Source of the DNA: a virus
DNA: 30,883 nucleotides
Strand: one strand, 5' to 3'
IMG/VR virus record: IMGVR_UViG_3300029915_001626
Coordinates: 1-30,883 of that record
Shown piece by piece: positions 1 to 30,883 of the stretch. The notes under the pieces are model-generated. The model worked only from the letters and a program-made list of their open reading frames with translations, searched no databases and was not told where the DNA came from. Both the position numbers and the translations under genes were made by a program. Within the stretch, counting starts at the first letter, position 1; every line of letters starts with the position of its first letter.

Positions 1-318
1 TGAGCGGCCTCCGGCGGTGAGCCTGAACTGTCCATTGGTGAGGGTGCGCGGCGCGCGGGGCGAGAGAATTTCAGGCTCTTCATCCGCCAGCCCCACCGCA
101 ATCATCCAAAGCTCGTGTAGCATAGTGCCCATTTCGTGACATTCTTCTTGCACCAGGTTGAGTCGATCTGTAGTTAAACCATGGCGTCTGTCATAAAAGC
201 GTTCAGATAGCGGTTCAACGATTTCGCGCCGCACCGTCATCAGATCAGCCGTTGCCTGCTTGGACTTGGCGATGATCTTGTCGAGCTTCTTTTTGTCGAT
301 CGCTCTGGGCTTACTCAT
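1..318 (-). CDS. Unknown early protein, C-terminus outside window
   Basis: I read an open frame leftward from an ATG at 318-316 to the window edge, giving 106 residues without a stop. It begins MSKPRAIDKKKLDKIIAKSK, a lysine-rich helical start, and continues through a mostly helical acidic region with two Cys/His (ECHEMGTMLHE). Its ATG overlaps the stop of the preceding gene by 4 nt (ATGA), so it is translated as part of the transposition operon. I recognise no family. Its place late in the early operon fits the accessory genes that Mu-like phages keep downstream of B. It is partial only because the window ends. Confidence 0.7.
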   Translation of the reverse strand, partial: MSKPRAIDKKKLDKIIAKSKQATADLMTVRREIVEPLSERFYDRRHGLTTDRLNLVQEECHEMGTMLHELWMIAVGLADEEPEILSPRAPRTLTNGQFRLTAGGRS

Positions 319-530
319 GCCGGCACATCTTTCTGCTCTTCTTTGGCGCGCATCGCTTCATAGCGGAGCAGTTCGACGCCGGTCTGGAGCGCGGCGATCC
401 GCGCGTCGAGGGCGTTGGCCAGGGCGATCATGGCTGATGGTTTCCCGTCCATCGGGTGCCAAACATCGACTAAAGATTCGAGTTGGCGGTATGCGTTATT
501 ACGCGCGGCGCTGAGTGCTGAGCTGCTCAT
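315..530 (-). CDS. Small hypothetical early protein (71 aa)
   Basis: A 71-residue protein, largely helical, with heptad-like leucine/alanine spacing from about residue 35 to 60 (ALANALDARIAALQTGVELL), suggesting a short coiled coil or helical hairpin. No cysteine pairs, membrane segment or catalytic motif are visible. The start ATG overlaps the previous stop by 4 nt, and its own stop overlaps the next ATG by 4 nt. This makes translation coupling likely and supports a real gene despite its size. Function unknown; it sits among accessory genes downstream of the transposition genes. Confidence 0.65.
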   Translation of the reverse strand: MSSSALSAARNNAYRQLESLVDVWHPMDGKPSAMIALANALDARIAALQTGVELLRYEAMRAKEEQKDVPA

Positions 531-1129
531 GAGACAAAGCCCTCCACCTGGATTTTGTAGTTAGCGGTGAAGAGCGCGGCTTTGCCTTCGAGGTCGAGAG
601 AATCCCACCAGGCGTCGATGGTGCGCTCGGGAACGGAAAGAATCACGAGGGCCGCGCGCAGCTCATGCCCGGTGGTCGTTGCGCGCAGTTCGGGCTCGGC
701 GGTCGAGGCGGCCGCCATGGGTAGACTGACGCCGTCAAGAATGTTTTCAAACGCAGACTCGCTTTTCAGCACGTTACCGCGAATCGTTTTGACCAGATAA
801 TCAGAGATGCCGTACTGGTGGGCGAGCTTGCTGTTAGAGATCGAGGAATCAGCTTCGGCGATAGCGCGCCTGATTTCAGGCTCGATGCGCCGGCTAAGAT
901 TACGACCGATTCTGGGTGCCATGGATGCCTTCTTTTTGGGTTCGAGCGCGGGCGCGGCGCTGGGTTGCGGGGGAGGGGCTGATTCGGATTTGAGACGAAT
1001 GCCGGCTGGGCTGCCTGGGTGTGTGCCGTCGTCGCAGGCGGCGCAGAGCGCTTCGCCGGCGAAAAGGATCACCGCATCGCAGCAAAGGCACATCGAGCAG
1101 CGGGTTCCGGGCGCGGGTGCGGTGGTCAT
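527..1129 (-). CDS. Zinc-ribbon plus helix-turn-helix early protein (200 aa)
   Basis: Cysteines at about residues 11, 14, 16, 17, 29 and 32 form CxxC pairs about 12-15 residues apart, a likely zinc-binding knuckle. A proline/alanine-rich linker (about 50-70) follows. Residues 83-119 (EPEIRRAIAEADSSISNSKLAHQYGISDY and on) read as a helix-turn-helix in which SNSKLAHQYGIS is the turn and YLVKTIR the recognition helix. The last 50 residues form another helical region (TGHELRAALVILSVPERTID). Inference: a DNA-binding protein, possibly a regulator of late genes or an accessory to transposition. Mu itself has a late activator (C) in its middle region, but I see no homology that would justify that name. 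ATGA overlaps on both sides. Confidence 0.7.
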   Translation of the reverse strand: MTTAPAPGTRCSMCLCCDAVILFAGEALCAACDDGTHPGSPAGIRLKSESAPPPQPSAAPALEPKKKASMAPRIGRNLSRRIEPEIRRAIAEADSSISNSKLAHQYGISDYLVKTIRGNVLKSESAFENILDGVSLPMAAASTAEPELRATTTGHELRAALVILSVPERTIDAWWDSLDLEGKAALFTANYKIQVEGFVS

Positions 1130-1335
1130 TTGCGATCGCCTTTCTTACGCACCGGAAACGTATGGTGGAAGAGCACGGCATTGATTTCGCTGGCCAGCGC
1201 GGGCAGCTTCTTCACGGCTTCGCAGAGATTCGCGCTGCTCAAAACTTCTGGATACTCTCTGACCGATGCAAGGCGGGACGTTGCTTCCGCGAGAGCCTTT
1301 TCCATGCGCTCGATGCGTCGTTCGAGTAGGGTCAT
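1126..1335 (-). CDS. Small coiled-coil hypothetical protein (69 aa)
   Basis: A 69-residue protein starting MTLLERRIERMEKALAEATS, a charged amphipathic helix typical of a short coiled coil. A second helix (SANLCEAVKKLPALASEINAV) and a basic tail (VRKKGDRK) follow. No recognisable family. It overlaps the neighbouring stop and start codons by 4 nt on each side, so it belongs to the same coupled operon. It probably acts as a small structural or adaptor protein, but nothing in the sequence shows a specific role. Confidence 0.65.
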   Translation of the reverse strand: MTLLERRIERMEKALAEATSRLASVREYPEVLSSANLCEAVKKLPALASEINAVLFHHTFPVRKKGDRK

Positions 1336-1916
1336 TTCTTGCCGCCTTTCTTGGCAGCCTTCGCGGCCTTGATTGCGGCCTTTGCGGCTTTGGCCTCGGC
1401 CTTGGCTTGCGCCTCGGCTTCTTTTTGGCGCAGGGCAGCGGCCAGATCCACGCTGAGGGAGGGGGCTTTTGGATTCGCAGTGATGCAGGTGGCGTAGATG
1501 GTCAGCAGGCGCTGCTGGGTTTCAGGCTTCATGCCACCAATCGCCACCTTCAGCTTGCTGGCTGCGTCTTTCTTGAGAGAGTGCTTGACCTTGCGCTCGA
1601 ACAGATCGGCAAAGACCTTGGGCAGTTTTAGCCGCGATAACTCGCTCTGCAACTCGGCAACCGGCGCTTCGTTGATTTCGACGCTGGTGGCCACGGTGGC
1701 GTCAGCGATATAGAGTGTGCCTTCGAGCCGCGTGGTCTTCTCGGCGTGGGTGGGAGTGTAGCCAAAATCCTGCACGAGCGCGAGCAGTTCGCCTTTGGCG
1801 GTGGAGAGATTCTGGCCGGCTTCATCTGCCGCGATCTTCGCCGCATCAAACTTCTGGCAGAGGTCGTCGATTTCGGCGGCGGTGGGCGCGGGTTTCTTCT
1901 TCAGTTCGGTGGTCAT
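1332..1916 (-). CDS. Early protein with Gam-like layout (194 aa)
   Basis: The N-terminal helical section (about 12-52) is followed by a beta-rich middle (LEGTLYIADATVATSVEI, about 64-81). Next come a helix-strand segment (ELQSELSRLKLPKVFADLFE and on, about 89-115) and a lysine/alanine-rich tail from about 164 (AEAKAAKAAIKAAKAAKK). Mu Gam, which coats DNA ends and blocks exonucleases, also has an N-terminal coiled coil, a beta section and a segment near 'LERLGL..FIRTK', and it too lies downstream of B in the early region. The resemblance is one of layout and position, not a confident sequence match. The basic tail would suit DNA binding. ATGA overlaps on both sides. Confidence 0.6.
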   Translation of the reverse strand: MTTELKKKPAPTAAEIDDLCQKFDAAKIAADEAGQNLSTAKGELLALVQDFGYTPTHAEKTTRLEGTLYIADATVATSVEINEAPVAELQSELSRLKLPKVFADLFERKVKHSLKKDAASKLKVAIGGMKPETQQRLLTIYATCITANPKAPSLSVDLAAALRQKEAEAQAKAEAKAAKAAIKAAKAAKKGGKK

Positions 1917-2167
1917 GCTGCCTCACTTTCTTGGGTTGTGGGTGCGGGTGCGTTCAAATCGTCGAGCCAGCGAGAGAGCCGCTTGTGCAGGCAGTGCTGG
2001 CCGCAGAGATCCTCATAATCAAAAGCCTCATTGCGGGGTTGTTGCACCGCATCGGCAGGCATTAGCAAGATGCCTGCCAAGCCGGGCGTGGTGATAATCA
2101 CCAGCCAGTGATTGGGCTCTTTCTTGTGGCATCCGCAGATATTGCAAGCAACGGTATTGACATCCAT
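1913..2167 (-). CDS. Small zinc-finger-like early protein (84 aa)
   Basis: I start this at the ATG whose first base is 2167, because it overlaps the upstream stop as TGATG; a longer open frame exists but would overlap the previous gene by over 100 nt. The 84 residues carry C8-x2-C11-x-C13-H14 near the N-terminus and C55-x2-H58-C59-x-H61 later, a pattern expected for one zinc site joining two knuckles. Between them is a hydrophobic strand pair (HWLVIITTPGLAGILLMPAD). Small zinc proteins are common in phage early regions, but I cannot name this one. Confidence 0.65.
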   Translation of the reverse strand: MDVNTVACNICGCHKKEPNHWLVIITTPGLAGILLMPADAVQQPRNEAFDYEDLCGQHCLHKRLSRWLDDLNAPAPTTQESEAA

Positions 2168-2421
2168 CAGCGCGCCGCCTTTCCGCCGCTTTTGGCAGCT
2201 ATGTCGAAGCCGGCCTGAGCCGAGCCGATGTTTTTGAGCACATCCTGAGCGATGGCACGAGGCACAGCGCCGAAGACCAGAAAGCAATCGAGCGCGATAG
2301 TCAGGTCGCGGCGAAGTTTGGCCACGTTCGCGATAAACTCCTCTGGCAGTGCAACCAAGTCGCTGTCATCGATCCGACAGGGCTGATCATCGGGTGCGTG
2401 GTAGAGGATGCGACTCGTCAT
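2167..2421 (-). CDS. Small hypothetical early protein (84 aa)
   Basis: An 84-residue protein starting MTSRILYHAPDDQPCRID. The central part (EEFIANVAKLRRDLTIALDCFLVFG) is an amphipathic helix followed by a short hydrophobic stretch, and the tail is basic (AAKSGGKAAR). No known motif. Its start overlaps the upstream stop by 4 nt, and its stop overlaps the next start by 1 nt (TGATG). Its place directly after a putative membrane protein in the transposition operon gives no clear functional hint. Confidence 0.65.
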   Translation of the reverse strand: MTSRILYHAPDDQPCRIDDSDLVALPEEFIANVAKLRRDLTIALDCFLVFGAVPRAIAQDVLKNIGSAQAGFDIAAKSGGKAAR

Positions 2422-2768
2422 CGCAGCCCTCCCAACACCCGCGACACAACATGGCCGGGCCAGAATGCCCAGATCACTTCACCGATCAGATAGCCGGCGG
2501 CGAAGAGGACGGCCGCTTTGACGGCCAGGTCAAGATCGCGGCCGGCGCGACGCAGCCAGGCGGCCGCGTGGCGGAGCTGGGCGTCCGTGGGCGTCCAGCG
2601 CATGAGCCGCTGCCAGCGGCTGGGGTGTTCGGAGATCGGATAGACGCGGCCGATAGCGCGTGGATCGATCTGCGCGGGCCAGCCGAGTACTTCCAGCGGC
2701 TCACTGAAATCCAGTTCCAGCATCTGGCGCAGGGTGGCGCATTCGTCTTCAGGACTAATCTGGTTCAC
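2418..2768 (-). CDS. Hypothetical protein with one C-terminal membrane segment (116 aa)
   Basis: The first gene after MuB, separated from its stop by 9 nt. It is the only junction in this operon without an overlap. Residues 1-60 are soluble and acidic to neutral. Residues 61-80 form a basic helix (WLRRAGRDLD), and residues 81-103 (LAVKAAVLFAAGYLIGEVIW and on) are hydrophobic enough for one membrane helix. It could be a small inner-membrane protein affecting host or superinfecting phage, but that is inference from topology alone. Confidence 0.65.
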   Translation of the reverse strand: MNQISPEDECATLRQMLELDFSEPLEVLGWPAQIDPRAIGRVYPISEHPSRWQRLMRWTPTDAQLRHAAAWLRRAGRDLDLAVKAAVLFAAGYLIGEVIWAFWPGHVVSRVLGGLR

Positions 2769-2777
2769 GATTGCCTC

Positions 2778-3725
2778 CTAATTCTGCAAAGCGGGTTCGG
2801 GGCTGGCGGCCACGCTGTCGCGGATCTCGCGGATCGCGGCCATGAGGCGGCCGATGGAGATGGACCGCTGGTTGCGCTTGTCCACGCGCACGGTGATGGT
2901 GGCCAGCTCTATCTGCTGGCGGATGGTGGCGGCATCGAGCGAGTACTCGGCCAGTTCGGTGCGCAGAATGCCGGCGGCCTCGTCGGCGGTGAGCGCGGGC
3001 AGGTGCACCTTGTCGGTGATGCGGCGCTGGAGCTGCTCAAGGGTTCCAGAGAAATCGTTGAAGGTCTTCTCCAGCTCGTGCGATCCGGCAAAGATCAGCG
3101 AGAAGCGCGGCTCTTCGTCGAGCAGCTCACGTACCGTCTCAAAAGCGGGAATACTCAGATGCTGCGACTCGTCGAAGTAGAGCACCACGCGCGCCCCGCG
3201 AAAATCCCAGCGCAGATTGTGGATGGCGCGGTCGATGGCCGTGCTGGAGTGCGCGCCGCAAGCCGTGGCTACGCGCTTCATCAGATCGCGAGGGCAGATG
3301 CGGGCGCGGCAGTAGATGCGGAAGATGTAGCTGGGCTGCCCGGCGCTCTGGGCGTTGTGCTCTGCGATCAGGTGGCGCGCCACGTCGGTTTTGCCCGAGC
3401 CCGGAGGCGCATAGACCATATAGACCTGGGGGCGCTCCAGCGCTTTGTGGAAGAGGCTGCGCATCGTGCGCACTGTACCGGTTTCATAGATCTTGGTGGT
3501 AAGTTCGTCGGCGGTGATGGGGTTGCCTTTGATGAAGGCAAGAATCGCGGCATTGATCTGGTCGGCTTTGGCGATGCGGCTGTAACGACCGCAAAGGTAT
3601 TGCGCCACGGTGCTGTAGTTGTAGCCGATGCGGATCGCGAAATCTTCCGACGACATGCCAGAGCGGCGCAGGTAATCGGTTACGAGCGGACGAAGATCGG
3701 CGGTGGTGTTGGCGAGTTGGGTCAC
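2778..3725 (-). CDS. B: MuB-like AAA+ ATPase, transposition target selector
   Basis: This ATPase should coat target DNA, recruit the MuA transpososome and provide target immunity. Residues 1-65 form an N-terminal helix-turn-helix domain (SSEDFAIRIGYNYSTVAQYL), as in MuB. The AAA+ core follows: Walker A APPGSGKT at 106-113 (K112) and Walker B VVLYFDES at 180-187 (D185, E186). A sensor-1-type strand FSLIFAGSHEL lies at about 208-218 and paired arginines R234-R235 near the arginine-finger region. The 315-residue length agrees with Mu B (312). The ATG overlaps the MuA stop by 4 nt, so A and B should be made at linked levels. Key catalytic residues are present and it looks functional. Confidence 0.93.
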   Translation of the reverse strand: MTQLANTTADLRPLVTDYLRRSGMSSEDFAIRIGYNYSTVAQYLCGRYSRIAKADQINAAILAFIKGNPITADELTTKIYETGTVRTMRSLFHKALERPQVYMVYAPPGSGKTDVARHLIAEHNAQSAGQPSYIFRIYCRARICPRDLMKRVATACGAHSSTAIDRAIHNLRWDFRGARVVLYFDESQHLSIPAFETVRELLDEEPRFSLIFAGSHELEKTFNDFSGTLEQLQRRITDKVHLPALTADEAAGILRTELAEYSLDAATIRQQIELATITVRVDKRNQRSISIGRLMAAIREIRDSVAASPEPALQN

Positions 3726-5776
3726 TTTTTGAGTCCCTCCCTGAAGAGTCGAGCGGCTTCCGCCGGTGTGGCCGGCGCTGTGATTGCTGATGTGGATTGC
3801 AGTTTGGTGGATTGCGGGCGATGGACGACAAGCTGCTCAATATCGATAGGCAGACGGCCGAGCTGGAGCATTTGATTGTGCTGCGGCATGTAGCCGGTGC
3901 CGAGTACGCGGCGACCCAGATCGTTGAGCTGATCGCGCGTCTCGTGGTAACGGTGCTGGCGCTCGCGCATACTGGCGGCGATGGCCTCTTGCGTCTCATC
4001 GTCTCGGGATTGGCGTAGAAAGTTTTCCGGCTCCAGGTAGGCGAAGACACAGCCGTCTTCATCAATCGCCGCCAGGGCATTGAGGTCGAGCGGATCATAG
4101 GCCACGATGATCTGTTGCCCGGTGCGATCATGCAGCGCCCGCTGGCTGGGCTCATCCACGCCGACGAAGCGGCGATTAGCCATTTTCACGGCGCACTCGT
4201 GAACAATGCGCAGAGCGCGCTCAGCCAGCAGCGAGGCCAGGATGTGCGGCTCAGGAGCAGGCTTGGAGCCGCGCCAGCGAAACTTCTCGAATGCCTCGTT
4301 GGGCGAAAGGCCTTCCATGCCCGGCACATTTTTGGGCCGCAGGTTATATTCCTGCTCGATCCAGAGTGTGGCGGCGCGGATGAATTCGCTGGCCAGGGGC
4401 AGTTCGGATTCGTCGGCGCGGCCCTGGGCTAGCAGTTTCTTGTGCCGCTCCAGCGCGGCCGTGCAACGATCGGGGCGCTGTTCGAAGGTCGGCCCGCAAT
4501 AGGTCGCCCAGCGGCGGTCGAAGCTCTGGTGGATGATGTGGTTGGCGGATTCGATCAGTTTCGACTGGCCATGATAGGGCTGGCAGAAAGTAACCCTGCA
4601 ACCCAGCCGCGCCAAAACGCCCTGCGCTTCTGGCGGTAGATATTCCACTTCAGGGCCGCGCGCACCTTTGCCGACCTTGAGGTAGTCCTTGCCGTTGTCG
4701 CAGTAGAACTCGCGGAAGGTGCCATAGGTTTCGAGCATGTGGCGCAGGCAAGTATTGATCGAGCGCGAGGAACCATCCTGCGACCAGGCATAGGCGACAA
4801 ACTTGCGGCTGCGCATGTCTTGAAGGCCAGTGAACCGGAGGCGCAGGTGTTGACGGTCTTTGGCGTCGAAGAGATCATTCTGCACCAGCACGTCGTGCCA
4901 GGCGTGGTCGCTGACGACGATCTCGCCCGCCTCGAAGTCGGTGTAACCGCGCCGGACGTAAGGCGCGAAGAGGTCGTCGTATTTGTCGCGGCCTTTGAGG
5001 GCTAGCGTCTTGACGGCTGGGGGCAGCTTCTCCAGGTAGGTGCGCAAGGATTCATAGCTGGGCGGCTCAATCTGAAGTTGCTTGGCTCGGCAGACCACAA
5101 TTTCCCAGACCATCTTCTTGTTGAGTTGCTCGTGCAGGAAAGAATATGCAGCGAGATCTGCCAGCTCCCTGTGCTGCGGCGTTTGTTTGGTCCAACGTGC
5201 AATTCCCTTGTCAACTCTTACGAAGTCAGCCAGGGCGGCGAAGCCGCCTTTCCGATACCTTGATAGCCAGCTTTTCAATGTACGAATGCTGACAGGCTGC
5301 GGATTGCTGGCGGCAATATGCTCCACGAGTCGGCTAAGCGACGTGACGGGCCGTCCATCCGGCAGCCGCAGATAGACAAGCCGTTCGGCGTTCTGGTGGT
5401 GATCGAGGAGTGGTTGAATCACCGAGAAACGATACTCGGCTTGCCTTTGGGCCTCGGGACTGGGCAGAATCACCCTCTGCAATCGATCAGCGGGCACATT
5501 GGCAAAGAGCGGGCCAAAGCTGGCGTCTGGCGGCGGGACTATCGCAAGCTGGGTTTGCGGCGCAGTCTGGGGAAGTGAGGCTGCGAGGTATTCGCGTTGC
5601 GGCTTGCCATTGGAGGATTTCTTCGCAGATGGCCGACTGACAATATCACCGAGTTGCGCCTTCATGCGCAGCCAGCGTTCAGTCCAGCCAGATATGGCTA
5701 CTGCTTCTGCCAACGTGAGCCACTGCTCGGACGCCCGAGGAACCATAGCGAGTTGCTGTGCGGCGGCGGCACTCAT
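3722..5776 (-). CDS. A: MuA-like DDE transposase
   Basis: This enzyme would bind the phage ends, nick them and join them to target DNA for integration and replicative transposition. The N-terminal region (about 20-60, TLAEAVAISGWTERWLRMKA) is a winged-helix DNA-binding domain. About 140-260 holds further helical end-binding domains (SIRTLKSWLSRYRKGGFAAL). The RNase-H-like core has D290 (EIVVSDHAW), D360 (FYCDNGKDY) and E409 (SKLIESANH), spaced 70 and 49 residues, close to Mu A D269/D336/E392. A beta-barrel domain follows, and the C-terminus has the helical region expected for MuB contact. Length 684 versus 663 in Mu. All catalytic residues are present. It overlaps both neighbouring genes by 4 nt. 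Confidence 0.95.
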   Translation of the reverse strand: MSAAAAQQLAMVPRASEQWLTLAEAVAISGWTERWLRMKAQLGDIVSRPSAKKSSNGKPQREYLAASLPQTAPQTQLAIVPPPDASFGPLFANVPADRLQRVILPSPEAQRQAEYRFSVIQPLLDHHQNAERLVYLRLPDGRPVTSLSRLVEHIAASNPQPVSIRTLKSWLSRYRKGGFAALADFVRVDKGIARWTKQTPQHRELADLAAYSFLHEQLNKKMVWEIVVCRAKQLQIEPPSYESLRTYLEKLPPAVKTLALKGRDKYDDLFAPYVRRGYTDFEAGEIVVSDHAWHDVLVQNDLFDAKDRQHLRLRFTGLQDMRSRKFVAYAWSQDGSSRSINTCLRHMLETYGTFREFYCDNGKDYLKVGKGARGPEVEYLPPEAQGVLARLGCRVTFCQPYHGQSKLIESANHIIHQSFDRRWATYCGPTFEQRPDRCTAALERHKKLLAQGRADESELPLASEFIRAATLWIEQEYNLRPKNVPGMEGLSPNEAFEKFRWRGSKPAPEPHILASLLAERALRIVHECAVKMANRRFVGVDEPSQRALHDRTGQQIIVAYDPLDLNALAAIDEDGCVFAYLEPENFLRQSRDDETQEAIAASMRERQHRYHETRDQLNDLGRRVLGTGYMPQHNQMLQLGRLPIDIEQLVVHRPQSTKLQSTSAITAPATPAEAARLFREGLKK

Positions 5777-5892
5777 AGGTCAACCCCAGCCAGCCGTTTT
5801 TCGATCATTGCAACGTTGTCGTTGGCTCTTTTCTGGCGAAGATATTCGCGCCCAAGGCGGAGCAGCTCAAATTGTGAAAGGGCAGCACTCAT
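5773..5892 (-). CDS. Very small early ORF (39 aa)
   Basis: I read a 39-residue frame from an ATG at 5892-5890 to a TGA at 5775-5773: MSAALSQFELLRLGREYLRQ, then KRANDNVAMIEKRLAGVDL. It fills the whole gap between two larger genes and overlaps each by exactly 4 nt (ATGA), the same spacing as the rest of the operon. That is the main reason to call it real. The predicted protein is a charged amphipathic helix with no known motif. A translational-coupling relay into the transposase gene is a possible role. Confidence 0.55.
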   Translation of the reverse strand: MSAALSQFELLRLGREYLRQKRANDNVAMIEKRLAGVDL

Positions 5893-6437
5893 TTGCACCC
5901 CTTTGCGGCGGAAATGTCCAGGAGCTTTTGGTGTAGTGCTCTCCAGGCATCATCGAGAAGCCCTTCGGAATCGCGCCATGCGTGGACCATGAACCCCACT
6001 TCGATGCCTGTTCGCCGCGTAATCTCGCCCGATAGGCCTGGGAACTCCATGGATAGCGCTTGCCACGTTTGTCGTGAGTCTAGATATGCTTGGGCGCTTA
6101 ATCCGCGGTGACCATGCTCGGCCATGTAGTTTGCGATATATTGCCGAATTGCGGATGGCATCATCTGGATGCGGCGTAGCTTTCGTTCAAATGTAATCAG
6201 AGGCGACCAGAAGGATGTTTCAGGGAGGAAAGGCCTCATTACTTCGGCCAATTCGTAGACGCGACCATGCGTTTTACCCAAATAAACGTCTGCAAATTCG
6301 ACCGAAAGAGGCGTGATCTCGCCTTGTTGAGGCAGATTTGATTCAGGCATCTCCCCATTCATGAGCACCGCAATGGCGTAGGTGAGCAATATGCCGAGGG
6401 CTTCGAGGCGGGTAGGCTCTTCGTTCAGATTGCTCAT
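5889..6437 (-). CDS. Hypothetical early protein before the transposase (182 aa)
   Basis: I start it at the ATG at 6437-6435, which overlaps the preceding stop by 4 nt; the longer open frame would run back through the HTH gene. It is mostly helical. A moderately hydrophobic stretch (LEALGILLTYAIAVLMNG, about 11-27) comes first, then a basic helix (FERKLRRIQMMPSAIRQYIANYM) and a C-terminal segment with several tryptophans (RQTWQAL, HAWRDSEG, DDAWRAL). No family recognised. It occupies the slot between ner and A, where Mu has none, so it may be specific to this phage group. Confidence 0.65.
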   Translation of the reverse strand: MSNLNEEPTRLEALGILLTYAIAVLMNGEMPESNLPQQGEITPLSVEFADVYLGKTHGRVYELAEVMRPFLPETSFWSPLITFERKLRRIQMMPSAIRQYIANYMAEHGHRGLSAQAYLDSRQTWQALSMEFPGLSGEITRRTGIEVGFMVHAWRDSEGLLDDAWRALHQKLLDISAAKGCK

Positions 6438-6640
6438 GCCGCAAACTCCGAGAGTTCCCTTTTGAGGGCTTCTTCGACCCTGGACGAGTGGCGTTGGCCT
6501 AAAGCACAAAGGCGGACGTGGGACGGCGTCACTCCGAGTTCGCGCGCAACTCTCGTGTAGAGTCCCCTGCGGCGGTTGTACTTGAGCGTCGCTGCCCGGA
6601 GTGCGATAAACTGTCGCGGTATCTTGTCGTCAGGAATCAT
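6434..6640 (-). CDS. Ner/Cro-like helix-turn-helix regulator, first early gene (68 aa)
   Basis: A 68-residue basic protein starting MIPDDKIPRQFIALRAATLK, with a helix-turn-helix at about 27-50 (LYTRVARELGVTPSHVRLCALG). It occupies the position of ner in Mu: first gene of the early operon, divergent from the repressor. By analogy it would turn down early and repressor transcription, but the sequence match is only at fold level. Start choice: a longer frame opens at a TTG at 6676, but that TTG is the -35 hexamer of the promoter (TTGACA), so transcription begins downstream of it. The ATG at 6640 lies only 7 nt after the -10 box with no leader, so the message is probably leaderless. Confidence 0.75.
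   Translation of the reverse strand: MIPDDKIPRQFIALRAATLKYNRRRGLYTRVARELGVTPSHVRLCALGQRHSSRVEEALKRELSEFAA
6582..6609 (+). promoter_or_regulatory. Possible repressor promoter Pc (weak)
   Basis: TTGAGC (6582-6587) and GATAAA (6604-6609) are 16 nt apart and would start a transcript near 6616. That gives a leader of about 40 nt containing the GAGGAG ribosome-binding site at 6641-6646, 10 nt before the repressor ATG. Both hexamers are imperfect. A second pair (TTGTCG at 6624, AATAAT at 6647, 17 nt apart) would initiate too close to the ATG to be useful. Confidence 0.3.
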
Positions 6641-6647
6641 GAGGAGA

Positions 6648-6676
6648 ATAATATCGATGGTCGATGTTAGTGTCAA
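6648..6676 (-). promoter_or_regulatory. Early promoter Pe, sigma70 type
   Basis: On the minus strand, TTGACA (6676-6671) is a perfect -35 box. A 17-nt spacer (6670-6654) and TATTAT (6653-6648) follow, five of six matches to the -10 consensus. Initiation would fall at 6641 or 6640, the first base of the HTH gene's ATG. One putative operator copy covers the spacer edge and the other lies just upstream of the -35 box, so repressor binding would block polymerase. This is the only strong consensus promoter I found in the window. Confidence 0.85.
6654..6665. promoter_or_regulatory. Putative operator O1 (TCGATGGTCGAT)
   Basis: First copy of a 12-bp motif, TCGA-N2-GTCGAT, lying in the spacer of the early promoter and covering the repressor's own start codon (6657-6659). 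The second copy begins 31 bp away, about three helical turns, so bound dimers would face the same side of the DNA. It is probably the binding site of the XRE repressor, the small HTH protein, or both. Confidence 0.55.
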
Positions 6677-7181
6677 GAAAATAATCGAAAGTCGATCTGC
6701 GCCTGATTCTATCCCCGCCAGAATTAAGGCATTTAGAAAACGTCTAAAGATGGATCAAACCGTTTTAGCTGAAAACCTTGGCGTGAGCCAGGGAACTATT
6801 TCCGAGTGGGAAAAAGGGGATCACCCTCCTTCACCGATGGCGTTGATGGCGATTGGTCGGCTGGATGAGGATGCGATGTGGTGGTACGAGCAGGCTGGCC
6901 CTCGATTCGCGGAAAGCCTCAAAACAGGGCGATTGATTCAAGAAGTCCGTGCTGAACGGAAAGAGGGAAAGGCAACGGATCCAGAACTATTGGCAAGGGT
7001 GCTTGAGGCGGTCGATGCAGCGATGAATCTGAAGGGAGGCTTTTTCCCAACAAAAATCCGGGCGGGGGTAATCGCTGCGGTCTATGATGATTGGCAGAAG
7101 ACAGGGTTGCGCGACAGTGCGATCATCATCCGGCTGCTAAACGAAGCGCTTCACCCATCGAACCGGAAAGTGCGGACATGA
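6657..7181 (+). CDS. XRE-family phage repressor (174 aa)
   Basis: A cI/c-type repressor expected to hold the early promoter off in the lysogen. An XRE helix-turn-helix lies at about 20-67 (ARIKAFRKRLKMDQTVLAEN then LGVSQGTISEWEKGDHPP), with SQGTISEW as the recognition helix. The C-terminal half (about 95-174) is helical and would serve oligomerisation; no peptidase S24 Ser/Lys motif is visible, so it is not an obvious self-cleaving LexA type. I start at the ATG at 6657 because GAGGAG sits 10 nt upstream; the open frame extends further 5' but into the divergent gene. The DNA is AT-richer than its surroundings (45% GC in 6661-6720), a sign of separate origin. Its stop overlaps the next ATG. Confidence 0.85.
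   Translation: MVDVSVKKIIESRSAPDSIPARIKAFRKRLKMDQTVLAENLGVSQGTISEWEKGDHPPSPMALMAIGRLDEDAMWWYEQAGPRFAESLKTGRLIQEVRAERKEGKATDPELLARVLEAVDAAMNLKGGFFPTKIRAGVIAAVYDDWQKTGLRDSAIIIRLLNEALHPSNRKVRT
6685..6696. promoter_or_regulatory. Putative operator O2 (TCGAAAGTCGAT)
   Basis: Second copy of the 12-bp motif, identical to the first at 10 of 12 positions. It lies 9 bp upstream of the early promoter's -35 box and inside the 5' end of the repressor coding region. Paired sites around a divergent promoter are the usual arrangement for phage repressors; the assignment here is inferred from position and repetition. Confidence 0.5.
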
Positions 7182-7756
7182 TGGCAGGATTCAGCTTCAA
7201 CATCAGAACCGAGTATGAACCTGCGCCGCTTTCAATCCAGATGACCGAGCAAGTTCTTCGTTGGGATGGGTTCAATTCTGTAGATTCGGCCCCTATCATT
7301 GCGAGGAAAATTCTCGATTTCGTCACAGATGGTGCGACGGAAAGAGATTTCATGCGATGGCGCGAATCTGAAGAGGCGCATCCTTGCGCCGCACAGTTAT
7401 CGAAGGAATGGGCACAACTGCTCTTCCGTAGCTTGGCATTAGCTACCTACTCTCATCATCAACACACAATGCTCCCTATAGATCCTGAGATATTTCCTTT
7501 TCTGGAATACGCATCAGCGACAACATACTGCAAGAAACATGCGTCTCTTGATGGTTATATTGCTCGCCCTGACGATCCGATCTGGAACGATATATACCCT
7601 CCGAATGGATGGGTCTGCGGGTGCTCTGTTATGCCCATCATGGCGATGGATGTTCCACCACGCAAACGTATAGGCAGACCGATTCCCGAGGCATTAAGGC
7701 TTCAATGTGTAAACTGGCTCCATATTAGACCGGATCACATCTTAAAATTGCTATGA
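7178..7756 (+). CDS. Second MuF-domain protein behind the repressor (192 aa)
   Basis: The start ATG at 7178 overlaps the repressor stop (ATGA), so the two are co-translated and likely made in the lysogen. From about residue 40 to 160 it aligns along the MuF head-morphogenesis domain of the gene at 15634: ILDFVTDGATERDF against LAETLAKGGTRDDF, then HASLDGYIARPDDPIW against HAALDGFCARAIDPVW. YPPN, a Cys-x-Cys pair (C147, C149) and SVMPI match YPPN, CRC and SVIPI. The usual CRC is CGC here. It lacks the N-terminal half and C-terminal tail of the structural protein. MuF proteins are internal capsid proteins that bind portals, so a prophage-expressed copy could interfere with head assembly or DNA entry of a superinfecting relative. 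That role is inference. Low GC (40% in 7441-7500). Confidence 0.75.
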   Translation: MMAGFSFNIRTEYEPAPLSIQMTEQVLRWDGFNSVDSAPIIARKILDFVTDGATERDFMRWRESEEAHPCAAQLSKEWAQLLFRSLALATYSHHQHTMLPIDPEIFPFLEYASATTYCKKHASLDGYIARPDDPIWNDIYPPNGWVCGCSVMPIMAMDVPPRKRIGRPIPEALRLQCVNWLHIRPDHILKLL

Positions 7757-7797
7757 CAGTGTAACGGGGAAACCTTCACTTCTAGATAAGCACCCCC

Positions 7798-7819
7798 CGC
7801 CGCGCCCCCCTGCGCGGCG
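7798..7819 (+). other. Perfect 8-bp GC hairpin
   Basis: CGCCGCGC (7798-7805) pairs with GCGCGGCG (7812-7819) around a CCCCCT loop, about 40 nt after the MuF-paralogue stop. No T-run follows, so it is at best a weak intrinsic terminator. It may protect the 3' end of the repressor message or separate it from the structured region that follows. Confidence 0.55.
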
Positions 7820-7821
7820 AT

Positions 7822-7879
7822 GTGTTCCATCTTTCTCGCCTACTCCCGGTCTCACCCGCAACCTATCGCTGAGCACTTA
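7822..7879 (+). repeat. 58-bp conserved intergenic element, copy 1
   Basis: Without any gap this segment matches 16465-16522 at 43 of 58 positions by hand count, including GTGTTCCAT at the start, TCCCGGTCT in the middle and GCACTTA at the end. Both copies lie directly downstream of a MuF-domain gene and in the same orientation. Neither copy has a conserved reading frame. It could be a protein-binding site, an RNA element or a module-boundary sequence. Confidence 0.7.
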
Positions 7880-7989
7880 CTCTGCAATCTGAAGGCCCCA
7901 CACGAGTCCCTCTGAAAGGAGGCCGTGCGGTGCAGCCAGAGCAGAGTGTTCGTGGCGCGGCAATAGCCTTGCGGGGTAACTGTCGCGCC
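7879..7989 (+). ncRNA. Possible structured RNA or structured leader
   Basis: An outer stem ACTCTGC/GCAGAGT (7879-7885 with 7941-7947) encloses CCACACG/CGTGCGG (7898-7904 with 7924-7930, one mismatch). Inside that is CCTCT/GGAGG (7909-7913 with 7918-7922, closing U-G) capped by a GAAA tetraloop of the GNRA type. Next comes GGCGCG/CGCGCC (7954-7959 with 7984-7989), which encloses GCAA/TTGC (7960-7963 with 7969-7972). Four nested perfect or near-perfect stems in 111 nt without an ORF suggest an RNA under structural selection. I know no matching riboswitch or ncRNA family. It could be a free RNA or a 5' leader for the 55-residue gene at 8024. Confidence 0.45.
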
Positions 7990-8023
7990 CGGCCTCCCGA
8001 ATGGTGGGGTTCTTGGAGGTTAA

Positions 8024-8191
8024 ATGGCTACGGGTGCTGAAAAGTTTGCACGCAAATACGGGAAATTCATTCGCGCCGCTTTGAATTTCCCGGAGCCGCT
8101 TTCGCGATGGGAACGCATCCGAAACGCAGCTCGTGGTATGGGACGAAAAACGCGAGCGAGTTTGGCGCGATTGTTTGCTCTGCGATCTTGA
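8024..8191 (+). CDS. Small very basic protein (55 aa)
   Basis: ATG at 8024 with GGAGG at 8015-8019. The protein starts MATGAEKFARKYGKFIRAAL and ends in an arginine-rich helix (RGMGRKTRASLARLFALRS). I count 14 Lys/Arg against 3 acidic residues, so it is strongly cationic and would form amphipathic helices able to bind nucleic acid or membrane. It stands alone between the structured region and the lysozyme gene. No family recognised. The good ribosome-binding site is the main support. Confidence 0.5.
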   Translation: MATGAEKFARKYGKFIRAALNFPEPLSRWERIRNAARGMGRKTRASLARLFALRS

Positions 8192-8249
8192 GCGTGAGGT
8201 TGACCTTTCTTGAACGCATCAAGTATGCCACTGGCAACGGGAGATAGGC

Positions 8250-8684
8250 ATGGAATTCAGCGCGGCGGGTTTGGCGTTGCTCAAGAGGTCAGAAGGCTTT
8301 CGTAGCGGGGTCTACCTGGACGTGGCGGGACTGCCCACCATCGGCTACGGGCACAGGCTGTTACATCCAGAGAATTTCCCCAACGGCATCAGCGAAAAAA
8401 CGGCCGCGACGTTTCTGATTTGCGATGTAGGTTATGCAGTTCAGGCCGTGGATCGCCTGGTCAAGGTTCCGCTGACGCAAGGCCAGTTTGACGCCCTGGT
8501 GGACTTCACCTTCAATCTGGGCCAAGGGCGGCTGGCGAAATCGACGCTGCTCAAAGACCTGAACGCGGGCCATTACGAGACGGCCGCGGCGCAGTTGCTG
8601 GAGTGGGATCACAGTGGCGACAGAGAAGTGGAAGCGTTGAAGGCGCGGCGCGCGGCGGAATATGCGCTGTGGCACGGCAAGTAG
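8250..8684 (+). CDS. Phage endolysin, GH24 muramidase (144 aa)
   Basis: A T4/P22-type lysozyme that would cleave the MurNAc-GlcNAc bond of peptidoglycan at lysis. The catalytic pattern E15-x8-D24-x5-T30 is intact (KRSEGFRSGVYLDVAGLPT), followed by IGYGH. The second lobe carries the family motif QFDALVDFTFNLGQGRLAKS (about 91-110), and the length is normal for the family. There is no signal peptide or SAR helix, so export should depend on a holin, which fits the holin-like gene at 10729. A GGGAG lies 7-8 nt before the ATG. A weak TTGACC/TATGCC pair around 8199-8228 could be a promoter but is unconvincing. Confidence 0.92.
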   Translation: MEFSAAGLALLKRSEGFRSGVYLDVAGLPTIGYGHRLLHPENFPNGISEKTAATFLICDVGYAVQAVDRLVKVPLTQGQFDALVDFTFNLGQGRLAKSTLLKDLNAGHYETAAAQLLEWDHSGDREVEALKARRAAEYALWHGK

Positions 8685-8709
8685 CGGGGGTTAGGGGGTA
8701 GGGGTTAGG
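8685..8709 (+). repeat. TTAGGGG-type spacer repeat
   Basis: G-rich degenerate repeat with three units close to GGGGTTAGG directly after the lysozyme stop, related to the repeat at 9430-9466. The remaining 60 nt up to the next gene contain a short hairpin (GCCAGC-CAC-GCTGGC, 8745-8759) just before the ribosome-binding site and nothing else I can identify. Confidence 0.6.
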
Positions 8710-8772
8710 AAAAACAGTGGTCAGGGGTCAGAAAAAACTGAAAGGCCAGCCACGCTGGCGGAAGGAGTGAAC

Positions 8773-9432
8773 ATGCGGTTTGAATCTTTACGCTCGGCGT
8801 GGGGCCGGGCTTCGACGGAACTGTTGGGAGTGCTGGCGCTGTGCGCGGTGCTGATTATGGGCACACTGCCCGTGGTGGGCTGCAACGGGGTGACGGTGGC
8901 GCAAGACATTGTGAATTGGACGCCGTCGCTGGAGAGCGCGATTGCGACGGTTGACACCACCGCCTCGATTCTTGTCCCCGCCGATGCGCCGATCTTTACC
9001 GCGGCGACGGTTGGCTTTGACGCGGCGGCCACGCTGCTGGTTGCCCAGGCCAAGGCGTACCTGGCCAATCCCTCGGCCAGTGTGCTGGCCAAGTTGCAGG
9101 CCGCGGTGCTTTCGCTGCAACAGTCAGTGAATGCCTCGATTCTGTCGGCGGCCAAAATCACCAACACGGCCAGCCAGCAACATGCTTTGTCGGCCATCAA
9201 CGCGGTGGCTACCATTGTGACGGCGATTCTAGGCTTAGTGCAATCGATCAGCAGCAAGGTGGCCTTGGCTCAGATGGCGTCGGCCTCGACCGTCAAGCTG
9301 GCCTCGATTGAGCCTTACGTGGATCATCAGCGAGCAAATCGGATTGTTGCCGATCACTACGGTGAGCCGGAGCTGATGGCCAGCGCGCAGGTTGACCGCT
9401 CGGTTGGCGCGCTGGAGCGAGCCGGGTTTTAG
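8773..9432 (+). CDS. Predicted lipoprotein in the lysis region (219 aa)
   Basis: I start at the ATG at 8773, because GAAGGAG ends 6 nt upstream; an in-frame GTG lies 6 nt earlier. The N-terminus is a lipoprotein signal: basic start, hydrophobic core LLGVLALCAVLIMGTL, lipobox VVGC with C37. The mature part is Ala/Ser/Val-rich and helical (AKAYLANPSASVLAKLQAAV, then further repeated helices), with a second hydrophobic helix near 155-170. It resembles hypothetical phage proteins with long amphipathic helices; a role in outer-membrane disruption, as for spanins, is possible given the neighbours but not shown. Confidence 0.7.
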   Translation: MRFESLRSAWGRASTELLGVLALCAVLIMGTLPVVGCNGVTVAQDIVNWTPSLESAIATVDTTASILVPADAPIFTAATVGFDAAATLLVAQAKAYLANPSASVLAKLQAAVLSLQQSVNASILSAAKITNTASQQHALSAINAVATIVTAILGLVQSISSKVALAQMASASTVKLASIEPYVDHQRANRIVADHYGEPELMASAQVDRSVGALERAGF

Positions 9433-9466
9433 GGGCAGGGATTAGGGGTTAGGGATTAGGGGTTAG
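9430..9466 (+). repeat. TTAGGGG/GGGATTA spacer repeat
   Basis: About five degenerate units alternating GGGATTA and GGGGTTA, starting at the stop codon of the lipoprotein gene. Same family as 8685-8709. Such G-rich strings look like host intergenic spacer repeats rather than phage sequence. Confidence 0.6.
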
Positions 9467-9577
9467 TAAAAGCCCGGATCTGCCTGACTGACGAGATACC
9501 CCATAACGCAGAGCGAACCAACCCCCAGATTGCCAGAGACCGAAATGCGCGGCGCGTACCTGGGGAACTCAACCAAC

Positions 9578-9615
9578 CCGGCGGCATCCAGACGAACCAA
9601 GCTGGATGCCGCCGG
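9578..9615 (+). terminator. 14-bp perfect hairpin in an intergenic gap
   Basis: CCGGCGGCATCCAG (9578-9591) pairs exactly with its complement at 9602-9615 around a 10-nt loop. It is followed by CGCAAAACC rather than a T-run, so rho-independent termination is uncertain. It lies in the 234-nt gap between the lipoprotein and the next gene; apart from repeats at both ends of this gap I found no convincing ORF there. Confidence 0.5.
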
Positions 9616-9625
9616 CGCAAAACCA

Positions 9626-9660
9626 AAAGCTGACGGCTGATTGCTGTTAGCTGAAAGCTG
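9626..9660 (+). repeat. AGCTGA-type spacer repeat
   Basis: Degenerate repeat of AGCTGA/GGCTGA/AGCTGAAAGCTG units ending 6 nt before the next ATG. With the TTAGGGG and GGACAGT types it is the third low-complexity spacer family in this 1.3-kb stretch. Confidence 0.55.
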
Positions 9661-9666
9661 GTTTCC

Positions 9667-9918
9667 ATGGCTTGTAAGCCGGTCACATTCAAAAACATCA
9701 CGCGAGAGCATTTCCAAGCGATTCGCGCGCGGATCAGGGCGCAGGCGGATGTGAGCGTCGTGGGCGACACGGGGACGGCCAGCGGCAACGGCTTCGAGGC
9801 CTCGTGGAACTACGACGAGCCGAGCCAAACGCTGACGATTCAATGCACCAAAAAGCCCTTTTGGGTATCCGATGGCTTGGTCGCGGACAAGATCACGGCC
9901 TTGGTGACAACGGTATGA
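9667..9918 (+). CDS. Small hypothetical protein (83 aa)
   Basis: An 83-residue protein starting MACKPVTFKNITREHFQAIR. The pattern is one helix, a glycine-rich turn (SGNGFEASWNYD), a beta hairpin (SQTLTIQCTKKPFWVSDGLV) and a final helix. This is a small alpha-beta fold I have the impression of having seen as an unnamed phage-associated protein, but I cannot name it. There is no strong ribosome-binding site because the AGCTGA repeat runs up to the start. Its stop overlaps the next ATG by 4 nt, linking it to the nuclease gene. Confidence 0.6.
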   Translation: MACKPVTFKNITREHFQAIRARIRAQADVSVVGDTGTASGNGFEASWNYDEPSQTLTIQCTKKPFWVSDGLVADKITALVTTV

Positions 9919-10550
9919 CGACAGTGGACAGCGGACAGTTGACAGTGAACAGTAAAACCGGCTGGGGATGGATGGCGCTGTGTTTCGCGCTGGCAATCTG
10001 GCTGGCGAGTTGCGGGCCGCGCGTGGCGTATGCGCAGGTTGCCGCCGGGCGCCTGGTGGGCACCGAAACTCTCTATGCGCCCGAGGAAAACCTGGAGCGG
10101 ATGGACGTGGCGGAGATCGACTTGGCGCAACGCACCATTGACCTGGCGGCCTTCAGCTTGACCGATCAGGCTGTTGTGACGGCGCTGGCGGATCGCGCGG
10201 CGCACGGCGTCGCGGTGCGCATCTACCTCGACCGGGGGGAGCTGCAGGCCGAGTGCCGCGGCGACGCAACCTGCGCGCGCATTCCGCTGCACAGTTTGAT
10301 TGGGCTGAAGGGCGTCGAGATCCGCGTCAAGTTTTCTAAAGTGCTGATGCACCTGAAGAGCTATGCGGTTGACGGAAGCCTGGTGCGCGACGGTTCGGCC
10401 AACTTCAGCGAGGCGGGAGAGCGGCGGCAAGACAATTCCGCCACCTTTACGACCGGTGACGAGACGGTGAAGAGCTTCGAGAGCAAGTTCACGGCGATGT
10501 GGTTCCGGCCCGACAACCTGACCGTCGCCCAGGCGGTGACGACCCCGTAA
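9915..10550 (+). CDS. Exported phospholipase-D-like nuclease (211 aa)
   Basis: A single-HKD enzyme of the Nuc endonuclease type, which works as a dimer. The HxKx4D motif is H146-L-K148-x4-D153 (MHLKSYAVDG), followed by GSANFSEAG (160-168), matching the GSxNxT element of the family, and FESKFTAMW near the end. The N-terminus has a hydrophobic export signal (WMALCFALAIWLASCG), giving a lipobox-like LASC (C33) or a signal-peptidase site after AYA (about 40). It would therefore act in the periplasm or outside. The first 17 residues (TTVDSGQLTVNSKT) are encoded by a GGACAGT spacer repeat, so the native start may be the ATG at 9972. It could degrade host or competing DNA, or act on lipids during lysis. 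Confidence 0.82.
   Translation: MTTVDSGQLTVNSKTGWGWMALCFALAIWLASCGPRVAYAQVAAGRLVGTETLYAPEENLERMDVAEIDLAQRTIDLAAFSLTDQAVVTALADRAAHGVAVRIYLDRGELQAECRGDATCARIPLHSLIGLKGVEIRVKFSKVLMHLKSYAVDGSLVRDGSANFSEAGERRQDNSATFTTGDETVKSFESKFTAMWFRPDNLTVAQAVTTP
9921..9953 (+). repeat. GGACAGT-type spacer repeat, copy 1
   Basis: Five degenerate units of the form (G/A)ACAGT in 33 nt. It matches 24963-24995 at 29 of 33 positions by hand count. It lies inside the 5' end of the nuclease reading frame and appears to have been captured as coding sequence. Confidence 0.65.
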
Positions 10551-10728
10551 ATGTCCCAAAACGGGAAAACGCACGAGGATTCGTTTTAAGGCGTCGCCGG
10601 AAATTTCTGGTGGGTTCGTACTTGAAAAAAATATGAACTGCGTAAACCGTATTTTTCTGTGCCAGCAACGGGCACTTCTCGGGGACGGTCAGACCCCGGA
10701 AACGGGTTTCAGGGTTTTGGAGGGTTTT

Positions 10729-11154
10729 ATGGGCAGGATTTGGGCGGTGGTGGTGGTTTGGTGGCAGGGGAAGAAAACCATGGTCGGGGGCGGCCTGGTG
10801 ATGGCGGCGGCAGTGGCCGGCGTTTGGTATGGCAAATTGGACCCGGTAACGGGGCTGACGGTGCTGGGAATCGGCTTGTCGATTGCCGGTTTCAGCGCCA
10901 AGGCGAACCGTCACCAGGCGGAGCTGCTGACGGTGCTCCAGGGCGTGGCCCAGGCCGGGAGCGATGTTCGGGCAGGGAAACCGGAGCAGGCGATTGCTGA
11001 TGCGGAGCAGACGGCGGGGGCGATTGGCTCTGCAGAAGCGCCTAGCCTTATATCCTCTGCCGGGGCAAGTCTCCACATCACGGCTGAGAACGCCGCGGAA
11101 TTGAACTCGCTCACTCAAGCGCTTCTGCGCATTTATCCGGGGTACGCCAAGTGA
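10729..11154 (+). CDS. Holin-like protein with two membrane helices (141 aa)
   Basis: I start at the ATG at 10729 behind GGAGGG (10719-10724); the open frame extends back to 10633, but without a ribosome-binding site. Two membrane segments follow a short start: about 18-34 (MVGGGLVMAAAVAGVWYG) and 40-56 (VTGLTVLGIGLSIAGFSA), with a Gly-Lys-Leu-Asp turn between. The C-terminal 85 residues are soluble and helical. Two close helices and a soluble tail downstream of an endolysin without its own export signal fit a holin. The 178-nt gap before it holds short hairpins (GTGCC/GGCAC, CGGGG/CCCCG around 10661-10698) and no other gene I can support. Confidence 0.6.
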   Translation: MGRIWAVVVVWWQGKKTMVGGGLVMAAAVAGVWYGKLDPVTGLTVLGIGLSIAGFSAKANRHQAELLTVLQGVAQAGSDVRAGKPEQAIADAEQTAGAIGSAEAPSLISSAGASLHITAENAAELNSLTQALLRIYPGYAK

Positions 11155-11693
11155 CGGCACTGGGGCTGAGTTCGATAGGCGTTCCCAAAGCGGAGCTGGC
11201 TTTCGGCTTCAGAGGCGGCTGGCTGCGGCGCATCGGCGTAGCGGTGGGAGGAGCTAGCGGCGCTGCGATTGTGTTGGGCGCTTACGAAGTGCTGCGCAGC
11301 CAGCCCGACAGAGCCTTTGCTCTGTTGCAGGGGTGGGGTCCAACATTCCTGATCGTCATTGTGGCGTTGTATATAGTGGGCAATTTTCTGGAGGGCCTGA
11401 ACGCCACCGTTCGCGAGAGCTTCAATGTGGTGGCGGCTGGGGTGCAGAATTCCGCCGAAGCCGCGGGGCGCACAGCCGATGCGCTGACGCGACTTGCCGA
11501 GCAGGGCGGAGAGCAGGCGCGAGAGACGCAAAGGCTGGCGACGTTTGCCGCGCAAGAGTCGCAGAACGTCTATGAGCGGCTCGATCAGCAGGATGAGGTG
11601 CTCGGCCAGTTAATGAAATCGATGAATACAATTCAAGGGCGTTTGTTCGACAGAACGAGGGGTGAGAGCGATGGCATTGGAAGCGGAACGTAG
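11151..11693 (+). CDS. Membrane protein with coiled-coil tail (180 aa)
   Basis: GTG start at 11151 overlapping the previous stop (GTGA). Two membrane helices lie at about 28-47 (IGVAVGGASGAAIVLGAYEV) and 59-80 (LQGWGPTFLIVIVALYIVGN). They are followed by a long charged helix from about 85 to 165 (SAEAAGRTADALTRLAEQGG onward), likely a coiled coil. Direct coupling to the holin-like gene suggests a lysis role such as an antiholin or i-spanin analogue, but no family match is visible. Its 3' end overlaps the next gene by 23 nt. Confidence 0.6.
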   Translation: MTALGLSSIGVPKAELAFGFRGGWLRRIGVAVGGASGAAIVLGAYEVLRSQPDRAFALLQGWGPTFLIVIVALYIVGNFLEGLNATVRESFNVVAAGVQNSAEAAGRTADALTRLAEQGGEQARETQRLATFAAQESQNVYERLDQQDEVLGQLMKSMNTIQGRLFDRTRGESDGIGSGT

Positions 11694-11997
11694 AGAGATT
11701 CTGGCGCGGCGCCGCCGGGGTATCATCCTCAAGCTGATCCGTGAGAATCACGAGGATCAGGCACAGCGCTATACGGATGGAGAACTCTGGGCCATGCTGC
11801 TGCGGATCGGCCAGACGGTGGGCCGTACCCAGGTAGTGACGCTGCTTCAGGATCTTCAGGTGCTCGATTACATCGACTTCAAATCCCAAACGGATGATGA
11901 AGACGGGCGAACGAGGCTGATGGAGATTATGCTCACGCCGTCCGGTTTGCGCTTTTACACGCGTCACAAGAGCAATGAGGATGTGTCGTTCAACTAG
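11671..11997 (+). CDS. Winged-helix protein before the terminase, VpaChn25_0724-like (108 aa)
   Basis: The ATG at 11671 follows GGTGAGAGCG. The protein has the layout of the short winged-helix proteins found upstream of DUF3486 in Mu-like phages. It opens with a basic helix (ILARRRRGIILKLIRE); then TDGELWAMLLRIGQTVGRTQ and VVTLLQDLQVLDYIDF form the HTH, and MEIMLTPSGLRFYTRH the wing. The name follows that family from memory. A role next to the terminase, in packaging or late regulation, is inferred from position. Confidence 0.7.
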   Translation: MALEAERREILARRRRGIILKLIRENHEDQAQRYTDGELWAMLLRIGQTVGRTQVVTLLQDLQVLDYIDFKSQTDDEDGRTRLMEIMLTPSGLRFYTRHKSNEDVSFN

Positions 11998-11999
11998 CC

Positions 12000-12704
12000 A
12001 TGCCCAAGCCCAGGCCAAAAACCGGAGAACGCCGCTCTGTGAAGCAGCCGCTCAAGATTGATCGGCTGCCGCAGAGCGCGCAGGATGCGATCAAGCTGCT
12101 CTATGATCGCGGCCGGACCTGGGTAGAGATTGCCGAGCAGTCGGCGCGGCCCTATAGCGCGGAGTGGGAAAAGGACGCCGGCGGCTTTATCGATTGGGTC
12201 CAGGTCGAGACGGATGACCTCGACCTCTTCCCCGGACTGTGCCTGGCGAAGTCAACTCTGCAACGCTGGTTTGACTTGCGGGTTTCGCAGGTGCGCGCGC
12301 AGGTGCTGGCCGAGAGCGCCAAGGCCCGCGAGTGGGCGCAGGCTTTTGCCGGCAATGACCTGGCGGGTTCAAACGCCGCCGTGATGAACGCCATGCGCGA
12401 CCAGGTCTTTACCTTGATGCAAAAGGTTGGCCCCGGCGACCAGGCGAAGTTTCTTGAGGGGCTGAATCTGCTCTCGTTGACCTTGTCGCGCTTGCAGCGC
12501 GTCGAACTGCAAGCCAAGCGAGTGGAAGTAGACCAGCGCAAGATCAAGATTCTGGAGGACCGGGAGAAAATGGCCCGGGAGAATCTTGACCAGGCGACTC
12601 AGCAGGCGGCCAAGAAGGGCACGGGTCAGTTCTCCCTGGAAGACATCAATCTCCTACGCGAGCGCACCTTTGGGCTGCCCCCTTTGGTGATCGCCCATGA
12701 TTGA
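12000..12704 (+). CDS. DUF3486 protein, Mu gp27-like small terminase (234 aa)
   Basis: Mu gp27 homologues act as the small terminase subunit that recognises phage DNA for headful packaging. A basic N-terminus (MPKPRPKTGERRSVKQPLKI) is followed by a first HTH (LPQSAQDAIKLLYDRGRTWV), then AKSTLQRWFDLRVSQVR, the second DNA-contact helix typical of the family. From about 95 to 200 there are long helices for oligomerisation. The protein ends with ERTFGLPPLV. An insert at about 45-75 (SAEWEKDAGGFIDWVQVETD) makes it longer than Mu gp27. It overlaps the terminase start by 8 nt. Confidence 0.85.
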   Translation: MPKPRPKTGERRSVKQPLKIDRLPQSAQDAIKLLYDRGRTWVEIAEQSARPYSAEWEKDAGGFIDWVQVETDDLDLFPGLCLAKSTLQRWFDLRVSQVRAQVLAESAKAREWAQAFAGNDLAGSNAAVMNAMRDQVFTLMQKVGPGDQAKFLEGLNLLSLTLSRLQRVELQAKRVEVDQRKIKILEDREKMARENLDQATQQAAKKGTGQFSLEDINLLRERTFGLPPLVIAHD

Positions 12705-14166
12705 GGTTCTCGATCACAAGATCCAGATGCCGGCCGTGTTGCAGATGCGGCCCTATCAGCAGCGCTGGATCGACGACAATACTCGATTCAAGTGCGCCGT
12801 CAAGTCGGCGCGCATCGGCTACTCGTTCGCCACCGCATATCGCCGCGTCGAAATCTCGATGCGGGTGCCTGGGCGCACGACGACGGTGCTCAGTGCATCG
12901 AAGGCGCAGTCGGTCGAATTCGTCGAGACAGCGGCGAAGCTCTGCGAACTGATGGGCGGCACGGCGCGCATGGTGGCCAACGAGGACTTCGTTGACGCGG
13001 TCGGACGTATCGAAGCCATCCAGAGCAAAATCACTTTCCCGAATGGCAGCCGCATCATCGCTCTGCCGGCCAACCCGCGCACGGCGCGCGGCTATCCTGG
13101 CGACGCGGTGCTCGACGAGTTTGCTCACCATGAAGACAGCTACGCGATCTTCGCGGCCGTCTTTCGCCAGGTGGCGCTGGGCAACAGCCTGGAAGTGCTC
13201 TCGACGCCCAACGGCGAACAGGGTAAGTTCTTTGACATTGCGCGCAACCTTGGCCTGGCCGACGGCGTGGCTCCATCCGTTTTGCCTGTGAAAAAGGACG
13301 GCTGGAGCGGCCACTTTGTGGATGTGTACGCCGCCGTGGCCGAGGGCTGCCCCATCAACATCGAGGAGATGCGGCGCGGCCTAAACGATGACGACACCTG
13401 GAATCAGGAGTTCTGCTGCGTTTTTCTCAAGTCAACAGGCGCATGGCTGACGCTGGATCTGATTGCGGCTTGCGAGGACAATACGCTCGACGCAAAGCTC
13501 ATCCAGATCGGTCCGGGTTCGTATACTTCCGCGCTTCTTGATCCGCGCTTTAATCCACGCGGACCTTTGTTCGCCGGAATCGACGTTGGGCGTGATCATG
13601 ATGCCACATGCCTCTGGCTCGATGAGAAGATCGGTGATGTCGCCTATACGCGAGGCGTTTTCTGGCTTTACAACATCACATTTCCGAATCAGGATGCCGC
13701 GCTCAATCCTATCGTGCGGTTGTGCAGCAGGGCAGCGATCGATAAAACCGGCATGGGCGTTGGCCTTTATGACTTGCTCAATGTAACGAACGCCGGACGC
13801 CTGCTCGGGGTGAGCTTCGGTGGAACCAATGACAACGGTGTGCGAATGAAGACGGACCTGGCGATCCGGATCAAAAAGCGCTTCGAACAGATGCGCTCTC
13901 GCATCCCCTATGACGGCCGTATCCGAACCGAACTGCAAGCGATCAAGCGTCAGGCCACTTCGACGGGCGTAACCTTTGATGCTCCGCGAATCGAAATCGA
14001 TACGGCCGTCGCCGGCGGAGGAAAGAAAAAGTCTACCGCTCACGCCGACGTATTTTGGGCCAAAGCGCTGGCCGACATGGCCGCCGATGACGGTATCTGC
14101 ACACTCGATGGCGTCGAAGTCTCCGCAACGCCCACATCTTCTTCGCAACTGAAAGGGTATCTGTAA
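12697..14166 (+). CDS. Terminase large subunit, Mu gp28-like (489 aa)
   Basis: The packaging motor and headful nuclease. ATPase: KSARIGYS at 36-43 replaces the standard Walker A. As in related Mu-like terminases the P-loop is degenerate, with R39 as a possible substitute for lysine. Walker B is AVLDEFA at 137-143 (D140, E141), and the coupling motif LSTPNG lies at 168-173. The RNase-H-like nuclease has D296 (FAGIDVGRD), D349 (AIDKTGMG) and D451 (AHADVFWAKALA), all intact. The start overlaps the small terminase end by 8 nt, and the stop abuts the portal gene with a 1-nt overlap. Length is normal for the family. Confidence 0.93.
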   Translation: MIEVLDHKIQMPAVLQMRPYQQRWIDDNTRFKCAVKSARIGYSFATAYRRVEISMRVPGRTTTVLSASKAQSVEFVETAAKLCELMGGTARMVANEDFVDAVGRIEAIQSKITFPNGSRIIALPANPRTARGYPGDAVLDEFAHHEDSYAIFAAVFRQVALGNSLEVLSTPNGEQGKFFDIARNLGLADGVAPSVLPVKKDGWSGHFVDVYAAVAEGCPINIEEMRRGLNDDDTWNQEFCCVFLKSTGAWLTLDLIAACEDNTLDAKLIQIGPGSYTSALLDPRFNPRGPLFAGIDVGRDHDATCLWLDEKIGDVAYTRGVFWLYNITFPNQDAALNPIVRLCSRAAIDKTGMGVGLYDLLNVTNAGRLLGVSFGGTNDNGVRMKTDLAIRIKKRFEQMRSRIPYDGRIRTELQAIKRQATSTGVTFDAPRIEIDTAVAGGGKKKSTAHADVFWAKALADMAADDGICTLDGVEVSATPTSSSQLKGYL

Positions 14167-15632
14167 TGGCCGATCAACAGACGCAAGCCGTTCCTCCGCT
14201 GCCGCCCACCGGCGAGATGATCTCGACGACCAGTCTCTATATGCAGCAGATCTCGCTCTACCGGAATACCCAGGCGTTCGGCGGCTCGCGCAATCCCTCG
14301 GAAATCTGGTCGGCAATGACCTTTAACATGCCGCAGACGATGGCCTACTTCCGCGAGCTGGAAGAGAAAGACGAGGACGTGAGCAACGCCCTCGACACGC
14401 TGAAACTCTCGGTGCTGGAGCGTGATCGCAGCGTGTTGCCGGCGCCGCGCGACGAATCGGCCCTGGCTCAGGAGGTGAAGGAATTTGTTGAAGCGGAGCT
14501 GAGCAAGCTCGACTTTCACGCGATTCTCGATTGTGTGCTCGATGCGCCTGGCTATGGCTTCAGTGTGCAAGAGATGATCTTTGACACCAGCATGGGGCAG
14601 GCCTCGCTGGTAGACATCAACGATTGCCCGCAGGAGTTATTCCTCTTTGGCAACCGCTTCTATCCGCAGGTTGGCCCGCTGCAACTGCTCGATAACCCCT
14701 GGGCCGCCGAGGGAACGCCGGTCCCTGAGCAGAAGTTTCTGATCTACAGCTATCGCAAGCGCTCGCGCAACCGCATGGGGCGTCCGCTGTTGAAGAGCGT
14801 CTTCTGGCCAAGCTGGTTCAAACGCAACATCCAGCGGATGTGGATGCAATATGCCGAGAAGGGGCCGGGCACGGCCGTCGTCCATTACAACGACGCGGAC
14901 AATAAGTCAGAGCGTAAGCAAGCCGTAGAAATAGCGCAAGCTCTGATTGAGAATGTGGCCGTTGCGGTGCCCAAGGGCTTCGAGTTTGAGCCAGATCTGC
15001 TGAAGATTGCGCGTTCACAAGATCCGCGCGTTTATACGACCTTCTTTCAGACGATGCAATATTCCATCATCCGCCGGATACTGGGCGAAACGCTGACCAG
15101 CTTTGGCAATGAGGGTGGTGGCGGATCGAAGGCGCAGGGAGATACCCACGCCGATACACTGGATCAGCGCTCGGTGGAGCTATGCCGCAGTTTGCAGTCG
15201 GTGGTCAATCGCCAGCTCATTCAGCCTCTTGTACTCTGGAACTTTGGCCCTGCCGCCCCGATGCCGGTTTGGCAGTTTGACTTGGAAGAGGCAGAGGATC
15301 TGGAGCTGCGCCTCACCGTTGACAGCGGCTTGCAGCGCATGGGCAAGAAACTGACCGTTGGCTATGTCTCAGATCGCTACGACATCCCGCTGACCAAGAG
15401 CGAAACCGAAGATGAGGAGCTGGTGCCCAACGTGAATGCGCCTACCGTGGCCCTGCGCGATACCACGTCTTCGTCTTTCAGCGAATCGAATCGCCGCACC
15501 AAGCTGGCCATGAACGCGGAGATGGAGCAATACGACAGGATGTTCGGTCAAATGCAATCGGAAGCCGAGGAGATTTTCCGCCAGCGTGTGCGCCAGGTTG
15601 CGGCTACAGCGGTAGCGCCGAAGGAGCAGTAG
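14166..15632 (+). CDS. Portal protein, DUF935 / Mu gp29-like (488 aa)
   Basis: Portal ring at the head vertex through which DNA enters and leaves. Typical features are DVSNALDTLKLSVLERDRSV (about 77-96) and the wing/stem segment FHAILDCVLDAPGYGFSVQE (about 119-138). YRKRSRNRMGRPLLKSVFWP then WFKRNIQRMWMQYAEK follow, the usual long basic helix leading into the stem. The later domain RILGETLTSFGNEGGGGSKA has the flexible glycine loop of the family. The C-terminal 80 residues (about 410-488) are acidic and glutamine-rich. It starts on the last base of the terminase stop and is followed by MuF after 1 nt. Confidence 0.92.
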   Translation: MADQQTQAVPPLPPTGEMISTTSLYMQQISLYRNTQAFGGSRNPSEIWSAMTFNMPQTMAYFRELEEKDEDVSNALDTLKLSVLERDRSVLPAPRDESALAQEVKEFVEAELSKLDFHAILDCVLDAPGYGFSVQEMIFDTSMGQASLVDINDCPQELFLFGNRFYPQVGPLQLLDNPWAAEGTPVPEQKFLIYSYRKRSRNRMGRPLLKSVFWPSWFKRNIQRMWMQYAEKGPGTAVVHYNDADNKSERKQAVEIAQALIENVAVAVPKGFEFEPDLLKIARSQDPRVYTTFFQTMQYSIIRRILGETLTSFGNEGGGGSKAQGDTHADTLDQRSVELCRSLQSVVNRQLIQPLVLWNFGPAAPMPVWQFDLEEAEDLELRLTVDSGLQRMGKKLTVGYVSDRYDIPLTKSETEDEELVPNVNAPTVALRDTTSSSFSESNRRTKLAMNAEMEQYDRMFGQMQSEAEEIFRQRVRQVAATAVAPKEQ

Positions 15633-15633
15633 C

Positions 15634-16464
15634 ATGGTCTTCGGCCTCACCTCTCATGAGCAGGTAGCGCAGGCGCGCCTGGGCGACCTGCTCACCGAGC
15701 ATCTGGCCGCCACCAACCTGCTAGGCCGTCTGCATGTCGCCCGCTTTGGCCTGATGAAAACCAAGCGTCCCGTGCGCCTGGCGACCAGCTTTGGCCCATC
15801 GCGCACTTTCGCCGAAGACGACATCCAGGGCGATACGCTCAACGTCGGCTTTAGCTTTGAGCTGCCTCCCACGGGCGCGGTCAACTATCTGCGCAATCTG
15901 ACGCCGGTGACCCGCGATCTTTTTGACGGGCTGACACGCCACTACCAGAACGATGCCTTCACCATCGCCGGGGTCAGCGATCAGAGACTGATCGCCAAGA
16001 TCCGCGACGCCTTGGCCGAGACGCTGGCCAAGGGCGGCACACGCGACGACTTCCACGCGGCGGTTGACGAGTTATGCAGTGAAGCCGGTGTGCAAAAGCT
16101 GGCGGCCTTCGATCTGGATACCGTCTTCCAGACCAATGCAGGCAAAGCCTACAGTGCCGGCCGGCTTGAACAGATGCGCGAGCCGGGTATGATGGAGGCG
16201 CTGCCCTATTGGCAATACTGGACCGTGGGCGACTTGCGGGTGCGCCCGGCTCATGCGGCGCTGGATGGTTTTTGCGCGCGGGCCATTGATCCGGTCTGGC
16301 TCAAGATTTATCCGCCCAACGACTATAACTGCCGCTGCTCGGTGATTCCCATTTTGCCCGAGGATGCGCCCGAGGGAAGCGACGAAGGTGGCCTGGAACG
16401 GCTGCCGCTATTGGCGCGTCTGGGTGTGCCCCGGCCCGGCTTCCACACGTTGACTAGTTTGTAA
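15634..16464 (+). CDS. F: MuF-like minor head protein, Mu gp30 (276 aa)
   Basis: Internal head protein bound to the portal, needed for head assembly. After a short N-terminal helical region (1-40) it carries the MuF domain. The marker segment is V203-R-P-A-H-A-A-LDG (about 203-212), with DPVW (219-222), YPPN (226-229) and the CRC pair C233/C235, followed by SVIPI. Length is shorter than Mu gp30 because the N-terminal part is reduced. It is preceded directly by the portal gene and followed by the second copy of the 58-bp element. The protein at 7178 is a paralogue of its C-terminal two thirds. Confidence 0.9.
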   Translation: MVFGLTSHEQVAQARLGDLLTEHLAATNLLGRLHVARFGLMKTKRPVRLATSFGPSRTFAEDDIQGDTLNVGFSFELPPTGAVNYLRNLTPVTRDLFDGLTRHYQNDAFTIAGVSDQRLIAKIRDALAETLAKGGTRDDFHAAVDELCSEAGVQKLAAFDLDTVFQTNAGKAYSAGRLEQMREPGMMEALPYWQYWTVGDLRVRPAHAALDGFCARAIDPVWLKIYPPNDYNCRCSVIPILPEDAPEGSDEGGLERLPLLARLGVPRPGFHTLTSL

Positions 16465-16522
16465 GTGTTCCATATTTCACACCAATTCCCGGTCTAACTC
16501 TGAAGCCATTGCCCCGCACTTA
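16465..16522 (+). repeat. 58-bp conserved intergenic element, copy 2
   Basis: Begins at the base after the MuF stop codon and ends 11 nt before the protease ATG. It matches 7822-7879 at 43 of 58 positions without gaps. In this copy TAAGTG (16462-16467) and CACTTA (16517-16522) are complementary and could close the element into a stem. A TATATT at 16521-16526 at its right edge resembles a -10 box. Confidence 0.7.
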
Positions 16523-16532
16523 TATTCGCATT

Positions 16533-17861
16533 ATGGCGAAGACGAAGACAGTGGATGGAGCGGCGCTCACGGCGGATCAGTTCGCCTACGTGGGCGACCC
16601 CACCGACATCGAGACCTGGCACTTGCCGCTTGATACGCACAAACACGTCAACTCCGCGCTCGATATGTTTGCCCACACCGATCTGCCGTCGAGCGCCAAA
16701 GGTCCGACGGCGCGCAAGATCGTGGCCAAAGCCAAAGACGAGAATCTCGATACCACTGACTTTGTGAAGAATCACCTCAGCCAGAACTTTGACGAAGCGA
16801 CGTCGCCTTGGATTGAGATCTTCCGCGCGGGCGATTATCGCTCTGCGGGTAAGGGATTGATCACGCGCAACGACCTGGACCGCGTGGTGCGCAATTACGA
16901 TCCCAAGTTTCATGAGGCGCCGGTTTGCATTGGCCACCCCAAAGACGACAAGCCAGCCTTTGGCTGGATTGAGCGGCTGGCCGTCAATGGCGATACGTTG
17001 CTGGCCAAGGAAAAGCAGGTCGATCCCATTTTCAACGAAGCTCGCAGTGCGGGCCGCTACAAGAAGCGGTCGGCCGGGTTCTACCAGAACGCGGCCGGCC
17101 AGATAGCCGGACTGCGGCATGTGGCCTATTTGGGTGCGCAGCCGCCGCAGGTCAAAGGCTTAGCAGACGTCGCTTTTGACGATCACGGGCTGAAGTTCAT
17201 CGAGGTGGACTTCGGGGAGGATGAAACAGTGCCAGACGAAAACAAAACCGTAGTCGAGCAGATCAAGGCCTACTTTGCGGAGCTGCTTGGCGGCAACGCG
17301 CAACCCAGAACCTTCAGCGAAGACGATGCTCGGCGCATCGCCACGGAGGCTGTGAGCGCGGCCACCGCGCCCTTGCAGACCAAGGTGACGGCGCTGGAGA
17401 CGCAACTGCAAACCCAGGCTACGCAGTTTGCCGAGCGCGAGAAGGCTATCGCCGGCGGCGAGTTGAAGCAGCGCGCCCAGGCGGCCGTTACCCGGCTCAA
17501 GGCCGCGGGCAAGTGGATTCCGGCCTTCGACAAGATGGGCCTGGTCTCGGTCTTCGAGGAGCTGGCCAAGTCCACCGCGACCGTGGAGTTTGGCGAGGGC
17601 GAAGCCAAGAAGACTCTCTCTCCGCTGGAGATGCAGGTGCTCTTTTTGGAGGGTCTGCCGAAGATCGTTCCCGGCGGCACACTCTTCACCGGCGCTCTTG
17701 GCGCTCACAAGGCTGGCAACAGCAGCGGCGATCCGCTGACTGACGCGGCTCGCGCGCGCCAGAAGGAAAAGGACATCACCTTTGGCGAGGCGTTGGCCCA
17801 GGTGGCTGAGGAACAGCCGGAACTGACGGTAGCCGGCACAGCCGCGGGCGGCGCGGTCTAA
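16533..17861 (+). CDS. I: Head maturation protease with scaffold domain, Mu I-like (442 aa)
   Basis: Three parts are visible. Residues 1-80 form an added N-terminal domain (VDGAALTADQFAYVGDPTD, LPLDTHKHVNSALDMFAHTD, ARKIVAKAKDENLDTTDFVK) resembling DUF6582-type phage modules. Residues 93-210 are the Mu I protease: WIEIFRAGDYRSAGKGLITR, CIGHPKDDKPAFGWIERL, YKKRSAGFYQ (S180 as candidate nucleophile, H135 nearby), then HVAYLGAQPPQVKGL. Residues 233-442 are the scaffold with a coiled coil (about 270-330). It should guide capsid assembly and then digest the scaffold. No ribosome-binding site is visible before the ATG at 16533; an in-frame TTG at 16509 is the alternative start. Confidence 0.87.
   Translation: MAKTKTVDGAALTADQFAYVGDPTDIETWHLPLDTHKHVNSALDMFAHTDLPSSAKGPTARKIVAKAKDENLDTTDFVKNHLSQNFDEATSPWIEIFRAGDYRSAGKGLITRNDLDRVVRNYDPKFHEAPVCIGHPKDDKPAFGWIERLAVNGDTLLAKEKQVDPIFNEARSAGRYKKRSAGFYQNAAGQIAGLRHVAYLGAQPPQVKGLADVAFDDHGLKFIEVDFGEDETVPDENKTVVEQIKAYFAELLGGNAQPRTFSEDDARRIATEAVSAATAPLQTKVTALETQLQTQATQFAEREKAIAGGELKQRAQAAVTRLKAAGKWIPAFDKMGLVSVFEELAKSTATVEFGEGEAKKTLSPLEMQVLFLEGLPKIVPGGTLFTGALGAHKAGNSSGDPLTDAARARQKEKDITFGEALAQVAEEQPELTVAGTAAGGAV
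17229..17861 (+). CDS. Z: Nested scaffold protein, Mu Z-like, internal start (210 aa)
   Basis: Inside the protease gene and in the same frame, GGGGAGG (17214-17220) lies 8 nt before a GTG at 17229, codon 233. That would make a separate 210-residue protein beginning VPDENKTVVEQIKAYF, exactly the scaffold half without the protease. Mu gene Z is nested in gene I in the same way. The site is better than that of the full-length gene, consistent with the need for many scaffold copies per head. The coiled coil ALETQLQTQATQFAEREKAI supports the scaffold call. Confidence 0.65.
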   Translation: MPDENKTVVEQIKAYFAELLGGNAQPRTFSEDDARRIATEAVSAATAPLQTKVTALETQLQTQATQFAEREKAIAGGELKQRAQAAVTRLKAAGKWIPAFDKMGLVSVFEELAKSTATVEFGEGEAKKTLSPLEMQVLFLEGLPKIVPGGTLFTGALGAHKAGNSSGDPLTDAARARQKEKDITFGEALAQVAEEQPELTVAGTAAGGAV

Positions 17862-17913
17862 GTTCCAGGCTCCGGTATCACGCCGGGGGAGATGGAGCGG
17901 CATCTCGGATAAC

Positions 17914-17938
17914 GCTGGGCGGCCGCTATTCGCCCAGC
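17914..17938 (+). other. 8-bp hairpin between scaffold and decoration genes
   Basis: GCTGGGCG (17914-17921) pairs with CGCCCAGC (17931-17938) around a 9-nt loop, then ACAGCTTTTAG. It lies in the 104-nt gap before the decoration gene and could be a partial terminator or an mRNA-stabilising stem upstream of GAGGAGG (17955-17961). Confidence 0.5.
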
Positions 17939-17965
17939 ACAGCTTTTAGCCCCGAGGAGGGCACA

Positions 17966-18685
17966 ATGGCGAACATCTACGTTGAAGCAAAAGGCCCCAA
18001 AGGCGTACAGGCGAAGGAATCTCTTTTGCCTGCGGCCGTTGCGGGCTACCAGCGGGGCCTGGCGGTAACTTACGGTTCCGATCAATACCACGCGGCCCTG
18101 GTCGCGGCCGCCACGGTTGCCGTTGGCATCTTGGAAGAGGATGCGATCAGCACCCGTAACCCCAGCGCGGTGGTCGAATTCGGCCAGACGGTGGCGCAGG
18201 TCGGCGCAAACGTGACGGCTCTGCAACCGCTGACCACCAATGCGGCCAGCCAGCTTGTGCCCGCGCAGCCGGGGCAGCCAGTGATTGCCGTGGCGCTGGA
18301 GCCGCAGGTTTATGTGGCCCCCGGCAGCTTTGCCAATGTCTTTGTGCTCGGCCTCTTCGGCTTCACGATGCCCGGCGATACGGTCGCCTATCTCGGCGCT
18401 GCCGGCGCGGTTCCGCTGATCACGGGCACTTATTCCATTAACGCCGCGGCGGCTGTCCAGGTAACCCTGGCTGCTCCCACGACGCCCGCGCAAGACGGCA
18501 CCACGATTTTCGTTACGGCTGGCACCGCCCACGCGCACACCGTGAAGACGGCGGCCAACGGCATCAACGGCGCCAAAGACACGGTGACCTTTGCGGCCGT
18601 GGGCGATGGCGTGGAGTTGGAATCGGTGGCCGGGGGCTGGATTGTGCGCTCCCTGGTGGGCGGCGCGGCCCTCTCTGAGGTTTAA
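17966..18685 (+). CDS. Head decoration / capsid cement protein (239 aa)
   Basis: A beta-rich Ala/Val/Thr protein placed directly before the major capsid gene, where Mu-like and lambda-like phages encode head decoration proteins. The first half (MANIYVEAKGPKGVQAKESL, then AVTYGSDQYHAALVAAATVA, AVGILEEDAISTRNPSAVVE) matches DUF2190-like cement proteins, with a glycine-marked beta barrel. The second half (from about 150, GTYSINAAAAVQVTLAAPTT) looks like an added beta domain that could project from the capsid surface. A strong GAGGAGG precedes the ATG. Expected to bind capsid hexamers and stabilise the filled head. Confidence 0.75.
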   Translation: MANIYVEAKGPKGVQAKESLLPAAVAGYQRGLAVTYGSDQYHAALVAAATVAVGILEEDAISTRNPSAVVEFGQTVAQVGANVTALQPLTTNAASQLVPAQPGQPVIAVALEPQVYVAPGSFANVFVLGLFGFTMPGDTVAYLGAAGAVPLITGTYSINAAAAVQVTLAAPTTPAQDGTTIFVTAGTAHAHTVKTAANGINGAKDTVTFAAVGDGVELESVAGGWIVRSLVGGAALSEV

Positions 18686-18691
18686 TCCGCG

Positions 18692-18726
18692 CGCCGCGCG
18701 CCCGGCTGAACACCAGGCGCGCGGCG
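18692..18726 (+). terminator. 11-bp GC hairpin before the major capsid gene
   Basis: CGCCGCGCGCC (18692-18702) pairs exactly with its complement at 18716-18726 around a 13-nt loop, 7 nt after the decoration stop. The following bases (ATGCTTAACGG) lack a T-run. It may pause or partly terminate transcription or block 3' exonucleases, helping set the ratio of decoration to capsid protein. Confidence 0.55.
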
Positions 18727-18772
18727 ATGCTTAACGGAAATTTGACCCGCGTGAGCGGAGGAGGATCATTCA

Positions 18773-19846
18773 ATGGGCGGTTATGTAGGTCTTGCGCCAG
18801 CGGGCTTTCCGAATGTGGCGCTCAGCAATTTCGCAAAGGAATTCACTGACGACGAAGTGCCGCTGGTGGGCGATCTGCTTGCCGGGCGCGTTCCGGTGGA
18901 TCGGCAGTCCTTCCCTTATATCATCTGGAACCGCGACAACCTGCGCCTTCCCGGCTCGACGCTGCGCGCGCCCAGCGATGGCGCTACCACGATTCGGCGC
19001 TCCTACTCGACCGACACCTTCTTTTGCCGGTCTCACGCCCTCAAAGGCAGTGTGCCTTTCGAGGATGAAGCCTATGGCTTGGGCTTGGGGTTCAGCACCA
19101 AGCAGCACTTGACCACCGACATCATCGGCCGCATTCGCCGCGCCCGTGAGGCCGAGATCGCCGCGATGGCGCTCTCGACAGCCAACTTCCCCAATGGCGT
19201 GACGTATGCCAGCGCAGCCTCGCAGTGGGATTCGTATATTCAGAATCCCGCCAATGACACTGCCGCCACCGTGACTTCGCACCCCATCGAGGATGTGGAG
19301 ACGTACAAAGAAATCTTGCGCCAGGCTGGAGTGCAAGACCCTCTGATGGTCTTGATCTTGTCGAGCCCTGTCGTCAAGGTGCTGGTGAATCACCCCGAGA
19401 TCATTGAACGCTTCAAGTACACCAATGCGACCGGCATCATTGATCTCGACAAGCTCTCGTCTGTCTTTGGCGTCAAATGTGCGCGCGCGGCGGCGATGCA
19501 AATGTCGCAGAACAATGTGCTCTCGTGGATCTGGGGCGCGAATGCCTTCCTCGGCTTCAGCAAGCCCAATCCTGACCGCATGGACGTGAGCTGCATGAAG
19601 ACCTTCGTCTGGGCTGGCGGCAAGGGGCCTGACGGCAGCTCCACCGGGTCGCCCGCCGCGCCAGGCACCATCGACGGCTACGGCGTGTTGGAGTGGCTCG
19701 ACCCCGAGCAGGACAAGAAAACCTACTGGCAGTCGGTGGACTGGTACTACGACATCAAGGTCACGGCCCAGGAAACCGGCATCCCGCTGCTCAACGTCGT
19801 CTCCGCTCCCACCATGGAAGTGATTGCCGGCGACATCGAGGGCTAA
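18773..19846 (+). CDS. Major capsid protein (357 aa)
   Basis: HK97-fold type major capsid by position, length and layout. It starts MGGYVGLAPAGFPNVALSNF, then FAKEFTDDEVPLVGDLLAGR (N-arm). A charged E-loop region follows (SYSTDTFFCRSHALKGSVPF), a spine helix RIRRAREAEIAAMAL (about 120-135), and a P-domain/A-domain section VETYKEILRQAGVQDPLMVL. Its C-terminal part includes DWYYDIKVTAQETG, typical of capsid ends. It does not look closely like Mu T; I assign it from synteny and general shape. A good AGGAGG precedes the ATG at 18773, and strong hairpins flank the gene. Confidence 0.83.
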   Translation: MGGYVGLAPAGFPNVALSNFAKEFTDDEVPLVGDLLAGRVPVDRQSFPYIIWNRDNLRLPGSTLRAPSDGATTIRRSYSTDTFFCRSHALKGSVPFEDEAYGLGLGFSTKQHLTTDIIGRIRRAREAEIAAMALSTANFPNGVTYASAASQWDSYIQNPANDTAATVTSHPIEDVETYKEILRQAGVQDPLMVLILSSPVVKVLVNHPEIIERFKYTNATGIIDLDKLSSVFGVKCARAAAMQMSQNNVLSWIWGANAFLGFSKPNPDRMDVSCMKTFVWAGGKGPDGSSTGSPAAPGTIDGYGVLEWLDPEQDKKTYWQSVDWYYDIKVTAQETGIPLLNVVSAPTMEVIAGDIEG

Positions 19847-19859
19847 ACCAGCTTGAATA

Positions 19860-19898
19860 TGTCAGAGGCGCGGCCGCCTGGTGGCCGCGCCTCTGACA
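19860..19898 (+). terminator. 16-bp perfect hairpin after the major capsid gene
   Basis: The arm 19860-19875 (TGTCAGAGGCGCGGCC) pairs without mismatch with 19883-19898 around the 7-nt loop GCCTGGT, starting 13 nt after the capsid stop. There is no T-run after it (AACCAAACG). It is the longest perfect stem in the window and a good candidate for a transcription brake or a 3'-end protector giving high capsid mRNA levels. Confidence 0.65.
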
Positions 19899-19935
19899 AA
19901 CCAAACGCAGAAGATCGCAAGAAGGGACAATCGCA

Positions 19936-20133
19936 ATGGCTTCAAAGAAAGACACTCCTGAAACCGCCGCCGAGCCGGAATCCGCAACGAACGGCGTGAA
20001 TACCTATACGGTGCTCTCGAATCTGCATCGCGACGGGAAGTTGTATCTGCGGCGCTCGCCCATCAAGCTCTCTGATAAGGACGCCGCGCCCCTGCTGAAG
20101 GCGAAGCAGATTGCCGTAAAGGCAGCCAAGTAA
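19936..20133 (+). CDS. Small head-tail region protein (65 aa)
   Basis: A 65-residue protein with a disordered acidic start (MASKKDTPETAAEPESATNG) and a small beta-type core (YTVLSNLHRDGKLYLRRSPI, KLSDKDAAPLLKAKQIAVKA). The pattern 'hxDGKxY...I.L.....A..L' matches short proteins found after the capsid gene in many Mu-like phages (DUF7210-like from memory). They are likely minor head or joining proteins. AAGAAGGG lies upstream of the ATG. The gp36-like gene starts 3 nt after its stop. Confidence 0.65.
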   Translation: MASKKDTPETAAEPESATNGVNTYTVLSNLHRDGKLYLRRSPIKLSDKDAAPLLKAKQIAVKAAK

Positions 20134-20136
20134 CCC

Positions 20137-20604
20137 ATGGCCTACGCGACCCAAGCCGATCTGGTGCCTCTGCGCCTAACGCAGAAAGACCTGGCAGAGT
20201 TGACGGTTGACGATCCGCTCGTTGATCCCGCCTCTGTGGCCGGTCAGCAGATCACTGCCAGCGTGACCAGCGCCGCGTTGGAAGAGGCTTCAGGCCGCGT
20301 CGAGAGTTATTGCCGTATGCGCTATATCACGCCGCTCCAGCAGTCGGACGATGTGAAGGCGCTGACTCTCGACATTGCCGTCTACATCCTCTTCAGCCGG
20401 CGTCGCGAAACGCAGATTACCGAGACGGTGCAGCAGCGATTCGACCAGGCGATTGGGTTTCTCAAGGACATTGCGGCGGCCCGCGCCTCGCTTGATCAAC
20501 CGGCCACTTCGGTGCAGCCTCAGACCTCGCTGGGTGGCCCGGAAATCTCGAACAAGGATCGCAACATGCAATTCAGCGATCGCAACCTGGAAGGGTTCGT
20601 ATGA
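20137..20604 (+). CDS. Mu gp36-like head-tail connector (DUF1320, 155 aa)
   Basis: DUF1320 members act as adaptors attached below the portal. The opening MAYATQADLVPLRLTQKDLA is the family signature (Y-x-x-x-x-D-L). It is followed by AALEEASGRVESYCRMRYIT (helix with the conserved E..S...YL..RY-type pattern) and VKALTLDIAVYILFSRRRET, the second conserved helix, then a disordered C-terminus. Length and order (after capsid, before gpG) match Mu gp36. Its stop overlaps the gpG start by 4 nt. Confidence 0.88.
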   Translation: MAYATQADLVPLRLTQKDLAELTVDDPLVDPASVAGQQITASVTSAALEEASGRVESYCRMRYITPLQQSDDVKALTLDIAVYILFSRRRETQITETVQQRFDQAIGFLKDIAAARASLDQPATSVQPQTSLGGPEISNKDRNMQFSDRNLEGFV

Positions 20605-21332
20605 GCGGAAATGCCGAAGTCATCCAGGTTGACGATAGCCACCTCGTGGTGGCGCTGGGGCGCTTCCATCTCTCGCTGGAGCAGAATGGCGAGTTGATGG
20701 AGCAGATCGGCGTGGCAATGCTGCTGTCGATCCGCAAGACTTTCCGTGAGCAGGGATCTCCAGCCAACTCGTGGGCGCCGCTGGCTCCCTCAACCATCAG
20801 GAGCAATCCCAAGAAATATGGCGAAGGCCACAAGCTGCTGATAGATAAAGGCACCTTGCTCAACTCCATCGGCAGCAGCCCTCAGCCCGGATCGGTCGTG
20901 ATCGGCACGAATCTGCGTTATGCCGCCGTGCATCAGTTCGGCTCGCGTGATCGCGGTTCTGTTTTCGGCCCGCGCACCAAGGCTATGCAGGACGCCACGG
21001 CCAACGTCAAAGAGCACGAGCGTCTGCAAAATCAATTTTCAGGCGTTCGAACGTACCTTGGAAGTTACCCGACTGTCAGGGCCGAAGGCCCGGCACTCGA
21101 AGGCAAACAACGTCCAAGTCTCCGGCTGGTTGGGCCACGCAACTTGGTGACAGAGAGAGTTGTACGTATCGGGCCGCGCAATAAAACCAACGTGAGCAAA
21201 CACACGCGCCACCAGAACATTCCCGCGCGGCCTTACCTGGTCTTCCGGCCCGAAGATCCGCGCCGCATCCAAAGCCTGGTGAATGCCTACGTGCAGAGAG
21301 CCCGCGCCGCGGCCGGACTGGAGGGCGCATGA
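20601..21332 (+). CDS. G: Phage virion morphogenesis protein, Mu gpG-like (243 aa)
   Basis: PF05069-type tail completion protein that joins or terminates the tail. N-terminal part: MEQIGVAMLLSIRKTFREQG, SWAPLAPSTIRSNPKK (usual W..L...T), then LLIDKGTLLNSIGSS and VIGTNLRYAAVHQFGS, the conserved 'Y...HQfG' motif at about 110-118. The C-terminus IPARPYLVFRPEDPRRIQSL is the family end. Between them lies an extra 75-residue stretch (about 125-200, ending near NVSKHTRH), so the protein is clearly longer than Mu gpG (about 156). Overlaps 4 nt with both neighbours. Confidence 0.88.
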   Translation: MSGNAEVIQVDDSHLVVALGRFHLSLEQNGELMEQIGVAMLLSIRKTFREQGSPANSWAPLAPSTIRSNPKKYGEGHKLLIDKGTLLNSIGSSPQPGSVVIGTNLRYAAVHQFGSRDRGSVFGPRTKAMQDATANVKEHERLQNQFSGVRTYLGSYPTVRAEGPALEGKQRPSLRLVGPRNLVTERVVRIGPRNKTNVSKHTRHQNIPARPYLVFRPEDPRRIQSLVNAYVQRARAAAGLEGA

Positions 21333-21850
21333 GCGGCGCACCCTCACAGTTTCAAATCTCTTATGTCGAAGCGGCGCTGATTGCGCTGCTGCGGAGCGTG
21401 ATGCCCGGGGCCTACGGTACTCCAGAAGCGCCCGTCCGCGTCGATGTGGACTCCATCGGCGACCGCGACTTCAACGCCCAGGGCCAGCTCGCCCTCAGGG
21501 CTCCGGCGCAGCGAGTCCGCTTTGGCGGCGCGGAGTACAACAACCTGCGCGACAATCAGCGGCTCACCTATGAGGCTGCGCTGCCTTTTGAGGTGATGTG
21601 CTTCGAGAGCAGCCTGCGCGGCAAGGCCAACGAACGGCTGCAAACGCTGGTGCTGGTCGAGACCACGCTCAATCAACTTGCCGGCGCGCGCCTGGCGCTG
21701 GCCGATGGCAGCAGCACCATGCCGCTGGAAATCAAAAGCGTTTCGCCGGTCATCACCGAAGACGGCCCGGTTGATCAGCTTTTTGCCATCACGGTGCTAG
21801 TCAAAGGCATCGCGCAATTCAACGGTCCCAATGCGAGGTTTGGATCATGA
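21329..21850 (+). CDS. Mu gp37-like protein (DUF1834, 173 aa)
   Basis: DUF1834 proteins lie between gpG and the tail tube/sheath genes and are thought to be tail terminators or joining proteins. SYVEAALIALLRSVMPG (about 11-27), VRFGGAEYNNLRDNQRLTYE and PFEVMCFESSLRGKANERLQ follow the family's helix-strand-helix course, ending with IKSVSPVITEDGPVDQLFAI and a beta strand. Synteny is exact. Overlaps of 4 nt with both neighbours. Confidence 0.82.
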   Translation: MSGAPSQFQISYVEAALIALLRSVMPGAYGTPEAPVRVDVDSIGDRDFNAQGQLALRAPAQRVRFGGAEYNNLRDNQRLTYEAALPFEVMCFESSLRGKANERLQTLVLVETTLNQLAGARLALADGSSTMPLEIKSVSPVITEDGPVDQLFAITVLVKGIAQFNGPNARFGS

Positions 21851-22185
21851 CAGCAGCTTCCGATTTTGTTCAGGTGCAACTGAGCGCGGCCGGCATTGCT
21901 TTTGCCGGCGCGGGCGCTACGGTGCGCATCGTCAACGGCCACTTCTCTTACGTCTTCACTCCCGGCAAGCCGGTGCGTGTGCTATCGAGCGAGTGGCGGC
22001 GCGCCCTCTCACTGAAGACTGTCAACGGAAAAGCGATTCTTGAACTTGCGCCCGCGCCGGCAGCAGCGCCCAAGGTCATCGCCGTTCCCGCGACGCACAC
22101 CGATGCGCCTGAAACTGTTTCCGCGTCCACAACCAAAACCGCGGCTAAAAGCGCCGCTGATACCAATGCTCAAGAGGTGAAGTGA
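21847..22185 (+). CDS. Small protein before the tail tube gene (112 aa)
   Basis: It holds the position of the short DUF2635/gp38 protein of Mu-like phages. The folded part is residues 10-68 (VRIVNGHFSYVFTPGKPVRV, SSEWRRALSLKTVNGKAILE). The rest is a disordered Ala/Pro/Thr tail (AAAPKVIAVPATHTDAPETV onward). The 'F.pG.pv.v...eW' pattern is like that of small tail accessory proteins but not a confident family match. Its stop overlaps the tail tube start by 1 nt. Confidence 0.65.
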   Translation: MTAASDFVQVQLSAAGIAFAGAGATVRIVNGHFSYVFTPGKPVRVLSSEWRRALSLKTVNGKAILELAPAPAAAPKVIAVPATHTDAPETVSASTTKTAAKSAADTNAQEVK

Positions 22186-23207
22186 TGGCCGGTCCGAACA
22201 ATTTTCTTTCGCAGTGGAAAGCAGCCCGCAATCTGGTGCTCAGCGCACACTCGCAAGCGGCGTGGAATACCGCCTTGGCTGCGGCGTCGCTCACCCACCG
22301 CCAGCGCTTTGACGGTGCGGCCGTGCTGGAGGTTACCACCACGCGGCGCAGTGATCTGGCTTATGCAGGCAAAGGGACAGCCTTTGCCACCAACGGCCAG
22401 GTCACCATGTTCGACACCAAATTTTCCGGCGTCAAGGCTGAGCTTTCGCCTTGGCTGGCGGGTTACATCTTCGCTTTCTTGATGGGCGCGGATACCGTTT
22501 CTGGTGTCGCGCCTGGGCCTTTCTCACACTCCTTCACCTTCGACGAATCCACGCGCACCGCCGTGCCGACGACTATCTACCTCGAAGACACCGAAGACAT
22601 CAAGTATATGTGCCCCGACATGGCCATCAACGACCTGACGCTGACCATCAGCGAGATCGGCGCCATCATGGCCGAGATGAACATGATCGGCACCGGCCGC
22701 CAGGTCATGGGCGCCATGGAGACTGTGCCAGCATTGGCGGCCGAGAACTACATCCTCGGCTCTGACGCGGCGTTGACCTTCGGGCCAGTGGGCGCGGGCG
22801 CATCGCTGGTTGGCCGTCACATGAGCACTACGCTGAAGCTCGAGAACCAGCTTCAGGTCCACAAGGCCCCGGGCGGCAGCACCTACGGCATCTATGTGCG
22901 CAAGGGCAATCCGAAGTTCTCCATTTCGACTGTCATCGCGGCCAAAGACACCGACGATGTGTACACACTCTTTGAGAATGACACGGCCTCCAGCTACTCG
23001 CTGGCTATCAACTCGGGCGCGGCCGCGCAGCTCAACATCTCCATTCCGCAAGCGCACCTGAAAACCACCAAGCTGGGGTTCGACGGCGATATGGTGGTTT
23101 GGCAGATCGAAGGCGACGAATCCACCTGCTACGACGTAGGCGGTGAAGCTCCCATTGCGGTCGAGGTGGTCAACGCTGTGGCATCCTACCTGACGAGCGG
23201 CGATTAA
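22185..23207 (+). CDS. Major tail tube protein (340 aa)
   Basis: Start at the ATG at 22185 with GAGGTGA 4 nt upstream; an in-frame GTG at 22182 is the alternative. The protein is beta-rich with the usual tail-tube layout: FDTKFSGVKAELSPWLAGYI, FSHSFTFDESTRTAVPTTIY, LEDTEDIKYMCPDMAINDLT, then LTISEIGAIMAEMNMIGTGR. A second repeat half follows (SMSTTLKLENQL-type strand, FSISTVIAAKDTDDVYTLFE) and a C-terminal strand EVVNAVASY. Mu has a sheath gene before its tube gene and none is present here, so the tail is probably non-contractile. A relic of another copy's 3' end follows directly. Confidence 0.78.
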   Translation: MAGPNNFLSQWKAARNLVLSAHSQAAWNTALAAASLTHRQRFDGAAVLEVTTTRRSDLAYAGKGTAFATNGQVTMFDTKFSGVKAELSPWLAGYIFAFLMGADTVSGVAPGPFSHSFTFDESTRTAVPTTIYLEDTEDIKYMCPDMAINDLTLTISEIGAIMAEMNMIGTGRQVMGAMETVPALAAENYILGSDAALTFGPVGAGASLVGRHMSTTLKLENQLQVHKAPGGSTYGIYVRKGNPKFSISTVIAAKDTDDVYTLFENDTASSYSLAINSGAAAQLNISIPQAHLKTTKLGFDGDMVVWQIEGDESTCYDVGGEAPIAVEVVNAVASYLTSGD

Positions 23208-23220
23208 GGGTTTGCTCCGG

Positions 23221-23280
23221 GGCGCGCCGATTTCCGTGGGCGTCGTCAACGCCGTGGCGTCATACCGGGTGGGTGCGTAA
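23221..23280 (+). pseudogene. Relic of a second tail tube gene 3' end
   Basis: Starting 13 nt after the tail tube stop, this segment reads GAPISVGVVNAVASY-RVGA and ends in TAA. It aligns with the tail tube C-terminus EAPIAVEVVNAVASY at 12 of 15 residues. Seven of the 12 identical codons differ at the third base, so both copies diverged under protein-level selection. The relic is 76 nt away, hence in another frame, and has no start of its own. It is best explained as the leftover end of a homologous tube gene after recombination. Confidence 0.75.
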
Positions 23281-23305
23281 ACGTAGGTTTGAGGAGGACT
23301 CAGAC

Positions 23306-23485
23306 GTGGAAAACGAAACCAAAGTTGTGGCGGATCTAGAAGAAAAGAATGAGCCTTTCAATGAGATTGAAAGGCTCATGAAAATTTACGAAATAGCATT
23401 CGGGTACAAATGGCCCGAGATTTTTGGTCAGAGTGTGAACATCCACCTCTATTGTTCGGACTCGCGGTTTCGGAGTTCTTCATAA
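23306..23485 (+). CDS. Small acidic protein in the insertion (59 aa)
   Basis: GTG at 23306 with GAGGAGG 8 nt upstream. The protein begins VENETKVVADLEEKNEPF, continues with a helix (EIERLMKIYEIAFGYKWPEI) and ends SDSRFRSSS. It is AT-rich (32% GC in 23341-23400), unlike its neighbours. Two facts weaken the call: its middle holds a perfect 14-bp inverted repeat that fits a terminator for the opposing gene, and its last 37 nt overlap that gene. The ribosome-binding site and plausible sequence support it. Confidence 0.45.
   Translation: MENETKVVADLEEKNEPFNEIERLMKIYEIAFGYKWPEIFGQSVNIHLYCSDSRFRSSS
23349..23379 (-). terminator. 14-bp perfect hairpin with U-run on the minus strand
   Basis: ATGAGCCTTTCAAT (23349-23362) pairs exactly with 23366-23379 around the loop GAG. 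Read on the minus strand it is followed by TCTTTTCTTCT, the T-rich run of an intrinsic terminator, about 70 nt past the stop of the minus-strand gene. On the plus strand no T-run follows. It is therefore best read as the terminator of the inserted minus-strand gene. Confidence 0.75.
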
Positions 23486-23622
23486 GACTTTTTGATCTTG
23501 GATAGTTCCCCCAGAGCGGTATCGATTTGAACGTTGGGGTTTGCATAACGGCCTGATTTGATGAGTTCGGTGAAGATCGAAACGGCGGTGTCAGCGGACT
23601 TATTGGTTTTGATGAAATCCAT
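23449..23622 (-). CDS. Inserted minus-strand gene, small hypothetical (57 aa)
   Basis: ATG at 23622-23620 with AAGGAG 7 nt upstream, stop TAG at 23451-23449. The protein starts MDFIKTNKSADTAVSIFTEL and continues with charged helices (VQIDTALGELSKIKKSYEEL). It is the only minus-strand gene in the whole late region. It has its own promoter-like -10 box, a 5' hairpin and a terminator, the classic form of a lysogeny-expressed moron. No family recognised. Soluble, helical, likely a small regulator or protein-binding factor. Confidence 0.65.
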   Translation of the reverse strand: MDFIKTNKSADTAVSIFTELIKSGRYANPNVQIDTALGELSKIKKSYEELRNRESEQ

Positions 23623-23643
23623 CTCTTAGCTCCTTGGTCGAAA

Positions 23644-23676
23644 GTTGCCGAGCAATTTCAGAGATTGTTCGGCAAC
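23644..23676 (-). promoter_or_regulatory. 5'-UTR hairpin of the minus-strand gene
   Basis: GTTGCCGAGCAAT (23644-23656) pairs with ATTGTTCGGCAAC (23664-23676), 12 Watson-Crick pairs and one G-U, around a 7-nt loop. A transcript starting 6-7 nt after the TATAAT at 23684-23679 would begin near 23672, so the hairpin would sit at or near its 5' end and may protect the message. It ends 22 nt before the start codon. Confidence 0.5.
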
Positions 23677-23678
23677 AA

Positions 23679-23684
23679 ATTATA
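23679..23684 (-). promoter_or_regulatory. Perfect -10 box (TATAAT) for the minus-strand gene
   Basis: TATAAT on the minus strand lies 57 nt upstream of the gene's ATG, placing initiation near 23672. At 16-18 nt upstream I find only GCAGGA-like sequence, not a -35 consensus, so activity may be weak or need an activator. The neighbouring sequence is otherwise GC-rich, which makes a chance TATAAT less likely. Confidence 0.4.
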
Positions 23685-23737
23685 CGCCGGGGACGTTCTT
23701 TTCCTGCATCATCCGCGCCACGACTCCGGCGCGGCCA

Positions 23738-23766
23738 GAAGCTCCGCATGGGCTGCGCGGAGCTTC
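23738..23766 (+). other. 10-bp hairpin upstream of the tail assembly gene
   Basis: GAAGCTCCGC (23738-23747) pairs with GCGGAGCTTC (23757-23766) around a 9-nt loop. It is one of three stems in the 23641-23850 gap; another is GCTCC/GGAGC at about 23802-23816. No gene is supported in this gap apart from the 5' end of the minus-strand unit. The open frame that crosses it lacks a ribosome-binding site until 23851. Confidence 0.5.
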
Positions 23767-23850
23767 AAGATCGACCGGGTTCCTCACCTGGGCAAAGCGC
23801 TCCTCTCGGGAGCTGACAATCCCAATTCAAAGCAGACGAAAGGAATTCCT

Positions 23851-24579
23851 GTGTCGATCGAACTGAAACAGCCCCGCATCATCGTGATTGAAGATCGCGG
23901 CAAATCCTACGCCCTCACCGTTGCGCGCATCACCAAAAAGCAGTGGCTTCACTACTTCGAGGGCATCCTCTCCATCTCCGAAAACCAGAACGGCAAGCGC
24001 GTTGACAGCTACGACAACAGCGCCGCGCGGCTGGAGCTGGTGGAGCAGGCTCTTGTCACGGCCACCGGCTACACGCTGCCCGCCATGGTGGAGTCGATTG
24101 AAAAGATCGAGGGCTGGAGGTCGCAACTGCCCATCTCGCACCGCCTGGGCGCGGCCAATACGCTGCTCTCGGTTTCGGCTAGCAATCCATCGGACGAAGA
24201 GCCCATTGTGCTGGGCCTGGAATCGGTGAGCCTCGACGCGGTGTGGGGCGCGGATGAAAGCGGCGTGATGCGCAAATTCACTGGCCTGCGCCACAACTTC
24301 AAATCGCCTTCGCCAGACCAGCAGCGGCGGCTCTCGCTCAGCGGCAGCCGCTCGCGCATCATCGGCGGCAGCCGCAACGGCAAGACGCAATGGCTGGGCG
24401 CGCAGGCCACCCTGGCCGAACTCTATGACGAGCTGATCGTGAGCGTCGAAGGCTACACCGTGGAGGCCGCCGATCCTGATCGCGACCAGATCATCGAGTA
24501 CATGGACACCTATCACAAGGTGGCTGCGGTCGATCTGCTCTTTGCCCCGGCCGCGCCCAAAATCGAAGAGGAAGCGTGA
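23851..24579 (+). CDS. Tail assembly region protein (242 aa)
   Basis: I start at the GTG at 23851 because AAGGA lies 6 nt upstream; the open frame extends back to 23665 through hairpin-rich DNA. Starts VSIELKQPRIIVIEDRGKSY, then RITKKQWLHYFEGILSISEN and further mixed alpha-beta segments. LRHNFKSPSPDQQRRLSLSG followed by SRSRIIGGSRNGKTQWLGAQ lies at about 150-190. The end is acidic. It lies between tail tube and tape measure, the place of tail assembly chaperones (lambda G/GT), but I see no clear chaperone motif. The next gene overlaps its stop by 4 nt (GTGA). Confidence 0.7.
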   Translation: MSIELKQPRIIVIEDRGKSYALTVARITKKQWLHYFEGILSISENQNGKRVDSYDNSAARLELVEQALVTATGYTLPAMVESIEKIEGWRSQLPISHRLGAANTLLSVSASNPSDEEPIVLGLESVSLDAVWGADESGVMRKFTGLRHNFKSPSPDQQRRLSLSGSRSRIIGGSRNGKTQWLGAQATLAELYDELIVSVEGYTVEAADPDRDQIIEYMDTYHKVAAVDLLFAPAAPKIEEEA

Positions 24580-24983
24580 TCGATGTTTGGCATGACGCGG
24601 AAGGCGTGCGCATGGCCCTCGAAGAGATCTTCGAGAGCGACTTGGTGCGCAGTCGCATTGAGCGCGAGAGCAGCGGCGCCAGCCCCGAGACGCGCGCGCG
24701 GATGGAGCGCCAGATTCCTCCGCGCACCCTGGCTTGGGGCTACTACCGTTTCGGTGAGTATCTGCTTCACCTGGAGGCGCTGCGCGGTGCTGGGGTGGCC
24801 TTTGCCGCGCGGGAGATGCTGACGGCCGAGGCGGATGGGTTGCTGGCTCTGGGCCGCGCTCGCACGGCCTTTGAGGGGCGTCATCCGGCATGTAGCAGTT
24901 GCGGCCTGCGCCAGCAGAATCGCTTTGTCGTGGAATGCCCAGAGTGCAGGGCTAAGTTCAAGACAGTGAACAGCGGACAGTGA
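24576..24983 (+). CDS. Zinc-ribbon protein before the tape measure (135 aa)
   Basis: GTG start overlapping the previous stop. Helical N-terminal 95 residues (GVRMALEEIFESDLVRSRIE, LAWGYYRFGEYLLHLEALRG), then a zinc ribbon C106-x2-C109-x11-C121-x2-C124 (CSSCGLRQQNRFVVECPECR). Second-position tail chaperones in some siphoviruses are of this size, but the zinc ribbon is unusual there. The last residues (KTVNSGQ) are encoded by the GGACAGT spacer repeat, so the original stop was probably elsewhere. Confidence 0.65.
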   Translation: MIDVWHDAEGVRMALEEIFESDLVRSRIERESSGASPETRARMERQIPPRTLAWGYYRFGEYLLHLEALRGAGVAFAAREMLTAEADGLLALGRARTAFEGRHPACSSCGLRQQNRFVVECPECRAKFKTVNSGQ

Positions 24984-24995
24984 ACAGTGAGCAGT
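24963..24995 (+). repeat. GGACAGT-type spacer repeat, copy 2
   Basis: Matches 9921-9953 at 29 of 33 positions. It covers the stop codon of the zinc-ribbon gene and the start of the 35-nt gap before the tape measure gene, so as in copy 1 it touches a coding end. Confidence 0.65.
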
Positions 24996-25018
24996 TTGTT
25001 TGAAGTGGGGTTAGAGCC

Positions 25019-28000
25019 GTGGCCGTAGAATCCAGCGCCGTTCAAATCGTGGTCAATGTCACCGATGCCAACTCTGGCCCGGTGATCGCCGGCGTAACGC
25101 AAAATATCAAGAAACTCGGTGCGGCGGGATCTCGCTCGGGCAAGCAGGTCAAACAAGGCATGGAGGAAATGGGCGCGGGCGCGCTCTCAGCTCACCAGAA
25201 AGTCCACTTGCTGAGTGAGGAGTTTGGCGTCCATATTCCGCGCGCCATGCAGGGGGTGATCGCAAAATCGCCAGCAGTAATGGGGGTAATTAACGGACTC
25301 GGCACCGCCATGGTTGCATTGGGTGCCATCCAGATTGGCGGCATGGTCTTCGAGGGCTTGACTCACGGCGCTGAAAAGGCATGGGATGCGTTGACCGCTC
25401 TGCCCAAGGCCGTTCAGGAGTATCAAGCGGAGGTGGAAAAGACAAAGAGTGAAGATTTCGGAAACACTCACTCGATTGAAACCACCAGGTTACGCATTGA
25501 TGAATCCACAGAGGCTATAAAACGGTTTCAGGCTCAAGCGGAAGAAACGATGGCGCAATCAATCGGCTGGCGCACTATAGCTGGCGATATGTTACTTCCC
25601 GGCGTCGGGGGAAACGCATGGCAGAAAAACCATGAAAAGGATGAAGCAGCTTCGCAAATCGCAGCGTTGCAAAAGCAACGAGATAAATTAGAGCACATCA
25701 ACGAGTCCGAGCAATATCACGAGGAGAGGGAAAGAAATATTGGTTTAGATCATGCTGGCGATGCCAGGTTGAAAGACCCTCAAGCTAAACACAATGCAGC
25801 TATACAGGAGGCAAAAGATCGGGCTTTCGAAGATAAGCGTTACTCCAAAGAACGAGAGGGTATGCTCGGCAATTCCGTGGCTCCCAATGCTGGGGATTCT
25901 GAGGAAAAAGATAAGGTAGCCTCCGCAACCATCAAAGCCGATGCGGAATTGGCGAACGCCCAAGATGCCAAGGCGGAAAGAGGAAAGCAGCACGCATCCG
26001 AGGCCAAGATGCAAGCTCAAGAGCTTCGCCGCATCCATGAGCAGGCATTGGAGTCTGGCTTGCGCGGATCGGCTCTCTATCATGCGCAGGAAGCGGCTGC
26101 GATAGAAGATTTAAAGCACAAAGGGATCGCCAGCGCTCAGGCCGTCAATGATGTTCACACCAAGTATCACAACGAAGAGATGAATCGGCTCCGCGACCAG
26201 CAGGCCGAGACGGCGCGGATGGGACGCGAGGCCGCGCAGGCTGGCATGACGGGCATTCAGAAGACACAGCGCGAGGGAGAGAACCGCGTTGCCGAAATCA
26301 ACGCCACACCTGATCTAGACCCCGCGCAGCGCGCCCAGCGCATCGTCTACGCCAACCGGATGACCAACGCGGAGATTGCCGAGCAGGAGCAGGCGCTTGC
26401 CCTGCGCGTCAATGCCCTCGCCGACGAATCGGCCACGCATCAGATTTCTGGCTATGCGCGCATCGAGGCCGAGGCGAAAAAACACTTCGACACGATCCGT
26501 GCCGAGATTGAGCATACCTACGGCAAAGCGCCGCTGATCGGGCCTCCCTCGCTTATGCAGGCCAAGGGAACGGCAGAGACAAATCGGGCACAAGACATCA
26601 GCACCACCAGCGTGAATAGCCAGGAAAAAGATTATGGCCAAAAGATGGCCGAAGAAACGACTCAGATCGAGGAGCAGGCGCGGGTAAAGTCTCTCTCGTC
26701 CGAGCGGCAAAAGACGGCCTCGATTGCGGCGGAGTATCAAGAACGCTTTTCCAAATATGAAGAGTGGAAACGGCAAGAGCTTTCCGCTGCCACCCTGACC
26801 GCCGAACAGATCGCGTCGATCACTGAAAACGCCAACCGGCGCGAAGCGGCCGCCGCGCAAGAGGCGAACGCCGAGATGGTTGAGGCGGCGACGGAAGCGC
26901 GCAAAAAGATGGCCGGAGAGTTCGACTCTTTCTTCAAGGGGATGGACCATCCGCTGAAATACCTGCAAGAGATGGGCGACAAGGTGGCGGGCGAAGCGGC
27001 GGCTGGCCTGGTGCAGCACTTTCAGCAGCGCGGCCAGGGCGAAGCGGGCACATCGCAAAAGAGCGGCCTCATGCACGACATGTTCGGCGACTTCGGCTTC
27101 CACGGCAAAAACAAGACCGTTGGCGCGGGCGAAAATGCGCCAGCGCTTGCCGGCGCGCACGGCTCTCATGGCGCGGGCGAGAAGACCATCGGCATCTCGC
27201 AGGCCACCATCCATATTGGCAGCGCCAATTTTGCCGGCATGGGCGCGGGCGCAGGCAGCGGAACTGGCACGGGCTCGTCCTGGTCTTCATCGGGCGGCAG
27301 CACGGGGCTGCTCACTCAAGGCGCGAGCGGCGCAAGCGGCGGCGTTGGCGACATAGGCGCGGCAGCTCCCGGATCGCCGGCATGGAGCCGCGCGGGGGCG
27401 ACCAGTTCCGGCGCATCGCTACCAGGTGCAAGCACGGCCGAGCCGGGGGGCAATAGCTCCGCCTCATCTCAGAAGGGGGGCGCCTTCAGCAACATTCTCG
27501 GAGACTTCGGCTTCCATAGGAAAAGCAAAGTTGCGGGCGCGGGTGAAAATGCGCCCAATTGGGCCGCGCCCGGCGTTCAGCTTCTTTCGATGCCGGGTGT
27601 GCCGGTGCCGGGAGCAAGCCAGGGCTCTTCATCCTCAAGAACAAATGCGGAACAGCCCGGCGGCAATAGCTCCGCCGCTGCAAGCGCTATCGGTGGGGCT
27701 GGCGCTGGCGGAGGAGCCTCCGCCGTTCCTGATTACACTGTTGGATCTGGCAGCTCCCCGGCTCAAAAAAATATCGTGGACAGCACGATCAAAAACTCTG
27801 AGCAGGGCTACAGCCTTTACAAGCAAGGCAAAGGAATTTTTGGTAATGGCAGCTCAAGCAGCTCCGGGGATGCCGGACAGGGTAGTGGGCCAAAGCAGCA
27901 ATTGCCTCTCGGCGTAAAGAAAGACCAGTACGCTGAAACGCAAGACGACCCTTTGGAAGGCAAGCTGAATTCGGATGGCAGCTACACGAGTTCGAGCCGC

Positions 28001-28849
28001 CCCACGGGAATGCTGAATGGCGGCGGGGTTACCGAGGACAATGTCACAGGCGCGGCGCAGGGCGCGGTGGGCTTATACTCGGCCTACCAAGGCAACGGCG
28101 GCGTTGGCGGCGCAATGAGCGGGGCCATGAGCGGCATGGAATTTGGCATGGCGGTAGGCGGTCCTGTAGGCGCGGCGATCGGCGCGGTTGGCGGCGCGGT
28201 GCTTGGCGCGATCGGCTTTGGTGGTCGCGAAAAGATGCGCGTCTACGATCTCAAGACGGTGCGGCCACGCCTGGCCAATGACCGCGACTCTTACCAGCAA
28301 GGCAGCATGGATTATATGACCGCCTATGCCGATGCCGAGAGCCTGCAAACCGAAGCCGATAAAACCAGCAAGTCCTACGGCCCGGCGGCTGGCAGCTATT
28401 TCAGTGACACGATCAAGCCAGAGATCAAGGAGGCCGAGGGCAAGCTGACCGCGGAGCAGCGCGCGGGCCGCAGCATGTATACCGCTCAGGCGGCGCAATA
28501 CGACTGGGGCGGCCCAGTGGACAACTTTGGCACTCTGGGCACGACACCGGGCCACGGTTTCATCCACGCGCAGCAAGGCGAATACGTCGTCGAGCAGCAG
28601 CAGGCGCTCACGCACTCCACCGCTCTGACCGCCATCAACGCCGGTGCGTCCCACGCGGACATGGCTAACCTTTACGGCGCAAAGCAGGGCACGATGCCAA
28701 CGCAACCGGCCTCGATGGGCGATGTGCATCTGCACGTTCACGCTATCGACGCCAAGGGGGTTGCGGGCTTTCTCGATAAATACAAGCACAACATCCGCTC
28801 GGCCGTGAACGATAGCTATGCCGAGAATTCAGGTGGAGGGATGAACTGA
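25019..28849 (+). CDS. Tail tape measure protein (1276 aa)
   Basis: Sets tail length and is ejected with DNA. GTG start at 25019 with only a weak GGGG upstream. Order: beta-type N-terminus (SSAVQIVVNVTDANSGPVIA), hydrophobic segment about 85-115 (GTAMVALGAIQIGGMVFEGL), long charged coiled coil about 120-650 rich in Glu/Lys/Gln, then a Gly/Ser/Ala linker about 680-960 with an internal repeat (GDFGFHGKNKTVGAGENAP near 690, GDFGFHRKSKVAGAGENAP near 828). A glycine zipper follows at about 1045-1069 (AVGGPVGAAIGAVGGAVLGA), probably the membrane-active part, and the C-terminus carries HAQQGEYVVEQQQALTHSTA. Base composition drops to 40-43% GC in sampled lines between 25441 and 25740. Confidence 0.9.
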   Translation: MAVESSAVQIVVNVTDANSGPVIAGVTQNIKKLGAAGSRSGKQVKQGMEEMGAGALSAHQKVHLLSEEFGVHIPRAMQGVIAKSPAVMGVINGLGTAMVALGAIQIGGMVFEGLTHGAEKAWDALTALPKAVQEYQAEVEKTKSEDFGNTHSIETTRLRIDESTEAIKRFQAQAEETMAQSIGWRTIAGDMLLPGVGGNAWQKNHEKDEAASQIAALQKQRDKLEHINESEQYHEERERNIGLDHAGDARLKDPQAKHNAAIQEAKDRAFEDKRYSKEREGMLGNSVAPNAGDSEEKDKVASATIKADAELANAQDAKAERGKQHASEAKMQAQELRRIHEQALESGLRGSALYHAQEAAAIEDLKHKGIASAQAVNDVHTKYHNEEMNRLRDQQAETARMGREAAQAGMTGIQKTQREGENRVAEINATPDLDPAQRAQRIVYANRMTNAEIAEQEQALALRVNALADESATHQISGYARIEAEAKKHFDTIRAEIEHTYGKAPLIGPPSLMQAKGTAETNRAQDISTTSVNSQEKDYGQKMAEETTQIEEQARVKSLSSERQKTASIAAEYQERFSKYEEWKRQELSAATLTAEQIASITENANRREAAAAQEANAEMVEAATEARKKMAGEFDSFFKGMDHPLKYLQEMGDKVAGEAAAGLVQHFQQRGQGEAGTSQKSGLMHDMFGDFGFHGKNKTVGAGENAPALAGAHGSHGAGEKTIGISQATIHIGSANFAGMGAGAGSGTGTGSSWSSSGGSTGLLTQGASGASGGVGDIGAAAPGSPAWSRAGATSSGASLPGASTAEPGGNSSASSQKGGAFSNILGDFGFHRKSKVAGAGENAPNWAAPGVQLLSMPGVPVPGASQGSSSSRTNAEQPGGNSSAAASAIGGAGAGGGASAVPDYTVGSGSSPAQKNIVDSTIKNSEQGYSLYKQGKGIFGNGSSSSSGDAGQGSGPKQQLPLGVKKDQYAETQDDPLEGKLNSDGSYTSSSRPTGMLNGGGVTEDNVTGAAQGAVGLYSAYQGNGGVGGAMSGAMSGMEFGMAVGGPVGAAIGAVGGAVLGAIGFGGREKMRVYDLKTVRPRLANDRDSYQQGSMDYMTAYADAESLQTEADKTSKSYGPAAGSYFSDTIKPEIKEAEGKLTAEQRAGRSMYTAQAAQYDWGGPVDNFGTLGTTPGHGFIHAQQGEYVVEQQQALTHSTALTAINAGASHADMANLYGAKQGTMPTQPASMGDVHLHVHAIDAKGVAGFLDKYKHNIRSAVNDSYAENSGGGMN

Positions 28850-29679
28850 TGCCAGCCAGCGACATTCTGAACCCGAGCTGCGAATGGGATGACGAGATCC
28901 AGGACTCAATGACGCCCAACTACGGATTCACGCGCAAGCGCACCAGCACCAAACTGAACAAGAAAGCCGTGGGAGGAACGCCCTGGACGCGCGAGACGCA
29001 AAACACTGGGCACACCTTCAGCTTCAGTTGGATTGGCCGCAGTGAAGCCTGTGTGCGCCGGCTCAAACGCTACTACGAGCAATATGAGGACGGATTCTTT
29101 ACCATCATCGACTGGGACGGTGGCGGTCGGCATTATGTGGGGCGCTTCACGTCTGAGATTGTTCCGGTTGAAACCGGCAACGGCATCTGGGACGTGCAGA
29201 ACGCGACTTTTGAGGAAATTCCCCAGCAGGCGATGCTCCAATATCCGCATAACTGGGTAGAAGATGGAATCTGGGTCTATCCCTACAATGACTTTGGCGA
29301 TCAGAAGACGGCCACCAGCGGAAGCTGGACGGTGAGTTATCCCGAAGTAGCCCCGCGACCAGGCGAGAGTCAGAATGCTGCGCTGAGCAGCGTCGGAACG
29401 AATGCTGGCGATTGGGCTCAGCATGAATATCGCGGCTACGGCTGCCGGCTCTGGATGCTCAAAGGGCCAGCCTTCGGCATTGTCCAGGTTCATGTGGACA
29501 GCGTATTGCAATCGACCATCGACCTCTACGCGGCCGCCGCTGAAGGGCCGCAGATGGTACTCGACCTGACCGCTCTGCCGCTCGATCTGCATCGTGTGCA
29601 GGTGATGGTGACCAACACCAAGAATGCGGCATCGAGCGCGCCAGCCGCCACCTGGTGGGGATTGCAGGTGATGCGATGA
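28849..29679 (+). CDS. Distal-tail-like protein with beta-sandwich C-terminus (276 aa)
   Basis: Starts on the last base of the tape measure stop (TGATG). N-terminal half: FTRKRTSTKLNKKAVGGTPW, HTFSFSWIGRSEACVRRLKR, YYEQYEDGFFTIIDWDGGGR, a beta-rich fold with the aromatic pattern of distal tail or lambda-M-like proteins. C-terminal half from about 140 (GIWVYPYNDFGDQKTATSGS, QHEYRGYGCRLWMLKGPAFG, VQVHVDSVLQSTIDLY) reads as a jelly-roll of the carbohydrate-binding type. Inference: a tail-tip ring protein with a sugar-binding appendage for first contact with the host. Confidence 0.65.
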   Translation: MPASDILNPSCEWDDEIQDSMTPNYGFTRKRTSTKLNKKAVGGTPWTRETQNTGHTFSFSWIGRSEACVRRLKRYYEQYEDGFFTIIDWDGGGRHYVGRFTSEIVPVETGNGIWDVQNATFEEIPQQAMLQYPHNWVEDGIWVYPYNDFGDQKTATSGSWTVSYPEVAPRPGESQNAALSSVGTNAGDWAQHEYRGYGCRLWMLKGPAFGIVQVHVDSVLQSTIDLYAAAAEGPQMVLDLTALPLDLHRVQVMVTNTKNAASSAPAATWWGLQVMR

Positions 29680-29719
29680 GATACCCCACCGACCAAAATC
29701 CGTCGTCGGGGGCCCCGCG

Positions 29720-30883
29720 ATGATTTCTTACCCCGCATCTTTGTTGGCCGTGGGCGGCGCGCGCACTGGCATTGCGCCAGTGAACTTGCTCGACGTGCAG
29801 GACGTGAATGGGAATGTCTACCTTTGGTCTGACCGAAAGATACTGGCACCTTCGGTGATCTTCGGATCGGGAGCTTATCCCGAAGTAGCAGCCGCTGGAG
29901 TTACACCGCCGGTGGCAGTTCCAGCCGGACAGCAGGTGGCCTGGGCGCTGCCAAGTAATTTCTCCGCTTTGGCAGCGAGTGAGGCCACGGCAACGGCCAC
30001 GGCATTGGGCGGCTTTCTCTCTGTCAGCGGTGGAGGATCATCGGCCTCGGCCGAGTGGAGTGGATTCACTATGCCAGCGTTGCCTGCTGGTACGGTCATT
30101 CAGTCAGTGCATCAGGTGATAAAGTCCGCGGCGAACAGCGTAGGCGCAACTGGTAATGCGTCCGTAATGAGCAGCGCCGGGCTAAGCATAGCCCACGGTG
30201 GACAATTCAGGGGGCAAACTTATGTGGAAATGGCTGCCACATCTGCCGCTGTCACAGGTGCGACGATTTCGGCGTCTATCGCAAACTCTGTCTCTGGCGA
30301 CGGTTCTTATCAGGATCTGACCGTCTCTTTTGTGGGAATCGCGATCTACTACACAACATCTTCGTCGCGCAGCGGATTTTATCAGTACGAGCCCTGGCTG
30401 TTGAGTGTGCCCAAGTTCAGCTTTCATCGTTCGCTGCAAGCGGACACCGGCTCGTTTGTTTTGCAAAATGTGAGTGGCGACTCACTGAGCCGCGATTTTG
30501 AGCGGCTGTGGCGAGCATCGGCGTTGGAAGGAGCTTTTTTTGTTTATCGCTGTTGGCAGCCCGACGCGGAGGCGTCGTGGCTTGAGGTGCATGGCACTTT
30601 CAGCGTGAGTAATCCGGGCGTAGATACCGCGCCACTGACAGGCTCACAACTGCTGAATCCCGCTCAGGATGACACGCCGCTCGAAACTTACTGCGAGACG
30701 TGCCAGTTGCAATGGGGTGGCAAGCGCTGCGGATCGACGGAAGAGACGGAATGCAGCTATAGCTTTCAAACCTGCCAGGTGCCGGAAAGAATCATGGTGG
30801 TGATGAATAACTACGAGAAAAATTATGGTGAGACTGCCGCGAACACGGCTCTGAATGTGATCAACAGGAGGCGCACGATCTAA
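29720..30883 (+). CDS. Tail tip protein, lambda-L / DUF2163-like, with inserted domain (387 aa)
   Basis: Complete: the stop TAA is the last codon of the window. Residues 1-55 (MISYPASLLAVGGARTGIAP, LLDVQDVNGNVYLWSDRK) and 220-387 are the conserved parts. C325, C328, C337, C345 and C352 form a cysteine cluster (YCETCQLQWGGKRCGSTEET and on), as in lambda gpL and DUF2163-type proteins, where such cysteines can hold an iron-sulphur cluster. Residues about 55-220 are an extra Ser/Ala/Gly-rich beta domain (GGFLSVSGGGSSASAEWSGF) that looks inserted between the halves and may be surface-exposed. The 40-nt gap before it holds no gene. Confidence 0.75.
   Translation: MISYPASLLAVGGARTGIAPVNLLDVQDVNGNVYLWSDRKILAPSVIFGSGAYPEVAAAGVTPPVAVPAGQQVAWALPSNFSALAASEATATATALGGFLSVSGGGSSASAEWSGFTMPALPAGTVIQSVHQVIKSAANSVGATGNASVMSSAGLSIAHGGQFRGQTYVEMAATSAAVTGATISASIANSVSGDGSYQDLTVSFVGIAIYYTTSSSRSGFYQYEPWLLSVPKFSFHRSLQADTGSFVLQNVSGDSLSRDFERLWRASALEGAFFVYRCWQPDAEASWLEVHGTFSVSNPGVDTAPLTGSQLLNPAQDDTPLETYCETCQLQWGGKRCGSTEETECSYSFQTCQVPERIMVVMNNYEKNYGETAANTALNVINRRRTI

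Follow-up and report, generated by a model that had tools for sequence, protein, structure and literature searches.

Phage genomes usually carry muf genes close to their packaging genes, and nearly always a single one, with 614 muf genes counted in 611 genomes and a portal or terminase gene nearby in about 85% of cases (Jamet et al. 2017, PMC5576092). The encoded MuF proteins load at the portal, and delivery on infection has been proposed for them (PMC6316719, PMC5576092). In phage SPP1, the MuF protein gp7 binds the portal. Assembly proceeds without gp7, and only about 25% of the resulting virions are infectious (PMC6316719); the title of a reference cited there describes gp7 as DNA-binding. 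Accessory genes are known from another part of phage genomes, behind the repressor, where prophages usually carry genes that defend the host against other phages. In the transposable phage Fc02, accessory gene e4 lies downstream of repc on the lysogen transcript (PMC9936078), and bstA of phage BTP1 is transcribed from the cI promoter, in a kind of region where morons such as rexAB are often found (PMC7067206). Tab and Tai, both encoded by prophages or satellites, block virion assembly (PMC10884400, PMC11364771). Here, we describe a MuF paralogue encoded directly behind the repressor of a Mu-like phage. Searches of the open-access literature returned no MuF gene described from an immunity region, and a second MuF in this place appears to be undescribed; the MuF domain and the repressor-linked slot are known, and the proposed mechanism is potentially new.

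The window (the whole stretch of DNA analysed, 30,883 nucleotides) is a 30.9-kb IMG/VR virus record (IMGVR_UViG_3300029915_001626) of a Mu-like phage, transposable because it encodes a Mu-type transposase (3722..5776, minus strand; phrog_310, E = 5e-70), with an AAA ATPase in the MuB position (2778-3725, minus strand). The plus strand encodes the repressor (6657..7181; HTH_3, E = 1e-10; C-terminal domain common to relatives), the 192-aa MuF paralogue (7178..7756; alternative ATG start at 7181), and a phage lysozyme (8250..8684; Phage_lysozyme, E = 6e-37), which forms the right-hand border of an accessory slot. Further on lie the large terminase (12697-14166), a Mu-type portal protein (14166..15632, plus strand; Portal_Mu, E = 5e-70), and, directly after the portal gene, the canonical 276-aa head MuF (15634..16464, plus strand; PF04233, 71 bits; phrog_220, E = 4e-47). 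The paralogue therefore adjoins the repressor, not the portal and packaging module, and lies outside the head-MuF gene position. Portal relatives in GTDB were mostly in metagenome-assembled genomes (MAGs) of Acidobacteriaceae and other Terriglobia, many from bog or palsa, so that Acidobacteriaceae are most likely the host group.

A first-pass annotation of this DNA had called the gene a MuF paralogue, and its coordinates, length, overlap with the repressor stop, and quoted motifs (H121-x2-LDG, DDPIW, YPPN, and C147-G-C149) are all correct. For the paralogue, BLASTP against the phage's own head MuF gave an E value of 2e-14 at 30% identity across 124 aa, and the local alignment score was 136, compared with at most 50 in 500 shuffles; the match to phrog_220 ("minor head protein and DNA pilot") had an E value of 8e-14. 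The PF04233 (Phage_Mu_F) search that the annotation had proposed fell on either side of the threshold, at 29.0 bits with hmmscan, just below the cut-off of 29.6, and at 30.0 bits, above it, in a genome search; relatives of the paralogue scored 24.4 to 41.7 bits (the highest in L075), and all six paralogues (window plus five phages) matched phrog_220. Judged by these comparisons, the paralogue is a genuine MuF homologue, sharing with the MuF/SPP1 gp7 family (PF04233, TIGR01641, and phrog_220) a homologous core with H-x2-LDG, DP-x-W, PPN, and CxC. The annotation's further statement that it aligns along the structural MuF holds from head-MuF residue ~70 onward, where the paralogue begins (GFSF), and fails for the N-terminal ~70 residues, which are absent. 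Homology to the head MuF was strong at paralogue residues ~106-160 and weak, at profile level, at residues 41-101 (hhalign probability 40%, E = 3e-4); no sequence-level homology was found in the first ~40 residues except the common GFSF start. The C terminus, ~35 residues beyond the MuF core, is a tail of its own that differs from those of head MuFs. GC content is 0.48, compared with 0.60 for the window.

The residues H, LD, P-x-W, PPN, and CxC are invariant across the six paralogues and also present in head MuFs, and this signature is the best-conserved stretch among the paralogues. Conserved features specific to the paralogues are the C-terminal tail and Cys118, which stands at position -3 of the motif histidine in all six, a position taken by arginine in the aligned head MuFs; C118-x2-H121...C147-G-C149 (window ~7529-7624) is a possible metal or zinc site. 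The first-pass annotation had also read the change from CRC to CGC as a potential loss of structural function, an argument that we dropped because PPNGWxCGC is frequent in likely head MuFs, with dozens of examples among MuF proteins 250-600 residues long. Searches of Pfam, PHROGs, NCBIfam, and PADLOC returned no toxin or other extra domain, and identity as a MuF polymorphic toxin was ruled out by the lack of a C-terminal toxin domain. There was no defence-database match, and the HExxH motif of an ImmA-like peptidase, as might stand behind a repressor, was not seen.

An AlphaFold model of the paralogue (pLDDT 68.5, pTM 0.54) places helices ahead of a small sheet that includes the CxC strand, and a model of the head MuF (pLDDT 52), too weak for superposition, has the same order of elements. 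The top viral structural matches of the paralogue model were mainly "phage head morphogenesis" proteins (TM ≤ 0.54). Element order and viral matches support a MuF-like fold and fall short of proof. No sequence relative was found among solved structures, and VIA-align returned generic helical matches only (best Z 7.5, to Nab2), which were uninformative.

Relatives were collected by three routes. L041 was found via its repressor (71% identical to that of the window); the paralogues of L041 and the window, used as queries, led to L043 and four contigs (L044-L047) that are identical across the compared 4 kb; and a DNA pattern for PPNGWxCGC gave L115/L064 and L075. The paralogue lies behind the repressor, directly or one gene on, in six distinct phages, the window and five others, so the linkage to repressors in relatives on which the annotation had staked its proposal is borne out. 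It follows the repressor directly in the window and L044, a 125-aa exported protein in L041 and L043, an ORF6C-domain protein in L121/L115, and an S24 (LexA-like) repressor fragment in L075, and the neighbouring repressor types differ among the six phages. A separate full-length head MuF is encoded by all six. In the tree, the paralogues form their own clade (UFBoot 83 with six members, 99 with five once L121 is left out), and the head MuFs of these phages fall outside it.

The gene is rare, as ~400 genomes of the host order contained no paralogue and only head-type MuFs (open frames of 261-324 aa). A scan of GTDB contigs for the paralogue found nothing. Its frequency is not readable from the counts of carriers, since the five beyond the window were found via the paralogue or repressor. 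Similarity to the paralogue was found at 236 places in the phage collection, each in a different record, so that none of the 236 records had two. Both phage-database matches that were opened were head-module genes; of four plasmid matches opened, three were annotated structural MuFs next to portal or terminase genes and one was unannotated.

The slot between repressor and lysis gene varies in content among phages of the group. Twelve slots fetched without regard to the paralogue held exported proteins of the 125-aa type, small membrane-like proteins with a CxxC start, secreted proteins, and D12 adenine methylases, and a MuF paralogue in none. The place of the paralogue is an accessory slot of variable content, behind the repressor in Mu-like phages of Acidobacteriaceae. 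Compared in 60-nt blocks, L041 and L043 have a DNA identity of 0.92-1.00 over a segment that begins a little way inside the 3' end of the repressor gene and closes ~50 nt beyond the MuF stop; in the flanks, identity is mostly 0.3-0.7. The paralogue proteins are 96% identical, whereas the repressors are 40% identical and 59% of synonymous sites differ between the head MuFs. Similarity between L041 and L044 runs from 12 nt before the paralogue start to 63 nt after its stop. Because similarity is confined to the paralogue block while repressors and head MuFs have diverged, these alignments indicate that the paralogue moves as a sharp-edged cassette, independent of the repressor or head of its own phage. 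Its open frame is intact in six lineages at identities down to 36%, and dN/dS, read only where synonymous changes were unsaturated and differences not too few, was 0.23 for L041-L044, a value by which the paralogues are under purifying selection.

The repressor stop and paralogue start overlap as ATGA, within a joint (GGAAAG-7 nt-ATGATG; 7165..7181, plus strand) that combines a Shine-Dalgarno-like sequence with the overlap and lies inside the last repressor codons (PSNRKVRT); because of the overlap, the paralogue is probably translated by coupling to the repressor. The joint (window 7160-7183) recurs as a GGAAAGTGAG-like repressor end in most repressors of the group, namely those of L041, L043, L044, L022, L030, L010, L075, L134, and L139. 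It is found in two unrelated repressor C-terminal types, in reading frames that differ by type, and gives the next gene a Shine-Dalgarno-like sequence; it looks like a shared joint at which accessory genes are interchanged by recombination and provided with ribosome binding. A predicted early promoter (TTGACA-17-TATTAT, 11/12; 6648..6676, minus strand) is divergent to the repressor. Paired TCGA half-sites, ATCGATGGTCGAT and AATCGAAAGTCGAT, lie at this promoter (6648-6696) and overlap the repressor start, with similar sites in L041, and are likely operators. A strong GC-rich hairpin of 8 bp follows the paralogue (7798..7819, plus strand; z -2.7); it has no U-tract and was not called by terminator prediction, and it is a possible end of the lysogenic transcript.

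Our leading reading, held tentatively and at somewhat short of an even chance, is that the paralogue is a lysogen-expressed accessory (moron) gene derived from a head MuF, most likely protecting against superinfecting Mu-like phages by MuF mimicry. Sequence establishes the homology, position, conservation, mobility, and selection of the gene; its expression, its interference with phages, and the target are inferred. A descendant of a head MuF gene, having come to occupy the slot directly behind the repressor, would be produced in the lysogen by translation coupled to the repressor. Its product could engage one of the real MuF's partners (portal vertex, DNA, or MuF itself) yet fail to do the job of that protein, because the MuF core is kept and the N-terminal ~70 residues are absent. 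Progeny of superinfecting Mu-like phages would then show lower infectivity or ejection; induction would shut off the repressor transcript and so spare the phage's own heads. From the position behind the repressor, expression in the lysogen and a part in superinfection are plausible (PMC9936078, PMC7067206); mimicry is a guess, since the head-MuF N terminus is absent and contact with the portal may be made by that or another part. The first-pass annotation had suggested poisoning of head assembly, which is doubtful as worded, since SPP1 assembles without gp7 (PMC6316719). Because few of the virions so assembled are infectious, infectivity or ejection would be a likelier target than head assembly, unless MuF is essential in this group, and the effect could be modest, gp7 not being needed for assembly. 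The fullest version of this idea is superinfection immunity through a mobile, truncated MuF paralogue that is produced in lysogens alone and that, by imitating the head protein of related phages, disrupts their portal-vertex or ejection step; we consider it less likely than not.

Interference with other phages has to be weighed against a host-directed or other lysogen function, in which the MuF fold would be reused as a stable, possibly zinc-binding scaffold. Such a function fits the position of the paralogue as well as phage interference does, the slot elsewhere holds exported proteins and methylases, and Cys118 would complete a possible C-x2-H...C-x-C metal site absent from the head MuFs aligned here; we nonetheless consider it unlikely, as there is no second domain, no non-phage function of MuF is known, and the MuF signature is the best-conserved part. 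The paralogue could instead be a second minor head protein of its own phage, packaged or ejected, that helps lysogeny to become established or blocks later comers from inside the newly infected cell. Loading of MuF proteins at the portal and their proposed delivery (PMC6316719, PMC5576092) and the retained core motifs would suit this role, which is made distinctly improbable by a gene placed in the repressor transcript outside the late module, swapped between phages independently of the head MuF, and devoid of the N-terminal part.

The stop-start overlap also brings to mind a repressor partner or modulator, e.g., a DNA-binding or sensor subunit tuning induction, since repressor-peptidase pairs also show such overlap. 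A DNA-binding subunit would agree with the reference title that describes SPP1 gp7 in those terms (in PMC6316719), but near-identical copies serve repressors that are 40% identical, one copy stands behind an S24-type repressor, another gene intervenes in L041, L043, and L121, and a peptidase motif is absent, so we give this role little credence. That the gene is a non-functional remnant of a duplicated MuF gene, as its truncation relative to the head MuF and low GC content might suggest, is largely refuted and hardly credible, given open frames in six lineages down to 36% identity, a dN/dS of 0.23 where measurable, and conservation of the unique C-terminal tail and cysteine.

The position of the paralogue resembles that of lambda rexAB, BTP1 bstA, and Fc02 e4, as a variable gene directly behind the repressor on the same strand; those genes, as far as known, are not derived from a phage structural gene, and expression of the paralogue in the lysogen would be presumed from its place. 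If the paralogue acts against superinfecting phages, as we favour, it would share with Tab and Tai a block on infectious virions of other phages. Those proteins act on tail assembly, whereas interference by the paralogue would be MuF-based; Tab has no similarity to proteins of known function and is encoded in the late operon, between terminase genes. From MuF/SPP1 gp7 itself, the paralogue differs in not lying beside the portal gene, in its missing N terminus, its own C-terminal tail, and its lack of a toxin domain, and in having cysteine, not arginine, before the motif histidine. A protective paralogue would amount to a defence made out of components of the phage's own virion, tied to the repressor in a way that would shut it off on induction. 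It would also offer a handle on the enigmatic MuF core, since one could ask which part of the MuF surface has to be retained for a truncated copy to interfere. Without a protective role, it still documents reuse of MuF beyond the head module, along with a mobile accessory slot in Acidobacteria phages, a poorly known group.

An exported or membrane-anchored protein of ~125 aa, with no assigned family, is encoded in L041 (8528-8905), L043 (566-943), and L013 (2443-2820), and L010 and L139 encode small exported proteins that resemble it. The ~125-aa protein stands in the slot alone or before the MuF paralogue and is a candidate superinfection-exclusion protein. D12-class adenine methyltransferases occupy the post-repressor slot in L134 (3090-3872) and L135 (1999-2889), related prophages of which one is in a beta-proteobacterial and one in an Acidobacteriaceae MAG.
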